In this document: positions 1 to 64,000 of the stretch, one piece after another
Layout of the letters: each line of letters opens with the position of its first letter
Numbering within the stretch: position 1 is the first letter of the stretch
Assembly: GCA_025352685.1 (NCBI GenBank)
Contig: JANXSN010000023.1
Location: 1-64,000, forward strand
DNA: 64,000 bases
DNA from: Sphingomonadales bacterium
GTDB taxonomy: Bacteria; Pseudomonadota; Alphaproteobacteria; Sphingomonadales; Sphingomonadaceae
Reading direction: 5' to 3'
The notes under the pieces: model-generated
Seen by the model: only the letters and a program-made list of their open reading frames with translations
What the model was told of the DNA's origin: nothing
The model's database searches: none
Program-made: the position numbers and the translations under genes

Positions 1-246
1 AGCCGGCGTCGTAGACCGCCACGAGTCGAACGCGGCCCGGGCGGCGGCCACGGCGCGGTCGATGTCGGGCGCGCTCGCGCAGCCAATCCGGCCGATTTCC
101 TTGCCCGTCGCGGGATCCACGGTCGCCATCGAGGCGCCATTATGAGGCGCGACCCAGTTTCCTCCGATGAGAAACTCGGCGCGTTGACCACGGCCACCGA
201 GAAACGACTGCAAGGTCGACGAAAGGGCGGGACAGGCAATCGGCAT
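1..246 (-). CDS. aldehyde dehydrogenase, N-terminal part (runs off the window)
   Basis: Reading the minus strand from an ATG at 246 gives 82 codons that continue past the window edge. The product has the usual N-terminus of NAD(P)-dependent aldehyde dehydrogenases: an FLIGG-W segment near residue 26, a V-DPATG-E-IG stretch near 43-52, and an alanine-rich helix ([12 protein letters not shown]) before the window ends. The expected role is oxidation of an aldehyde to a carboxylate in the cytosol. A ribosome site (GGAGAA) sits about 7 bases upstream of the ATG. The catalytic Cys and Glu lie outside the window, so activity cannot be judged. It is transcribed divergently from the fragmentary catabolic genes that follow. 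Confidence 0.8.
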
Positions 247-381
247 GGTCGAGTTCTCCGCTGTTGCGAGCACAGTGCCCGCAAGAATCGATATTTACTA
301 AGCGTGATGGGCAGTCGACCGCCCAGTGGATAGATGGCTTCGCTTGGTGTGCGACAGGGAACGCGCTGCTATCACGCGCCA

Positions 382-807
382 ATGCAACACGCTTCGACGA
401 ATCCGGACCACGCCGCCCGTTCAACCTTGCGCGATCGGCTAAGGGAAGTCCGCGGATTAGAAGGCGTCAGCGACGATTTAGCCCATCGTTCGATCATAGG
501 CCACGACGTCTATCGGAGTCGCGCAAACCGGCGCTCGTCCTTCTCCCCGCGTCAGTCGAGATGCTGTGCGCGGCGGTCAAGGTATGCGTCCAACAGGGGG
601 TCGCGATGGTGCCGCGCGGTGGCGGCGCGTCTTACACCGACGGCTACCTCTTGGCCGGCGAGGATCATGTCCTGATCGACACCTGCGCGCTCGACATGAT
701 TGAGATCGACGAGTCCAACGCCCTCATAAGGGTTGGCGCGGGCGTGGCCTGGGCGACGCTGCGGGCCGCGCTGGCGGCCAAGGGGTTGCGGACCCCTTTC
801 TGGGGCC
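382..807 (+). pseudogene. FAD-linked oxidase (PCMH type), N-terminal fragment
   Basis: The start at 382 reads into an N-terminus ending [10 protein letters not shown]. The frame then shifts by one near 515 into a clear FAD-binding PCMH domain with the flavin pyrophosphate motif PRGGG-SYTDGY (about 605-650), and a [21 protein letters not shown] segment up to about 807. Intact members of this glycolate/vanillyl-alcohol oxidase-like family run to 450 residues or more. Here the sequence jumps directly into a LeuD-like domain, so about three quarters of the gene is missing. I infer one indel plus a deletion junction at about 807. The fragment cannot make a working oxidase. Confidence 0.7.
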
Positions 808-1234
808 CCCTTCTCGTCACTGGCGACAATTTCGGCTGCGGATCGAGCCGCGAGCAGGCGCCGTGGGCGCTCGCCGACCTCGGCGTCCGCGTGTTGATTA
901 CGACCGGGTTCGAAGAAATATTCCAGTCGAACTGCTTCAAGAACGGCATGCTTCCGATCGTGCTGGCGGATCACGACGTGGCCCTTCTCGACGCGTCGGC
1001 GAAGGTCGGCGAGCCGTTCACGGTCGACCTCGAAGCGCAGCAAATCCGCCTCCCCAGACCGGCACCTTCGCCTTCACCGTCGAACCCGCCCGGCGCGAAG
1101 CCCTGTTCAACGGGTGGGACGAAATCGCCCGCATCCGCGTTGGCTTCGGAACCGCCATCGCCACGTTCGAACGACAACAGCGCACCCAAGCCCCCTGGCT
1201 GTGGACCGCCGAACAAGGACTCCAGAATGGCTGA
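808..1234 (+). pseudogene. LeuD-type hydratase small subunit (dimethylmaleate hydratase-like), broken
   Basis: The aconitase swivelling-domain core is visible: [17 protein letters not shown] (about 820-870), then the F-SNCFKNG segment. A one-base loss in a CCCC run near 1050 throws the reading frame. The correct C-terminus (TGTFAFTV, then a glycine-rich and PW-containing tail) continues in another frame to the stop at 1234. The N-terminus is missing because the sequence begins at the junction with the FAD oxidase fragment. Next to a 2,3-dimethylmalate lyase-like gene, this was probably the small subunit of a dimethylmaleate or related hydratase. No large subunit lies in the window. Confidence 0.7.
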
Positions 1235-2102
1235 TTCCAAAATCGCTGACCAGCGCCTCAAAACAAAACTCGCCGAGGGCAAATTCTTCGTCGTCCCCGG
1301 CGTCCAGGACATGATCGCCGCGGTCACCGCCGACCGCGTCGGCTTCGATATCGTTTATGGCACCGGCTACTGGCTCACCGCCTCCGCCTATGGCCTGCCC
1401 GACGCCGGTATCGCAACTTACACCCAGATGATCGACCGCATGGCGACGCTCGCGCGAACCAGCAAGGCGGCGGTCATCGCCGATGCCGACACCGGCTATG
1501 GCGGGCTGCTCAATGTGCACCACACGGTCAAGGGCTATGAAGCTGCGGGGATCGCCGCGATCCAGCTCGAGGACCAAGCATTCCCCAAGAAGTGCGGGCA
1601 CACGCCCTATAAAAGGCTGATCTCGACCGAGGACATGGTCGAGAAGATTAAGGTCGCGGTGGCTGCGCGAGACGAGATGCTGGTCATTGCCCGCACCGAC
1701 GCGCGACAATCCGAAGGCATGGACGGAGCGCTTCGCCGACTGGAGGCTTATGCGAAAGCCGGGGCGGACGTGCTGTTTCCTGAGGCGATGACTTCTGAGG
1801 AAGAAATGGGCATTGCCTGCGCCGCGTTCGACAAGCCGGTTATGGCGAACATGTCGAACGGCGGGCTGACTCCGGTGCTGAAAGGAAGCGAGCTAGCCGA
1901 GATCGGCTACGCCTTTGCCATCTACCCGTCGCAGACCAGCCTGGTCGCGGTGTCGGCAATGGAGGCGATGCTACGCCGGTTGAAGGATGACGGCGACGGC
2001 AATCCGGCCGACATTGCGCTGTTCGACTTCACCACATTCTGCCGCATGATCGGGTTTGAGGATGTTTGGGCGTTCGAGGAACAATGGAGCGCGAAGCGAT
2101 GA
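1227..2102 (+). CDS. isocitrate lyase/PEP mutase family lyase (2,3-dimethylmalate or 2-methylisocitrate lyase-like)
   Basis: 291 residues, a full-length single (beta/alpha)8 lyase of the ICL/PEP mutase superfamily. Metal-binding acids are in DADTG (86-90), and the catalytic loop motif KKCGH lies at 121-125. The cysteine in that loop marks C-C lyases (2-methylisocitrate, dimethylmalate, oxaloacetate-type) rather than PEP mutases. The start at 1227 overlaps the end of the LeuD-type gene by 8 bases, and the stop overlaps the ATG of the alcohol dehydrogenase remnant, so this was an operon. Pairing with a LeuD-type hydratase subunit suggests dimethylmalate lyase, cleaving to propionate and pyruvate. 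Exact substrate is inference. It is the only intact member of the cluster. Confidence 0.82.
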
Positions 2103-2368
2103 AGATCACAGCCGCCATACTCGACCGCTCGGGTGACCATCCGTAGCCTTATGGCGAGCACCGGTCGCTGCGGCTGGCCGAGCTCGAGCTCGACGCGCCG
2201 CGGCCGGGCGAGTTGCTGATCCGGATCGATGCGGCAGGATTATGCCATTCGGACCTGTCGGTAGTAAATGGCGACCGACCGCGACCGATGCCCATGGCGA
2301 TCGTGCATGAAGCGACCGGCCGGCGCGAGATTTGCCGGCACGGAAGCCGTAATTTCGCAAGGGGCTAG
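2099..2368 (+). pseudogene. zinc-dependent alcohol dehydrogenase, N-terminal remnant
   Basis: Starts at an ATG overlapping the stop of the lyase gene. An in-frame TAG follows at 2144-2146, then the recognisable start of a medium-chain dehydrogenase: RPGELLIRIDAAGLCHSD with the first zinc-ligand Cys-His pair, then VHEATG in place of the usual GHE-G. Reading fails at 2368, and nothing of the NADP-binding domain remains before the next gene at 2503. It is a short, dead 5' fragment. The 2369-2502 interval contains no gene I can recognise. Confidence 0.65.
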
Positions 2369-2502
2369 GGTGATGCTAGCGGGCGAGGATGAGCCGAAAA
2401 TCGAGGGCAAATCTGCAACATGCTTTCTGCTGCTTTAACTGGTCATCCGCGGCGATAGCTGCGTCAACCAGAGACGGGTTGCGATTCAACTGAAAGCACC
2501 CT

Positions 2503-3648
2503 TCAGAGCTTTGAACGCTGCGCCGCAACGACGGAGATCAATCCCCCTATATTTGCATTAATATCAATAAGATGCAGGCCCCAATCGAGTGCGACCTTTC
2601 CTCCCTGTACCACGTCGCCGGGAATCTGATCGGTACGTAGATCGACTGGATTTGAATGTATTGTCAACGCCAGATATTGGGAGCCACCGCGGTCGACGCA
2701 TTGTGCGGTGACAAGCCCTGGCACCTGCACGAAAGGTGAAGTGATTTCCTTCCCTCGAGCCCAAATGGTCTGGGGTTGTTCCGACAGCGTGATAGGTTTC
2801 GCGGGAAAATACGCATCGGCTGGCCCGGAACCTCCATCTATTGCCGCAGGGTTGACGCAGGCAACCTTCATACCCGGCACCTGCGTTCGGCCGAACCGGC
2901 TGTTGAGGGGCGGCGGCACATCATCGCGAAATGTGACATAGGTGATAACACAGCCGGTCTGGTCTTTTGAGGTGCAGAGCGGAATTGTTTTCAGGTCGCC
3001 GCCAACCACCTTACCGGCAGGTACCAGAAAGTTGGTGCCGGGCAGAATAGCGCTGACAAGCTGTTTCTGAAAAGGCCTGCCGTCGATTTCCTGAGCAAGC
3101 AGGCGTTTTAGTATGCCCGATCCTTGGCTATGGCCGATTAGAATGACGCCTCGACCATGGTTATCGTGCGCAAGATATGACCGCCAAGCGTCCAGCACGT
3201 CGGTATACGCGAGTTCGCGATCAATACCTGCCATTGGCGTGCCGATTAGCGTCGAGCGCAGCGCCGGAATGGTCACCTGTCTATAAATAGGCACGAAGAG
3301 CCGGCATTGCGAAGCAAAGCGGTTGACTTGCTGGTTGACAACGGCTTGCTCTTCGGGACCTGGTATCATGTCGCTGTTGGGCGAACGGTCGAGCGATACC
3401 GTCGGGTAAACGTAGAAGCAGTCTATCTTGGGGTTCGCCGCTGCATTCCAGTTCCGAATGCTGGTCGTTCCGTTCGCGCGGACGATGGTTGCTCGCTGAT
3501 CGGTGGTGCAGACCGCTTCGTATCCGGGACGACACAGCCAACTAGCGGGATTATTGTAGTCGTTGGCGGGCGCTGAGGCCTTGTCTCGCGCAAGGACCGG
3601 GCCGGAAATTAGGAGTGCGGCCGCAAAAAGCGCGAACTTCGTCGTCAT
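2503..3648 (-). CDS. secreted DUF3089 alpha/beta-hydrolase
   Basis: 381 residues from the ATG at 3648. That start is chosen because it opens a signal peptide (TKFALFAAALLISGPVLA, residues 3-20) and has GAGGAA about 10 bases upstream; an ATG at 3750 adds only an implausible leader. The DUF3089 hallmark DCFYVYPT is at 76-83, and the nucleophile elbow GHSQG at 172-176 places the catalytic serine at 174. The family is lipase/esterase-like with unknown natural substrate. Several cysteines suggest periplasmic disulfides. Its neighbour upstream on the same strand is the VOC gene 49 bases away, so the two may be co-transcribed. Confidence 0.85.
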   Translation of the reverse strand: MTTKFALFAAALLISGPVLARDKASAPANDYNNPASWLCRPGYEAVCTTDQRATIVRANGTTSIRNWNAAANPKIDCFYVYPTVSLDRSPNSDMIPGPEEQAVVNQQVNRFASQCRLFVPIYRQVTIPALRSTLIGTPMAGIDRELAYTDVLDAWRSYLAHDNHGRGVILIGHSQGSGILKRLLAQEIDGRPFQKQLVSAILPGTNFLVPAGKVVGGDLKTIPLCTSKDQTGCVITYVTFRDDVPPPLNSRFGRTQVPGMKVACVNPAAIDGGSGPADAYFPAKPITLSEQPQTIWARGKEITSPFVQVPGLVTAQCVDRGGSQYLALTIHSNPVDLRTDQIPGDVVQGGKVALDWGLHLIDINANIGGLISVVAAQRSKL

Positions 3649-3697
3649 GAGTTTGGGTTCCTCGAGATTGTAGTTACGGCAAGGCCATTGGCGGTGC

Positions 3698-4075
3698 TCA
3701 TGAGTCCGCCGACAATTGCAATAATTCGATTTCATGGCCTTCGGGATCACTTATGAACGAGACCGACATGGCTCCAAAGGCGCTTGGCGGACGAACCTCG
3801 CGTGCGCCCAGCGCAACCAGATCGGCGTGGGCCGCGCCGCAATCGCGTACAATAAATCCCAGAGGGCCCCAGTTGTTGCCACCGCCAACTTCGCGCTGGT
3901 CGGCGTGATGGTATAATACGAGCGTAAAAGCGCCATCTTTCTGCGCCAGCATCACCTCATTGAAGTCGTCGGCTTCGATCCGGTTCTGAACTGCAAAGCC
4001 CAGGCCCTCAACATAGAATCGCTCCATCGCCGCAAGATCACGGACCACAATCTTGACGAAACTGAACCTTGCCAT
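3698..4075 (-). CDS. VOC (glyoxalase/bleomycin-resistance) family protein
   Basis: 125 residues using the ATG at 4075, which places the beta-alpha-beta-beta-beta fold right at the N-terminus (ARFSFVKIVVRD, then FYVEGLGF). A second module begins GPLGFIVRD, and ends in the typical D-EGHEIELLQ motif, whose glutamate (about 117-119) is a standard metal ligand. His and Asp candidates occur at YHHAD. The family includes glyoxalases, dioxygenases and antibiotic-binding proteins; the sequence does not say which. It precedes the DUF3089 gene on the same strand. Confidence 0.8.
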   Translation of the reverse strand: MARFSFVKIVVRDLAAMERFYVEGLGFAVQNRIEADDFNEVMLAQKDGAFTLVLYHHADQREVGGGNNWGPLGFIVRDCGAAHADLVALGAREVRPPSAFGAMSVSFISDPEGHEIELLQLSADS

Positions 4076-4138
4076 CTGCTTTGCACTCTTTCTACGTTTG
4101 ACTAACGATTGGCAGCCGACGCGCACGCTTTCGGCAAT

Positions 4139-4490
4139 CTAAATGAGATCCCCGCCACCGGCCGAGGAGGTCGTGCCATGCTCCTTGTGAGCCTTGATGA
4201 CATTTCGTCCGACCGTCCAGCGTTGAACCTCGTCCGGGCCGTCGACCAGCCGCTGCGACCTTATGTGAGTGTACCATGAGGCAAGTGGCGTGTCCTGGCT
4301 TTAAGCCAGGGCCCCGTGCAACTGGATCGCTGTATCCACCACTTTGTGCACCATATGCGCAAGGAATACTTTGGCTATCGAGTTCTCCTGCCGCAGGTCC
4401 ATTCCCCGCTCCGCTTCATAGGCGATATGGAGTAGCATTAGCCGCGCCATCATAGCTAATTCAGGTTCTGTAAGATCAATGAGACAGCCA
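4139..4490 (-). pseudogene. acyl-CoA dehydrogenase, C-terminal fragment
   Basis: On the minus strand one frame reads ELAMMARLMLLH, GMDLRQENSIAKVFLA, IQLHGALA, then an in-frame TAA (4301-4303), then SQDTPLASWYTHIR, VDGPDEVQRW and a short tail to the stop at 4139. This is the C-terminal helical domain of acyl-CoA dehydrogenases. The intact family has G-Y-S-Q at the stop position, so a tyrosine codon became TAA. Everything upstream of about 4490 is replaced by the AbiEi-type fragment. It is a dead remnant. Confidence 0.75.
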
Positions 4491-4504
4491 GAGAAGGGGG
4501 CTTA

Positions 4505-4888
4505 TCAACCATTATGCGTGATCGCTTCGAGATAGGGGCGCACCACCTTCCACGCCCCACAATCCATCGCGGCTTGCGCAATGTCTGAAGCGCTTGCCTT
4601 GCGCTGTTCGATGGTGCTGCGCAGGCTTTCGATGGCGACCGACCGATCAACCAGCTTCGGATTACGGAATGCGTCGGCAAGTGCCTTTGCAACCGAATAG
4701 ACCGGGACGACAACACCCGAGATTATATGCTGTTCGACGCCGTAATCGAGATAGGGCTGTCGGAAGCGGACGGTGCAGATGCGGGGAAATTCGAGCTTGG
4801 GTTCCCAGTCTTTCGCCCCGACGGCGATCCAGACCTTCCTTGGTATCTGGTCAGTTAGCCAGTGAAAGGCGAGCGCCGAGACCGCCTC
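4505..4888 (-). pseudogene. AbiEi-type (type IV toxin-antitoxin) antitoxin, C-terminal fragment
   Basis: The minus strand from about 4888 reads AVSALAFHWLTDQIPRKVWIA, G-KDWEP, a VYSVAKALADAFR segment, ALRS-like ESLRSTIEQRKAS, and VVRPYLEAITHNG to the stop at 4505. This matches the C-terminal domain of AbiEi-family transcriptional antitoxins, which repress their own operon and counter an AbiEii nucleotidyltransferase toxin. The N-terminal winged helix is missing because an IS5-type sequence begins at about 4889. No AbiEii toxin gene is present in the remaining sequence. The frame is open throughout, so truncation by insertion looks recent relative to the neighbouring remnants. Confidence 0.7.
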
Positions 4889-5452
4889 CTATTGTCGCCA
4901 GTGGCGCAAGGTGCACATCGGGATCGACGCAGAGACGTTTGATATCCGGGCTATTGAAGTCACCACCAATGCGATCGGAGATACCCCTGTCCTCCCAGAT
5001 CTGTTGGCGCAGATCCCGCAAGATGAGCAAATCCGCAGTGTCGGTGGGGACGGCGCGTACGACACCAAAAAGTGCCATGCCGCGATAGCTGCGCGCGGTG
5101 CTCATGCGGTCATTGTGGTCCGCCGCAACGGACGACCATGGAAGGAAGATGGCCCGGGCACGGCTGTCTGCAATGAAATACTTCGTGCGATCAAACAGCT
5201 TGGACGCACCATCTGGAAGAAATAGAGCGGTTATCATCGCCGCAGTCTCGTCGAAACGAAAATGCACTGCTTCAAGCTGCTCGGTCAGCGCGTCATAGCA
5301 CGCACCTTCGACCGTCAGACAACCGAGCTCAACGCCCGTCCTGCAATCCTCAACCGCTTCTCGCAAATTGGAACGCCCAATACCCTCCGCGTTGAATAGT
5401 AATCTGAAATAAAGGCCGCATCAGGCCCATTTAGAGTTGTGCAACAAAGCCC
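4889..5452 (+). mobile_element. IS5-family insertion sequence remnant, 5' truncated
   Basis: An IS5-type transposase C-terminal half abuts the antitoxin fragment at about 4889. The sequence GAGTTGTGCAACAAAGCCC at 5434-5452 resembles the terminal inverted repeat of IS5-group elements and probably marks the right end. No matching left end is visible, and the element carries a nonsense codon, so it cannot move by itself. Confidence 0.6.
4890..5399 (+). pseudogene. IS5-family transposase fragment
   Basis: Reads YCRQWRKVHIGID, DGAYDTKKCHAAIAARGA, then a TAG at 5223-5225, followed in the same frame by SGYHRRSLVETKM and a C-terminal stretch to the stop at 5399. The DDE-domain aspartate in GGDGAYD and the Y-x2-R-x3-E-x6-K block (YHRRSLVETKM) are both present. 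In intact relatives a tryptophan precedes SGYHRR, so TGG to TAG is the likely mutation. About half of the N-terminal sequence is absent. Confidence 0.7.
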
Positions 5453-6346
5453 ATCGCAGTTGCGCGCCAACGTCCTCGCTCGATTCATGGCGCGCGCGTA
5501 GAGGGCGCCGGTAAGCAAGGCGTTCATCGTTTGCGCCCGGTTGGTCGGCTCATCGCAAGAACTCGGCTCCAGAGCGCTGACGCCAGTGAGGTTGAAGGTT
5601 TCACCGAGGACACCAGCGGTGGTGACGGGCGATGGCATTCTTGTTCATAGGGATAATGTGCAAGGACAAGCAGCAGATTTACCAACTCGCGACCAATTTG
5701 TTCATCGACCGCGTACCCATTTGTCAACGCTAACCGCACGACCGCCAACCGCTCCGCCAATTCGTCCAACGCTTGCGGGGAGCGGGTATCAACCATTTCT
5801 TGTTCGGCATCCTTTTTCACCTGTCGAGCCGTTCTAGAACATTGGCTGTTTCACGGTGGTTTTGTGCGCATGGCCCCAGTCTTGCTCCAAGCCCACAATC
5901 GTATCGTAAAAGCCAAACAATAATCGGCCCGACCCGGGCCAGCAACGGCGCCGCTGCCGGCAGGCCAAAGTCACCCAGGCCAACGATGGGAGCCTCTTCG
6001 ACAATAGGCGTGCCGATTTTGTTGCGACTTTCATTTTTTTCTTTTCGACTGTGTCATCAACGTCGCATCGACGGCGATCGTTCCCCCTGCCGTGTGCAAT
6101 TAAATGGCGCGAGAAACCGGTCGAGGCCCGCTTGCCAGGGAAGCGAGCAAACGAAGTCAAGATCGCGATGGGGGTGTTCTCGGGATGCTGGAAAGCCGCT
6201 CGGGTCCAGTGGGGGGTTGGATCGGGCTTGAGCGCTGATCGCGTCGCCGCGTGCGCGTTCAACGAGCTTGGCTGCGCTCCAGACTTGCACAGACCACCGA
6301 CGACCCCCGTGATCAGTGAGAGCGGGGGTTTGAGGAGAGAACCACG
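5453..6346. other. interval without a firmly recognised gene
   Basis: About 890 bases between the IS5 end and the small glycine-zipper gene. Minus-strand frames look partly coding: a proline/alanine-rich piece (GLGDFGLPAAAPLLARVGPI, about 5900-5985) runs up to a frame change near 5830, after which the 5524-5820 frame follows. I suspect a broken gene but cannot name it. The last 60 bases before 6347 hold the ribosome site GAGGAG and presumably a promoter. Confidence 0.4.
5524..5820 (-). CDS. hypothetical small helical protein, possibly part of a broken gene
   Basis: 98 codons, product not recognised. The first 60 residues are a believable helical, charged sequence (DTRSPQALDELAERLAVVR, then a second helix), while the C-terminal third is Ser/Arg-rich and looks like an out-of-frame tail. 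The frame upstream of its ATG (about 5825-5900) also looks coding in another register, so this may be the middle of a frameshifted gene. It may have been damaged when the IS element arrived at 5452. There is no clear ribosome site. Confidence 0.28.
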   Translation of the reverse strand: MKKDAEQEMVDTRSPQALDELAERLAVVRLALTNGYAVDEQIGRELVNLLLVLAHYPYEQECHRPSPPLVSSVKPSTSLASALWSRVLAMSRPTGRKR

Positions 6347-6565
6347 ATGAACACTGTTTTTCTGCGTAGAGCCCTTGCTGCCGCGTTTGCCGCCACACTC
6401 TTAGCTGACGCTGCCCCGGCCTTTTCAAAGGGCGCAGTAAAGGGAGCTGTCATCGGTGCGGCAGCGGGTCATTTTGTCGGCAATGGTCATGCCAAGGCTG
6501 GCGCCGTCGCTGGTGCCGTGGCAGGCCATCATCACGCCGCCAAGAAAGCCGCCAAGGCCAAATAG
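6347..6565 (+). CDS. small exported glycine-zipper protein
   Basis: 72 residues with a good ribosome site (GAGGAG, 9 bases upstream). Residues 1-27 form a signal peptide ending near APAFS. The mature part is a glycine/alanine zipper (GAVKGAVIGAAAG, then AGAVAGAVAG), with a histidine cluster and a lysine-rich tail (AKKAAKAK). Such proteins sit in or on the envelope; no enzymatic role is known. It stands alone, with a strong hairpin just after its stop, so it is probably a single-gene transcript. Confidence 0.75.
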   Translation: MNTVFLRRALAAAFAATLLADAAPAFSKGAVKGAVIGAAAGHFVGNGHAKAGAVAGAVAGHHHAAKKAAKAK

Positions 6566-6572
6566 AATTTGA

Positions 6573-6597
6573 GCGCGGTCAGCATGGCTGACCGCGC
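6573..6597 (+). terminator. hairpin after the glycine-zipper gene
   Basis: A perfect 11-base inverted repeat (GCGCGGTCAGC / GCTGACCGCGC) around a 3-base loop begins 7 bases after the stop at 6565. There is no T-run, so it is a GC-rich hairpin of terminator or stabiliser type rather than a textbook intrinsic terminator. Confidence 0.55.
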
Positions 6598-6786
6598 CTC
6601 GATCACGATCGTTGTGGTGAGTGGCGCAGCGTTCTGCTTTATTGTTTCCCGCAGCCAGGGGTCGGCTGTGGTGTCCCACGCCGCCCGATGCGTTCGCTCG
6701 ATTGGTCGCACAGCGTCTGGAAAGATCGAGCCGGTGCTACGCGTTCGTGGATGCCCCGCCCCAAGGTACAGGGAATCGCATCCTGA

Positions 6787-7113
6787 CTAATTCTTGCTGC
6801 TGTCTTTCACACCAACTGTGGGAACGTCGATCGTCGTCTTTTTTGTTTCCACATTGGGAACAGTCACAGTCTGCTTGGTCGTGCCGACGACAACTTCCTT
6901 TAAGTGCAGGGTTACCTCCGGGAGGTCGCCTCCCATGGCGCTGACATTGACATTCGGCAACGCACCGCCCGAAATGTCAGCACTCCAAAACCCGGTCAGG
7001 AACTGCACGCCTGCAATAACGATTGCCAGCACGACGATCGCGCCCACGACCTTGTCGGCATTGCTCTTCTTCTCAACATAAACCTGATCGCCGTCATTGC
7101 GGTATTTTGCCGT
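6787..7113 (-). CDS. single-span membrane protein with exported C-terminus, probable ACG start
   Basis: A hydrophobic span (VVGAIVVLAIVIAGVQFLTGFW) follows a short charged N-terminus, and the rest is a hydrophilic periplasmic tail rich in Val/Thr (VTLHLKEVVV, TVTVPNVETKKTTIDVP). No family recognised. The longest frame starts at an ATG at 7209 without a ribosome site. A strong AGGAGG lies 5 bases before an in-frame ACG at 7113-7111, which would give the natural-looking N-terminus (M)AKYRNDGDQVYVEKK and 108 residues. Either ACG is used as a rare start, or an ATG has mutated. It lies downstream of the lipid kinase gene on the same strand. Confidence 0.6.
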   Translation of the reverse strand, partial: TAKYRNDGDQVYVEKKSNADKVVGAIVVLAIVIAGVQFLTGFWSADISGGALPNVNVSAMGGDLPEVTLHLKEVVVGTTKQTVTVPNVETKKTTIDVPTVGVKDSSKN

Positions 7114-7302
7114 GTGAGCCTCCTGTTTAACGCAGGTTATCGACCAGTCCTGCGAACTATGGTTCCATTTACGCAATGGTATGGCTGGCGGATCCGACGA
7201 AAAGCTCATGTGCTACATTTGGGGTGGTTGCTTGCTTTTGGCGCGCCTCGGGCCTGCCCCGAGTTGAACGACGGGAAACTTTGCAAAGGCACGACCCATC
7301 GA

Positions 7303-8205
7303 TCAGAAGCTGGGGCGCACGACCTTCAACGCGCCGGGACGGACGCAGAACTTCAACGGCAACGACAGACGCTGCACCTCCCCGTCCAAAGCAATCTCGA
7401 TTTTGGGATGCGACAATCGAACGGTCACCGCCTCGCAATCGCCCACGAGTTCGAAGTCTTGCGTTTGACTTACGCGCCCGAGAGCCGCGCGGACGCCAAA
7501 CCACAGCAGCCCCAAGCGGGTTGTGCGCGACACCGCATAAATCGAAAGCAGGCCGGCATCGAGTGAGTCTCGCGAGCCCATCGATCCACTCTGCAGCGAG
7601 TAACGGTTGTTCCCGACGAGCAGAAGCGGCGAGACGATTGGCGCCTCCCCGTGTCCAGTATCAATTCGCATTCGGTGATGCGGCAACCGCGCCAACACTG
7701 CCCAACAGGCGGGAATCGAAGCGAGCCACTTGGGCACATGATGCTCGTGTCGAATGCGGTCCCGATCCTTGACCATCGAAGGATAAAGTCCGACCGAAGC
7801 ATTGTTGATAAAGCGTCGGCCGTTGACCTCGCCGACATCAACCGGCGACGCCATCCCGTTCACGGCCAGCTCGGCCGCCGCATCAAGGATCGTAGGCATC
7901 TGAAGATCGCGCGCGAAGTGGTTCAAGGTGCCTAGCGGTAGAAGAGCCAGCTCCACTTTGGTGTTGGTCAGCAACTGCGCGGCGGAGGCGATGGTGCCAT
8001 CCCCTCCCGCAACGACAATCCGGCGATGGCTGGCGGCGGCGCGTTTGATAGCCTCGTCCATCTCGCTCGCAGCCAGCATTTGAACGTCGACCTGCGCACC
8101 GGCTTTAGCAAACGCAGTCGTAACTGACTGCGAGAGACCAAACCCTGCAGCGGCAGCCGCGCCGGCTTCACGGTTGATGAGCACGGGAAGGGCAGAATTT
8201 GTCAT
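7303..8205 (-). CDS. diacylglycerol/lipid kinase (DAGK catalytic domain)
   Basis: 300 residues, normal length for bacterial YegS/DgkB-type lipid kinases. The nucleotide-binding GGDGT motif is at 67-71 and the PLGTLNHFA motif at 90-98 (the family has PLGT-NDFA). The C-terminal beta-rich domain has IEIALDGE, whose Asp-Gly-Glu is a conserved element. The expected reaction is ATP-dependent phosphorylation of diacylglycerol or a related lipid at the inner membrane surface. The start at 8205 is followed on the other strand by a metallophosphoesterase, and the two genes share a 75-base divergent promoter interval. Confidence 0.88.
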   Translation of the reverse strand: MTNSALPVLINREAGAAAAAGFGLSQSVTTAFAKAGAQVDVQMLAASEMDEAIKRAAASHRRIVVAGGDGTIASAAQLLTNTKVELALLPLGTLNHFARDLQMPTILDAAAELAVNGMASPVDVGEVNGRRFINNASVGLYPSMVKDRDRIRHEHHVPKWLASIPACWAVLARLPHHRMRIDTGHGEAPIVSPLLLVGNNRYSLQSGSMGSRDSLDAGLLSIYAVSRTTRLGLLWFGVRAALGRVSQTQDFELVGDCEAVTVRLSHPKIEIALDGEVQRLSLPLKFCVRPGALKVVRPSF

Positions 8206-8279
8206 GCTCCCGTAACAGCTTGAACAAAGATTTGTTCATTGGCGGATGAACTGTGTCTGTTGCCGCTCGTTACGTCACC

Positions 8280-9137
8280 ATGGCTCGTATTGCACACCTC
8301 TCCGACATGCATTTTGGTGCGAACGATCCAGTCATTGTCGCTGGCACCGAGGCGTGGTTAAACGAGCAGCGCCCGGACCTGATCATCATTTCGGGTGACT
8401 TCACGCAGCGCGCGCGCGTGCACCAGTTCGAAGCTGCCTCACAATATCTGCAACGCTTGCGGGGTGCAGGTCATCAGCTCCTGGTGATTCCCGGTAATCA
8501 CGACATTCCTCTTTTCGACATTGTACGGCGCTTTGCTGCGCCCCTTGATCGCTATCGCCATTACATCGATGACGCGCTCTATCCCTGGTTCGAAAACGAC
8601 GAAATCGCTGTATTGGGGCTGAACACGGCTCGTTCGCTTACATTCAGGGACGGACGGATAAATAAGGCGCAACTTGCCGTTCTTCGTCAACGCTTTCGTG
8701 CCGTCGCGGCCAGCAAGACACGTATCCTGGTAACCCATCACCCCTTGTTCGCCATGCCGATCGGCAGCGGCGGTCAGCTAAGCGAAGCCGTGGGGCATCA
8801 CGAACGCGCGGTCGAGGCAGTGTGCGAGGCGGGCGTTCACATCTCCCTGGCGGGACACTTTCATCGCACCTATGCCGAAGCCGCTCGCAAGATGGTCGAA
8901 AAGGCAGGCGGGTCGCTGGTAATACAGGCCGGAACAGCTACTTCGACCCGGTTACGCAATGACGAACCGCAGAGTTTCAATTGGATCGAGACGGATAGCT
9001 ACGATGCGGTCAACCTGCAGGTCATTGTGTGGCAGGACGCAAGGTTTACGGGCGCCAGTCGTGTCCGATATTGCTTCAACGGCCAGGATTGGGACCGTGT
9101 CGAGCTCGACCGCGGGGTGTTACGGCGCGAAGATTGA
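8280..9137 (+). CDS. calcineurin-like metallophosphoesterase
   Basis: 285 residues. All metal-binding motifs are present: D-M-H (D9, H11), GD (39-40), GNHD (72-75), a THHP block (152-155) and GHFH (192-195). Members hydrolyse phosphodiesters such as cyclic nucleotides or UDP-diacylglucosamine; this one has no substrate signature I can read. The ATG at 8280 places LSDMHFG in the usual position near the N-terminus; a GTG at 8253 would add 9 residues and is the alternative. There is no signal peptide, so it is cytosolic. It is divergent from the lipid kinase. Confidence 0.85.
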   Translation: MARIAHLSDMHFGANDPVIVAGTEAWLNEQRPDLIIISGDFTQRARVHQFEAASQYLQRLRGAGHQLLVIPGNHDIPLFDIVRRFAAPLDRYRHYIDDALYPWFENDEIAVLGLNTARSLTFRDGRINKAQLAVLRQRFRAVAASKTRILVTHHPLFAMPIGSGGQLSEAVGHHERAVEAVCEAGVHISLAGHFHRTYAEAARKMVEKAGGSLVIQAGTATSTRLRNDEPQSFNWIETDSYDAVNLQVIVWQDARFTGASRVRYCFNGQDWDRVELDRGVLRRED

Positions 9138-9277
9138 CGCCAGCGCCATAACGACGCTTTGCATCGACAAGGCAGGCGACCAGATTCGAGGTCGTCGTCT
9201 TTGACCGACGATTGGCAATTTCGACAGCGTGCACGAAGGCGTTTCCAAGCGCCGCTACCAGTAGAGGTTTGACGACA

Positions 9278-10834
9278 ATGCTTCTTATTCCGGTCCTTGG
9301 CGATCAACTTTCGGTTTCACTCGCCAGCCTTATGGACGTAGACCCTGCATGCGCTGTCATTTTGATGATGGAAGTACGCGATGAGGCGACATATGTTCGC
9401 CACCACAAGAAAAAGATCGCCTTTATCTTTTCAGCGATGCGTCATTTTGCGGTAGCGATGCGCGACCTCGGATGGGTCGTGGACTATGTTAACCTTGACG
9501 ATCCTGGTAACCTTCAAAGCATTGACGCCGAGGTAAAGCGTGCGGTCGAGCGACATCATCCAAGCGCTATCCGCGTCGTGGCTGGCGCCGAATATCGGGT
9601 ACGCCAGCGGCAGGACCAGTGGGCCGCCCTGACCGGGTTGCCAGTCGAAATACTCGAAGATGACCGCTTTATCTGCAGCCTCTCCCAGTTTTATACCTGG
9701 GCTCAGGCCCGTAAAGAGCATCGTCTCGAATATTTTTATCGTGACATGCGCCGCAAGACCGGCCTGCTGATGACACCTGAGGGCAAGCCCGAAGGCGCAA
9801 AATGGAACTTTGATCAGGACAATCGGGAGAAGCCTCGCGCAGGCCTGACCTATCCGCCACCAGAAAGGTTCGTGCGCGACGCGATCACGGACGAGGTCAT
9901 TGCCTTGGTAGCGGCCGAGTTCGATGAGCATTTTGGCGATCTGGAGCCGTTTGGCCTGCCCGTCACGCGCGAGCAGTCACGGAGCGCGCTCGCGCAGTTC
10001 ATCGCGACAGCCCTGCCAGACTTCGGACGGTACCAGGACGCCATGCTCGCCGGGCAAGACTATCTGTTCCACAGCTCTTTATCACTCTGTTTGAACGTCG
10101 GGCTGCTTGATCCACGTGAGGTCTGTCAAGCAGCGGTTGACGCGTATTCACGCGGCGAGGTTCCGTTAAACGCCGCTGAGGGGTTCGTCCGTCAAATCAT
10201 CGGATGGCGCGAGTATGTCCGCGGCATGTACTGGTGGGATATGCCCAAGCTCGTTGACCGAAACGTGCTGGATGCAGACCGTGCGCTGCCTGATTTCTAT
10301 TGGACCGGCGATACACAATTGCGCTGCTTGGCCCAAAGCATCGATCAGACAAAGCGTGAGGCCTACGCGCATCACATCCAGCGTCTGATGGTGCTGGGCA
10401 ATTTCGCGCTGATTGCGGGCATCGATCCCAAGCAAATATCTGACTGGTTCTTAGTCGTTTATTTCGATGCGTTCGAATGGGTGGAATTACCCAACGTCAT
10501 GGGGATGAGTCAATTTGCTGACGGGGGCATGATCGCGTCGAAGCCCTACGCTTCAGGCGGCGCGTATATTAATCGCATGTCCGACTATTGCGGCGATTGT
10601 TTCTATGATGTGAAGCAAAAGACCGGCGCTACCGCCTGCCCTTTCAATGCCCTTTATTGGGACTTTTTGGCCCGGCATGAAGAGCGGTTCAAAAAGAATA
10701 TGCGGATGGCCAATTCCTACGCGACCTGGCGCAAGTTTCCCGAAACCACGCAAACCGAATATCGCCAAAGCGCTGCCGCTTTCCTCGAAAAGCTTGTGCC
10801 AGCAGAACCGGAGTGGGCGCGAAAAAAGACGTGA
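9278..10834 (+). CDS. phrB: FeS-containing (6-4) photolyase / CryB-type cryptochrome
   Basis: 518 residues. The sequence follows the bacterial FeS-BCP family (Agrobacterium PhrB type): an N-terminal Rossmann antenna domain (LLIPVLGDQL), a helical FAD domain, and cysteines at 350, 438, 441 and 454, the spacing expected for the [4Fe-4S] ligands (C350 alone, then C-G-D-C and a third Cys in ACPFN). Members repair (6-4) photoproducts with blue light and carry a lumazine antenna. The ATG at 9278 is chosen because the family begins with this strand; AGAGG lies just upstream. No operon partner is apparent. Confidence 0.88.
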   Translation: MLLIPVLGDQLSVSLASLMDVDPACAVILMMEVRDEATYVRHHKKKIAFIFSAMRHFAVAMRDLGWVVDYVNLDDPGNLQSIDAEVKRAVERHHPSAIRVVAGAEYRVRQRQDQWAALTGLPVEILEDDRFICSLSQFYTWAQARKEHRLEYFYRDMRRKTGLLMTPEGKPEGAKWNFDQDNREKPRAGLTYPPPERFVRDAITDEVIALVAAEFDEHFGDLEPFGLPVTREQSRSALAQFIATALPDFGRYQDAMLAGQDYLFHSSLSLCLNVGLLDPREVCQAAVDAYSRGEVPLNAAEGFVRQIIGWREYVRGMYWWDMPKLVDRNVLDADRALPDFYWTGDTQLRCLAQSIDQTKREAYAHHIQRLMVLGNFALIAGIDPKQISDWFLVVYFDAFEWVELPNVMGMSQFADGGMIASKPYASGGAYINRMSDYCGDCFYDVKQKTGATACPFNALYWDFLARHEERFKKNMRMANSYATWRKFPETTQTEYRQSAAAFLEKLVPAEPEWARKKT

Positions 10835-11330
10835 GCGCTCGTCGCATACCCTATTATCGCCTCGGACTGCTCTGGCCCAAGCGACCAGACCTCGGCAATC
10901 GGCACAAAGGCAGCGTTGCAGTTTCGTCCGGGTCAACGTCTGCCAAGGGGCTACCGCTCGTCCGCTCGGTAGCCAAAGGCGCTAACCCGGGTCGGGTCGG
11001 GACAGGGTCGATCTCGCCGTCACCTGGGAAGGAAATGGGTCAGCTAGGGCTCGCGCCACACTCTTTTTAATCCGTGGCCAAAGCCCGCGCCGACAAAGAT
11101 CTTGTAAGTGCTCGCGTTCGCTTTCACAGCCGAATCCGGCTGCGAAGGGTTCAAACACGACCAGGCGCCGGTATTCAAGTCGTCGGCTTGGGGGTTCTTC
11201 CACATAAGTCGCCGCGCGTCGCAGCGTATGGTAATTTTCTATCAAGCAGATGGCATTGCGCTGGCGATTCAGGTGGTTATCCTAACGTTCAACGCGCATC
11301 ACCATACGCGCAGATAAGCAGGGGTGCGGC
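10835..11330. other. long intergenic interval
   Basis: Almost 500 bases between the photolyase and the MFS gene. Short open frames on both strands have no recognisable domains and no ribosome sites that decide a start. I see no tRNA, repeat or strong hairpin. The last 100 bases presumably carry the promoter of the MFS gene. Confidence 0.4.
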
Positions 11331-12968
11331 ATGGAGGCAACGTCGACGACGACGCACGGCAGTGGGTTTCTTTCGCGCCAACGAAGCGTCGCCGCGCGAG
11401 GGTACCAGCGGTGGTTGATGCCGCCTTGTGCGCTCGCGATCCATCTCTGCATTGGCATGGCGTACGGGTTCAGCGTGTTTTGGCTGCCCCTTTCGCGGGC
11501 AATCGGGATCAGGGCGCCGATCGTCTGCAAGGAAATGACGTTTGTGCAGGCGATCACCACGTCGACGTGCGACTGGCGGGTCAGCGACCTGACGTGGACG
11601 TACAGCCTTTTTTTCGTGGTGCTCGGCGCGTCGGCGGCGGTCTGGGGTGGCTGGCTGGAGCGTGCGGGGCCACGCAAGGCGGGTGTTGTTGCCGGATGCT
11701 GCTGGGCCGGCGGGATCGCAATCGGCGCGGTCGGTGTATCGCTACATCAACTCTGGTTGCTATGGCTCGGAACCGGGTTGATCGGCGGAATTGGACTGGG
11801 ACTGGGCTACATCTCGCCCGTCTCCACGCTCATCAAATGGTTTCCCGACAAGCGCGGCATGGCGACGGGAATGGCGATCATGGGGTTCGGTGGCGGGGCA
11901 CTTATCGGTTCGCCGCTGGCTGGCGTGCTCATGAAGCATTTCGCGAGTGCCACAGGCGTTGGCGTCTGGCAGACCTTTCTCGTTCTTGCGGCTCTCTACT
12001 TCGTGTTCATGATCGGCGGCGCCCTGGGCTATCGTGTACCGCCGGCTGACTGGCGGCCTGCCGGCTGGACCGAGCCGGCACAGCCGACCGTGATTTCGGA
12101 CTGGCACGTGCACCTGAAAGATGCCCATCGGACGCCGCAATTCTGGCTGATCTGGTTCATCCTGCTGCTCAACGTCTCTGCGTCGATTGGGATCATCGGC
12201 GTTGCCTCGCCGATGATCCAGGAAATATTTGCCGGGCGACTTCTCCATCAGCCGGAGGTAGCGTTTCTCGATTTCAACGAAACGCAAAAAACTGCCGCCG
12301 CGGCAGTCGGCGCCGCCTTTGTCGGCTTTATCAGCCTTTTCAACATCGGCGGCCGTTTTTTCTGGGCATCGATTTCTGATCGGATTGGGCGAAAGACCAC
12401 CTACGGCTTCATGTTGGCACTGGGAGCAGCGCTCTATGGATTCGCCGCACCCCATGCAGCAGGTGATGCCAAGCTGCTTGCATTTGCCCTGACCTTCGGT
12501 GTGATTGCCTCGATGTATGGCGGCGGATTTGCGACCGTGCCGGCGTATCTGGCTGACATCTTCGGGACGCAATTCGTCGGCGCGATCCACGGTCGCCTGT
12601 TGACGGCATGGTCGACGGCGGGCGTGCTCGGGCCCCTGATTGTAACGCGCATGCGCGATTCAGCGATTGCCGCGGGCGCGCCACGCGCCACGGTGTATTT
12701 GCCGATCTATTGGGTGCTCGCGGGATTGCTGGTTACAGGATTCTTGGCAAACCTGTTCGTACGGCCCGTCGCCGCACGGTTCCGCATCGTCACCGAGGAC
12801 CTGATCCCAGCCCGCCCTTCCCAGACGACTGCCGCCACGCATGATGGCACGATGGTGGCCAGGAGGGCCCGGGCCAACCTCCTCTTCGCCTGGGCTGTGG
12901 TTTTCTTACCACTGGCCTGGGGCATTTGGATCACTGCCACAAAGGCGGTCGCACTCTTTGCGTCATGA
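11331..12968 (+). CDS. OFA-type MFS transporter
   Basis: 545 residues with about 12 predicted spans. Motifs: an early span ending GMAYGFSVFWLPL, a loop containing a Cys-rich insertion before RVSDLTWTYS, the span-4/5 segment YISPVSTLIKWFPDKRGMATG, and the repeat-2 loop SDRIGRKTTYG. This pattern matches the oxalate/formate antiporter (OFA) subfamily, which moves small mono- or dicarboxylates. The 50-residue loop after span 1 is a typical OFA feature. The substrate cannot be read from sequence. The gene stands alone between two intergenic gaps. The start is the first ATG, with only a weak upstream purine stretch. Confidence 0.85.
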   Translation: MEATSTTTHGSGFLSRQRSVAARGYQRWLMPPCALAIHLCIGMAYGFSVFWLPLSRAIGIRAPIVCKEMTFVQAITTSTCDWRVSDLTWTYSLFFVVLGASAAVWGGWLERAGPRKAGVVAGCCWAGGIAIGAVGVSLHQLWLLWLGTGLIGGIGLGLGYISPVSTLIKWFPDKRGMATGMAIMGFGGGALIGSPLAGVLMKHFASATGVGVWQTFLVLAALYFVFMIGGALGYRVPPADWRPAGWTEPAQPTVISDWHVHLKDAHRTPQFWLIWFILLLNVSASIGIIGVASPMIQEIFAGRLLHQPEVAFLDFNETQKTAAAAVGAAFVGFISLFNIGGRFFWASISDRIGRKTTYGFMLALGAALYGFAAPHAAGDAKLLAFALTFGVIASMYGGGFATVPAYLADIFGTQFVGAIHGRLLTAWSTAGVLGPLIVTRMRDSAIAAGAPRATVYLPIYWVLAGLLVTGFLANLFVRPVAARFRIVTEDLIPARPSQTTAATHDGTMVARRARANLLFAWAVVFLPLAWGIWITATKAVALFAS

Positions 12969-13117
12969 CCGTCTAGCGGGGACGCCGTGTTCGCGTGCCA
13001 GAACGTAGACAAGATATCCTCGCGCTGATCCCGTTCGCATTGCGCGCCGCGTGACCCCACACCAAAACCGGCAGTAGGCAGCCCGCAGCCGACGGAGCGC
13101 AGCGACGGGCGAGCGTC

Positions 13118-13501
13118 TCAATTTCCACATGCGGCATAGTCACCATCCCGGCACGCAGCGACCGATCGTCGCCATTCAGCCAGCTCGCGCTCGTATTGCT
13201 GGCGACGCCGTTGATACGTCTCCATTGCCTGACCGTGATCCCGCGAAGCGGCAGCATATTCACCGTCGGCGGCTTCGTAACGATCGCTATCTATTCGTGT
13301 TACGCGCGAGCGCTGCGCATCGCGGACATCACGCCGACGAACCACTGCGCGCTCACTGAGGTTAGCCTCGCGTGTCATTTCCCGGTCGCGGGCGCGCGCG
13401 GCCGCGCTGCGCATCGTCATGTCCTTTGGATCGTCGGCCATTGCAACGACCGGAACAGTCGACGCAAGGATTGTAAGAAAGAGACGGATGCTGGCCCTCA
13501 T
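13118..13501 (-). CDS. exported charged, coiled-coil-forming small protein
   Basis: 127 residues, no named family. Residues 1-22 form a signal peptide (LFLTILASTVPVVAMA). The mature protein is Arg/Glu-rich and helical (DRYEAADGEYAAASRD, then YQRRRQQYERELAEWRRS), and ends in a segment with two cysteines (AACRDGDYAACGN) that could make a disulfide. A strong ribosome site (GGGAGGAAA) sits 8 bases before the ATG. This kind of small periplasmic helical protein recurs in sphingomonads; function unknown. It lies downstream of the cytochrome genes on the same strand. Confidence 0.65.
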   Translation of the reverse strand: MRASIRLFLTILASTVPVVAMADDPKDMTMRSAAARARDREMTREANLSERAVVRRRDVRDAQRSRVTRIDSDRYEAADGEYAAASRDHGQAMETYQRRRQQYERELAEWRRSVAACRDGDYAACGN

Positions 13502-13868
13502 TTACAGTATTTCCTCCCCGATATGGTGCCGGGCAGAGCGACATTGGTTGCAGCGCCGCAAATTGAATGAGATGAAAGGTGCTTCCAGAGCGATATGGTC
13601 GAGTCCCTGCGCCGCAAGCGCCACTCTGATCGACCCGACTTTGATGCCGCCGCAGACAGAAGTATTTATAACGCCGAGGTGGTCGTGAAGACGGGTGCGG
13701 TTGATCGGCCCGCCCAACGCCGGATACCATCGTCGAGCAAGATCAGCTTTGCCCGTTGACCGCCGCCGGAGATGTCGGCGACCCAGAGGCCTGTTTGTGC
13801 GACGCCCGGACGTGCGATCGATAGATGCCCCGCAACGAGCATCTCAGCTTAACATCAAAATTTGCGTT
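13502..13868. other. interval with only a doubtful small ORF
   Basis: About 370 bases between the cytochrome c gene and the charged exported protein, both on the minus strand. Apart from the 58-codon frame at 13666-13842 I see no gene. The first 20 bases contain the ribosome site of the 13118-13501 gene. Confidence 0.4.
13666..13842 (-). CDS. doubtful 58-residue ORF, possible gene fragment
   Basis: A minus-strand frame from the ATG at 13842 reads ARPGVAQTGLWVADIS, GGGQRAKLILLDDG and ends with TAA at 13666. The composition looks protein-like and resembles the beginning of a beta-propeller or lactonase-type sequence, but it is too short to assign. It could be the 5' scrap of a deleted gene. 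No convincing ribosome site. Confidence 0.2.
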   Translation of the reverse strand: MLVAGHLSIARPGVAQTGLWVADISGGGQRAKLILLDDGIRRWAGRSTAPVFTTTSAL

Positions 13869-14252
13869 TTATTTCAGACTGTTGAGGTACGCGAGCAACG
13901 GTTCGACCTTGTGCGGGTCGGTCATCCCGGCAAACGCCATTTTGGTGCCCGGCACGATCTTGCGTGGCGAGGCAATATAGGTCCTGAGCTGCGCGCTCGT
14001 CCAGCTCAAACCAGAGGCTTTCATGGCCGAACTGTAAGGATAGCCTTCAACCGATCCCGACTTTCGGCCGACGATGCCAAACAACGATGGTCCGTTGGCT
14101 CGCCGACCGGCAACCACTGAGTGGCAAAGCGCGCAGTTTTGTTGAAAGACTTTCTGTCCCTGAACAGCATCGTTTGACACCGGCGGCGGTCCAGCCGCGA
14201 TTATCAGGCCGGCGACGCTTGTCGCGAGAGCAGCGTTTAGAATGCGAGCCAT
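13869..14252 (-). CDS. class I c-type cytochrome (cytochrome c2/c550-like)
   Basis: 127 residues with a signal peptide (to about 20), one haem site CALCH (40-44) and a likely axial Met at 105 in PGTKMAF, which is the standard class I arrangement. NGPSLFGIVGRKSG and the C-terminal helix LLAYLNSLK are also typical. It should be a soluble or tethered periplasmic electron carrier. Its start lies inside the end of the upstream cytochrome-porin gene (16-base overlap), so the two are translated from one message and probably form one electron path from outer membrane to periplasm. Confidence 0.88.
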   Translation of the reverse strand: MARILNAALATSVAGLIIAAGPPPVSNDAVQGQKVFQQNCALCHSVVAGRRANGPSLFGIVGRKSGSVEGYPYSSAMKASGLSWTSAQLRTYIASPRKIVPGTKMAFAGMTDPHKVEPLLAYLNSLK

Positions 14253-15589
14253 GTGAAAATCCTCAAAGTGTTGTTGTCGGAAGCATTGGCACCGGCGCCA
14301 TCATAGTTTGTTCGTGCGCCATTGAACTTGCCATATGCAGTATATTGCACACCCATCCGAACGTTGAACCAGGAACCGACAGGCGAGCCGTTGCCGAACG
14401 GCGTGCCATCCAATTGGAATGTTACGCCGTTGCTGTCGGGTCGACCAGTGAGCCCGCCGAAGCGGACGACATCGGTAGAGCCCGTCGTATCGAACACACC
14501 CACTGTGGCGCCGATCGCGTTGCGCCAATAGTAGGAGGCATCGACGCGAATATCGTCGAGATTGGCATCAGTGTTTCCGACATTGCCCTGCAGGAAAGAC
14601 GCGCGTAAATTCTGCCGCTCGTGAATGTAGCGGGCGTTGACACTGAAGATGTCGCCGTTCGCCCGAGGAAGTTGGTACGACGCGTCCAGCCCCAAATCGG
14701 TGTAGCGGTCGGTCACGCCGGCGGTATGATCGCGCCCAGGATACAGGTTGGCACGTAGCGCGAGGGCACCGATTTCGAGTGTCCCGGCCCCAACCTGCGT
14801 CTGAAATGCAACGCGGGCGTAGGGTGCCACGCCGTTGATATCGCCGAGCGCGTAAGGATCAGTCCCCAAGCTGGTCAACAACGAGGCGCTCGGGGACTTA
14901 TAACCGCCGGCCTCAATGTATAGTTTTGAGTCGACCCATGCGTACGCCGTCAAACCAAGTGTGTTCTGCGCAAGGCCACCAGCAAACAGCGGCACGGTTG
15001 AAGGGGAAGGCGACAGCGCCGAGGTCGTATACGGAAAACCCCAGGCCGGTACAGTGTTCCACGGGTCTTGCACGCCCGGAGCATTGTTCAAACTGATGCC
15101 GGCCACAACGTTCTTCCCACCCACGTCGACTGTTGTTACCGCACGCAAGTCGAGGTTGTCCCAACTGGTTTGTTTGCTGACGCCGCCGTAGGTTACCTGA
15201 ACAAACCCCCCGAAATGAGTGCCAACCCCGCCTGCAAGGAACAAGCTGACTTGGTCGAGCGCAAGATTGTTATTCGTATGAAAGTCTGGTGTCGGCGGAG
15301 CGGCTTGCGCCTTCTTGGTGGTCACGAACGAAGCCACAACCTGCGCGGAGAGCGGTAAGTTGAATTTGTCTGTTCTGCTGGTGTAGCCCCCAATTTTGAA
15401 GGCGCGGCCATAAGGAGTTAGCTGGGGTCCATAGCCGCCAACGTGGCAGGCGATGCACTTTTGACCGGTTTGCTCAGCAAAGCTGGGGACCGCTGCGGCA
15501 GGGGTCGCACACGCCATAATTGCAATTGTTAATGCGGCGGCGAGCCAGCGAGCCAGGAAAGCACAACGAGGCAATATCTGATGGGGCAT
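14237..15589 (-). CDS. outer-membrane cytochrome-porin fusion (Cyc2-like)
   Basis: 450 residues. A signal peptide (to about 33) is followed at once by PSFAEQTGQKCIACH: a single c-haem site at 45-49 in the context that fused cytochrome-porins (Cyc2 family) show, then G-LTPYGRAFKIGGYT. The remaining 390 residues are alternating polar/hydrophobic beta-strands with aromatic girdles, ending in Phe, as in outer-membrane barrels of about 16 strands. Cyc2 proteins oxidise Fe(II) at the cell surface, and relatives are found in many bacteria without proof of that role. The overlap with a mono-haem cytochrome c supports electron transfer across the envelope. Actual donor is inference. A ribosome site is weak. 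Confidence 0.7.
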   Translation of the reverse strand: MPHQILPRCAFLARWLAAALTIAIMACATPAAAVPSFAEQTGQKCIACHVGGYGPQLTPYGRAFKIGGYTSRTDKFNLPLSAQVVASFVTTKKAQAAPPTPDFHTNNNLALDQVSLFLAGGVGTHFGGFVQVTYGGVSKQTSWDNLDLRAVTTVDVGGKNVVAGISLNNAPGVQDPWNTVPAWGFPYTTSALSPSPSTVPLFAGGLAQNTLGLTAYAWVDSKLYIEAGGYKSPSASLLTSLGTDPYALGDINGVAPYARVAFQTQVGAGTLEIGALALRANLYPGRDHTAGVTDRYTDLGLDASYQLPRANGDIFSVNARYIHERQNLRASFLQGNVGNTDANLDDIRVDASYYWRNAIGATVGVFDTTGSTDVVRFGGLTGRPDSNGVTFQLDGTPFGNGSPVGSWFNVRMGVQYTAYGKFNGARTNYDGAGANASDNNTLRIFTWLAF

Positions 15590-15810
15590 GGCTTTTCGTT
15601 ACCCACCCGGCTTCACCAGGGACAGGCTCGGAAACTACGCATTGCACCCTTGTGCGCAGGCTTGACCGTATCCGGAGCCAGATCGTGGAAACGCACGGTT
15701 GTTCCACCAGGATGCACACCTTCCCAAGAGGCTGTGGAGACGCGCAGCGCTCCCCCGGTAAGACTTTCACCGGTCGCTCAACCTGTTAGCAAAGTAGAAA
15801 CCGACGTCAT
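15590..15810 (-). other. 5' region of the cytochrome operon, possibly structured
   Basis: The roughly 220 bases upstream of the cytochrome-porin start read, on the minus strand, as a G-rich sequence with several short complementary segments, including a CCGGT/ACCGG stem at about 15763-15781 and GGTGAAGCCGGGTGGG just before the start codon. It contains no protein frame of note. The texture recalls structured RNA (group II intron debris is one thought), but I could not match it to a known class. Confidence 0.3.
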
Positions 15811-15898
15811 CGGTCCCGTTCTCATGTAAGAAATCGGTAGCAGACCAGTTATTCTTCAGTTCGAATTGCTGCCCCCGACACCTCGATTACCGTCACGG

Positions 15899-15930
15899 GC
15901 GGAAGGCTGACATGTGTGCCAGCCTTCCGC
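15899..15930. terminator. hairpin between the cytochrome leader and the charged-protein remnant
   Basis: A perfect 11-base inverted repeat (GCGGAAGGCTG / CAGCCTTCCGC) with a 10-base loop. It has no T-run on either side. It lies at the 3' end of the minus-strand charged-protein remnant, so it was probably its terminator. Confidence 0.5.
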
Positions 15931-15977
15931 GGATTCAGATCAATAGCAGCGACGGACCTTGCGATGGTGATACCATA

Positions 15978-16028
15978 CAGTCCCGCAGTCCCGCAGTCCC
16001 GCAGTCCCACAGTCCCGCAGTCCCACAG
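15978..16028. repeat. six tandem copies of an 8-base unit (CAGTCCCG)
   Basis: Four copies of CAGTCCCG are interspersed with two CAGTCCCA copies over 48 bases, followed by a partial CAG. The unit length is not a multiple of three, so copy-number change shifts the reading frame of the minus-strand remnant in which it lies. Confidence 0.9.
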
Positions 16029-16344
16029 TGGCGCTGGTGGTCGCGGTCATCATGGCCGCGGTTATTGTAATTGCCGCGCTCGTCGCGACGCATGCCGCCA
16101 TTCCGGTTTGACTGCTGATCGCGGTTGCCATGATCGTCACGTCGTGCGCGATCGTCGGGGCGCATGCCCTTGTCGCGACGGGCCTGCTCGTTGCGCCGCA
16201 TCTGATCATCGCTCGATTGAGGCTGATCTCAGCGCATCTTGGGGCCGTATTGCTGGTTTAGATAGCCCTGGGCAAGGGCGGGACTTGCCATGCCGCTGGT
16301 CCCGACGGTCAAGGCAGCAGTGAGGACGATCCTCAGGAGCGCAT
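16029..16344 (-). pseudogene. small exported Arg/Asp/Asn-rich protein, broken
   Basis: A signal peptide (LLRIVLTAALTVGTSGMASPALAQ) and YLNQQYGPKMR are followed by an in-frame TGA at 16229-16231. The same frame continues DQPQSSDDQMRRNEQARRDKG, RRDDHGNRDQQ, RGHDDRDHQRH until the 8-base tandem repeat scrambles the 3' end. The only ATG (16344) is one base out of frame with the signal peptide; a CTG at 16336 is in frame. So start, middle and end are all damaged. The intact protein would have been a small, highly charged periplasmic protein, loosely like RcnB-type sequences. No function can be assigned. Confidence 0.55.
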
Positions 16345-16566
16345 TTTCTCTCTTCTTGTAATGGTTGAAAACTCCAGTCGGAGCCAACGGGGATTGAAAA
16401 CGAGTCCACGGCTGCGAGTAAACACTGCGAAACGTTGATCGACAGATCGGGCCTGATTGTTAACTCGGGGCAATCTGCCTCGCACGCTCGGAGCGATTTG
16501 GGGTTCCTTGCAGCAGGGTTGGCAACAACCGCGACGGGGCGAAATCCTGGTCCCTACACGTGCTCT

Positions 16567-17771
16567 TTACCCCGTCCGCTGGGCCTCAAGGCGTGCCAGC
16601 GCCTCGCGCCAACCCCCGACCCGCGATCGTGCTGCGTCGAGCACGATATCGACTGCGCTCAGCGCCGCTGTCCCGCTGCCGCGGTCGCGTATCCAGGCAA
16701 TGCCCGAGCCGATCAGACCGAACAGCAGACCGCCAAGATAGAGGAAGTCACCATAGCGCTCCATGAAGCCACGCTGTTCGCGGTTGAGATAGTCGAGCGC
16801 TCCGGGGTGGACGGGCACGTGCGCAGTTGTCGCGGCCGCCGAATTCTCGAAGTCGGGCGCGCGGATGGCGCTGGTTTCCGGAAGGCGTGCTCCATAGTCG
16901 GGTCGCAAGGTAAAGATCAGGCGGGTCAGCTCGGACACAGTCCCGCGCCCCAAACCAACGCGCGCCATCACGAGATAGGGCGTGCGATTGTTTTCACCTC
17001 CGCGGCAGGCACCGGTGGCCCTCCAGCAAACGCCCCAGCCGGAATCGTGACAGGCTTTAAATCGGGTAAACGCGTTGTGATACCGTCGCCGTCGACGCCA
17101 CTGACGAACGCAATTTTTGCGTCGGGCACTGCGCGTTGCACGTCACTCACGAACTCGCGGGCTTCTGCGCTATTCGGCGCGACGACCGTCGCGACGGCAT
17201 CCACCCGCCCGGCGGCGAGCGCGGCCGATATCTGCGTCGGCAACAGGCGAAGCACCGACGTCTCATGAGAGAATGGGGGCGTCGGTGCAATTTACTGGCC
17301 CAAGTGAAGCCCATAATAGCCCAGCACCCGGGGAAGAAGGGCAAGGTCGGCGGCATCCTGCTCGACCATGCCCAGCCGCTTGCCGCCAAGCTTGGCGATG
17401 CTTTCAAGTTTCGCCGCTGCAGGCGCGACGATGAGCAGTGCCTGATCGTGGAGCACAGCGATGCTGGCGCTGTCGCTTGGCAACAGCGCATCGGGACGAA
17501 CGATGGCCAAATCGACCTGCCCGTCCTGTAGTGCAAGTGCACTTGCCCGCATATCCCTCGTCGTCAGCACAGTCAGGCGCAAATCTGCCTTCTTGGCCGC
17601 AAAACTGCGCGCGATCGCTTGGACGATGCGGACTTCTCCACTCCCGGGCGGTCCAACTGCGATCCTCAGCCGCGTCGGCTGCATCGCCCAGATTGCCAGC
17701 AACGTCGTGACCGCGAGCGCGGCGACTGCAAAAAGGAACAGCGTCTCGCGCCGCAAATACCAACGATCCAT
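16567..17771 (-). pseudogene. TAXI-family TRAP transporter solute receptor, frameshifted
   Basis: Three consecutive minus-strand frames together spell a TAXI receptor. The first (17771 to about 17300) has an N-terminal span (FLFAVAALAVTTLLAIWAM), RIAVGPPGSGEVRI, the QDGQVDLAIVRPDALL core and KLGGKRLGMVEQD. The second (17255-16968) carries LLPTQISAALAAGRVDAVA and ends at ARPIS. The third (16971-16567) gives the C-terminal part with a further span (YLGGLLFGLIGSGIAWI). The stop at 17292 and the TGA overlap at 16968-16971 break it. Intact members bind small acids or amino acids for TRAP or stand-alone uptake. Two or more indels are needed to restore it, so it is probably non-functional. Confidence 0.72.
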
Positions 17772-18077
17772 GCTGTGCTAACGGCGGCAGGAACTTTCGG
17801 TTGCGTGGGTTCGGCGTACCGTCGTGACACGACGCGCCGTAAAATGGCAGCCAACGGCAATGAACCGCAAATCGAGCGCGTGAATTCGGCCTGCCTGCGG
17901 CATGTTAGCGTTGGTTTGGCGCAGCGCGGTTCGCTCGCCCGGAGGCGTCAACGGTCGGCAAGAATTCCGCCGACGCTCGCGCCTTGCAGCTCGAGACGGG
18001 ATATTGCCAGCGCAACGACAATGTCTCCAGACTTTGCAACATGTCGATGTCTCTTTGTCGCAAGGAGGGGACGACCC

Positions 18078-18962
18078 CTGCTGCGGCGCGTGTCCAACGC
18101 TGGGGTTATCGTCTTGCTGCTTGCACTGGCGAGTTGCGGACCATCTCCCTCGCACTTGCCCGAACGCTCGTCGACTGCATGGGCCTACCCTATGAGCCCC
18201 CCCCCTGCAGCGTCTCCCGAACCAGCTGTCGAGCGCGTTACTCGATTACAGGCGCCCGGTCTCGCGTATCGTTTTCGTCGAATGAAAAGAAAAATCTCTT
18301 CCTCGCACCCGATTGGCAGCCGGACCAACGTCCACCGATGCCGCCCGTGGTCGCCAAAGGCCGTAAGCCCGGCTTGATGGCGTGCGCGTTCTGTCACCTC
18401 CCCACCGGCGACGGACGGCCCGAGGATGCCGTGCTCGCCGACCTGCCACGCGACCACATCATCGAGCAGATGCGTGCGTTTCGTGACGGCACTAGGCGAT
18501 CCAGCGTGGTCACAAGGTATCCGACCATATTGATGACGGTGGTGGCAAAGGCCGCCACTGACGCTGAGATTGTTGCAGCAGCAGACTATTTTTCATCGCA
18601 CGAACACCATGCCTTTGCCGAGTTCGTGAAGACTGATCGGGTGCCGAGGACGCAGACCAGGGGATGGGTTTACTCTCCTCGTTTTGAAGGAGACTCTGAA
18701 CCGATCGGCGCCCGAATAATCATGATGCCGGTTGACTTTGAGCGCTTCGAGCATCGCGACCCATCGATCCGCTACTTCGCTTACGCTCCGGTCGGCAGCG
18801 TTACGCGCGGGGAACGTCTTGCCGGAACATGGGGCGGGGCCGGACAGCAGGCGTGTGCCTCTTGTCATGGCCACGATCTGCGCGGAATTGGCCAGGCTCC
18901 GCCACTGGCGGGCCGCTCGCCAAACCTATATTGCCCGACAACTCAACGATCTGAAAGCGTGA
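18078..18962 (+). pseudogene. di-haem c-type cytochrome lipoprotein, frameshifted and truncated
   Basis: A lipoprotein signal (VIVLLLALASCG, after AAGGAGG and an in-frame CTG at 18078 or GTG at 18090) runs to about 18260, where the frame shifts. The next frame has APDWQPDQRPPMPPVVA, the first haem site ACAFCH, LPRDHIIEQMRAFRDG, and further on the second haem site ACASCH with GHDLRGIGQAPPLAGRSP. A second shift near 18920 restores TYIARQLNDLKA before TGA at 18962, roughly 50 residues short of the expected end. The family are cytochrome c4-like electron carriers that partner periplasmic dehydrogenases. With two shifts and a lost tail it is a pseudogene. Confidence 0.72.
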
Positions 18963-19168
18963 GCGACCCTGGTCCAAAACCGATCTCGGGCGTTGAGCCG
19001 CAGACTTGCCGTGGACTGACACCAGTTGGCGTGCAGAAACGAAAAGACGAGCTCGCATCCGGCTGCGCGGAGGTTTAGGTTTATCATCGTGCGGCGATAA
19101 GGCGTTTGGGGCGTTACGACGAATACATGACGCCATCGGATTGAGGGCGGCGGGGAAAGGACTGAGCC

Positions 19169-21466
19169 TTGAGCGATCATGATGAGTTGCCGCACTCCCC
19201 GGGACCCGCCGGAGGCTGGGGGTCATTGAAGGGTATTGCCGAAATATTTGGCGAAACCTGGTCGACGCCGGCGTCGCTGGCCAGCTTGCGGAAATTGAAC
19301 AAGCCAAAAGGAGTCATGTGCGTTTCATGCGCGTGGCCCAAGCCTGCCAATTACTCGGCGTTCGAATTTTGCGAGAACGGTGCGAAGGCCACGTTGTGGG
19401 AATCCACTTCGCAGCGATGCACGCCTGAATTCTGGGAAATGGAAGGGCATCGAATCACGGAATTGCGCGATTGGCGCGATCACGATCTCGAGATGACGGG
19501 GCGGCTGACACACCCGCTGCGCTTCAACCATGAGACCGATCGATACGAGCCCGTTAGCTGGGAGGAGGCGTTGACCCACATCGGGGCTGTGTTGCGACCG
19601 ATGAAGCCGGACACCGTCGTCTTCTATGCCTCGGGTCATGCCGGGCTGGAGGCATCGTATCTTTACGCACTGCTCGCACGGGCTTTCGGTACCAATAACT
19701 TGCCGCAAAGTTCAAACATGTGCCACGAAACAACATCCGTTGGACTGACCAAGGTGATCGGGTCGGCGGTCGGCACCGTGGTTTGGGACGATCTCGAGCA
19801 GGCTGACGCGTACTTCTTTTTTGGTCAAAACCCCGGAACCAACAGCCCTCGTTTTCTTCATCCGTTGAAGGCGTGCAAGGATCGCGGCGGCAAGATCGTC
19901 ACCTTCAATCCGATTGTCGAGCAAGGCCTGGTGTCTTTTGTCGATCCGCAAAGCCCTGCGGCGATGCTCACAGGCAAGGCCACCAAAATCTCCGATCAGT
20001 ATCACCAACTGAAAGCAGGCGGCGACATCGCGGCGCTCCTCGGCATGTGTAAATGCGTAGTCGAGGCCGACGATGCGGCCAAGGCAGCCGGTAAGGCTGA
20101 GGTGATCGACCACCTGTTCGTAGCCAAGCATACAACAGGTTTCGATGCGTTTATCGCCCGCTGTCGCAGCGCAAGCTGGTCCGAAATCGAGCATGAAAGC
20201 GGCCTGACCCAAGCAGCTCTGCGCACGGCGGCGCAAACATATATCGAAGCGGAGCGCGTGATCGCCGTTTATGGCATGGGTCTCACCCAGCACGCTCACG
20301 GCGCGCTCAATATCGCGATGCTTGTCAATTTCCTGTTGCTGCGCGGCAATATCGGGCGCCCGGGCGCAGGGTGCTGTCCCGTTCGCGGTCACAGCAACGT
20401 CCAGGGGCAGCGAACAGTGGGCATCGCGGAAAAAGTGCATCTGATCCCGGTCGAGCGGATAAGGAACTTGTTCGATGTTGAAACGCCGGCACACGACGGC
20501 ATGGCTATCGTCGAGGCCGTCGGGGCGCTGATCGAGGGAAAGGTTCGCGCATTCATTTCGCTGGGCGGCAATCTTGTTCGTGCCGTACCCGACCAACAGC
20601 GCATGGAGACCGCCTGGGCCGCGCAGGATCTTACGGTTATGATTTCGACCAAGCTGAACCGCAGCCACCTGTTTCCCGGCAAGAGCGCCTATATTCTGCC
20701 TTGCCTGAGCCGCATGGAAGAAGACCGGCAGGAGGGTGGCGTCCAGACAATCACGACGGAAGACAGCTTCTCGATGATCAACGGTTCAGTCGGCTTCAGA
20801 AAGCCGGCATCGCAACACCTGCGCAGTGAACTGGCGATCGTCACAGGGATTGCCAAGGCTGCACTCGAACCGTCCGACAAGTTGAAATGGGACGAATGGA
20901 CAGCCGACTACGGGCAAGTAAGGGACTTGATCGAACAGACGTACCCCGACGATTTCCGCGACTATAATGCCCGCATGTTCGAGGCGGGCGGGTTCTATCG
21001 CGGCAATGCGGCACATGAGCGAATATGGAAGACCGAGAGCGGCAAAGCGGTGTTTACCACGCCCGATGAACTTAATTCGGTAGGCTTCGACGATGCACCG
21101 GGCAGGTTCCGGTTAATGACGATCAGATCGAACGATCAGTTCAACACGACAGTGTATGGCTACTCGGACCGATTTCACGGGATCGAGGGGACGCGCGACG
21201 TGGTGTTGATGAACCCAGACGACATGGCCGACGCAGGCCTGTCGGACGGCCAGACGGTGCGCCTTGTCACCGACTTCGACGATAACATCGACCGGCGGTT
21301 AGGGGGATTGACGCTCACCGCTTACAAGCTGCCACGCGGGACAATTGCGGGCTATTACCCCGAATGCAACGTTCTCGTGCCGCTGTCACTTCACGACACG
21401 TTGTCCGGGACGCCCGCATCAAAATCAATCCCGGTCAGGATTGAAGCGGAGCAAAACATCGGCTGA
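19169..21466 (+). CDS. FdhF/YdeP-family molybdopterin oxidoreductase
   Basis: 765 residues, full length for the YdeP branch of the DMSO-reductase superfamily. It keeps the N-terminal CVSCAWPKP (51-59), in the place of an FeS-binding site but with a reduced Cys set typical of YdeP, the SSNMCHETTS block (181-190) bearing the likely Mo-ligand Cys185, and a C-terminal molybdopterin dinucleotide-binding domain (NDQFNTTVYGY-DR). YdeP-type proteins are formate-dehydrogenase-like, linked to acid or oxidative stress; substrate unknown. No twin-arginine signal, so cytoplasmic. A TTG start at 19169 is used because GGAAAGGA lies 8 bases upstream and it opens at the family N-terminus (GPAGGWGSLK). It follows the broken cytochrome gene. 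Confidence 0.88.
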   Translation: MSDHDELPHSPGPAGGWGSLKGIAEIFGETWSTPASLASLRKLNKPKGVMCVSCAWPKPANYSAFEFCENGAKATLWESTSQRCTPEFWEMEGHRITELRDWRDHDLEMTGRLTHPLRFNHETDRYEPVSWEEALTHIGAVLRPMKPDTVVFYASGHAGLEASYLYALLARAFGTNNLPQSSNMCHETTSVGLTKVIGSAVGTVVWDDLEQADAYFFFGQNPGTNSPRFLHPLKACKDRGGKIVTFNPIVEQGLVSFVDPQSPAAMLTGKATKISDQYHQLKAGGDIAALLGMCKCVVEADDAAKAAGKAEVIDHLFVAKHTTGFDAFIARCRSASWSEIEHESGLTQAALRTAAQTYIEAERVIAVYGMGLTQHAHGALNIAMLVNFLLLRGNIGRPGAGCCPVRGHSNVQGQRTVGIAEKVHLIPVERIRNLFDVETPAHDGMAIVEAVGALIEGKVRAFISLGGNLVRAVPDQQRMETAWAAQDLTVMISTKLNRSHLFPGKSAYILPCLSRMEEDRQEGGVQTITTEDSFSMINGSVGFRKPASQHLRSELAIVTGIAKAALEPSDKLKWDEWTADYGQVRDLIEQTYPDDFRDYNARMFEAGGFYRGNAAHERIWKTESGKAVFTTPDELNSVGFDDAPGRFRLMTIRSNDQFNTTVYGYSDRFHGIEGTRDVVLMNPDDMADAGLSDGQTVRLVTDFDDNIDRRLGGLTLTAYKLPRGTIAGYYPECNVLVPLSLHDTLSGTPASKSIPVRIEAEQNIG

Positions 21467-21474
21467 CCCGACCC

Positions 21475-21675
21475 GGCAGCCGCACATGCGCGAGCAGCTT
21501 CACCGGCTGGTTTTTATCGACGAGACAGCGACCGCGACCAAGATGAGCCCACCTCAGGCGTATCGGCGCAATGGCCATCGATGACCTCTGGAAAGCCTTC
21601 GGCAGCATCTGCGACATCTACTGTCCCGAAGAATGCCAAAACTACTTCACCGCACCAAGCCATGGGTCCGATTAA
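21475..21675 (+). mobile_element. IS630-family transposase scrap
   Basis: Reads QPHMREQLHRLVFIDETATATKM, the strand with the second catalytic Asp of IS630 DDE transposases, then after a short divergent piece DDLWKAFGSICDIYCPEEC-NYF, the C-terminal end of the same family. The middle of the gene is gone and the parts lie in different frames. No terminal repeats were recognised. It sits between the YdeP-type gene and the amidase gene. Confidence 0.65.
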
Positions 21676-21687
21676 ACGCTCGATGAT

Positions 21688-23190
21688 CTAGCGAAACGTG
21701 GCTGCCGCGTGCGCCTCGAAACGAGGCGGCGGCAACGGCCCGCGCCGGTGTTCGTAGACGTCGCCCGCATTCAGCAGCAAAGCTTCGCTCCATGCCGGAC
21801 CGATAAGGGACAGACCGACTGGCAATCCGTCAACCTGCCCCATGGGAACGGTCAGATGCGGAAAACCGGCAACTGCTGGTAGCTGGCTTGCACTCGGTCC
21901 GCTGTCCTGATCGCCGTTGACCGGATCACTAAGCCACGCCGGCCCGTTGGTCGGCTGGACCAGCATGGCCACTCGGTTGCTTGTCAAAAGCCGGCCCAAT
22001 GTTGCCTGGGCACCGGTTTGTGAGGCTGCCAGTGCTTTTAGATAGGCGGGGTCGGACAGTCCCTTGGTCGACTCAGCTTCGACGAAGGTTTCCTGTCCGA
22101 AAAGGGCAAGTTCTGTGTCGGCATGCGCTGTATTAAAGGCGATCAAGTCGGCCAGTGTGCGGGTCTTTACCGAAGCGGGCGTGGTTGCAAGATAAGCGTT
22201 CAAATCGGCCTTGAGTTCGGTCAACAAGACAGTGTTTTCCGCAGCGCCAAGCCCAGCCGGCGGATCAGTCTTTTCGATTTCGACCAATATGGCGCCGGCC
22301 TCCTTGAGGCGGACAAGTGCGGCTTCAAACAGTCTGCGGGTTCCTGCCTGATTTCCCACCGCATCGCGCAAGACACCGATGCGCATGCCCTCGATGGTCC
22401 CGGTAAGCGCTGACGCATAGTCGCGCCTATGACTGTCAGCATTTTTGGTTGCCGCGTCAGCCGCGTCGCTGCCTGCGATGACCGTAAGCAGCATCGCCGC
22501 ATCGCGAACGCTACGCGTCATCGGTCCCGGCGTGTCCTGGCTATGACTGATCGGTACGACATGGGTGCGCGAAACGAGCCCGACGGTCGGCTTTAGGCCC
22601 ACGACCCCGTTCATCGCCGCCGGGCACACGATCGATCCGTCGGTCTCCGTGCCTATTGCTGCCCAGGCAAGACCTGCCGCAACTGCGGCTCCCGACCCGC
22701 TCGACGATCCGCACGCTGTTCGGTCAAGTGCGTAAGGGTTTCGCACGATACTGCCGACAGCACTCCACCCGCTCATCGAATGGCTGGAGCGGATATTGGC
22801 CCATTCCGACAAGTTGGTCTTGCCAAGGATCAACGCACCTGAAGCACGCAGCCGTGCCACCAAGGGAGCGTCGCGGTGAGATACGTTTAAGGCAAGCGCG
22901 AGCGAGCCCGCGGTCGTTGCCATCTCGTCCGCCGTTTCGATATTGTCCTTGATCAAGATCGCCCTGCCATGGATTGCGCTACGGCCCCTTCCTGCGACCT
23001 TGTCTGCCGCAAGCGCTGCAGCAATGCGATCGCGATCGGGATTAAGTGCAATAATGGCGTTCAACTGCGACGCGGCATGACCCCCGCCAATCAACCCATC
23101 AATAGCCACCATGTCGTCGTGGGTCGCCGCCACGGAACTATTGGGCGCAAGGCACAAGGCTAGCGGTAGGGCGAGAAGCTTCAAGCGCAT
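21688..23190 (-). CDS. exported amidase (amidase-signature family)
   Basis: 500 residues with a signal peptide (to about 21). The Ser-cisSer-Lys triad is complete: K81 in ILIKDNIET, S162 in the glycine/serine-rich CGSSSGSGAAVAAG block (160-173) and nucleophile S186 in TETDGSI. These enzymes hydrolyse linear amides, including peptide amides. Export to the periplasm and a position directly behind the TonB receptor gene (26 bases) suggest a substrate that enters through that receptor, such as a modified peptide. The start is supported by GGAG upstream. It is last in a minus-strand set of three genes. Confidence 0.9.
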   Translation of the reverse strand: MRLKLLALPLALCLAPNSSVAATHDDMVAIDGLIGGGHAASQLNAIIALNPDRDRIAAALAADKVAGRGRSAIHGRAILIKDNIETADEMATTAGSLALALNVSHRDAPLVARLRASGALILGKTNLSEWANIRSSHSMSGWSAVGSIVRNPYALDRTACGSSSGSGAAVAAGLAWAAIGTETDGSIVCPAAMNGVVGLKPTVGLVSRTHVVPISHSQDTPGPMTRSVRDAAMLLTVIAGSDAADAATKNADSHRRDYASALTGTIEGMRIGVLRDAVGNQAGTRRLFEAALVRLKEAGAILVEIEKTDPPAGLGAAENTVLLTELKADLNAYLATTPASVKTRTLADLIAFNTAHADTELALFGQETFVEAESTKGLSDPAYLKALAASQTGAQATLGRLLTSNRVAMLVQPTNGPAWLSDPVNGDQDSGPSASQLPAVAGFPHLTVPMGQVDGLPVGLSLIGPAWSEALLLNAGDVYEHRRGPLPPPRFEAHAAATFR

Positions 23191-23216
23191 AATCAGTCTC
23201 CGGAGTTTCTGAAACT

Positions 23217-26200
23217 TTAAAAGAGTTTTGCCAGCTTCACTTTGGCACCCGCGTAGAAAGAGCGACCGATCGCGCTAACCGGGTAAGCAAATCCTGCCGC
23301 GATGTCGGGTTGCTGGTCAGTGAAGTTATTGATCCCGCCATAAATTGTGAACCTGTCACCGACGTCATAGCTGAGTTGGATGTCGTGTTCCCAGCGTTCC
23401 TTATACATGATGTACCGCGGGTCGTAGTTCGGATGGGCGGCTTGTTGGATTTGGGTGTACCTCTCGGTCTTGCCCTGCCACGCGAGACCATAGTTGACCG
23501 TAAGCGGCCCCTGGATCCAGCTCACGTTGAGGTTGCCGCTATAATTTGGCCGATATGTGCGATTGCGTTGTTGCTCGGGGGTCCCACCGACGGTCGCAAG
23601 GAACGTCAGATCATGGAGGTAGCCTCCGGACAGTCGAAAATCCAGACGTCCCAGGGCAGGCGACAGGTTGAGCCTATAGGCCGCGCTGATTTCGAGACCC
23701 GATGTCGTAAAGGCGGCGACGTTTAATGTCTGCGTCTTGTACGAATTGATATAGCCAGTCGCCGTCGAGCGCGTGAAGCTGTTGCAGAAAACATTCTGTA
23801 GTGTCGGCTGGTCGACGCAGAGCTTGAAAACTTCGTTCACATCAGGCGTATTGATCGCATTTGCCAGCTTGATGTTATACCAGTCCGCGGTGAAGGAGAA
23901 CCCTGGAAGGAAGCGCGGTCGAAGCACGATTCCGGCGGTCCAGGTTTTTGCAATTTCAGCCTTCAAGTTAGGATTCCCGCCCGCAAGGCCAGGCTGGCTG
24001 GTGCTCTGTTTCGCATTGGTCGAAGGACTGAACGCCGCGATCAGGGCAGGCGACAGCCCGAGTGTGGTCAGTACCGATTTGCAGTTCGCTACACGGTATT
24101 GCGTTCCTTCGGGCAGATTGGTCGGATCGCAAGGGTCCGTGAGGAAAGTCTGGACCCCCTGCAACGGACTGAACAATTCCGTGATGTTCGGGGCGCGGAC
24201 CGCGCGTGAGTATGTTGCGCGGAACGTGACATCGCGCACCGGCGAATAGGTGCCGTCGATTTTCCATGTCGTGGTCGATCCGATCGTGGAATAATCGGAA
24301 AACCGAATGGCACCGCCGAAGGAAAGGTCCTCGGCAAATCGAACATGAGCGAGGAGCGGTATGCTGATCTCGCCATAGGCTTCTTTGACGTTGAATTGCC
24401 CGCCACTGGGACGAGTCTGGTTGCCGCCGTCGAAGAAGCCGCCCTGCGCGAAGGCCGACGGCGTCGACTGGGTCTTTTCCTTGCGGTATTCAGCACCCAA
24501 CGCGAACTGGATTGGGCCACCTGGCAAGCTGAAGAGAAACCCTAGATCGCCCGACAAAGACCCCGATGCAACCTGCTGTTCGCTCGATGCGCGCGTCACA
24601 TCATTGACGAACACGAAGTTGCGTCCTGCCTCAGAGCTCTGACCGTAGCCAAGCAGTGTGAGAGGTGAACATTCGCCTGGCTTGAAGCTTAACGGCGCAC
24701 CGGAAACAGGCGCTCCCGTGATTGTCGCGACACCGGCATAATTATTCGCATCAATCGTTGTTTGGCCTGGCAGGTTAATTCGGCAGGTTGGCTTGCCCGT
24801 TGCTGGGTCTACAACCGCATCGACTGCGGCAAAATACCGATCGGTGACCCGGGTGTTGCCCGACGTCACGACCGAAGCAGACCGGCCATAGACGTAGGAA
24901 AACTCATACTTCAAGTTTGCGCTGCGCTCACCTTCCGACAGGGTACCGCTCAAGCCGAGCACCGCGCGATAAGTATCGCGTCTCGCCGACTGCGTATTAA
25001 CCCCGAGATCAAAATTGTCGCGGCTCACAAGAGCCCCAATCGGCGCCGCAGCACCGAAGCGATTTTGCAGGTAATAATTGTCAGGGGTCAGGAACGTGTT
25101 GAAGTCAAACGACGGCTGAACGATCGTGAAGGCGTTCGTATGGACATATTTGCCCTCAACAAAGAATTTCAGCGCTGGCGACACTTCATATCTCGACAGG
25201 AGGTTGACGTTGTGGCGCTCGATTTGGGGTTCAATGTCGCCAAAATAGCCAGCGGTCGGGGTATTTGATTTACTGTTATAAGCGCGGCCTCCGCTTCCCG
25301 GAATGGGAATTCCCCGGTCGTAAGGGCGGCCGTCCCCATCAAAATTGGGGACGCCCTGGAACTCGATTTGACCGGAAACCGGGTTGAAGGCACCAACATC
25401 GACCGCTCCATTCGGCGCGCTATCCTGCCAGCTGACGTTAGTATAAATTTTATCATAGGGCAGTGTGAGGTTGTTTGTTGGGTTGCCCGTCACCGTCGGA
25501 TTGTCGATGTTTCTGAGCAATTGAAGATTGCGCCCGGGATCACCGAGGTAATCGCGCGCGCGCTGATTCAATCTGTCCGACTGGTTGTACTCATAAGCCA
25601 GCGTAATATTACCGCGGCCGTCGTTAAAATTATGTCCGATAATGACCGAACCGAGGCGATTTCCGGCATCGCCACGCTCTGAGATGCTGGACTGAAACCG
25701 TGCGGATAGCCCCTCAAAACTGCGTTTGAGCCGGAAGTTGACCACTCCGGAAACGCCATCGGCACCATAGATCGCCGAAACCCCGCCCGTCAGCACGTCG
25801 ATCCCCTCGATCAGGTCAACCGGGATCGTGTTAATATCGACCGAGTTCTCGCCCGAATAGGCGTTTACGTGGCGACGACCGTCTACAAGGACGAGCGTGC
25901 GCTGGGATCCCAGATTGCGCAGATTGAGTACACTTGTGCCCACGTTTCCAGCACCGGAAGACCCCCCGTAGTTCTGAGAATTTGAGCCTGCATTCGATCC
26001 ATTGGTCAATGAACCCACGAGTGACGGCGTATTGACCAGCAGCGACGTTACATCAATTTTACCTGACCGCTCGATCATCTGCGCTGAAACCGAAGTAACT
26101 GGATTGGGAAACTCGATTTCCGGCCGCGCAATGCGCGTGCCGGTTACAATAATCGATTCATCGTCTTTTGAAGGGCTTTCCGGCGGCGTCTGCGATTGAG

Positions 26201-26279
26201 CGAATGCTGCAGTCGCTAGCATTGACAGCGATAGAGTCGATGCTCCCGTCACAAGACGGATCAATGTTGTGGCGTTCAT
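23217..26279 (-). CDS. TonB-dependent outer-membrane receptor
   Basis: 1020 residues. Signal peptide to about 27, then a TonB box-like ESIIVTGTRI, a plug domain with NLRNLGSQRTLVLVDGRR and the GADGVSGVVNF motif, and a large beta-barrel ending in KLAKLF with terminal Phe. There is no N-terminal signalling domain, so it does not drive an anti-sigma system. Between oligopeptidase B upstream and amidase downstream on the same strand, it is likely to import a peptide or amide. A ribosome site (AAGGGG) lies just before the ATG. 130 bases separate it from the peptidase gene, enough for its own promoter or a leader. Confidence 0.92.
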   Translation of the reverse strand: MNATTLIRLVTGASTLSLSMLATAAFAQSQTPPESPSKDDESIIVTGTRIARPEIEFPNPVTSVSAQMIERSGKIDVTSLLVNTPSLVGSLTNGSNAGSNSQNYGGSSGAGNVGTSVLNLRNLGSQRTLVLVDGRRHVNAYSGENSVDINTIPVDLIEGIDVLTGGVSAIYGADGVSGVVNFRLKRSFEGLSARFQSSISERGDAGNRLGSVIIGHNFNDGRGNITLAYEYNQSDRLNQRARDYLGDPGRNLQLLRNIDNPTVTGNPTNNLTLPYDKIYTNVSWQDSAPNGAVDVGAFNPVSGQIEFQGVPNFDGDGRPYDRGIPIPGSGGRAYNSKSNTPTAGYFGDIEPQIERHNVNLLSRYEVSPALKFFVEGKYVHTNAFTIVQPSFDFNTFLTPDNYYLQNRFGAAAPIGALVSRDNFDLGVNTQSARRDTYRAVLGLSGTLSEGERSANLKYEFSYVYGRSASVVTSGNTRVTDRYFAAVDAVVDPATGKPTCRINLPGQTTIDANNYAGVATITGAPVSGAPLSFKPGECSPLTLLGYGQSSEAGRNFVFVNDVTRASSEQQVASGSLSGDLGFLFSLPGGPIQFALGAEYRKEKTQSTPSAFAQGGFFDGGNQTRPSGGQFNVKEAYGEISIPLLAHVRFAEDLSFGGAIRFSDYSTIGSTTTWKIDGTYSPVRDVTFRATYSRAVRAPNITELFSPLQGVQTFLTDPCDPTNLPEGTQYRVANCKSVLTTLGLSPALIAAFSPSTNAKQSTSQPGLAGGNPNLKAEIAKTWTAGIVLRPRFLPGFSFTADWYNIKLANAINTPDVNEVFKLCVDQPTLQNVFCNSFTRSTATGYINSYKTQTLNVAAFTTSGLEISAAYRLNLSPALGRLDFRLSGGYLHDLTFLATVGGTPEQQRNRTYRPNYSGNLNVSWIQGPLTVNYGLAWQGKTERYTQIQQAAHPNYDPRYIMYKERWEHDIQLSYDVGDRFTIYGGINNFTDQQPDIAAGFAYPVSAIGRSFYAGAKVKLAKLF

Positions 26280-26409
26280 CGCGGGGCCCCTTTTTATCCG
26301 CGCCCGGGAAGATACCCGAAGCCCTCAGGGTGCCATTATTAATTTCAAAAGCAAGCGTGTTAGTTGCAATCATCAACTACAATCGCCAGTCGCGGTGCTG
26401 CTCACGCGG

Positions 26410-28530
26410 TCAGTGGGTAATTCCCATTTCTGATAGCACAAAAGCCATTGATTCGGCTTCTTCCTCAAAGCGCCGAAACCGTCCCGACTTGCCACCGTGG
26501 CCTGCTTCCATATTGATCCGGAAGACCAACGCGTTGCTGTCAGTTTTTGAAGCACGCAGCTTGGCGACCCATTTGGTGGGCTCGTAATACTGAACCTGGC
26601 TGTCCCACAGCCCGGTGCTGACAAATAGCGATGGGTACGCCACGCGAGTAACGTTGTCGTAAGGAGAATAGCTCAGCATATAGTTGTACGCCGGTTTCTG
26701 CGCGGGGTTACCCCATTCGTCGAACTCGTTAGTCGTGAGCGGGATACTTGTGTCGAGCATAGTCGTTACGACGTCGACGAACGGTACTTGCGCGACGATC
26801 ACGCGGTAGTCGGCCGGCGCTATGTTGGCGACTGCGCCCATCAGCAACCCGCCGGCACTCCCGCCCTGGGCGGCGACCCGCCCTTTTGCCGCGTAGCCCT
26901 CGCGCACCAATGCCCTCGTCACGTCGATGAAATCAGTAAAACTGTTACGCTTCTTCATCAGATGGCCGTCATCGTACCAACCGCGGCCCATTTCCTGCCC
27001 CCCGCGAATATGCGCGATCGCATAAACAAAACCGCGGTCGAGCAGGCTCGGCAGAAGCGGCGTAAACTCAGGGTCGGTCGAATAACCGTAGCTGCCATAT
27101 GCGTACTGAAACAGCGGCGCGGTCCCATCCTTCTTGAAAGTTTTCGAGTGAACAAGCGATACCGGCACTCTTGCCCCGTCACGTGCCGTAACCCACACGC
27201 GTTCAGTGACGTAGCGCGACGCGTCATATCCGGGCACCGGCTGCACTTTTAAAATAGTTCGTTCGCCGGATGCGACGTCGACTTCATAGGTCGTTTCAGG
27301 CGTCGTCAGCGAATTATAGGTGTAGCGCACCTTCGTCGCTGCCACTTCCGGGTTGACGTCGAGCGACATGACGTACGCGGGTTCGTCGGACTGTACAAAG
27401 CGGCTTTGGCCGCCGGCAGTGAGCAACCGGAGCTGCTTGTTGCTGGCTGACCGCTCCTCGATTGCCATAAATCCGTTGAACGGTTTGAAGCTCTCGATGA
27501 AAACATCTTTGCTTGTCGGGACAAGGTCCACCCACGCTGAACGTCCTCTGGCGAGATCTCCATCGCGGACAGTGGATATCTTATAATTTGGTGCGCCGTC
27601 GTTCGACCGAACGAGCCAGTGGTCGCCGATGTGATCAACGTCATACTGGAGTCCCCGTTCCCGTCGGGCGATGACGTCAAACTTTTCAGGATCTGCGGCT
27701 TTGGCGCACCGCCATTCGTTGCTGACCGTACTTCTCAGACCGATACACAAAAATCGATCGTCGGACGTGCGGCTAAGGCTGAGGTAGAAAGTGTCGTCTT
27801 TTTCCTCGTAGACCAGTTTGTCCGCTGATGCCGGGGTTCCCAGCACGTGCGCTTTCACCCGCTTGCTTAGCAGCGTAACCGGATCCTTTTCGACGTAGAG
27901 TACGGTCTTGTTGTCGTCGGCCCAGACGAAGTCGGGCTCGGCGTTGGCGACGGCGTCACCAGTATCGCTGCCTGTCGTGAGGTCTCGAAACTTCAGGAAA
28001 TATTGTCGACGACCCACAGTGTCCTGGGCGTAAGCAAGGGTGCGGCTGTTCGGGCTCACCTGCCGACCCGCAACAGCAAAGAACCCTTTTCCGGTCGCCA
28101 TCTTGGGCTCGTCGAGCATCACTATTTCGGGATTCGCCATCGAACCGTTTCGGCGGGCCACGATCGGGTAGTCGGCGCCCGAGTCAAACCGAGAATAATA
28201 CCAATAACCGTGCTTGAAATAGGGGACCGAAGCATCATCCTGCTTGATGCGCCCCTTGATTTCGCCAAGGAGCGTATCGCGCAGCGCACTCGTTGGAGCG
28301 AGCCGCGCGTCAGCGTAGGCGTTTTCCGCTTTCAGATACGCGAGCATTTGCGCGTTTGCTCGCGTGTCGTCGCGCAGCCAGTAATAGGGATCGTTTCGGG
28401 TCGCCCCGAAAGGTGCCGTGATGGCGTGCGCGACCAAGGGCGCAACGGGTGGGACGGGACGCTCCTCGCCGAACGCTGGAGCCGCCGATGCAGCTAAAAA
28501 GATAAGCGCTACCGTGCATTGTTTTGACAT
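26410..28530 (-). CDS. ptrB: oligopeptidase B-like S9A peptidase, exported
   Basis: 706 residues from the ATG at 28530, chosen because it opens a signal peptide (VALIFLAASAAPAFG) and has GGAGAG upstream; an ATG at 28686 would add 52 residues without sense. The N-terminal beta-propeller begins with NDPYYWLRDD. The catalytic domain has S558 (GGSAGG), D643 (LWDSQV) and H678 (EAGHGG), the S9 triad. Oligopeptidase B cleaves short peptides after Arg or Lys. With a signal peptide it would act in the periplasm on peptides brought in by the adjacent TonB receptor. S9 enzymes beside TonB receptors also serve as isopeptidases in lasso peptide loci, but no precursor gene is seen here. Confidence 0.9.
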   Translation of the reverse strand: MSKQCTVALIFLAASAAPAFGEERPVPPVAPLVAHAITAPFGATRNDPYYWLRDDTRANAQMLAYLKAENAYADARLAPTSALRDTLLGEIKGRIKQDDASVPYFKHGYWYYSRFDSGADYPIVARRNGSMANPEIVMLDEPKMATGKGFFAVAGRQVSPNSRTLAYAQDTVGRRQYFLKFRDLTTGSDTGDAVANAEPDFVWADDNKTVLYVEKDPVTLLSKRVKAHVLGTPASADKLVYEEKDDTFYLSLSRTSDDRFLCIGLRSTVSNEWRCAKAADPEKFDVIARRERGLQYDVDHIGDHWLVRSNDGAPNYKISTVRDGDLARGRSAWVDLVPTSKDVFIESFKPFNGFMAIEERSASNKQLRLLTAGGQSRFVQSDEPAYVMSLDVNPEVAATKVRYTYNSLTTPETTYEVDVASGERTILKVQPVPGYDASRYVTERVWVTARDGARVPVSLVHSKTFKKDGTAPLFQYAYGSYGYSTDPEFTPLLPSLLDRGFVYAIAHIRGGQEMGRGWYDDGHLMKKRNSFTDFIDVTRALVREGYAAKGRVAAQGGSAGGLLMGAVANIAPADYRVIVAQVPFVDVVTTMLDTSIPLTTNEFDEWGNPAQKPAYNYMLSYSPYDNVTRVAYPSLFVSTGLWDSQVQYYEPTKWVAKLRASKTDSNALVFRINMEAGHGGKSGRFRRFEEEAESMAFVLSEMGITH

Positions 28531-28880
28531 CGATCTCTCCACCCCTGGCAGACTGTAATGCCAGATTGCAAACGGCGCGCAAGAGGGAGACAAGGCGGGA
28601 CCCGAGCGTGCCAGATTTTGCGTGTTCATTGCGGCACCGTTGAGCGGGCTACGCTTAAGGGCAGAACGACACGTCCGCCACACCACCGGGCAGCTCTTGA
28701 GAAAAACGTGGCAGCGTCGATTTGAGGTTCAAGCCGGCCAAAAAAAACTTTTTTCGATCCAGGAAATAACGTTCAGTTAGTTTGACTCCGCCCGACGAAA
28801 CTATTGGCCCCTGATGCGGTTATGCCAACGTGACCGATCCCGTGACTGCCCCAACCTTTTTCACCAACAAGGATAAAGTA
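28531..28880. promoter_or_regulatory. divergent intergenic region
   Basis: 350 bases between the oligopeptidase set (minus) and the aldo/keto reductase gene (plus). It must hold both promoters. An A8-C-T6 run at about 28739-28755 could form an AT-only hairpin. AAGGA just before 28881 is the ribosome site of the reductase. No operator repeat was identified. Confidence 0.5.
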
Positions 28881-29863
<983 letters not shown>

Positions 29864-29867
<4 letters not shown>

Positions 29868-30697
29868 CAGCGGCCTCGTTTGCCGCCCTTGCGCCCGGCA
29901 ATCTTGCGCTCGTGACCGGTGCGGCCGGCGGGATCGGGCTGGCGAGTGCACGCGCGTTCGTCGCCGCCGGCATGCGCGTGGTACTCGTCGATCGCGCCGG
30001 CGACGCGCTTGACGCAGCGAGGCAATCAATTGGCGGGGCGGTTGTTCGCGTCGTCGATGTCTCGGATCGTGCGGCGATGTCAGAACTCGCCCGCTCAGTC
30101 GTCGCCGACCATGGACCCGTCTCACTGTTGATGAACAACGCCGGGGTCGGCTCGGGCGGTGACGTTTTCACTGACCCAGCCGGCTGGGATGAAGTGATTG
30201 GCGTCAATTTGCTGGGGGTGCTGAACGGTGTACAAAATTTCGTGCCCGGCATGCTGGACCATGGCGGTCCGGCAATGGTTATCAACACTGGGTCAAAGCA
30301 AGGCATTACCCAACCGCCCGGCAACACCGCCTACAACGTCAGCAAGGCGGGCGTAAAAGCACTCACCGAGGGCCTTGCCCATTCATTACGCGAGCGTGTC
30401 GGTACCCGCGTGACAGCGCACTTGCTGATCCCTGGTTTCACGTTCACCGGCATGACCCGCAGCCGGATCGTAGACAAGCCGCCCGCAGCCTGGACGCCCG
30501 ATCAGGTCGCCGCACGAATGCTGGAACGGCTTGCGGTCGGCGATTTCTATATCCTGTGTCCGGACAACGAGACAACGCCCGAGCAGGATGCGAAGCGCAT
30601 CATCTGGGCAGTGGACGACGTGATCAATAACCGCCCGGCCTTGTCACGCTGGCATCCCGATTGGGCGGACGCGTTCGCAACGCACATGGAACGCTAA
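29864..30697 (+). CDS. short-chain dehydrogenase/reductase
   Basis: 277 residues, classical SDR. The cofactor motif TGAAGGIG is at 18-25, NNAG at 91-94, and the catalytic Ser144, Tyr157 and Lys161 are all in place (NTGSKQG and YNVSK). The extended C-terminus is typical of SDRs acting on larger substrates. It overlaps the aldo/keto reductase stop by 4 bases, which argues for translational coupling and a shared pathway of carbonyl reduction. The substrate is unknown. Confidence 0.9.
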
Positions 30698-30699
30698 GC

Positions 30700-31549
30700 G
30701 CTTGTGTATTGACGCACGTTCCGCTGGCGGCGCTGATCTGCTTTGCCCAAACAGGGTCATTGGCGTCACGCCTCGCTCATCCGCCGCAGCCGGCCCGCGA
30801 TCCCGCAGCATGGGACTGATATCGGGATCCTTGCCGTAAAAACTGCCAAAGATGGTGTCGTAGTCCTGACTGTGGCCGCGCGACAGGACGAGCTCGCGAA
30901 AATGATCGCCATTGGCCCGCGTCAGGCCTCCGTGTCCTCTGGACCAGTCAAAGGCGTCATTTTCCAGCATGTGCGTCCACAGCTAGCCGTAATAGCCCGC
31001 AGCATAGCCGCCCGACCAAATATACTGGATATAGCTGGTGCGATAGCGAGGCGGGACGTGTTCGACATCAAGCCCCATCTTAGCCAGCGCCGAGGACTCA
31101 AATGCATCGACATCCCACTTGGCTACGGTGGCGGGGAGAGCGCGCTATTGCATCTCGAGCTCGGCAAACGATGCCGCATCGAGATAGATAGCGTCATTGT
31201 GCGCGGTTAGCTTAGTCGCTTCGGCCTGCTAAACCGCCTGGCGGACCGAATTCGTGTCTGCCTGGTTGACTGCCCCGGAAGCCGCCGACACTCGGCGCAA
31301 CAGCGCGCCAGGTCGCTTCAAGGTGGCGTTGGTGTTGTCGAAAGTCGGCGCGGCCAGATTATCCGCGATTTCGACAATTTGCTCAGCCATGCCCTGATCG
31401 AAACCTGGCTGGTAATCGGCATCGGTGATCCGATTGAACGGCTGCGCCTCGAAGGGCAAGGGGCTGGGCGCTGCAAATGGACTCGCTGTTGAAAGAACAG
31501 GGGTTGCAACCACGCCGCAGCAAGTCTCGATAAGGGCGAGACGCTTCAT
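30700..31549 (-). pseudogene. M3-family peptidyl-dipeptidase, collapsed
   Basis: The minus strand starts with a signal-like leader and the M3 N-terminus (APSPLPFEAQPFNRITDADY, then LKRPGALLRRVSA). TAG at 31229-31231 and another at 31145-31147 follow, around AHNDAIYLDAASF. The sequence then jumps to the C-terminal part (LDVEHVPPRYRTSYIQYIWSG, GYAAGYYG, TAG at 30982-30984, ENDAFDW, GHGGLTRANGDHFRE, FYGKDPDI). The zinc-binding HEXXH region and about 450 residues between the two halves are deleted. Three nonsense codons plus the deletion make this certain decay. Confidence 0.8.
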
Positions 31550-31819
31550 CAGCGGAACTCATGGAGGCAGACTCGCTTGCGAAATCGGCAAGCCAGGCAC
31601 GGAGCCGTGGGCAACAGGCGGCCGGGAATTCAAGGACAGCGTTGGGATGCCGCACGCCGCCAGGCCAGCAACCGGTCACTACAGCAGCGCGCGGCAAAAA
31701 CGCACCATGCGCGATTGTGCCCGGGGATATGGACGTTTCACGCCTGAGCTGACATGACAACTCGAAGAACGGGCAATGGAGCCCGCCTGCACTCGGAGGA
31801 GACGGGCTCACCGCGAGTC

Positions 31820-32839
31820 ATGGCACGCAAGGTAACCTCGTTCGATATTGCCCAGATGGCGGGTGTTTCGCAGCCGACGGTTTCGCGCGCCCTGCGCGGT
31901 AATCCAGCAGTTTCGGAGCAGACGCGCAAACGCATTGAAGCAATCGCACAGCAGCTTCATTACACAGTCGACAAGAACGCGTCATCGCTGCGACGCCGGG
32001 AAAGCAAGACACTGGCGCTCTTGCTGTTCGAAGATCCGACACCAGACGATTCCTTGATTAACCCGTTTTTTCTTTCGATGCTCGGATCGATCACGCGGAC
32101 TTGCGCTTTGCGTGGCTATGATTTGCTGATTTCGTTCCAGCAACTTTCGAGCGACTGGCACGTCGACTACGAAGACAGTCATAAGGCTGACGGCCTCATA
32201 CTTCTGGGTTATGGCGATTATGACGAATATGCGCAGCGGCTCGACCAGTTGGTCGCCCAAGGCACGCATTTCGTGCGCTGGGGTTCAGTTCAGCCGAATG
32301 CGGCCGAAACTGTTGTCGGATGCGACAATATCCAAGGCGGGCGTGCCGTCACGCAACATTTAATCGAGCGCGGCCGCCGCAAGATCGCGTTTCTTGGGAC
32401 CGCGACAAGCGGGAGCCCTGAGTTTCTTGACCGATATCGTGGCTATGCCGATGCACTCGCGTTGGCGGGGCTCGAGAAGTCTGAGCCTCTGCACTGCGAT
32501 GCCATCAGCACCGAGACCGATGGCTATAACGCCATGGTCAATCTACTGCAGCGTGGCGCAACGTTCGATGCCGTTGTGACAGCGAGCGACCTTATTGCTG
32601 TGGGTGCGATCCGCGCGCTCAAGGAAGCCGGTCGTCTCGTTCCCGAAGATGTCGCTGTTACCGGGTTCGACGATATACTGGCGGCGAGTATGGCGATCCC
32701 CCCGCTTACAACCGTGGCGCAGGATTCACGCGCAGCCGGCGAAGCACTGGTCGACACACTGCTGGCACTCATTCGCGGAGATTCTGCACCGAGCATCGTC
32801 CTCCCTGCTCGACTGGTCGTCCGCAGCTCGTCAGGTTGA
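31820..32839 (+). CDS. LacI-family transcriptional regulator (probable alpha-glucan regulator)
   Basis: 339 residues from the ATG at 31820; an ATG at 31754 would add 22 residues before the DNA-binding domain. The helix-turn-helix FDIAQMAGVSQPTVSRAL lies at 8-25, followed by the hinge and a periplasmic-binding-protein-like sensor domain (ALLLFEDP, VGCDNIQGGRAVTQHLI, VTGFDDI). LacI members at such loci bind maltose or maltodextrin and repress the transport and hydrolase genes. It lies directly upstream of the glucan locus, and three motif sites with a central CG fit a LacI operator. Effector identity is inferred from context. Confidence 0.88.
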   Translation: MARKVTSFDIAQMAGVSQPTVSRALRGNPAVSEQTRKRIEAIAQQLHYTVDKNASSLRRRESKTLALLLFEDPTPDDSLINPFFLSMLGSITRTCALRGYDLLISFQQLSSDWHVDYEDSHKADGLILLGYGDYDEYAQRLDQLVAQGTHFVRWGSVQPNAAETVVGCDNIQGGRAVTQHLIERGRRKIAFLGTATSGSPEFLDRYRGYADALALAGLEKSEPLHCDAISTETDGYNAMVNLLQRGATFDAVVTASDLIAVGAIRALKEAGRLVPEDVAVTGFDDILAASMAIPPLTTVAQDSRAAGEALVDTLLALIRGDSAPSIVLPARLVVRSSSG

Positions 32840-32848
32840 TCGCTCGAC

Positions 32849-32862
32849 TGCATTCGTATGCG
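32849..32862. promoter_or_regulatory. candidate LacI-family operator, site 1 (degenerate)
   Basis: TGCATTCGTATGCG, 10 bases after the regulator stop and about 80 bases before the MFS start. It differs from site 3 (TGAATACGTATGCG) at two positions and keeps the central CG. Confidence 0.4.
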
Positions 32863-32939
32863 TCGCCGTCCCCCATTGTCGGGCCAAGCCGTCTCTGTCA
32901 CTTCAGCCTCATAAAAAGATGCGTGTGGGGAGATGAGGC

Positions 32940-34427
32940 TTGGAAAAGCCGAGACAGAGCTGGGCTGGATTGTGGAACATGTCGTTCGGATTCTTCGGGA
33001 TCCAGATCGGCTTTGCGCTGCAAAACGCCAACATGAGCCGCATCTTTCAATCGCTTGGGGAATCGCTCGACAATCTGACGGCTCTTTGGGTGGCGGCCCC
33101 GCTCACGGGCCTCCTGGTTCAGCCAATCATCGGGCATTACAGCGACCGCACATGGGGTCCGCTTGGACGACGCCGGCCGTATTTTCTTGGGGGCGCGCTT
33201 TGCGCTGGAACGGCGCTGGTGGTCATGCCCCAGGTGCCCGCCCTTTGGTTTGCAGCCATGATGCTATGGGTGCTCGATGCTTCGCTCAACGTGTCGATGG
33301 AACCGTTTCGAGCCTTTGTCGGCGACATCTTGGGCAAGGACCAGCATACTGCGGGTTATGCCATCCAGACCGCTTTCATCGGGGCGGGTGCGGTGGTTGG
33401 GTCTGTATTTCCCTTCGTGCTTGATCATTTTGGCGTGGCCAACACGGGCGGTGCGCACGGCATTCCCGATACGGTGCGGTACAGCTTCTGGTTTGGTGGC
33501 GTCGCGCTTGTCGCTGGGGTTTTGTGGACCGTGGTCACGACAAAGGAATACAGCCCGGATCAAATGCGTGCGTTCGAAGGCGAGCGTGATGAAGCGGGAG
33601 CGGCGACGCTCAGGCAGCTTGCGACGCGATCTCCGGCAACCGCGATTGTTTGGATCATCGCGGGGATGGGCTCGGCAATGCTGGTAAAAACCTTCGACCT
33701 GAAGAAGGAAATTTACCTGCTCGGGGGCATCATGGCTGCCTATGGGATCGCCAGCATTACCGCGATCCGGCTTGCGCGTGCCGGGCGCGACAACAACTTA
33801 CTCAGTCATATCGTCGGCGATTTCTCGTCGATGCCCGATGTTATGACGCGCCTCGCGCTGGTTCAGTTTTACAGTTGGTCGGCACTGTTCATCATGTGGA
33901 TCTACACGACGCCGGTCGTTGCCCAATATTCATTCGGATCGGCAGATCCGCTGAGCGCATCTTACAACCAGGCGGGCAACTGGGTTGGGATCCTGTTTGC
34001 CGTTTACAATGGCGTGGCAGCACTTGCAGCGTTATTTGTGCTTCCCCCGCTCGCACGAGCGATCGGCCGGGTTCGCACGCACGCCGTGTGTCTGCTGTGT
34101 GGCGCAGCTGGCTATGCGAGCTTTCTTGTAATCCGTGATCCGCAACTGTTGCTACTTGCCGAAGTCGGTATCGGTATCGCATGGGCCTCGGTACTAGCGA
34201 TGCCCTATGCGATTTTGGCATCGAGCCTACCGCAGCATAAGCTCGGCATCTACATGGGGCTGTTCAACATTTTTATCGTCGTGCCACAGTTGCTCGTGGC
34301 CACGGTGATGGGCAGCGTACTCAAGGCGTTTTTCCCGACCGCACCGATTTGGACAATGGCGGTTGCAGCCGCGGTGATGACGATAGCTGGACTGTCAATG
34401 CTGCGTGTGCGCGAGCCCGCGGCATAA
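32940..34427 (+). CDS. SLC45-type MFS sugar transporter (maltose/maltodextrin import)
   Basis: 495 residues, 12 predicted spans. Starts MEKPRQSWAGLWNMSFGFFGIQ, then QNANMSRIFQSLGE and GHYSDRTWGPLGRRRPYFLGG. This RRRPY loop and the overall pattern fit the SLC45/GPH-like branch, which in TonB-based glucan loci of Caulobacter, xanthomonads and sphingomonads carries maltose or sucrose across the inner membrane. A TTG start at 32940 is used; GATGAGG lies just before it. It lies between the LacI gene and the first GH13 gene, which supports alpha-glucoside import. Substrate is inferred from context. Confidence 0.88.
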   Translation: MEKPRQSWAGLWNMSFGFFGIQIGFALQNANMSRIFQSLGESLDNLTALWVAAPLTGLLVQPIIGHYSDRTWGPLGRRRPYFLGGALCAGTALVVMPQVPALWFAAMMLWVLDASLNVSMEPFRAFVGDILGKDQHTAGYAIQTAFIGAGAVVGSVFPFVLDHFGVANTGGAHGIPDTVRYSFWFGGVALVAGVLWTVVTTKEYSPDQMRAFEGERDEAGAATLRQLATRSPATAIVWIIAGMGSAMLVKTFDLKKEIYLLGGIMAAYGIASITAIRLARAGRDNNLLSHIVGDFSSMPDVMTRLALVQFYSWSALFIMWIYTTPVVAQYSFGSADPLSASYNQAGNWVGILFAVYNGVAALAALFVLPPLARAIGRVRTHAVCLLCGAAGYASFLVIRDPQLLLLAEVGIGIAWASVLAMPYAILASSLPQHKLGIYMGLFNIFIVVPQLLVATVMGSVLKAFFPTAPIWTMAVAAAVMTIAGLSMLRVREPAA

Positions 34428-34513
34428 CGCCTCCAGAGCTTCCAGGGCATGCGCAATCTAGAGTCCCGTCCGCCATCCCGACACGGACACTCTTTGCCCT
34501 GCGAGACCACATT

Positions 34514-34524
34514 ATACGTATTCA
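34514..34524. promoter_or_regulatory. candidate LacI-family operator, site 2
   Basis: ATACGTATTCA, the reverse complement of TGAATACGTAT. It lies 60 bases upstream of the first GH13 gene. It is identical over 11 bases to site 3 in the opposite orientation. Confidence 0.6.
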
Positions 34525-34584
34525 TCGCGCGGTGGCACGGCCAGCTGGCATAGTCACGCAAAGGACAAACAAGCGGAGAGAGCA

Positions 34585-35979
34585 ATGCGCAGCGTGATAC
34601 GGTTCATAGCGACAGCGGCGTGCGCGCTGACGGCCGCCATCGCAGGGCCTGTCGTGGCATCACCCGCATCGCCCGTCCCCGAGCGTTATTTGCCCGCCCC
34701 GGATCGAAACATCCACCCGGCCTGGGCAAAGGATGCCATCATCTATCAACTCAACACCCGGCAATTCTCTCGGCAAGGCACGATCCGGGCCGCACAAGAG
34801 CAACTCCCCCGGTTGAAGGCGCTCGGTGTCGACATCATCTGGCTGATGCCGATCCACCCGATCGGGTTGCAGAACCGCAAGGGAAGCGTGGGGAGCCCTT
34901 ATTCGGTACGCGACTATCGCGCGGTTAACCCCGATCTTGGCACCCTTGCGGATCTGAAAGCGTTCACGGCCGCTGCGCACGCCGAGGGCATGCATGTCAT
35001 CCTCGACTGGGTGGCCAACCATACTGCCTGGGACAATCCGCTCCACGCCCAGCATCCGGACTGGTACGAAAAGGACTGGAAGGGAGCCAACCGCCCCACG
35101 CCCTGGTGGGATTGGTCCGATATTATCGATCTCGATTACTCGAGGCCCGCGCTGCGCCAGTACATGACGGAAGCAATGAAATTCTGGGTGCGGGAGGGTG
35201 GAATTGATGGCTTCCGCTGCGACGTCGCTGGCTATGTTCCTCTGGATTTCTGGGAAAATGCACGCCTTGAACTTGATGCGATCAAACCCGTATTCATGCT
35301 CGCTGAATTCGATATGCGCGACGTCCACAAGCGTGCGTTTGATGCGAGCTATGCGTGGAAATGGAACAATGCCCTGCATGATATCGCAATAGGTAAGGCG
35401 GACACCGGTGCGCTGTTCGGCTATTACTCGGAACTTGAGAGTGCGTGGCCAAAATCTGCGATGCGGCTGACCTACACCGAAAACCACGACCAGAATGCAT
35501 GGGAAGGCACCGAATTCGAACGCTTCGGCCCTGCACTCAACGCCGCAATCGTGCTGTCGTTCGTCGGCAACGGAATCCCGATGATCTATTCGGGGCAGGA
35601 AGCCGGTAACGAGCGTCGCCTGAAGTTTTTCGAACGCGATCCAATCCAGTGGCGCGACCACCCAAACAATGCGCTGTTTGCCAAGCTCATTACCTTTCGC
35701 AAAAGCCATGCTGCGCTCGCCAACGCCCCGTGGGGCGCGATGATGATTCCCGTCGTCAACAGCGCGCCGCAACGCGTGTTCAGCTTCGTACGCCTGTCAG
35801 GAACGGACAAGATCTTCGCGCTGTTCAACTTTTCAACCGAGCCGCAGACCATCCATTTTGGCGATGGACCCGCCACAGGAACCTATCGAGATTTCTCCAG
35901 CGGAGCGGCCATGACCGTAGGCATGGAGACGACGATGACGCTGGAGCCGTGGGGATATCGGCTGCTCACAAGCGATTGA
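34585..35979 (+). CDS. exported GH13 alpha-amylase family enzyme
   Basis: 464 residues with a signal peptide (to about 25). The catalytic nucleophile D213 (GFRCD), acid/base E241 (MLAEFD) and transition-state D302 (ENHD) are all present, with DWVANHT at 141-147 as the second GH13 region. The C-terminal beta domain is complete. It should hydrolyse alpha-1,4-glucosidic bonds in the periplasm or at the surface, making maltodextrins for the SLC45-type permease. The start has AGAGAG about 7 bases upstream. Site 2 of the proposed operator lies in its promoter region, so it is expected to be induced by maltose-type sugars. Confidence 0.92.
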   Translation: MRSVIRFIATAACALTAAIAGPVVASPASPVPERYLPAPDRNIHPAWAKDAIIYQLNTRQFSRQGTIRAAQEQLPRLKALGVDIIWLMPIHPIGLQNRKGSVGSPYSVRDYRAVNPDLGTLADLKAFTAAAHAEGMHVILDWVANHTAWDNPLHAQHPDWYEKDWKGANRPTPWWDWSDIIDLDYSRPALRQYMTEAMKFWVREGGIDGFRCDVAGYVPLDFWENARLELDAIKPVFMLAEFDMRDVHKRAFDASYAWKWNNALHDIAIGKADTGALFGYYSELESAWPKSAMRLTYTENHDQNAWEGTEFERFGPALNAAIVLSFVGNGIPMIYSGQEAGNERRLKFFERDPIQWRDHPNNALFAKLITFRKSHAALANAPWGAMMIPVVNSAPQRVFSFVRLSGTDKIFALFNFSTEPQTIHFGDGPATGTYRDFSSGAAMTVGMETTMTLEPWGYRLLTSD

Positions 35980-36031
35980 GCGCTCAAAGACTGAGTGGAA
36001 ATCACAACGCAAACCAGGTTAGACGTGCGCG

Positions 36032-36694
36032 GTGTCCGTCATCGAGCTCATTGGCAATGAAACCGCGCCCGTCATCATTTTTGACGACTGGGTAACCCAG
36101 CCTGAATTCCTGGTCGACGATGCTGCCATGCTCAGTTTCGCACCGATGGGAATCCACTATCCGGGCATACGAGCGCGCGTCTCGCAGCGAATACTTGCGC
36201 CGATGCTCAGAGATCTTGGTCCGACGATTGCCGATGTCTTCGGCTACCAGAAAATCGCAATTGCCGACGCCTTTTACTCGCTTGTTACAACGCCGCCCAC
36301 GGCCTTGACGCCCATACAGCGCATCCCGCATTTCGATGGTGTCGAACCAGAGCGTTTAGCGCTGCTTCACTATCTCGCGCCTGAGGTGCTCGGCGGTACA
36401 GCTTTTTATCGCCACCGTGCGACCAACTTTGAATCGGTTACCCCAAACCGGCTGCAGCAGTATCGCCGGACGCTCGACGCCGACCTGGCACGTGAGGGTG
36501 TACCCGAGCCCGCCTATATTGCCCGAGATACTGCTATGTTCGAACAGATCGCCCGCTTCGACGGCCCGTTTAACCGCGCAATCCTTTATCGTGGTAATAG
36601 CCTCCATTGCGCCTGGCTGCCCTCCGGAACCGCTTTTGACGCTGACCCCCGTTCCGGCCGGTTGACGCTCAACACGTTTCTCGACTGCCGGTAA
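36032..36694 (+). CDS. DUF6445-type protein of TonB/halogenase glucan loci
   Basis: 220 residues, no catalytic motif I know. Recognisable features are FDDWVTQPEFLVDDA near the N-terminus, a YPGIRARV segment, HFDGVEPERLALLHYL in the middle and ILYRGNSLHCAWLP near the end. Such proteins occur beside TonB receptors and tryptophan-halogenase-like genes in sphingomonad, caulobacter and xanthomonad loci. The conserved H-F-D and distant H resemble the 2-His-1-Asp layout of Fe(II)/2-oxoglutarate dioxygenases (prolyl-4-hydroxylase type), which is my inference. A GTG start at 36032 is assumed, with only a weak ribosome site. Confidence 0.7.
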   Translation: MSVIELIGNETAPVIIFDDWVTQPEFLVDDAAMLSFAPMGIHYPGIRARVSQRILAPMLRDLGPTIADVFGYQKIAIADAFYSLVTTPPTALTPIQRIPHFDGVEPERLALLHYLAPEVLGGTAFYRHRATNFESVTPNRLQQYRRTLDADLAREGVPEPAYIARDTAMFEQIARFDGPFNRAILYRGNSLHCAWLPSGTAFDADPRSGRLTLNTFLDCR

Positions 36695-36730
36695 TCAATT
36701 TGTTGAGACGTCTGCGTTGCGCCATGCATG

Positions 36731-36741
36731 TGAATACGTAT
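36731..36741. promoter_or_regulatory. candidate LacI-family operator, site 3
   Basis: TGAATACGTAT, followed by GCG, 112 bases upstream of the TonB receptor ATG and the only long gap in this part of the locus. It has a palindromic ATACGTAT core with a central CG, as LacI-family operators do. Confidence 0.6.
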
Positions 36742-36852
36742 GCGGGTTTGTTCACGTCTGCCCCTCAACCGGTATTGCAACAGTCGGTGGTGCCACTGAA
36801 GCACCCGAAGCAATTCAGGTCGCGGTCCAACGAGGCCGAAGGGGAGGAACCA

Positions 36853-39699
36853 ATGACAAATTCCACTATGAAGCTGCGTATGGCGCTGACGCGCACGACC
36901 AGTGTTTCCGTGCTTGCCATGATCATGGTCGTAGCGCCGGCGTTCGCGCAGGCACAAGCGCCCGCTGCGGACGAGAGCGCAGACACCATCGTTGTAACTG
37001 GCATTCGCGCCTCGCTCGATGCGTCGGCCAAGATCAAGCGCCTGTCGCCCTCCATCGTTGAATCGGTCTCTGCCGAAGACATCGGCAAGTTGCCGGACGT
37101 TTCGATCGCGGACTCGCTTGCGCGACTGCCGGGCGTCACCGCGCAACGCCTCGAAGGTCGTGACCAACGTCTGTCGATCCGTGGTCTCGGCCCCGACTTC
37201 TCGACCACATTGCTCAACGGCCGCGAACAGGTGACCGTTGGCGATAACCGCGGCGTCGAATACGACCAATATCCGAGCGAATTCTTCAAGAACGTCGTCG
37301 TCCACAAGGCAGCTGACGCATCGCTGATCGCCGCAGGTATCGCCGGTACCGTCGACTTGCACATGCTGCGTCCCCTCAGCGCAACCGGTGCCAAGTTCTT
37401 CGTTCAGGCGCGTGGCCAGATGAACGGCACGAAGAAACTCAACCCCGATGGGACGCGGTACGGCTATCGCGCCTCGGCCACCTATATCGATCAGTTCGCC
37501 GACAACACCTTGGGTATCGCGATCGGCGTCTCTGCCACATCGGCCCCATCGCAGGACGAACGCTACAATGCCTGGGGATTTCCCAATGACGTACCAAAAG
37601 ACCCGGCCAGCGCGGCCGCGGTCGGCAGCAACCTGCGGCTCGGCGGCGCCAAGCCCTATGTCCAGTCGAACCTGCTGACACGTTACGGTGCGGTAGCGAC
37701 GATCGAATATCAACCGAGCGACGCCTGGCATTCGACGCTCGACCTGCTCTATTCGAAATTCAAGGAAACGCAGCATCTTCGAGGCATTGAATTCCCGATC
37801 AACCCTGGTTGGGCGGGCCTTTCCAATGGCACGACGGGGATCAGCAACACCACAATCAACAATGGCTTCGTCACCGCCGCCACGGTCACCAACGTCCACG
37901 CGGTCCAGCGCAACGACCTGAACCAGCGCGATGCCGAAAATTATTCGGTGGGCTGGAACAATGTCATCGCACTCGGCGAAAAGACGCACTTGAATGTCGA
38001 TGCGAGCTGGTCGCACTCACAGCGCACGGACTTCCTGCTCGAGACCTACACCGGCTTTGGCTACCGGGGCGCAGGTGCGGCAGATACGTTGCGTATTACC
38101 CAAAATCCCAACGGTACGTTCGGCATCGTTCCGACCCTCGACTATACCAACACGGGCGCCGGGGGCGTTGGCATCACCGATCCCCGCGGATGGGGCTATA
38201 ACGGCACCAGCGCAGTCGTTCAGGCGGGCTTTCTCAACCGTCCCAGCTTCAAGGACGATCTCAAATCGCTGCGCGCCAGCCTTGACGGTGAATTCGGTGG
38301 TGACAGTGTCGTGAAGGGCTGGGAAATCGGCGCAAACTATAGCCGTCGCGAGAAGACGAGTGCCTATACCTCGTACTTCCTGTGCCCAAAGGGCGGCAAC
38401 GCGGACTGTACCGTGCGCGCCGATGGTGTGGGGACATTTATTCCGGTGCCGGCGGCGGCGCGGATCGGGACTGTCTCACTCGACTATCTCGGTGTCCCGG
38501 CAATGCTCGCACTTGACCCGTTGTATCTCTACAACAATTCACTGACGCCCAGCTTTGACAACCGTCCGAGCTCGCTGGTGCGTGACAATGTCATCACCGA
38601 AAACGTTCTGACAGGCTATGCACAGCTCAAACTCGACGGCGAGTTGGGTGGCAAGCATCTGGCCGGCTCGATCGGGCTTCAGGTCGTCCATACAAAGCAG
38701 AAATCGGTGGGCACGTTAGCCTCTTACACCGTCGTCAGCGGCGTGCCGCAGGTCACGATTGCGCCTGCGTCGGGCGAAGCGAGTTACACCAACTTCAACC
38801 CGAGCGCCGTCATTTCGGTCGAATTGGTCCCCAATACTTTCGTCAAGCTGGCCGCAACGCACGCGATGGTGCGGGCGCGGCTCGACCGCGAACGCGTCAA
38901 CCAGGAAGTCAATATCGACTTCACGCGACTGGGCAGCGCCGACATCAATCAGAGCGGGTTCAGTTCCAACGGTGGTAACCCGTCGCTGCGTCCCTATCAG
39001 TCAACCAACTTCGACATATCGGTGGAACATTACTTCTCGAAGGGCGGCTACGTTTCGCTTGCCGGCTATTTCAAGAACCTCACCGACTATATCGACAACA
39101 ATAACTCGACGGCTTACGATTTCTCGGCACTGGCCGCAGCTCTGCAGGCAGCCTATCCCAATACTGTGATCGGCACGACGCAGGGTACCGTCAGCCAGCC
39201 AGGCAATACCGGCAGGGGTTATATTGTCGGGGCAGAAGCAACTTTGTCGCTGCCCTTCTCGTTGGTATCGAACAGTCTTGACGGCTTCGGCTTCTTTGGC
39301 AGTGCGTCCTATACTGACAGCGCGATCACACTGGGCACGAACCCAACGCAGATCACGTTGCCGGGCTTGTCCGACTGGGTCGCAAACGCTGAGCTCTACT
39401 ACGAAAAGAACGGTTTCCAAGTGCGCGGCAGTTATCGTTACCGCTCGCAATTCCTAGGTGAAGTGTCGGGTCTTTCCGCCAACCCGGACTTCCGGACCGC
39501 CAAGGCCGAGGTCATCGTCGACGCGCAAATCGGCTACGAGTTCCAGAACGGACCGCTCAAGGGTCTTGCGATCCTGGCACAGGGCAAGAACCTGACCGAC
39601 CGTCCGTTTGTAACGTTCCAGAACAACGATCCGCGCCAGGTGATCGACTATCAGCGCTATGGCCGCGAATATTATCTGGGCTTGTCGTACAAGTTCTGA
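36853..39699 (+). CDS. TonB-dependent receptor, probable maltodextrin importer (MalA-like)
   Basis: 948 residues from the ATG at 36853, preceded by GGGGAGGAA. The signal peptide (to about 31) is followed by the TonB box-like TIVVTGIRASLD. The plug is of the type seen in carbohydrate receptors: VSAEDIGKLPDVSIADSLARLPG, GRDQRLSIRGLGPDF and NGREQVTVGDNRGVE. The barrel ends YYLGLSYKF. The KLPD-SIADSLARLPGV motif is typical of oligosaccharide receptors in Caulobacter and xanthomonads, among them MalA for maltodextrins. It starts the gene group that includes both halogenase-like proteins and three glycosidases. The proposed operator lies just upstream. Confidence 0.92.
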   Translation: MTNSTMKLRMALTRTTSVSVLAMIMVVAPAFAQAQAPAADESADTIVVTGIRASLDASAKIKRLSPSIVESVSAEDIGKLPDVSIADSLARLPGVTAQRLEGRDQRLSIRGLGPDFSTTLLNGREQVTVGDNRGVEYDQYPSEFFKNVVVHKAADASLIAAGIAGTVDLHMLRPLSATGAKFFVQARGQMNGTKKLNPDGTRYGYRASATYIDQFADNTLGIAIGVSATSAPSQDERYNAWGFPNDVPKDPASAAAVGSNLRLGGAKPYVQSNLLTRYGAVATIEYQPSDAWHSTLDLLYSKFKETQHLRGIEFPINPGWAGLSNGTTGISNTTINNGFVTAATVTNVHAVQRNDLNQRDAENYSVGWNNVIALGEKTHLNVDASWSHSQRTDFLLETYTGFGYRGAGAADTLRITQNPNGTFGIVPTLDYTNTGAGGVGITDPRGWGYNGTSAVVQAGFLNRPSFKDDLKSLRASLDGEFGGDSVVKGWEIGANYSRREKTSAYTSYFLCPKGGNADCTVRADGVGTFIPVPAAARIGTVSLDYLGVPAMLALDPLYLYNNSLTPSFDNRPSSLVRDNVITENVLTGYAQLKLDGELGGKHLAGSIGLQVVHTKQKSVGTLASYTVVSGVPQVTIAPASGEASYTNFNPSAVISVELVPNTFVKLAATHAMVRARLDRERVNQEVNIDFTRLGSADINQSGFSSNGGNPSLRPYQSTNFDISVEHYFSKGGYVSLAGYFKNLTDYIDNNNSTAYDFSALAAALQAAYPNTVIGTTQGTVSQPGNTGRGYIVGAEATLSLPFSLVSNSLDGFGFFGSASYTDSAITLGTNPTQITLPGLSDWVANAELYYEKNGFQVRGSYRYRSQFLGEVSGLSANPDFRTAKAEVIVDAQIGYEFQNGPLKGLAILAQGKNLTDRPFVTFQNNDPRQVIDYQRYGREYYLGLSYKF

Positions 39700-39815
39700 A
39701 GGTTGCGAAAGGCGGAGGATCGGGTGATGCTGACTCTTCGCCGTTTCGTCGTTTCAAGTGTCCGTCGATTCCCTGCAAGCCCTGGCGGCAAGCAATACCA
39801 AGTGAGGCGTTCCTG

Positions 39816-41327
39816 ATGTCGACCGATCCGATCCGGATTACGATCGCGGGCGGCGGCACTGCGGGCTGGATGGTCGCGGCAGCGTTTGCCCATTTCCTGG
39901 AAACCGGCTTTGAAATCACTCTGGTCGAGTCCGATGAGATCGGCACCGTCGGCGTTGGCGAAGCCACGATCCCGCAGATCCGGCTGTTCAACGATGCACT
40001 GGGGCTCGACGAAAGCCAGTTTTTGCGGGCCACGCAGGGCACTTACAAGCTCGCGATCGAGTTCGTCGACTGGCACAAGCCGGGCGCGCGCTATATGCAC
40101 GCCTTTGGCGACGTTGGCCGCGACGTCGGGCTGCTCGCGTTCCAGCATAATTGGGTGCGTGCGCACCGTGAAGGCGTGGTCGGCGAGTTGGCGCCCTATT
40201 CGCTCAACAACATAGCCGCCCTCGGTAATCGGATGCAGCGGGGCCCGGCCCGAACCGCGCCTGCGCTCCCCGAGATGCCTTATGCGTTCCATTTCGATGC
40301 CGGGCTCTACGCGCGCTATCTGCGGCGCTTTGCCGAGGCGCGCGGCGTAACGCGTGTCGAGGGAAAGATCACCGACGTGGCGCGCAATGGCTCAAATGGT
40401 GATATCGCATCGCTTGCGCTCGACAACGGCCTCAAGGTCCCCGGGGATCTTTTCGTCGACTGCACCGGATTCCGTGGTTTGTTAATCGAGGAAACGCTCA
40501 ACGCCGGCTACGACGACTGGACGCACTGGCTGCCCTGCAACCGCGCCCTTGCCGTGCCCTCGGTCCGCTCTGACGATTTTACACCTTATACGCGTTCGAC
40601 CGCTCACCGTGCAGGGTGGCAATGGCGCATTCCGCTGCAACATCGCACGGGCAACGGCATCGTCTATTCATCTGATTACATGAGCGATGATGAGGCAGCG
40701 GCACGGCTACTCGCCGGACTCGATGGGGCGCCACTCGCCGAACCGCGCCCGATCCACTTTGTGACTGGCAAACGGCGCAAATTTTGGAAGGCCAACGTGA
40801 TTGCAGTCGGCCTTGCCTCGGGCTTCATGGAACCGCTCGAATCAACGAGCATCCATTTAATCCAGTCAGCGATCCAGCGTATTTTGAAGCTACTGCCGGG
40901 CCGCCGACCGACCCAGGCCGAGCGTGACGAGTTCAACCGTCAGAGCGATTTCGAATATGAGCGCATTCGCGACTTCATCATCCTGCACTACCGCGCCAAT
41001 GAACGCATCGAGCCGTTCTGGGTGGCTCGGCGGCGCCAAGCCATTCCTGACACGCTTGCCGCAAAGCTCGAGCTGTGGCGTGGAAATGCGCAAATCACGC
41101 GCGAGCACGAGGAACTGTTCTCCGAAGTCGGCTGGTTTCAAGTCCTTGTTGGCCAGGGGATTATTCCCACGGGAAACCACCCTATTGCGGATACCATTTC
41201 GCGCGCGGATCTCGCCGAATATATGGAAATGATCGAAAGGCTGAACCGTCGCGAGGTTGCCCAGATGGCGCAGCATGACGTTTTCGTTGCGCAGCATTGC
41301 CCCGCAGCGACCGAGGTGGCGGCGTGA
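39816..41327 (+). CDS. flavin-dependent halogenase-like protein (tryptophan halogenase family), copy 1
   Basis: 503 residues, full length. FAD-binding GGGTAGW at 12-18, the catalytic lysine K78 (TYKLAIEF, equivalent to PrnA K79), the halogenase WxWxIP motif WQWRIP at 268-273, and the active-site glutamate E342 in EPLESTS (equivalent to RebH E357). So all residues for HOCl-type halogenation are retained. The substrate is unknown; relatives in TonB loci have not been shown to act on tryptophan. It overlaps the next gene by 4 bases and follows the receptor by 116 bases. Loss of function cannot be argued from sequence. Role in glucan use is unknown. Confidence 0.9.
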   Translation: MSTDPIRITIAGGGTAGWMVAAAFAHFLETGFEITLVESDEIGTVGVGEATIPQIRLFNDALGLDESQFLRATQGTYKLAIEFVDWHKPGARYMHAFGDVGRDVGLLAFQHNWVRAHREGVVGELAPYSLNNIAALGNRMQRGPARTAPALPEMPYAFHFDAGLYARYLRRFAEARGVTRVEGKITDVARNGSNGDIASLALDNGLKVPGDLFVDCTGFRGLLIEETLNAGYDDWTHWLPCNRALAVPSVRSDDFTPYTRSTAHRAGWQWRIPLQHRTGNGIVYSSDYMSDDEAAARLLAGLDGAPLAEPRPIHFVTGKRRKFWKANVIAVGLASGFMEPLESTSIHLIQSAIQRILKLLPGRRPTQAERDEFNRQSDFEYERIRDFIILHYRANERIEPFWVARRRQAIPDTLAAKLELWRGNAQITREHEELFSEVGWFQVLVGQGIIPTGNHPIADTISRADLAEYMEMIERLNRREVAQMAQHDVFVAQHCPAATEVAA

Positions 41328-43138
41328 AGCCGCTTCTCTTGGCGCTCACCTTTCTCATCGCGGCGCAACCGACCCTGGGGGCGCCCGTCAGGGCACAGAA
41401 CTATCGCGCGCGCTTGCCCGAAGACGAGATTGTCTATTTCCTTTTGCCCGATCGGTTTGAAAACGGCGATCCATCCAATGATCGCGGTGGCCTGATCGGC
41501 GACCGTCTGAAGACGGGCTACGACCCGACGTCGAAGGCGTTTTACCTCGGTGGCGACCTCAAGGGGCTAATCGCGCGGCTCGATTACATCCAAGGGCTTG
41601 GCGCGACGGCAGTCTGGCTGGGTCCCGTTTTCAAGAACAAGCCTGTGCAGGGGGCGCCCGGCGTCGAGAGCGCCGGTTATCATGGCTATTGGATCACTGA
41701 TTTCACGCACGTCGATCCCCATTTCGGCACGGATGCCGATATGGCAGCGTTCGTCGCTGCCGCGCACGGGCGCGGGTTGAAGGTCTACATGGACATCATC
41801 GTCAATCACACCGCCGATGTGATCGCTTACAAGGAATGCACAAGCGCCTGTCCCTATCGCAGCCGTGCCGACTTCCCGTATCAACGGCGCGGCGGTGTTG
41901 GGGGCGTGCCCATTAATTCAGGGTTCGCTGGCGATCAGGTGCAGACGGCAGCGAATTTTGCCCGCCTAACCGATCCGGACTTTGCCTACACGCCCTACAT
42001 TCCCAAGGGCCAAGACCACATTAAAGTGCCCGACTGGCTCAACAACGTCCGATTCTATCACAATCGTGGCAATTCGACATTTACGAACGAGAGCTCGACA
42101 ATGGGCGATTTCGTCGGGCTCGACGACCTGATGACCGAGAACCCGCGTGTCGTCTCGGGTATGATCGACATTTACGGAGCCTGGATCGACCGTTACGGCA
42201 TCGACGGCTTCCGGGTGGATACCGCAAAGCATGTCAACACCGAATTCTGGAAGATTTTCAACCCTGCCATGCTTGCGCGTGCCAAGGCAAAGGGCATTCC
42301 CAATTTCCATATTTTCGGGGAAATCGGCGGCGTTGGGCTCGAACCAGGCAAGCTGGCTGTCCACACCCGGGTAGACGGTTTCCCAGCAGTTCTCGACTTT
42401 GCTTTCCGCCAGGCCGTTATCGATACTGTTGCAGGACAGGCGGGCACGGATCATCTCGAAGACCTGTTTGCCGGCGACCCGCTTTACGAGGGTGGAGAAG
42501 CGGCAGCGCGATCCCAGCCGACCTTTATCAGCAATCATGACAATGGCCGATTTGCGCATTTCGTTCGCGTGGCCTTTCCTCAGGCAAGTGACGACGAAGT
42601 GCTCCACCGCGTTATTTTGGCGCACGTGATGCTGATGACGATGCGGGGTGTCCCGGTAATTTATTCGGGCGACGAGCAGGGCTTTGCCGGCAAAGGTGAC
42701 GACCAGGACGCGCGGGCGCCCTTGTTTGCCAGTCACGTTGCATCCTACAACAGCGAGCCACTGGTCGGTACCCGGAGCACGACTGCACGAGAGAACTTCC
42801 ATACCGATCATCCGCTTTACCGCGCCATTGCTGAACTTGCCCGTATTCGGACCGCCGAACCCGCGCTGCGCCGTGGGCGCCAGTTATTGCGTGCGCGCAG
42901 CGACCGGCCGGGGCTGTTTGCCGTGTCGCGCTTCGATCCCGTAACGAACGGCGAAATACTGATCGCGTTCAATACGTCTATGATGCCGATCGAGGCTAAT
43001 CTCGAGGTCGAAACGCGCTCGCGGCGCTTTTCCGCGCTGCTCGGCAACTGCCCCGCCGAGGACACGGCGCCGGGGACCGTACGCCTGACGCTTCCTCCCC
43101 TTGGCTATGCGGTTTGCGCCACCGGAACATCAAAATGA
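41324..43138 (+). CDS. exported GH13 alpha-amylase/cyclomaltodextrinase-like enzyme
   Basis: 604 residues from a GTG at 41324 that overlaps the halogenase stop (GTGA), directly followed by a signal peptide (LLLALTFLIAAQPTLG). Catalytic residues are D299 (GFRVD), E333 (HIFGE) and D406 (SNHDNGRF), with DIIVNHT at 157-163. The long insertion between about 165 and 265 with two cysteines (C172, C176) is unlike short amylases and may bind substrate or calcium. It should cleave maltodextrins in the periplasm. It forms an overlapping run with the alpha-glucosidase and GH97 genes. Confidence 0.92.
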   Translation: MKPLLLALTFLIAAQPTLGAPVRAQNYRARLPEDEIVYFLLPDRFENGDPSNDRGGLIGDRLKTGYDPTSKAFYLGGDLKGLIARLDYIQGLGATAVWLGPVFKNKPVQGAPGVESAGYHGYWITDFTHVDPHFGTDADMAAFVAAAHGRGLKVYMDIIVNHTADVIAYKECTSACPYRSRADFPYQRRGGVGGVPINSGFAGDQVQTAANFARLTDPDFAYTPYIPKGQDHIKVPDWLNNVRFYHNRGNSTFTNESSTMGDFVGLDDLMTENPRVVSGMIDIYGAWIDRYGIDGFRVDTAKHVNTEFWKIFNPAMLARAKAKGIPNFHIFGEIGGVGLEPGKLAVHTRVDGFPAVLDFAFRQAVIDTVAGQAGTDHLEDLFAGDPLYEGGEAAARSQPTFISNHDNGRFAHFVRVAFPQASDDEVLHRVILAHVMLMTMRGVPVIYSGDEQGFAGKGDDQDARAPLFASHVASYNSEPLVGTRSTTARENFHTDHPLYRAIAELARIRTAEPALRRGRQLLRARSDRPGLFAVSRFDPVTNGEILIAFNTSMMPIEANLEVETRSRRFSALLGNCPAEDTAPGTVRLTLPPLGYAVCATGTSK

Positions 43139-44760
43139 TCGAACCGTTGTTTGTGCGTAAAGCACCTGAGCGGCACGAATGGTGGCGCGGTGCGGTCATT
43201 TACCAAATCTACCCGCGCAGCTTTGCCGATACGAACGGCGACGGTATCGGTGACCTACCGGGAATCACCGCGCACCTCGATTACGTCGCGTCCTTGGGCG
43301 TCGATGCGATCTGGATTTCGCCATTCTTCACGTCGCCCATGAAAGACTTCGGCTATGACGTCGTCGACTATTGTGCCGTCGATCCCATTTTCGGGACGCT
43401 CGCCGATTTTGATTCCCTGATCGCACGAGCCCATAGCCTCGGGCTCAAGGTGCTGATCGACCAGGTCTATGCGCATACGTCCGACCAGCATGAATGGTTC
43501 TCCCAAAGCCGGGCAAGCTGCAGCAACGAGCGTGCAGACTGGTATGTTTGGGCCGATCCCAAGGTTGACGGCACGCCGCCCAACAACTGGCAATCGGTAT
43601 TCGGTGGTCCCGCTTGGACATGGGATGCGCGGCGTGGCCAGTATTTCATGCATAATTTCCTCAGCAGCCAACCGCAACTCAACGTACATTTGCCCGCAGT
43701 GCAGGATGCCTTGATCAATGTGGCGCGCTTTTGGCTCGAACGCGGCGTCGATGGCTTTCGCCTCGATGCCATAAATTTCGCGATGTTCGACACCGCGCTG
43801 ACCGACAATCCCGTCGCGCCGCGATCGAACCGGCGCCGGTCGCGCTCGTCAGACTTTCAGCTCTCGCAGCACAACATGTCGCATCCCGACATCCCTTTGT
43901 TCCTCGAGCGACTGCGCGCTCTGATCGACAGCTATCCCGACCGTTTCACCGTGGCCGAAGTCGGCGGCGACCACGCCGAACGCGAAATGAAATCGTTCAC
44001 GCAAGGAAATTCTCGACTGAACAGCGCGTATGGCTTCAATTTTCTCTATGCCAGCAAGCTAACCCCTGCGCTGGTGAGCGAAACCATCGACGAATGGCCC
44101 GACGAACCCGGCATGGGCTGGCCGAGCTGGGCATTTGAAAACCATGATGCGCCGCGCGCCCTCTCGCGCTGGTCGAAGCCTGGCGATGCGGCGGCGTTCG
44201 CGCAGCTGAAAATGCTGCTCCTTATGTGCCTGCGCGGGAATGTCTTTGTCTACTATGGCGAGGAGCTTGCGCTGCGACAGGTTGAAATCGCGTTCGAAGA
44301 CCTTGTCGATCCAGAGGCCATCGTGAACTGGCCGTTGACCCTAAGCCGCGACGGTGCGCGCACGCCGATGCCATGGGCGCGCGACGAGGTCGGGGCGGGC
44401 TTTACGACCGGCAGACCGTGGCTTCCCATCGATGCCGAAAACCGCGCCAAGGCCGTCGACACCCAATTAGAAAACGAGGATTCGATCCTCGCGCTGACAA
44501 AGCGTCTCATCGCCTTTCGTCGCAACAGCGAAGCGTTGCGCTGGGGTAGCTGCCGCGTGACCGAAGCGAGCGACGACTTGCTGGCGTTCGAGCGAATCGA
44601 CGCCGAACAAGCATTGGTCTGCGTCTTCAATTTTTCCGGTTCTGCCCGCGAATGGGCCCCAGCGCAGCCTGATCGCTGGCAGATCAGCCAAGCAGTCAAT
44701 GGGGCAAGCGCATGGTCGCTTCCGCCGTTCGGCGGGCTAATCGCGGAGCGGATCGCATGA
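43135..44760 (+). CDS. GH13 alpha-glucosidase (GH13_23-like)
   Basis: 541 residues, no signal peptide, hence cytoplasmic. Nucleophile D211 (GFRLD), acid/base E275 (VAEVGG) and D338 (FENHD) are present. WWRGAVIYQIYPRSFADTNGDGIGD and QPQLNVHLPAVQDALINVARFWL are the family signature of oligo-alpha-glucosidases of the XgtA type in xanthomonads and sphingomonads, which prefer alpha-1,4 links and transglucosylate. It should release glucose from maltose or maltotriose imported by the MFS carrier. The ATG overlaps the previous stop (ATGA), so translation is coupled. Confidence 0.93.
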   Translation: MIEPLFVRKAPERHEWWRGAVIYQIYPRSFADTNGDGIGDLPGITAHLDYVASLGVDAIWISPFFTSPMKDFGYDVVDYCAVDPIFGTLADFDSLIARAHSLGLKVLIDQVYAHTSDQHEWFSQSRASCSNERADWYVWADPKVDGTPPNNWQSVFGGPAWTWDARRGQYFMHNFLSSQPQLNVHLPAVQDALINVARFWLERGVDGFRLDAINFAMFDTALTDNPVAPRSNRRRSRSSDFQLSQHNMSHPDIPLFLERLRALIDSYPDRFTVAEVGGDHAEREMKSFTQGNSRLNSAYGFNFLYASKLTPALVSETIDEWPDEPGMGWPSWAFENHDAPRALSRWSKPGDAAAFAQLKMLLLMCLRGNVFVYYGEELALRQVEIAFEDLVDPEAIVNWPLTLSRDGARTPMPWARDEVGAGFTTGRPWLPIDAENRAKAVDTQLENEDSILALTKRLIAFRRNSEALRWGSCRVTEASDDLLAFERIDAEQALVCVFNFSGSAREWAPAQPDRWQISQAVNGASAWSLPPFGGLIAERIA

Positions 44761-46787
44761 AATGGATCATGGCGCTTTTCATGGTTCTCGCCGCGACGCC
44801 GCTCTCGGCAAAAACCAGCCCGATAACAATTGATTCGCCCAGTCATTTGGTGTCGGTCACAGTCGCAACCGACGAAGAAGGGCATGCAACCTATTCGATC
44901 AAGCGTGACGACGTGCCGGTCGTGGCGCCGAGCAAACTTGGCTTCTTGCTGACCGACGCCCCGCAGATTTTCCGCAATCTCGAAATTGTCCGCGTTTTGA
45001 ACAGTCAGCATGATGAAAGCTGGGAACAGCCGTGGGGCGAGTGGCGTTCGATCCGCAACAAGTATCGCGAATTGAAAGTTTTTCTTCGCGAGAAAAGCCC
45101 GTTGAGGCGCGAGCTCACCGTGGTTTTTCGTGTCTTCGACAATGGGGTCGGCTTTCGATACGAATTTCCTGAGCAGCCCAACCTCAAACAGGTAAACATC
45201 GCCGAAGAACTGACGCAATTCGCGATTGCCGAGCCGGCGACAGCGTGGTGGGCGCCTGCATTTGAGTCGAACCGGGAAGAATATCTCTACAATCGTACGC
45301 CGATTGCCGAGATTGGCATCGCGCAGACACCGCTAACTCTGAAAACGACAAGCGGACTCTATATATCATTGCATGAAGCCGCGCTGGTCGATTATTCGGG
45401 CATGAACATCGCCAAGGTAACCGGCGGATTGCTGAAGGCCGTTCTGACCCCCTCGGCTATCGGCCCCAAAGTAAGCCGTGCCGCCCCCTTCCCCACACCT
45501 TGGCGCGTGCTGATGATCGCGACCAGCGCACCGGCGCTTTACATGGCAAATCCGCTAATCCTGAACCTCAACGAGCCCAACAAGCTGGGCGACGTAAGCT
45601 GGGTCCATCCGCGCAAATTTGTCGGCATCTGGTGGGGCATGCACCTCGATCGGCAGAGCTGGGCTTCCGGACCCAAGCACGGCGCGACGAACGCCTATGC
45701 CAGGCAGATGATCGACTTTGCGGCGGCGAACGGCTTCACCGGGCTGCTGGTCGAAGGCTGGAATAAAGGCTGGGACGGCGACTGGTTCGCCAATGGCGCG
45801 GATTTCAGCTTCACCCAAGCCTATGACGATTTCGATCTCAAAGCCGTCACCGACTACGGCCGCAAAAAGGGCGTGGCGCTGATCGGCCATCATGAAACCT
45901 CGGCCAACGCCGCTCATTATGAAAGCCAAATGGACGCGGCGTTCGCGCTCGACCACTCGCTGGGGATCGACAGTGTCAAGACCGGTTATGTGTCCGATGC
46001 CGGTGGGTTCAAAGTGCTCACTGCCGATGGCCGCATCGTTTACGATTGGCATGAGGGGCAGGCATCGGCACGACATCACCTCAAGGTCGTAGAAACGGCG
46101 GCGCGCTATCATATTGCGATCGACGCCCATGAACCGATCAAGGACACAGGCTTGAGGCGGACCTATCCCAACTGGGTGAGCCGCGAGGGACAGCGCGGCA
46201 TGGAGTATAACGCGTGGGGTAGTCCCAAGAATCCGCCCGAGCATGAAGCAAACTTGATCTTCACCCGCATGCTTGGCGGCCCGATGGACTTCACTCCGGG
46301 GATACTCAGTCTGAAAGGGCGCGGCGACACCGACATATTGTCAACCGCCGCAAAGCAGCTTGCGCTCTATGTCGTCATCTATTCGCCCATCCAGATGGTC
46401 GCCGACTTGCCCGAGAACTACGCGAAATATCCCGAACTTGTGCGCTTCATTCGCGACGTGCCAACCGACTGGGCCGACACACGTGTGCTCAATGGCGAGA
46501 TTGGAAACTATGCCACAATTGTGCGCAAGGACCGCCACAGCGAGGACTGGTTTTTGGGAAGTGTGACAGACGAAAAGGCGCGCACATTGGTCGTGTCGCT
46601 CGATTTTCTGACACCGGGGAAGCACTATATCGCCGAAATCTATCGTGACGGTGCCGATGCCGATTTCCGCACCGAGAAACGCCATTCCACTGTCGTTGAG
46701 CATCGCGCTGTGGGAAGCACCGACACAATGGCGCTGGCGCTGGCGCCGGGAGGCGGACAAGCCATCCGCTTCAAGCTGAAGAAATAG
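44757..46787 (+). CDS. exported GH97 alpha-glucosidase (SusB-like)
   Basis: 676 residues from an ATG overlapping the previous stop (ATGA). Signal peptide to about 18. GH97 features: WEQPWGEWRSIRN (89-101), VEGWNKGWDGDW in the barrel, a HEPIKDTG loop, and PNWVSREGQRGMEYNAWG with the glutamates that act as acid catalyst and calcium ligand in inverting SusB-type enzymes. The retaining-type Asp is replaced, so I expect an inverting, calcium-dependent alpha-glucosidase in the periplasm. It finishes glucan breakdown before import. No terminator was seen downstream. Confidence 0.93.
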   Translation: MKWIMALFMVLAATPLSAKTSPITIDSPSHLVSVTVATDEEGHATYSIKRDDVPVVAPSKLGFLLTDAPQIFRNLEIVRVLNSQHDESWEQPWGEWRSIRNKYRELKVFLREKSPLRRELTVVFRVFDNGVGFRYEFPEQPNLKQVNIAEELTQFAIAEPATAWWAPAFESNREEYLYNRTPIAEIGIAQTPLTLKTTSGLYISLHEAALVDYSGMNIAKVTGGLLKAVLTPSAIGPKVSRAAPFPTPWRVLMIATSAPALYMANPLILNLNEPNKLGDVSWVHPRKFVGIWWGMHLDRQSWASGPKHGATNAYARQMIDFAAANGFTGLLVEGWNKGWDGDWFANGADFSFTQAYDDFDLKAVTDYGRKKGVALIGHHETSANAAHYESQMDAAFALDHSLGIDSVKTGYVSDAGGFKVLTADGRIVYDWHEGQASARHHLKVVETAARYHIAIDAHEPIKDTGLRRTYPNWVSREGQRGMEYNAWGSPKNPPEHEANLIFTRMLGGPMDFTPGILSLKGRGDTDILSTAAKQLALYVVIYSPIQMVADLPENYAKYPELVRFIRDVPTDWADTRVLNGEIGNYATIVRKDRHSEDWFLGSVTDEKARTLVVSLDFLTPGKHYIAEIYRDGADADFRTEKRHSTVVEHRAVGSTDTMALALAPGGGQAIRFKLKK

Positions 46788-47093
46788 GATTGCCATGGCC
46801 GTTGTACCTGAAGGCGCAGCGCTTGCAGTCCAAACCGCTTCCAGAGGCAACCGAGGCAACGCGACAGGTGATCGTATCTGGGTGACTGCTCTGCAATTTA
46901 TTTCTGGCCGCGTCATAGCTGTAGACGATGTCGCTGGAGCCCAGCGGGAACAGCTTTCGACGATCGATCCCGTTCGGGCAATTCTCGGATGGGCTCAGCG
47001 GCGCGATTTGCAAAGCCGCCTGGGTTTGCGTGTCGAGGGTGGAGCAAATCGTGGAGCGATGGAGACGGGAGCTTTTTGTTCCCGGGATCCGCG
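46788..47093. other. unexplained 306-base spacer inside the glucan locus
   Basis: Between GH97 and the second halogenase-like gene. Neighbouring genes overlap or nearly touch, so this gap stands out. Frames on both strands are open for up to 100 codons but contain no recognisable domain. No repeat, operator motif or strong hairpin was found. A separate promoter or a gene remnant are both possible. Confidence 0.4.
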
Positions 47094-48608
47094 ATGAATC
47101 AGCCGCCACATCGGATTGTCGTGCTGGGCGGCGGCACCGCGGGATGGATGGCTGCATGCCTGATCGCCCATCGCTGGGGCCCGCACGGGACATTGGTGAA
47201 AGTCGTCGAATCGCCCGACATCGGGATTATCGGAGTTGGTGAAGGTTCGACACCGCAATTGAAGGCAATGTTCGACACGCTCGGCATTGCCGAAAGCGAA
47301 TGGATGCCTGCGTGCCATGCCACCTACAAAAACGGCATCGCGTTTCATGGCTGGTCGCACCGCCAGGGGTTCGAAAGTTATTTTCACCCCTTCCCGACCC
47401 AACTCGATCAGTACACTGCGCCGCATTTCTTCCTGCATACCCGCGCGCGACGCACCGGCCGCGATGTCTGGGCTCATCCCGACCGGTTTTTCCTCCCTGC
47501 GCGGCTCGCCGCCGAAACGCGTGCGCCCATTGCCCCACCAAATTTTCCGTTCAACATCGGCTATGGCTATCATTTCGATGCGACGCTCGTTGGCCAGTTT
47601 TTGCGCACCCATGCCACCACAAAACTTGCGGTAACGCATGTTTTGCGAACGGTACGCAGTGTCCGCCTTGCCTCCGAGGGCACCGTGGCTGCGCTTGTCT
47701 GCGACGATGGTGAAGAGTTCACGGGTGATTTCTTCGTCGATTGCTCGGGTTTCCGTAGCGCGATCCTGCAGGAGGCATTGGGCGAACCGTTCCAGTCGTT
47801 TTCCAGCAATTTGTTCAACGATCGCGCGGTTGCGATGCCAACCCCGAATGAGGGCGGCCCCCTGCTTTGCGAAACCCGCGCCACGACGCTTTCGGCCGGC
47901 TGGGCATGGAGGATCCCGCTGACGAACCGAACCGGCAACGGCTACGTCTATTCGTCAGCTCACAAGACCGAGGATCAAGCGGAGGCCGAATTGCGCGCGC
48001 ATCTAGGGGCTGGCGACCACGATCCGCCGGCACGCCACCTGAAAATGAAAGTCGGCCGGGTCGCGCGCAGTTTGGTGAATAACTGCCTGGGTGTCGGGCT
48101 CGCCCAAGGGTTCATCGAACCGCTCGAGGCGACCGCGCTCCACATCGTCGAAGCGACCGTGGAGGGCTTCATCGAGGCGTTCGAAGACGAAAACCTTACC
48201 GACACTGCCATGACCAAATTCAATCAGGCGATTGCCGCCCGCTACGAAGGGATCCGCGATTACATTGTCGCGCATTATCGGTTCAACACGCGCGCAGACA
48301 GCGACTATTGGCGCGCCAACGCCGCGAACCAGAACCTGTCGGACTCGCTCAAGGCAGTGATGACGTGCTGGTTTCAAGGAGGAGACCTGAGCGCGGAGAT
48401 CGCTACGCAAAACATTGCCCGTTATTATCCGTCACTTTCATGGCACTGCCTCATGGCGGGCTATGGGACCTTTCCCGACGATGCCAAGCTGAAGCCACCG
48501 GACCGTGACCTTGCGATTGCCGACATGGCGCAGATAGAGCGATTCGTCGGGGGGTGTGCGCAGAATTTTCCTGCGCATGGAGCGGCCATTGCCGCGCTTG
48601 CAATTTAG
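47094..48608 (+). CDS. flavin-dependent halogenase-like protein, copy 2
   Basis: 504 residues from the ATG at 47094; an upstream ATG (46989) would add 35 unconserved residues. FAD motif GGGTAGW at 12-18, lysine K79 (TYKNGIAF), WAWRIP at 270-275 and active-site E345 in EPLEATA. The Ser of the usual EST motif is replaced by Ala (EAT), a difference from copy 1 that may affect catalysis. The proteins share the fold but the loops differ, for example the aromatic-rich HPFPTQLDQYTAPHFFLHTR insertion here, so they probably act on different substrates. It closes the locus. Confidence 0.88.
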   Translation: MNQPPHRIVVLGGGTAGWMAACLIAHRWGPHGTLVKVVESPDIGIIGVGEGSTPQLKAMFDTLGIAESEWMPACHATYKNGIAFHGWSHRQGFESYFHPFPTQLDQYTAPHFFLHTRARRTGRDVWAHPDRFFLPARLAAETRAPIAPPNFPFNIGYGYHFDATLVGQFLRTHATTKLAVTHVLRTVRSVRLASEGTVAALVCDDGEEFTGDFFVDCSGFRSAILQEALGEPFQSFSSNLFNDRAVAMPTPNEGGPLLCETRATTLSAGWAWRIPLTNRTGNGYVYSSAHKTEDQAEAELRAHLGAGDHDPPARHLKMKVGRVARSLVNNCLGVGLAQGFIEPLEATALHIVEATVEGFIEAFEDENLTDTAMTKFNQAIAARYEGIRDYIVAHYRFNTRADSDYWRANAANQNLSDSLKAVMTCWFQGGDLSAEIATQNIARYYPSLSWHCLMAGYGTFPDDAKLKPPDRDLAIADMAQIERFVGGCAQNFPAHGAAIAALAI

Positions 48609-48876
48609 TCCCACCGATTTGAGCACGGTAGAATTGTCGAGACCGCAGTGACACTTGTTGTCGGGGCGGGGTCACGAACCGGTGAGCTTTACCCGGCGCC
48701 GATTCGGCAGTGCGCGGCACTAAGGTCGAGAGGTCGTTCCACTCGCGATACGTTATCATAGGAACATCCGTGACGCGAACGCCCCTGACGCCGAACGCGC
48801 TGCAAGCGAAAGGGCAGTGGGCAACCTCTGACCTCGATCTTGCGCGACGCAGGGCGTTGAAAAGAACCACGCCACT

Positions 48877-50433
48877 CTGAGAAAAGCCAGCGTCTCGTCC
48901 GATCGCCAGGCGCTCTGGGCTTTCGTCCTCGGCTGTGCTGCGGTCACAACGGGCGTAGCTGCGCACCTCCCGATGTTTCTGATGACGCGGTCCATGCACT
49001 ATCATCTCGTGGGCATGCCGGTGGGTACCGGCATGATCGTTGGCATGGGCCTGATTTTGTCAGGCGGCATGATCGCCGGATACGGCCTGCTTCCCCGCAA
49101 CATCGAGGACCAGCGCGCGACCGCGGCTCAGATCGTCGTTGCCGCACCCGAGGATGCGCCGCTCAGCTGGCAGCACTGGCGGCTGATGTTCGTCCTCGTC
49201 GTCGCGCTGGTGATTGATGTGATGAAACTGGCTTCGCTCGGCTTCACGGCACCCGCGATGGTAGCCGAGTATGGCGTATCAAAGGCAACAGGCAGCCTCG
49301 TATTGTTCTTCGCGCTGGTGGGAACCGTTGCAGGCTCGTTTCTGTGGGGCGTGATCGCAGACATTTGCGGCCGCAACGCCTCGGTCCTGCTGTCGGCGGT
49401 TATGTTCGTCGGCACGTCGATCTGTGGGGCGATGCCGAGTTTGGCCTGGAACATCGGCATGTGCTTCATGATGGGCCTATGCTCCCCGTCACTTATGCGC
49501 TCCTCGCCGAAATGATGCCAAGTCGCCACAGTGGATGGGCGCTTGTCCTCGTTGGTGGGCTCGGCGCGGTCGGTGGCTACTTCGCAGCGCGTGCATGGTC
49601 TGCGCTTTTGCAACCGACTTTTTGGCTGGCGGACCCTATGGCTCATCAATCTACCGGCCGGTATGTCGCTTGTCCTGATCGGCCGCTTCATCCCTGAGTC
49701 TGCGAAGTCTGTTCTTGCGCGCGGTCGCGTCCACGAAGCCGAAGCCGAAGCCGAAGCTGTCATGCGATTATTCGGTTCGCGCCGAAAAAAAGCCTCGCCC
49801 CAGCGCGTGCTGGTGGCGTCTTCGGGCTATGGCGCGCTGACTCGTGTACGGCTGGTTGGCAAGATTGCGGCGCTCCGCTGTTGCGGGCTCGCACGGGGCC
49901 TCGTCAATTTCGGCCGGCTCCTTTGGTTGCCCGCCGATCTTGTAGCCAAGGACTATTCTGTCGGACTCTCCAGCCGACTTCTCGCCGGGTCTGCGCTCAG
50001 TGCCTGCCCCACCGTATTCCTTGCGGCACTGCTCTATAGCAAATGGAGCAGTAAATGGTCGCTCATCGCTATGGTCGCGATTACCTAGGACGGCTTGCTG
50101 TTCGTGCTTCGCCTCGAAGCGTCCGGCATGGGTAGCCCGGTGCTGCCGATCGCATTGTTGATCGTTGGATCGAACGGCATCATTGCAATCCTGCTTCCCT
50201 ATGCTGCCGAGAGCGAGCCGCTCGGCGTCCTGGGCCGCGCAACTGGTTGGAATGCAGCTTGTACAAAGCGAGGTGGTCTTCTCGCACAGGTCTAGAGCAT
50301 CGCGGGACGGGTTCCGCCAATAGGGGTGGTCGCAGGGATGATCATGGTGCCGGCGGCGTATTCACTGCTCCTGGTCATGCTCTTGGGACGAGAGACGCGC
50401 GGTCAGGATCTGCGCGATCTCGAAACGTCGTAA
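48877..50433 (+). pseudogene. MFS transporter, frameshifted with two nonsense codons
   Basis: Frames joined end to end give one MFS protein. The first (48877 or 48973 to 49515) has LWAFVLGCAAVTTGVAAHLPMF, a cytoplasmic loop, and FFALVGTVAGSFLWGVIADICGR. A shift near 49485 leads to LPVTYALLAEMMPSRHSGWAL. A second shift in a T5 run at about 49620 leads to GWRTLWLINLPAG and RFIPESA, with TAG at 50086-50088 and again at 50293-50295, then LLVMLLGRETRGQDLRDLE. No ATG opens the N-terminal span, but an in-frame CTG sits at 48877. It resembles sugar or aromatic acid permeases. It is non-functional as written. Confidence 0.75.
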
Positions 50434-50793
50434 AGGCGCTCCCGGAGCAGCCGTGATGGTTGATCGCAATGTCACGATGGCAGCGCACGCGCTTCGCATG
50501 GCAAAGTCGGCGTTCCGTTGTCCGAGCAGGCTTGCTGCCGCGTAACCGCAGTGCGGACCGCGGGTGGGTGATATTTGGCAAGTCATTCTCGGCATCTGGT
50601 CCGGCCATCAACGTCGCCCCAGGTTACCGAGTTCAACGCACGACCGGGATATCCAAGCTCGTTTGGTTTCTCTGGCACCCTCGGCCGAACGAGGTGCGGA
50701 CGGTGACGCGAGACGGTTCGGCTACCAGCTTGGTGTCGGCTCGCTTCAGAATTGGTGATTGCCCCAGTCGTTTGCTCCCTTGGCGCTCGTCGA
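50434..50793. other. interval without a recognised gene
   Basis: 360 bases between the broken MFS gene and the minus-strand outer-membrane protein. The plus strand around 50640-50758 has a frame ending GYQLGVGSLQNW that could be the end of a lost gene. I see no promoter, repeat or RNA element that I can support. Confidence 0.35.
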
Positions 50794-51528
50794 TCAGAAG
50801 TGCATTTCGTACGAGATAAGGAGCCGAGCCTGGCCTTGTGTCCTGTCACGCGCAGCGCCGAACGCGCGGAGCCAGCCGGCTTCCACCTCAAGTTCGCCCG
50901 ACCCAAAATGGTCAATTTCAATTTTGATCTCGGGGCCGGCAAAATGCTCCTGACGCCCGCCAAAATGCTGGGTGGAACCAAGGTCGCCAAAAGCGGCGAC
51001 CCCAAGCCGCAGGTCGTTACCAATCACGGCCCAGTCGACGGATGCAGCGTAACTCAGATCGACGGGAGCGCTGTGCTGCAACGCATGCTCCGAAATCACG
51101 TTAAGGCGCGCGTCGAACGTCGCCGCACGGTGTTCGAGCAATACCTTGCCTTCGAGCACATCGCTGGTTCCGCGGAATCCATATTTATATTCGGCATAAA
51201 GCGCGACATCGAGCGCGAGGGCGTCGACGCGACCGAGCGTGTGAATTGCTTCGATCGACGCTGAATTAGCGCTGCGTTGCCCGTTGCCGTCGCGCCCGAT
51301 CTCTACCAATACTGCGCCAGCAAATCGGTTTGAAAACGCGTGTTCGGTCTCAAGAACGAGCCCGTCGGCGCCGTCATCCGCGCCGCCCATAAGGCGTCCG
51401 TAGCGCGCCTCGAATTCAGTAACGCCTTTTGTAACTGTAGCCCCGTAGACGGGATCCCCGACTCCGGGCGCCGCAAAAGCGGTCGCCGGTAGCACTAACA
51501 TCAACGCCCAAATGATTCCAAAACGCAC
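50794..51528 (-). CDS. outer-membrane beta-barrel protein
   Basis: 244 residues from a GTG at 51528 with AAGGGGA about 8 bases upstream; an ATG at 51579 is less likely. A signal peptide (GIIWALMLVLPATAFA) precedes alternating strands such as EFEARYGRLM, AGAVLVEIGRD, DVALYAEYKYGF and VDWAVIGNDLRLGVAA, and the protein ends in LLISYEMHF with a terminal Phe, the outer-membrane assembly signal. No family name is apparent. It stands alone on the minus strand. Confidence 0.72.
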   Translation of the reverse strand: MRFGIIWALMLVLPATAFAAPGVGDPVYGATVTKGVTEFEARYGRLMGGADDGADGLVLETEHAFSNRFAGAVLVEIGRDGNGQRSANSASIEAIHTLGRVDALALDVALYAEYKYGFRGTSDVLEGKVLLEHRAATFDARLNVISEHALQHSAPVDLSYAASVDWAVIGNDLRLGVAAFGDLGSTQHFGGRQEHFAGPEIKIEIDHFGSGELEVEAGWLRAFGAARDRTQGQARLLISYEMHF

Positions 51529-51805
51529 CGATTCGTTCCCCTTATCAAAACCTATATTGCGACGCATTCTCATTTGCAATTGAGATGTGTGCGAGAAGAA
51601 TGGGGGACTCTACATTGCCATGCGCAGCTTATCGGGCGAACGCCGCAATGCCGCCGCGTGTAGGCTAGCCCTGTCTTTGAGGATTGAACGCCCGGAACGC
51701 AGTGACGTGACTAGCGGAGCCAAGCGGGTCGCGACTGTCAGACAGCGATCTTGCCTGCCTTCAAAGCATCGCTTCGACTGTCACCCTGCTTCGACGTGAC
51801 CTAAT

Positions 51806-52609
51806 TCACGACGGTGGCGTGCGCCCTGTTATCAAGCGACCGACAGGCGGGGGCGCAAACGCCAGCGGCGGCACGAGCGCGCCTGGCGATCCGGCAGTGA
51901 CCACGCGGTAGAGTCCCTGTCCCAGTGAACTATAGGTTATCGCCTCGGTCAAAAGTAGCGACCCGATCATTGTCACGACGCCCCAGCGCCATGCAGGGTG
52001 TATGTGACCGACCCGTCGAAGGTCGGCGAATATACCAGCAATCGGGAAAATCATTGATACAGCAAAAGTTGCCTCCCAGGCCAACGGCTCGAAATACGGC
52101 AAGGGCAGCAGACGACCAAAGCCGGGTCCAAGCAACATCGACATGCCGCAGAAATGCAGACGCCGATGCCAGTCCGTCCGACGCCGCATTACGATCGCTG
52201 CAGTCGTGAGACCGACGAAGGTAAACAGGCTCAGCGGATCGAAGACGAGAAAGTGCAGAGGCCGGAAGAAAAACGGCACTTGGCCTCGACGGGCCATTGC
52301 CACCGTCACCGAGCATCCCAGAATGAGCATGGCGGCGATCCAACCCGTTGCAATCCAGCCCAGGCGGCGATGGAGCGCCAGTCGACCGGTTGTCGCGAAG
52401 ATATTCTGGAACAGGTAAAGCGTGACCCACCCCATGAACACGATTGCGTGCGCGTGGACGAGCAGGGGAGCCGAGAACGTCGAGCGGCCCGCAGCGAGCT
52501 GTACTGAGAACCCGGCAACCATGACAACGGTCATCGCGACCGCAGCGAACAAGAAGAACCTGTCGTCCGATCTTCGAGACGGTGCGACGCTTGCAGCTAA
52601 TGTTGCCAT
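51806..52609 (-). CDS. multi-span membrane protein (DUF2306-like)
   Basis: 267 residues with seven or so hydrophobic spans. The segment HAHAIVFMGWVTLYLFQNIFATTGRL followed by LHRRLGW is the histidine/aromatic signature of a widespread family of predicted membrane proteins related to DUF2306. A second block, RRTDWHRRLHFCGM, follows. The paired histidines could bind haem or metal, which is speculation. Function is unknown. No operon partner. The start uses the first ATG in frame. Confidence 0.65.
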   Translation of the reverse strand: MATLAASVAPSRRSDDRFFLFAAVAMTVVMVAGFSVQLAAGRSTFSAPLLVHAHAIVFMGWVTLYLFQNIFATTGRLALHRRLGWIATGWIAAMLILGCSVTVAMARRGQVPFFFRPLHFLVFDPLSLFTFVGLTTAAIVMRRRTDWHRRLHFCGMSMLLGPGFGRLLPLPYFEPLAWEATFAVSMIFPIAGIFADLRRVGHIHPAWRWGVVTMIGSLLLTEAITYSSLGQGLYRVVTAGSPGALVPPLAFAPPPVGRLITGRTPPS

Positions 52610-52818
52610 CGAGCCTGCTCCCTATGCGCCGCCGACCCTACTGCTGAGCCGTGTCGCAAGCAACTGACGCAGATCCCGCGCGCGCCCATCACGGCGGCAC
52701 ACGGCGTGAGGGACGCCGGATCCGACTTCCCCGCAGTCGACGCACGATGCAACTCGGGCCGGGTCGATGCTGATCGCCGTGAAAACAAAAAAAGCGGCAA
52801 CTCTAAACCTGGCGTTGC

Positions 52819-53115
52819 CTAAAGCCTGTCGACGACGGGGGTTGGCAGGCAGGTGTCGAAACGCCCGCCGAACTCGCCTGCTGAAACCCAACAGACTTCG
52901 GCGCGCTTGATACCGAAGCCCGGCACGCTGATTCCGAGCCACGTTGCAGGGGTAAGGGCAGTCTCGGACAGTGCGGTAAAGCCTCGCGCTGAGATATTGG
53001 TCAACCGAACCATGACTTCGCGATCGTCGAGCAACAGCATATTGGTAACCACATCGACCGCCTTGCGCGGTGACCGAGCGGCAAATTTGGTTATACTCTT
53101 GAGGTTGAGCGGCAT
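52819..53115 (-). CDS. PilZ-domain protein
   Basis: 98 residues. From the ATG at 53115 the protein reads LKSITKFAARSPRKAVD, then a beta-barrel with VMVRLTNISARGFTALSETAL and a later WLGISVPGFGIKRAEVCWVSAGEFGGRFD, the shape of a stand-alone PilZ domain. The RxxxR and D/NxSxxG motifs that bind c-di-GMP appear as R-K and N-ISARG, partly degenerate, so nucleotide binding is uncertain. A start at 53142 would add 9 residues. Such small PilZ proteins regulate motility or polysaccharide synthesis. Confidence 0.7.
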   Translation of the reverse strand: MPLNLKSITKFAARSPRKAVDVVTNMLLLDDREVMVRLTNISARGFTALSETALTPATWLGISVPGFGIKRAEVCWVSAGEFGGRFDTCLPTPVVDRL

Positions 53116-53454
53116 TGCAGTCTCCCACGCGACTGCAGCCAACTAGAGCGCATGAGGTTACAAAAGCGTTGCCGTGTCAGGGGATCGGAAGCGGAGGGGT
53201 GCCAACCAAAGTCGTTGCGTTTGGCTGCGCGCGCGCAAAGAGCCGCTCGGCTCGACTCATCGGCAAATTGGAGCGCATCGTTGGGTTGAGCGGTTGACCG
53301 CGCCAAAGCACCAGAAGCTGGTTATGACAGAGGTGTTCCAGCGGGCGCCTCTCTGTCGAGCCAGCTGCACGTCAACATGTCCGTAACAATTTTTGCGTGT
53401 CTGTAACAAAGCGCACAGCCATTCGTTTAATGTGCAAATCGGTAAGGGTAGGAT
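53116..53454. other. intergenic region between PilZ and AI-2E permease genes
   Basis: 339 bases, divergent genes on either side. Short frames only. I see no repeat or RNA. It should contain both promoters. Confidence 0.4.
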
Positions 53455-55407
53455 GTGACTGGGGAAACCGCGGGCCTGCAAGCCAATGATGGATGGACGT
53501 CGATCGGCGACCAGGTCGCCGGGACGCGCGACGCGCTGACCGGGCGGCTCGATATAAGGAACCGACCCGCAACGTTGGCAACGGCGGTACGCCAATTGTT
53601 CGGCCTGGCTTGCGGCACCGCCGCAATCGCCGCGCTCTATCTGGGTCGGGGCGTGCTTATCCCGATTACACTGGCGGTCATGCTGTCGTTCATCCTATCG
53701 CCAATGGTCAATTTTCTTCAGCGACTGAGGATCATGCGTGCCCCGGCAGTCGTCATGACCGTGTTGGCAGCGCTTTCTTTAGTCGGCGCAATCGGCATGC
53801 TCATCGGTACCCAGGCGGCGTCGCTCAGCGTCAATGCCCCTGAATATGCCCACGCGATCGAAGCGAAGGTGCAGTTGGTCCAGGGAATGGCGACGCAACG
53901 GATGATCGCGATTACCAAAGCGCTCGGCGGCGGGCGCAAGCCGCAGCGCTCCGTCCCCCTGGTTCCGACCAGCATCCTGAGTGGCGCTCGCAATTCAGCC
54001 TCAGGATCCAAGTCTGCGGTCCTTGTTGAAATGGCAGAGCCCAGGTCGACGCCCATGTCAGTCACCAAAACAATTCTCGAGCCGCTTGTCGGCCCGCTCG
54101 AAACCACCTTCATCGTGCTCATGGTCGCGATCTTCGTGCTCATGCAGAAAGAGGACCTGCGCGATCGCTTTATCCGTGTGTTCGGCTCGACTGATTTGCG
54201 CCGAACAACGATGGCGCTGGATGATGCGGGAAAGCGACTGAGCCGATATTTTGTCGCCCAGTTGGCGGTCAATACATCATTTGGTTTTGTCATCGCTGTT
54301 GGCCTGTGGCTGTTCGGCGTGCCCTCACCCGCAATGTGGGGCGTGATGGCGGGCATGTTACGCTTCGTGCCTTATATCGGGCCGGTCCTTGCCGCGGTTG
54401 CGCCCGTCGCGCTTGGCGCGGCGATCGATCCGGGTTGGTCGACGGCAATCTTCATCGCGCTTTATTTTGTTATCGTCGAAGGAGTGATCGGCTATATTAT
54501 CGAGCCGCTCCTCTACGGGCATTCGACTGGCCTGTCCCCCGTCTCGGTGATCATATCGGCGATCTTTTGGGCATGGCTATGGGGTCCAGTCGGCCTCATT
54601 ATATCGACGCCGCTGACGTTGTGCCTCGTCGTATTGGGCAGACACGTAAAGGCACTCGAGTTTTTCGACGTCATCCTCGGCGACCGGCCGGCGCTGACGC
54701 CAGTGGAGGGCTTTTATCAACGCATCCTTGCCAACAATGTCGATGAAGCATTGGCACAAGCCGAGGCCATACTCGGCGAATGCAGCATTCAAAACTATTA
54801 CGATGACGTGGTCATCAGCGCCCTTCGAATGGCAGCCACTGATGAAACGAAAGGCACGATCGAAAACGCCCATCTGGACGCGATAAAGCGGACCACGCTT
54901 GGGGTCGTCGAGGAACTGGCAACCCAAATTGAACAAGCGTCTGTCACCAAATCGTCAGTTTTGGCTTCGGTCCCCGCGGCGGTCGCCTGTGTGAGCGGCG
55001 GCGGCGCGTTCGACGAGGTCGTCGCAGCGATGCTCAAGCATGTTCTGGAGTGTCAGGGATACCGAGCGCGCCTGGTCACTCACGAGGCTGCGGCCCGCGG
55101 TGCCATTGTCAATCTCGACCTCGCCGGCATTGACACGATTGTGATTTCATATCTTGAACTGACCGGGGCGCCTGCCCAACTGCGCTTCCTCATTCGCCGT
55201 CTCCGGCAGAAGGCCCCAAACGCGAGGATCATCGTGGGGCTTTGGTTACGCGATGAACCCGCACTCGATGATAGCGCGGTGCAAACAACAATAGGCGCCG
55301 ACGCTTATGTCAGCACACTGACGGCTGCCGCCGCCGCGGTTGATGCGACAGCGCTGGAAAACGGCGTCGATGCCTTAAGCCCCGGCAATCGCGCCCGCCA
55401 AGGTTAA
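53455..55407 (+). CDS. AI-2E/PerM-family permease with extra C-terminal domain
   Basis: 650 residues from a GTG at 53455. Residues about 50-400 carry eight or so spans in the pattern of AI-2E/PerM transporters (LILSPMVNFLQRLRI, FVLMQKEDLRDRFIRVFG, GYIIEPLLYGHSTGLSPVSV, WAWLWGPVGLIISTPLTLCL). After about 430 there is an additional helical and Rossmann-like part (LGECSIQNYYDDVVISALRMA, then VSGGGAFDEVVAAMLKHVLE) similar to the corrinoid-binding modules of methyltransferase proteins, but the cobalamin-ligand DxHxxG motif is missing. So it is a fusion of permease and sensor-like module. Substrate unknown. Confidence 0.85.
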   Translation: MTGETAGLQANDGWTSIGDQVAGTRDALTGRLDIRNRPATLATAVRQLFGLACGTAAIAALYLGRGVLIPITLAVMLSFILSPMVNFLQRLRIMRAPAVVMTVLAALSLVGAIGMLIGTQAASLSVNAPEYAHAIEAKVQLVQGMATQRMIAITKALGGGRKPQRSVPLVPTSILSGARNSASGSKSAVLVEMAEPRSTPMSVTKTILEPLVGPLETTFIVLMVAIFVLMQKEDLRDRFIRVFGSTDLRRTTMALDDAGKRLSRYFVAQLAVNTSFGFVIAVGLWLFGVPSPAMWGVMAGMLRFVPYIGPVLAAVAPVALGAAIDPGWSTAIFIALYFVIVEGVIGYIIEPLLYGHSTGLSPVSVIISAIFWAWLWGPVGLIISTPLTLCLVVLGRHVKALEFFDVILGDRPALTPVEGFYQRILANNVDEALAQAEAILGECSIQNYYDDVVISALRMAATDETKGTIENAHLDAIKRTTLGVVEELATQIEQASVTKSSVLASVPAAVACVSGGGAFDEVVAAMLKHVLECQGYRARLVTHEAAARGAIVNLDLAGIDTIVISYLELTGAPAQLRFLIRRLRQKAPNARIIVGLWLRDEPALDDSAVQTTIGADAYVSTLTAAAAAVDATALENGVDALSPGNRARQG

Positions 55408-55955
55408 ATTGCGTGTTGGCTGGCAGCGCCAACAGAACAGCCCCGTGCGCGGAAAAAATGGAAGCCGAGTTAGATCGCACCCGTGCCCGGACAAAGACGG
55501 TGCGCAGTAAGGGCGCAGATCGATCGTCGAAACGGTAGAAAATGTACCGTCCGTCCGCTTGCACGACCACGTTACCCATATCCGCGAGTCGCTCGGCACG
55601 GATGCCATCGGTTCGGTCCACAAGACCGAGCGATACCGCTGTGTCAGCCCATCCTTGACCAATGCTCAATGCCTTTGGCACGCCATGCGTCTTGTGATGG
55701 CAGCGTCCCTGTCCGCGTGCCCGCGAATGTCGACATGGGGTGTGGGGTTGCTTTGGCCGGCACATTGCTGAGACTTGCTCTCGCGGAAATTGCGGCGCCA
55801 CCGGAACGATCAGGAGCTCGACGGGAGTGACAGCAACGAGCAGGATTTGTCAGGCAGGCATGATCACGTCGCAGGACTGCAGGAACCGTATGTTCGCGCG
55901 TTCGTTTCGGCGTTGGCTCCATCCACAATGGCGGGGAGCTATGGGAGAGACAAAA
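55408..55955. other. interval without a recognised gene
   Basis: About 550 bases after the permease gene. A minus-strand frame (55310-55801) overlapping the permease 3' end contains a believable segment RLADMGNVVVQADGRYIFYRFDD, but its flanks do not look like protein and I cannot assign a family. No RNA or repeat seen. The last bases carry GGGAGAGA before the start at 55956. Confidence 0.35.
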
Positions 55956-56228
55956 ATGAAACGTTTGAAATCCATGGTCTGCGCGGCAGTGATTTCCTGC
56001 ACGCTTATTGTGCCGGCGTCGGCGCAAATGAACAGCATGTCTAGCAGCACAAAGACGACCACAACGGGAATGGGCAACATGTCGAATACCCAAACGCATG
56101 AGAAGATGACGACCCACTCGACGTCGATCAAACCAATGGCCATGCAACGCCACCACAAGCGCCGTCATAATCGCGCCGTGCATCACACAATGACCAAATC
56201 GACGACGACGACTACAGAAGCAAAATAA
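55956..56228 (+). CDS. small exported Thr/Met/His-rich protein
   Basis: 90 residues, with GGGAGAGA upstream. A signal peptide (VCAAVISCTLIVPASAQ) precedes a low-complexity mature part rich in Met, Ser and Thr (MNSMSSSTKTTTTGMGNMS), a basic His/Arg/Lys cluster (RHHKRRHNRAVHHTM) and a Thr tail. Methionine and histidine clusters could bind copper, but that is inference. It ends at a strong hairpin shared with the converging VIT gene. Confidence 0.65.
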   Translation: MKRLKSMVCAAVISCTLIVPASAQMNSMSSSTKTTTTGMGNMSNTQTHEKMTTHSTSIKPMAMQRHHKRRHNRAVHHTMTKSTTTTTEAK

Positions 56229-56234
56229 GATTTG

Positions 56235-56264
56235 CCGGGCATGCAATCACATTTGCATGCCCGG
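56235..56264. terminator. bidirectional terminator-like hairpin
   Basis: A perfect 12-base inverted repeat (CCGGGCATGCAA / TTGCATGCCCGG) with a 6-base loop. It lies 6 bases after the stop of the Thr/Met/His-rich gene and 43 bases after the converging VIT gene. The A/T-rich loop edges give a short T-stretch on either strand. Confidence 0.65.
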
Positions 56265-56307
56265 ATTGCACAGGACTTCGACCACCGCACGCCCGGGTGT
56301 CAACAAG

Positions 56308-57015
56308 TCACCCAACGGTCACATTGAACAATCGTCCAACGCCTGCAGTTACGGCCATGGCAACCGCGCCCCAGAAAAAGACCCTTGTGACGCCTGGAAG
56401 CAGCGGGGCGCCGCCGGCGCGCGCGCCCGCAGCACCAAGCACGGCGAGAACCACGAGGGAACCACCGAAAACCGCCCAAATAACATGGGCGGCGGGGACC
56501 AATAAGGCCGTCAAGATAGGCGGTGCGGCACCCAATGCGAAAGAACTCGCAGACGCCAGCGCGGCCTGAATGGGCTTTGCGGCGCTGATGTCGGTCAGTC
56601 CCAGCTCATCGCGAGCGTGCGCTCCGAGCGCATCCTTGGCCATCAACTGTTTTGCAACAGTCACTGCAAGATCGCGATCGAGCCCGCGTTTGATGTAAAT
56701 CGCTGCAAGCTCGCGTGTTTCGTGCTCGGGATCGAGCCGCAATTCTTGCTGCTCGCGTGCGAGGTCGGATTGCTCGGCATCGCTCTGCGAGCTTACCGAA
56801 ACAAACTCGCCGGCGGCCATCGACATTGACCCCGCAGCCAGTCCTGCAATCCCCGTGAGAAGAATTTGCGACACACTCGACCCCGCTGCGGCCACGCCGA
56901 CGACGAGGCTCGAGGTCGACAACAGACCATCGTTGGCGCCCAGCACGGCAGCCCGAAGCCAGCCAGCGCGATTTAGATAATGACCTTCTGCATGCGATTT
57001 CGAAGGAGCAGACAT
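56308..57015 (-). CDS. VIT1/CCC1-family Fe/Mn transporter
   Basis: 235 residues. GANDGLLSTSSLVVGVA at 26-42 is the family signature, followed by the MSMAAGEFVSVSSQ helix whose acidic and methionine residues bind metal, an acidic cytoplasmic helix pair (DPEHETRELAAIYIKRGL), and three C-terminal spans. There is no ferritin-like extra domain. The family exports or stores Fe(II)/Mn(II) at membranes. Immediately upstream on the same strand lies a small ORF (57018-57221). Confidence 0.88.
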   Translation of the reverse strand: MSAPSKSHAEGHYLNRAGWLRAAVLGANDGLLSTSSLVVGVAAAGSSVSQILLTGIAGLAAGSMSMAAGEFVSVSSQSDAEQSDLAREQQELRLDPEHETRELAAIYIKRGLDRDLAVTVAKQLMAKDALGAHARDELGLTDISAAKPIQAALASASSFALGAAPPILTALLVPAAHVIWAVFGGSLVVLAVLGAAGARAGGAPLLPGVTRVFFWGAVAMAVTAGVGRLFNVTVG

Positions 57016-57017
57016 GG

Positions 57018-57221
57018 CTAAGGCTTTCGTTGAAAACCCGCGTTAAACCCACGACCGCGTAAATAGTCGCGATTGACGCGAAATAAATTTTTAGCCTCTG
57101 AGGCGTCGCCCGACACGATACGGTACGCCTCAAGACGGTCGATCGCCGAGACACCGGGCAATGCATCCCAACCCCCAGCGACCATAGCGAATTTTCGCAA
57201 TAGCAATGTTTTCAGTGGCAC
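57018..57221 (-). CDS. small ORF directly upstream of the VIT gene, doubtful
   Basis: 67 residues ending 2 bases before the VIT start codon. The segment GVSAIDRLEAYRIVSGD, then VNRDYLRGRGFNAGF has a protein-like composition, but no family is known to me and the ribosome site is not convincing. It may be a real leader or small protein gene, or a chance frame. Confidence 0.3.
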   Translation of the reverse strand: MPLKTLLLRKFAMVAGGWDALPGVSAIDRLEAYRIVSGDASEAKNLFRVNRDYLRGRGFNAGFQRKP

Positions 57222-57264
57222 TCAACGGGGGGCGCCCGGCTCGATCATGACCCTGACGCCCTTG

Positions 57265-58039
57265 TCAGATCCATTTTTTGATCCGTGCGAATATGATAGC
57301 GCCACCACTTGTCACGAACACGGTGCCGGTGATGACCGCAAAGGTCAGGTCGCTCCCTTCAAACACTGTTGCTTTGACATTCATCCCGAAGATGCCGGCT
57401 ACGGCGCCAAAAGAGCCCAAAACGGCTATGACGATCGTCAGGATCTTGACAAGGGTGTTGGTCTCGATGTCGTCGCGAGACGCCTTTTCACGCAGGAGGC
57501 GCTCATCGAGCAGATCAACGTCGGTCGCGATCTTCGAAACACCCTAAAAAAATCCCCTGAATACCAGTCGAGCGGCGACGCCGCGAGCGCCGACGGCGCG
57601 AGCAAGCCGATGAGGGTCTCGCTGCGGTCCTGCTCGCAAAACTAGACCAGGAAATCAACATTATCATCGCGAACGGTGACAAGCCACTGCTCGGCGACAA
57701 AGAACACAACGCGCGTGGCGAAGTCCTCGGTGGTATTTTCTCCCCGATGTATGTGTGCCGAAGCAGCGGCAAGTTCTTCGCGTAGCGGTGCCACATCAAC
57801 ACAAAACCTCAAGAACTGGCCGAAGTTCTGCGGGAGATTGTCGACCCACGCGTTGCCACCACCGGCGGTTCCGGGTCAACGTGCAGCCTCTCGGCGATCT
57901 TGGCAATTGTGGCGCCTGTTTCGTTGGAAACGTCGATCCAGACGAGCTAACGGTCACCAAATGCCTGCTGATCCAGGCGTTCGAGCTCAGTTTCGACATC
58001 GCGGCCGTCTGCGTCGTACGCAAAGATATGCATTGCCAT
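57265..58039 (-). pseudogene. CorA-family divalent cation transporter, broken
   Basis: AGGAGG precedes the ATG at 58039. The frame gives MAMHIFAYDADGRDV and QQAFGDR, then a TAG (CAG to TAG likely) before LVWIDVSNETG. A shift near 57870 leads to LPQNFGQFLRF, APLREELAAASAHIH and VVFFVAEQWLVTVRDD, then another TAG. A T7 homopolymer at about 57544-57550 then shifts into the C-terminal part: KIATDVDLLDERLLREK, TLVKILTIVIAVLGSFGAVAGIFGMNV and a last span. The GMN motif is the CorA pore signature. Two nonsense codons and two shifts mean it is dead. Confidence 0.75.
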
Positions 58040-58505
58040 CAGCACTCTCCCTCCTGCCATTTTATCGGCACAAAATTGGTGCGGTCCCATTCAATGACGT
58101 GCCGAACACGAGCCACACGGCCTGGTCATCCACGGTTTCGCGGCATCGTCCGAGACAAGGCCGGGCCAGTCGACCGTGCGGCAGCAATGCAACCGGCGCG
58201 CCACAATTTCGATTTTGTATCTGTGCATGTACCCAAATATTGCGGGTATCCGATTTCGATGGGCTCGGCTTCTTTGTTCGTCGGCTCGCACCATGGCGGT
58301 CCTTGCGCTCCGCGCATGCAGTCACCGTGAAAGCCGTCCCTGGCTACCTCAACTTTGGGAACTGAGTGACCAGGACATATGCAAGGCCTCGAAGCGATCG
58401 TGCCTATTCATGACGTCGATATGGTTTTCGGGCTGCCGTCAAAAAGTCAGGGGCACGTAAACGGATTGAGGATGGGCTCGCTATCGACCGGTTAGGCGGA
58501 TAGCT
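58040..58505. other. interval without a recognised gene
   Basis: 465 bases between the CorA remnant and the FixL gene. Short open frames on both strands did not match any family I know. Given the neighbours, a lost universal-stress-protein gene is a guess with no motif to support it. The last 100 bases should hold the fixL promoter; no FNR/FixK-type TTGAT-N4-ATCAA box was seen. Confidence 0.35.
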
Positions 58506-60164
58506 ATGCGACCAACTGTTTCTGTGCGACTTGGGTTCAGGTGGCCAAGAGTCGAACATAGGCTAGCCCAAGGTCAGTATCGCCGTGAATTTGATCGTTA
58601 CCACAGCACCTTGACCATTGAGGTCACCAAATCCGAGTTTTCCGTTTCTGAATTAGCGGCCCGTCGCCATGCCATTTTGGCCGAAGAACTCGGGCTTTTG
58701 ATCGACGGGGCGACCAACTACGCAATCTATATGCTGGATCCCCAAGGACGCGTCACGTTGTGGAACCGCGGCGCCGAGCGGATCAAGGGATGGACCGAGG
58801 CCGAGATCATCGGCCAGGATGCAGCGATATTCTATCCTCCCGACGACGTGGCTGCTGCCAAGCCTAAAGACGACCTCATCCGCGCTGCCAGGCTTGGCCG
58901 GATCGAAGAAGATAGCTGGCGACTCCGCAAGGATGGATCGGAATTCCTGGCCAGCGTCACGATCACGGCGCTTCGAGACGAGAACGGTGATCTGAAGGGC
59001 TTCGGTAAGGTCATTCGCGACATAACCGATCAGAAGGCTTCGGAAGCTGCCATCGCCCGGCGAGAAGATCACCTGCGCTCCATATTGGCAACCGTACCCG
59101 ACGCGATGATCGTCATGGACGAACGGGGTACCGTAGCGTCGTTCAGTGCGGCAGCCGAACGGCTATTTGGCTATTCCGAGCAAGAAGTCGTTGGCCGCAA
59201 CGTCCGCATGCTGATGCCCGTCGCCGACCAGTCGGCGCACGATAATCGTCTGGCGACGTATCTGGAGACTGGGGTTCGTCACATTATCGGCAGCCGGCGT
59301 CAGGTGACCGCCATGCGGCGCAACGGCGCGTCGTTTCCGATTGAACTGGCGGTGGGCGAAGTCGAGATCGCGGGGGAGCGAATTTTCACCGGCTTCATCC
59401 GCGACATCACGGCGCGCCAACAAAGCGAACGGCACTTGCAAGACCTGCAGTCCGAACTCGTCCACATCTCTCGCGTCAGCGCCATGGGGACGATGGCCTC
59501 GACGCTTGCCCATGAGATCAACCAACCGCTGACAGCGATTGCCAATTATCTCGAGACAGCGAGCGACATGATCGGTGAGATCGACGATCCGTCGTTAGTC
59601 GATATTGCCGAGGCTGTTGCGCTTGCCACGGCTCAGGCGTTGCGCGCGGGCGACATCGTCCGCCGGTTGCGGGCCTTTGTCGATGGCGGCGAGACCAGCT
59701 TCGAAATTGTTCCGCTCGACGCACTGGTAGATGAGGCCGCAAGCTTGGGCCTTTTGGGTGCGCACGAAGCAGGCGTCGCGGTGAGGATCATCACCGCACC
59801 CGGGTTAAACCTCGTTCGCGTGGATCGCATCCAGATACAGCAAGTGATCGTCAACCTCATCAGGAACGCAATTCACGCGATGCAGGATGCCCCGTATAAG
59901 GACCTTTGCGTCACGACGGCGCCCGATACTGCCGGCTGGGTCAGGATCTCCGTAATTGACACCGGTCACGGCATCACGACCCAGACGCGCAAACGACTTT
60001 TCGACGCCTTCGCGACCACAAAAGGAGAGGGCATGGGGCTCGGTCTGTCGATCTGCCGCACAATCGTCGAAGCGCACGGTGGGCGCATTTGGGCAGATCC
60101 GGCCGAGGGGGGTGGGACCGTTTTCAGCTTTTGTATCCCGCTTGCAGGAGAGAGCGATGACTGA
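58506..60164 (+). CDS. fixL: oxygen-sensing haem-PAS histidine kinase
   Basis: 552 residues. Two PAS domains at about 62-175 and 185-300, then a histidine kinase with phospho-acceptor H336 (STLAHEINQPLTAIANYL), and the N, G1 and G2 boxes (NLIRNAIHAM, DTGHGI, GMGLGLSICRTIVEAHGG). The second PAS contains FSAAAERLFGY and MLMP, with H259 in RHIIG and R265 six residues later, matching the haem ligand His200 and Arg206 spacing of Bradyrhizobium FixL. So it should bind haem and be inhibited by oxygen. No transmembrane spans, so it is soluble. Its stop overlaps the start of the response-regulator gene. Confidence 0.88.
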   Translation: MRPTVSVRLGFRWPRVEHRLAQGQYRREFDRYHSTLTIEVTKSEFSVSELAARRHAILAEELGLLIDGATNYAIYMLDPQGRVTLWNRGAERIKGWTEAEIIGQDAAIFYPPDDVAAAKPKDDLIRAARLGRIEEDSWRLRKDGSEFLASVTITALRDENGDLKGFGKVIRDITDQKASEAAIARREDHLRSILATVPDAMIVMDERGTVASFSAAAERLFGYSEQEVVGRNVRMLMPVADQSAHDNRLATYLETGVRHIIGSRRQVTAMRRNGASFPIELAVGEVEIAGERIFTGFIRDITARQQSERHLQDLQSELVHISRVSAMGTMASTLAHEINQPLTAIANYLETASDMIGEIDDPSLVDIAEAVALATAQALRAGDIVRRLRAFVDGGETSFEIVPLDALVDEAASLGLLGAHEAGVAVRIITAPGLNLVRVDRIQIQQVIVNLIRNAIHAMQDAPYKDLCVTTAPDTAGWVRISVIDTGHGITTQTRKRLFDAFATTKGEGMGLGLSICRTIVEAHGGRIWADPAEGGGTVFSFCIPLAGESDD

Positions 60165-60780
60165 GACCGTGGATACGATTTTTGTCGTCGATGACGACGA
60201 GGCGATCCGGCAGTCAATCAGCTTCTTGCTGCGCAAATCTGGTTATGCGGTCAAAATCTACGCGTCGGGCGACGAATTTCTGAAAGCCGTGAATGGCGCC
60301 AGTCGGGGTTGCGTGCTGCTGGACGTAAGGATGCCGGGGATCGACGGCCTTGAAGTTCAGGCGCGGCTCGGCGCAAGCGGTATCACGTTACCGGTTATCA
60401 TGCTTACCGGTCACGGCGACGTGACGCTTGCCGTCCGCGCGATCAAGGCCGGCGCCATCGAGTTTTTGGAGAAGCCTTTCGAACGGCTCATGCTGCTGGC
60501 AGCAATTGAAGAGGGCCTTTGCCAAGCGAAACGCGGTGTTGGCGTCCTACTTGCCAAAAACGAAGCCGTTGTCCGTCTCGCGGCGCTTACGGCCCGCGAA
60601 CGCGAAGTCTTGAAGGGAATGGTTCTTGGTCGACCCAACAAGCTGATCGCTTACGATCTTAGCATCGCCACGCGAACCGTCGAAGTGCACCGCGCGCACC
60701 TGATGGAAAAACTTGACGCCCCCAGTCTTTCCCACGTGCTCAAAATCGCTTTCGCTGCGGGTATCGATACCCCGGACTAA
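60157..60780 (+). CDS. fixJ: FixJ-type response regulator
   Basis: 207 residues from the ATG at 60157, overlapping the kinase stop. Receiver domain with D12/D13/D14 acidic triad, phospho-acceptor D56 (VLLDVRMPG), T84 (MLTGHGD) and K106 (EKPF), all intact. A LuxR-type helix-turn-helix follows (LTAREREVLKGMV, LGRPNKLIAYDLSIATRTVEVHRAHLMEKL), which binds DNA. FixLJ pairs switch on microaerobic genes through FixK in rhizobia and other alphaproteobacteria. The receiver is a standard active type. No FixK gene is in the window. Confidence 0.92.
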   Translation: MTETVDTIFVVDDDEAIRQSISFLLRKSGYAVKIYASGDEFLKAVNGASRGCVLLDVRMPGIDGLEVQARLGASGITLPVIMLTGHGDVTLAVRAIKAGAIEFLEKPFERLMLLAAIEEGLCQAKRGVGVLLAKNEAVVRLAALTAREREVLKGMVLGRPNKLIAYDLSIATRTVEVHRAHLMEKLDAPSLSHVLKIAFAAGIDTPD

Positions 60781-60827
60781 AGCTTTCTTGCCCTCGCTTT
60801 CTACGTACAGACGCGGACGCCCAAGAC

Positions 60828-61259
60828 GTGCAAGCACAAGACGTCATTGAGGTCCATGCCATAACTCAGGATAGGAACAGCGTTCGCGTGTCACTGGTCG
60901 ATGGCGACCCGACCGTTCGGCGTGCCCGTCAAATCATGTTGCGCTCCGAAGGGTATCAAGTGCGCTCCTATTCGACGAGCGCCGCACTGCTCGGCGATCC
61001 GACATCACGAGACTTCCCGTGCATTGTGCTTGATGCAGGCCTCGACGGCAGTGATGCGCTCGACCTCATCCGCCAAATGCGGGCAACGGATTGGCAAGGC
61101 ACGGCCATTCTGCTCGCAGCCTTCGATCCGACTGGCGCGCTGACTCTGGAAGCGGCGTTGCACGGCGATATCGTCTTCCCCGGCGCGGTCGGCGACCGAA
61201 CGCTCACAACGGCGATTAAGACGGTTGGCCTAAATGATGGGCTCAAAATCACATCCTGA
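60828..61259 (+). CDS. receiver-domain-only protein, degenerate active site
   Basis: 143 residues, starting at a GTG at 60828. A CheY-like fold with D25/D27 (VSLVDGDP) and the phospho-acceptor position D69 (IVLDAGLDG). However the switch Thr/Ser is replaced by Ala (ILLAAFDP), and the conserved Lys is replaced by Pro (VFPGAV). So phosphorylation or signalling is probably altered or lost. It follows fixJ by 47 bases and may compete for FixL or act as a phosphate sink. There is no output domain. Confidence 0.7.
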   Translation: MQAQDVIEVHAITQDRNSVRVSLVDGDPTVRRARQIMLRSEGYQVRSYSTSAALLGDPTSRDFPCIVLDAGLDGSDALDLIRQMRATDWQGTAILLAAFDPTGALTLEAALHGDIVFPGAVGDRTLTTAIKTVGLNDGLKITS

Positions 61260-61461
61260 CTGGCGGCGGCCTCTGAAGCGACTATCGGGACCGTCAAACG
61301 CGAAGTCGGCTGGCTTGCTCAAGCCGGAATCGCAACGCGTCTCGAATGCTACGTAAATGCCGAAACTAGCCGGGGGTGCTCGTTCGAGAGCAATGTCGCG
61401 GCTTGCTGCAAGGGATCGCACCGCGCGATGCCGGGGCAAAACCTGGCACAGGAGACTGACG

Positions 61462-61905
61462 ATGCTCGTTTCTCATGGGGCAATGGTCATGGTGATCGAC
61501 GGCGCCAGAAGGTCGCTGTTTCGAAATCGAGGGACTGATGTTGCGATTGATTTGGAAGTCGTTGAAAATGAGACGAAATACGTTGAAAATACGGCAGCGC
61601 TCGGCACCGACAAGCCCGGACGCAGCTTCAGCACGACCGGTCCCGGGCGCAGTGCCTATCAATCGACGGATTTTCATCAGGCAGCGGAGGACGCCTTTGC
61701 CGCAGCAGCGGCCGAACAGCTCAACGGCTTGGCGCAACAAGCAGACCTCGACTTTATCGTGGTCGCGGCACCTCGTGTACTTGGAGTCATGCGCCACCAT
61801 TATAGCGGCGATTTGAAAAAGCGCCTCGCGGCAGAAATTGACAAGGATTATGCTGGACGGCCTGCTGCGGATATCGCCCATCTCCTTCGCCATCATGAGA
61901 TGTGA
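61462..61905 (+). CDS. BaeRF-type host attachment protein
   Basis: 147 residues. ATG at 61462 with AGGAG upstream; an earlier start at 61357 has none. Pattern: MLVSHGAMVMVIDGARRSLFRNRG, then FHQAAEDAFAAAAAEQLN, FIVVAAPRVLGVMRHHYS and the terminal helix AADIAHLLRHH. This fits the alphaproteobacterial host attachment/AtsE-like protein family, related to eRF1-like BaeRF domains. It was first linked to plant attachment and is now thought to be a general stress or ribosome-associated function. The stop overlaps the DUF1275 gene start (GTGA). Confidence 0.82.
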   Translation: MLVSHGAMVMVIDGARRSLFRNRGTDVAIDLEVVENETKYVENTAALGTDKPGRSFSTTGPGRSAYQSTDFHQAAEDAFAAAAAEQLNGLAQQADLDFIVVAAPRVLGVMRHHYSGDLKKRLAAEIDKDYAGRPAADIAHLLRHHEM

Positions 61906-62563
61906 CGCGCTACGACAACCGCCTCCAGGTGCTGGCAATCGCACTGTCGGCGCTGGCGGGCTATGTCGATGCGCTTGGCTTTATTCATCTCTGAGGCTTT
62001 TTCGTTTCGTTCATGACTGGAAATTCGACCCAGCTGGGAGTCGGAGTGATCGAGCACGCGCCCAGCGCTGCAATTGCTTTGGGACTGATCGGATCCTTTG
62101 TCGTCGGCGTCATGACCGGTTCGCTGGTTGGACGGTGTGCGCAGCGTTCGCGCCGCCCGGTGGTCCCGACACTCGTTGGCCTCATTTTGGGGTAGCCGCG
62201 TTGCTCAACGCACTCGGCAGCGCCAACGCTGCTATCGCGACGACGGTCATCGCAATGGCAGTCGAAAATGCCGCGTTCGAAAGCGACGGCGAGGTGCACA
62301 TCGTGCCTGACCTATATGACCGGCACGTTGGTCAAGTTGGATCAGCGCATCGCAGGCACCGTAACCGGGGAAAGCGCTTTGCCTCGGCATGCTATCTTTT
62401 CTTGTGGTTGGGATTGGTTCTCGGCGCTGTGGCTGGCACGGCTACCTATCCGCATATCGGCTTGAACGGACTATCGATCGCAGCAGGGTTTGCCTTCGCG
62501 CTTGCGGCCGTGGCGACAGCGATAAACGGTGGCAAGCACGCGGGTCGACAAACGCCTAGGTAG
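61902..62563 (+). pseudogene. DUF1275 (YoaK-type) membrane protein, broken
   Basis: From a GTG overlapping the previous stop, the frame reads LAIALSALAGYVDALGFIHL, then TGA (61992-61994) before GFFVSFMTGNSTQLGVG, the DUF1275 hallmark. A further shift near 62195 leads to LLNALGSANAAIATTVIAMAVENAAF, and another near 62330 gives GLTYMTGTLVKL-like and LFLWLGLVLGAVAGTATYPHIGLNG segments. The intact gene would be a six-span membrane protein of unknown function. One nonsense and two shifts make it a pseudogene. Confidence 0.78.
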
Positions 62564-62647
62564 TTTCCCAGCCTATCGTCTCCCCGACACCCTGCCACAG
62601 CCGTGTATGTTCAATCCCTACGAAGAGCGTTGGAGGAGTAACACGAC

Positions 62648-63172
62648 ATGCTTGCCCAAGAATGGAACCGGGAGCTGACAACGCGAACGGGGTTTCGCTT
62701 CACTGTGCGCGCTGCGCAGCCCGCGGACGAAGCTGCGCTCGCAGAGTTCTTCACGCATGTCACGGCGGACGACATCCGGTTTCGATTTTTGACGGGGCTG
62801 AAAAACGTGGGACATGACCGCCTTGTCGCGATGACAGCGGTCGACCATCGCCAGACCGAAAACTTTTTGGCTTTCGTCGATGACGGGGCAGAAATTCTTG
62901 CGTCCGCCATGTTGGCTTGCGACGCTGACCTGGAAGTCGGCGAAGTCGCGATTGTGATCCGCGAGGACTTTAAGGCGCGCGGTGTCAGCTGGGATTTGCT
63001 TAGGCATGTTGCCGCCTACGCCGAAGCCAAGGGACTCAAAACGCTCCAATCCATCGAAACTCGAGACAGCCATGCGGCGATCAACATGGAACGTGAGATG
63101 GGCTTTGTTGCCGGTCCCTACCCGGGGGATCCGACCCTCGTGCTCATGCAACGACATTTAAACCAGCATTGA
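62648..63172 (+). CDS. GNAT-family acetyltransferase
   Basis: 174 residues with an excellent ribosome site (GGAGGAG, 9 bases upstream). The GNAT fold is clear: FTVRAAQPADEAALAEFF at the start, LEVGEVAIVIREDFKARGVSWDLLRHV as the acetyl-CoA binding loop (RxxGxS variant), and INMEREMGF at the C-terminus. The ARGVSW loop keeps the core spacing. The substrate is unknown; relatives occur beside oxygen-response genes and may modify protein lysines. It stands between the DUF1275 remnant and an interval with no gene. Confidence 0.85.
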   Translation: MLAQEWNRELTTRTGFRFTVRAAQPADEAALAEFFTHVTADDIRFRFLTGLKNVGHDRLVAMTAVDHRQTENFLAFVDDGAEILASAMLACDADLEVGEVAIVIREDFKARGVSWDLLRHVAAYAEAKGLKTLQSIETRDSHAAINMEREMGFVAGPYPGDPTLVLMQRHLNQH

Positions 63173-63702
63173 TGCGACAACGCGTCAGGCAAATGCCTTT
63201 GAACGCGATCACGTTTCGGGCGTCGATGCCCAGCGCTGCACGATCGGCGCAGACGCCGCCCGTCGAAATTGATGGTGTGATCGAAGTGTTGGAACCGGGC
63301 GGCTTCCTGGAGGTCCCAGATGTCGCACCACACGGGCCTGTGACACGGGCCTGTGACACGGATCGTCATTCTGCCCACGCTGAGCGCCTGTGCCCATCGC
63401 AACAGAGAGCCGCTCGGATGGGCGGTCGTCACGGCAAGCCCGGCTTCGCGCAGCTTTGGTCCTCACAAGCGATCTCGACGGCACGATTGCTTCCGGGACG
63501 ACAGAGCCTGGGTGGATGTCGAATTCGCAAGCAAGGCGAAGTCGCGTATGTCGTCGGTGGCACGGACCTCACCTACTGGCGCGGTAGGCTCGACCGCTGG
63601 CATGCCAGTCGCGCGCGGCCACGCTGCGTAGTTTCCGAGGCTGTCGCCAAGGCTGTGCAGGGGGGCATTGTTACCAGACACCCTCGAAGCCGGAGACGCA
63701 TG
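63173..63702. other. interval without a recognised gene
   Basis: About 530 bases. One plus-strand frame contains LVLTSDLDGTIASG (about 63445-63490), which has the HAD-phosphatase DxDGT motif, but the sequence on either side does not resemble a HAD protein and it may be chance or a scrap. A 13-base tandem repeat is present at 63331-63361. Confidence 0.35.
63331..63361. repeat. two tandem copies of a 13-base unit
   Basis: CACGGGCCTGTGA twice in a row, followed by a further CACGG. The 13-base unit shifts frame when copied, and lies in the unassigned interval. Confidence 0.85.
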
Positions 63703-64000
63703 ATGTCACGCGACGATGAACTACAAACAGCAGTCCTTGCCGAGTTGAACTGGGAGCCCCGCATCAATGCCGCTCACATCGGCGTAACGGCCGAAAACGG
63801 TACAGTTACCCTGACTGGGCACGTCCACAGCTACGGCCAGAAACACGCTGCCGAGATGGCCACCGGTCGCGTCAAAGGCGTAAGGGCGATTGCGGAGGAA
63901 ATCGAAGTCCGTCTGCCGTTCGAAATCAAACGCGACGACGCCGACATTGCAACGGCTGCCGCCAATCGGCTGGCTTGGGACACGGCTACGCCGCGCGATG
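63703..64000 (+). CDS. BON-domain protein (OsmY-like), N-terminal part, runs off the window
   Basis: About 99 codons are present. GGAG lies 7 bases before the ATG at 63703; an adjacent ATG at 63700 is the alternative. The first BON domain is complete: LQTAVLAELNWEPRINAAHIGV, NGTVTLTGHVHSYGQKHAAEM and VKGVRAIAEEIEV. A second helix-starting domain (DADIATAAANRLAW) begins just before the window ends, so at least two BON repeats are expected. There is no signal peptide, so the product is cytosolic, unlike OsmY. BON proteins bind membranes or phospholipids under stress, and fit this stress gene group. Confidence 0.85.
   Translation, partial: MSRDDELQTAVLAELNWEPRINAAHIGVTAENGTVTLTGHVHSYGQKHAAEMATGRVKGVRAIAEEIEVRLPFEIKRDDADIATAAANRLAWDTATPRD

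Follow-up and report, generated by a model that had tools for sequence, protein, structure and literature searches.

A Cyc2-like fused cytochrome-porin whose gene overlaps that of a periplasmic cytochrome c in a sphingomonad genome

Two overlapping reading frames on the minus strand of the window (the whole 64,000-nucleotide stretch of sphingomonad DNA that was analysed), at 14237-15589 and 13869-14252, raise the question of whether such a bacterium may take up electrons from outside the cell, and from which donor. A first-pass annotation had described them as a Cyc2-like outer-membrane cytochrome-porin and a coupled mono-haem cytochrome c, and both frames are indeed found at these places. The longer frame encodes a protein of 450 residues (AVPSFAEQTGQKCIACHVGGYGPQL), where the definition of Cyc2 asks for at least 365 (PMC8406198), in which a signal-peptide-like start is followed by AVPSFAEQTGQKCIACHVGGYGPQLTPYGRAFKIGGYT and finally by the C-terminus IFTWLAF. 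The presumed Sec signal peptide (residues 1-33; 15491-15589, minus strand), assigned by eye and coinciding with a low-confidence helix of the structural model (8-25), would be cleaved before VPSF. Next comes the N-terminal haem segment (residues 34-75; 15365-15490, minus strand), with three short model helices (35-41, 45-48 and 59-66) and many invariant columns in both of our alignments, A1 and A2. As had been noted at the outset, there is a single c-haem motif behind the signal-peptide-like start: CIACH (residues 45-49; 15443-15457, minus strand) is the only CxxCH of the protein, is invariant in the 66 rows of A2, and presumably attaches the haem. The remainder (residues 80-450; 14240-15352, minus strand) is predicted to form a porin barrel of 16 beta strands, probably located in the outer membrane. 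No Pfam model matches the protein, a PDB sequence search with it found nothing, and NCBIfam returned a single chance match (E = 0.13). Full-length homologues nevertheless exist, which argues that this is not a chance frame; the nearest, with 66% identity, is a plasmid protein of Polymorphobacter (Sphingomonadales). This nearest named relative, whose genome (evidently G1255) bears the family code f1 as the window genome does, is also the basis for calling the organism a sphingomonad.

Profile comparisons point to a strong homology of the porin to Cyc2, a haem-bearing outer-membrane pore with which iron oxidisers draw in external electrons, in line with the Cyc2-like nature proposed in the first-pass annotation. 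In these comparisons, the characterised Cyc2 proteins, including that of Acidithiobacillus ferrooxidans, were represented by stand-ins, namely sequences of the family coded f193 and the rus-like operon of genome G1081. An HMM built from the rus-operon Cyc2 of G1081 (L171, the porin of locus L195) and two sister rows matched the window porin with E = 7.8e-90, and the same profile stripped of its haem end still matched the barrel alone (1e-81), so that the barrel is also homologous to that of rus-type Cyc2. The Cluster 1-like profile reached 4.3e-20 (7e-6 to 8e-6 for the barrel) and the Cluster 3-like profile 3.6e-5 (no match to the barrel), both being derived from sets that were chosen by motif and not by tree. 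Cluster 1 Cyc2 (Mariprofundus PV-1 type), as seen through its stand-ins, is thus alike in architecture and haem segment, but its barrel is barely recognisable in the window porin and its sequences form a separate group in the tree.

Zetaproteobacteria have Cyc2 of Clusters 1 and 3 (McAllister et al., PMC7029218), and since the f193 genomes (65 of the 89 matched genomes of the phylum sample, by our own count) bear one or both of PAFARQTG..CHFQ and PVFARKYG..CHTMF sequences, f193 most likely represents this group. For a Cluster 2 stand-in, rusticyanin was sought in 73 genomes. In one of them, G1081, a family member is followed 7 kb downstream by a rusticyanin-like gene, with E = 1e-39 but short of the curated cut-off. 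The order in its locus L195 is porin, small ORF, COX1, COX15-CtaA, UbiA/CtaB-like gene and rusticyanin-like copper protein, which is close to the rus operons described in PMC10654088 but without cyc1. In this locus, the ORF that separates cyc2 from the cox genes (8770-9357, minus strand) matches no Pfam model and occupies the place of the Cup protein.

The AlphaFold2 model of the porin, obtained with 66 aligned sequences (A2, i.e. the query and 65 relatives), is confident, with a pLDDT of 88.5 and a pTM of 0.85; it supersedes a single-sequence model (pLDDT 29.9), which was discarded. It contains 16 strands, the first at residues 80-91 and the last at 441-449, and terminates with WLAF, in keeping with the barrel ending in Phe that had been postulated for this protein. 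Because the haem segment precedes the strands, the predicted architecture matches that given for Cyc2 by Keffer et al. (PMC8406198), an N-terminal cytochrome joined to a porin of 16 strands that resembles OprO/OprP. The haem segment may well be seated as a plug in the barrel, with the haem in the pore. Foldseek placed porins first (BpsOmp38, Omp32 and OmpT, with OprP 2o4v at rank 11) at TM-scores of 0.3-0.6, and VIA-align retrieved OmpC/OmpF-type porins with Z of about 22 and an rmsd of 3.1-4.0 over about 300 residues. A shared barrel fold is no proof of function. The phosphate porins OprO/OprP and the general porins have a similar barrel, but are devoid of the haem segment. The MtrAB, PioAB and MtoAB systems likewise move electrons across the outer membrane, but do so with a 26-stranded barrel and a separate decahaem cytochrome (PMC8406198), as opposed to 16 strands and one fused haem here; lacking such a large barrel and such a partner, the window porin does not belong with MtrAB/PioAB.

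According to Keffer et al. (PMC8406198), Cyc2 proteins carry the signature AXPXFAR[Q/K][T/Y] upstream of the haem motif and PXL shortly downstream of CXXCH. The corresponding stretch of the window porin, AVPSFAEQT, departs from AxPxFAR[QK][TY] in having Glu for Arg, and because this strict signature is absent even though the homology is clear, the protein is a variant of the known Cyc2-like fused cytochrome-porins. The Arg is present in 131 of the 168 family sequences that were gathered and absent from 37, where it is replaced by A (22), E (4), Q (3), M (2), V (2), S (2), I (1) or D (1), about half of these 37 coming from Acidocella/Acidiphilium and closely related to the scan query. The PQL of the window porin lies five residues after CxxCH, a haem loop two residues longer than that of rus-operon Cyc2. 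Among the same 168 sequences this spacing is three residues in 102, four in 23 and five in 36, the five-residue loop requiring at least four changes on the tree and being common to a large clade. A filter on the published signature would miss the branch to which this porin belongs, since the Arg is missing from more than a fifth of the gathered sequences and from 25 of the 124 in the thinned tree, where at least eight changes are needed to account for it.

These 124 rows were obtained from the 168 gathered sequences with a hand-made list of near-duplicates; seven loci were skipped by hand (five copies of rows already present, and L113 and L121 by oversight), the gathering pattern does not pick up rows such as L118, and sequences shorter than 340 residues after trimming were left out. 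The tree was computed by a quick method with SH-aLRT as sole support and a midpoint root, and two long rows (L148 and L213) are flagged. On one side of its starred branch lie 98 rows that comprise the window porin, the rus-operon protein and the Acidocella and Acidiphilium proteins; the rows resembling Clusters 1 and 3 fall outside this group. With rus-operon Cyc2 (the Acidithiobacillus ferrooxidans type, Cluster 2 of McAllister and Keffer), represented here by the rus-like operon of G1081, the window porin shares full-length homology, barrel included, a single haem and periplasmic carriers as neighbours, but it falls in another subclade, has the altered Arg position and the longer loop, and is accompanied by neither rusticyanin nor an oxidase operon. 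The Acidocella/Acidiphilium homologues (PMC10715153), members of the same 98-row group, also lack the Arg (FAAQTG) and in some cases stand beside a mono-haem cytochrome; they differ in their short haem loop, in belonging to acidophiles, and in being 36-38% identical to the window porin.

In the tree the window porin has the Polymorphobacter plasmid protein as its sister (99*), a closer relative than its counterpart from G001, a genome of the same genus. The row of G451, a genome of another family, nests among the sphingomonad rows. Together with the patchy occurrence (two of the seven genomes of the genus, the window genome included), this suggests horizontal transfer, and the porin has probably spread by this route. 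A single-protein search, in which the window genome itself is counted, found the porin in 3 of 98 relatives, in 9 of the 397 family genomes, which fall into 6 of 96 genera, and in 14 of 385 genomes at class level. Profile A1 gave matches in 89 of the 398 phylum genomes and, in another class (that of G565), in 64 of 369, many of these matches covering the haem end only. In genome_contigs, at least 569 of 595 candidate stretches, the best 80 of which were kept, encode a relative of the first sequence of the alignment, and the MAGs and isolates that contain relatives have been assigned to many phyla. The family is therefore widespread, although mostly characterised by sequence alone, and the porin is not peculiar to this genome. 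Literature searches over titles and passages found no description of a Cyc2-like porin/cytochrome pair in sphingomonads. One study (PMC13055281) counts 11 MAGs that have one or more of six genes for iron oxidation, a Sphingomonadaceae MAG among them; for this MAG the passages concerned name MtrA and MtrB and not Cyc2.

The partner, a protein of 127 residues (13869-14252, minus strand), is a periplasmic class I mono-haem cytochrome c, as indicated by its match to PF00034 (E = 1.2e-7; 33.4 bits against a cut-off of 21.3) and by its relatives among solved c-type cytochromes, the best of which (E down to 3.2e-30) are of the cy, c and c2 types. It has a single CxxCH motif, CALCH (residues 40-44; 14121-14135, minus strand), and its signal-peptide-like N-terminus suggests that it is exported. 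The reading frames of the two genes share 16 nucleotides (14237-14252, minus strand), the ATG of the cytochrome being composed of the last base of one porin codon and the TG of the Trp codon that is fourth from the end. A Shine-Dalgarno-like GAGGA (14260-14264, minus strand), spanning Leu, Arg (AGG) and Ile codons of the porin, lies 7 nt before this ATG.

A start of the cytochrome inside the end of the porin, on which the earlier claim of translational coupling was based, recurs among relatives. The cytochrome begins at the Trp-codon ATG in seven of the nine porin-bearing genomes of the family, the window genome G000 being one of them (the others are G1255, evidently the genome of the Polymorphobacter record, G009, G1232, G1343, G1350 and G1381), and GAGG precedes the ATG in six of these seven, the exception being G1350, where a second ATG follows. 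As to the remaining two, G1400 has the ATG with no cytochrome behind the porin, and in G001 the contig ends. The porin of G1381, a genome that is 76% complete, has an internal stop. In wider sets, Trp occupies the overlap position in 121 of 134 loci, and a start codon at this position that opens a frame of at least 90 residues occurs in 17 of 141 rows (duplicates included), with a Shine-Dalgarno-like site 4-11 nt upstream in 4 of those 17 as against 2 of the 124 others. Taken at the level of sequence, this arrangement supports translational coupling of porin and cytochrome.

Electron carriers also lie near the porins of the wider family. Of the 474 ORFs situated less than 1 kb from a family porin, 82 resemble periplasmic one-electron carriers, compared with 4 of the 471 that are farther than 2 kb away. 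In this screen the HMMs for HiPIP and cupredoxin derive from loci inside the tested set, some genes figure twice, only loci with long flanks contribute far ORFs, and the cytochrome behind L008/L202 was missed. By motif and the two HMMs, a carrier lies on the same strand within 1 kb at 64 of 136 loci. The partner may be a mono-haem or di-haem cytochrome, a HiPIP or a cupredoxin, and Pfam matches bear out examples of cytochrome, HiPIP and copper-binding protein in the subset checked. Of the nine plasmid records with a match, five were inspected, and in each of them an annotated c-type cytochrome gene follows that of the porin. A mono-haem cytochrome adjoins the porin at 6 of 18 Acidiphilium/Acidocella-type loci; neither the ORF behind the porin in L172 nor the small ORF after cyc2 in L195 matched a carrier. 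Such neighbours have already been reported for Acetobacteraceae (PMC10715153). That relatives have such varied neighbours speaks for a conduit carrying electrons across the outer membrane. In locus L199 of G451, a probably secreted protein is encoded between porin and cytochrome (5394-5978, minus strand), with a weak hemerythrin match (E = 0.0036, below the cut-off).

The genes and their motifs, the homology to rus-operon Cyc2, the 16-strand model, the conserved coupling and the varied carriers near relatives make it probable that porin and cytochrome constitute a minimal inward electron conduit through the outer membrane. The barrel would admit a small dissolved reductant close to the haem at the periplasmic mouth, and the reduced haem would deliver single electrons to the coupled periplasmic cytochrome c, which would pass them on to a haem-copper oxidase; we infer the direction of flow, the donor and the hand-over to the oxidase. 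In the window genome (3.2 Mb in 116 contigs, given as 99.99% complete), which has one COX1-family match, the conduit would be a supplementary electron source and not a basis for autotrophic growth. RuBisCO large subunit, the sole autotrophy marker sought, has no match in this genome, leaving autotrophy unsupported; HiPIP (PF01355) has none either, so that a HiPIP as partner was dropped for this genome, even if G001 has a HiPIP-like gene (E = 0.002, below the cut-off) before its porin. These findings, together with a sub-threshold match to MtrB_PioB (PF11854), fit an electron input to the respiratory chain of a heterotroph, not lithoautotrophy. Against this reading stand the Glu and the longer loop of the haem segment, the missing RuBisCO match, the sporadic occurrence in genus and family, the failure of the screen to find a same-strand carrier within 1 kb at more than half of the loci and at two thirds of the Acidiphilium/Acidocella-type loci, the solitary porin of G1400 and the modest TM-scores.

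Ferrous iron is the likeliest single candidate for the donor, with a chance that we would place slightly short of even. The first-pass annotation had suggested extracellular electron exchange or Fe(II) oxidation, but the latter is only one possible use: the porin groups with the large clade around rus-operon Cyc2, apart from the stand-ins for neutrophilic iron oxidisers, and lacks the signature Arg. Fe(II) is a plausible donor, although the genome gave no RuBisCO match and no characterised Cyc2 is close to the porin. The same inward conduit might possibly be fed by something else, for instance Mn(II), Cu(I), reduced phenolics or humics, or the electron shuttles of neighbours, a rather doubtful reading that overlaps with the preceding one and differs in the donor only. 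The spread of relatives over MAGs and isolates of many phyla and the lichen origin of the isolate whose plasmid carries the nearest homologue would agree with it, and Cyc2 may have additional functions (Keffer et al., PMC8406198), but the three members of the wider family tested biochemically oxidise Fe(II) (PMC8406198), and nothing in the inspected neighbourhood indicates another substrate.

A more specific proposal, which seems unlikely, is that the long-haem-loop, Arg-less branch has shifted its donor and forms a mobile two-gene cassette with an exchangeable carrier (cytochrome, HiPIP or cupredoxin), held together by a Shine-Dalgarno site and start codon in the conserved C-terminal Trp region of the porin, and offering aerobic heterotrophs an extra intake from dissolved extracellular reductant.

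Electron export, with Fe(III) chelates, quinones or other dissolved oxidants accepting electrons from the pair during oxygen shortage, seems improbable. The partner is of the c2/c type, cytochromes that normally feed oxidases, and MtrB_PioB, the sole metal-reduction gene sought, stayed below its cut-off. A single haem could, on the other hand, work both ways. Cyc2 and Cyc1 isoforms serve ferric iron reduction in acidithiobacilli, and Acidiphilium and Acidocella, with homologues in the same 98-row group, reduce ferric iron (PMC10715153). An ordinary solute porin, sharing its fold with such porins and having a haem that serves in redox sensing or in the structure without any net transfer of electrons, is very unlikely given the varied periplasmic carriers that adjoin the family, some in overlapping genes, and the many invariant columns of the haem segment.

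If the pair works as an inward conduit, it would give a group of aerobic heterotrophs a cheap route for drawing on outside electrons. A sphingomonad should be easier to grow and to knock out than obligate iron oxidisers, so that the role of many Cyc2 homologues would become directly testable through this pair.

Other genes of the window deserve mention. A two-CxxCH frame followed by a molybdopterin oxidoreductase (PF00384 and PF01568; 17984-21466, plus strand), perhaps formate dehydrogenase-like, might be a second electron source near the porin/cytochrome pair; an MFS transporter lies at 11331-12968. A TAXI/NMT1-like solute-binding protein gene (16567-17771, minus strand) seems to be split into three frames (17292-17771, 16968-17255 and 16567-16971), the first having a weak Pfam match and the last none. 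Finally, a frame of 612 residues (264-2102, plus strand) matches FAD_binding_4, Aconitase_C and PEP_mutase in a row, which is an unusual combination, and may be a fusion or a remnant.
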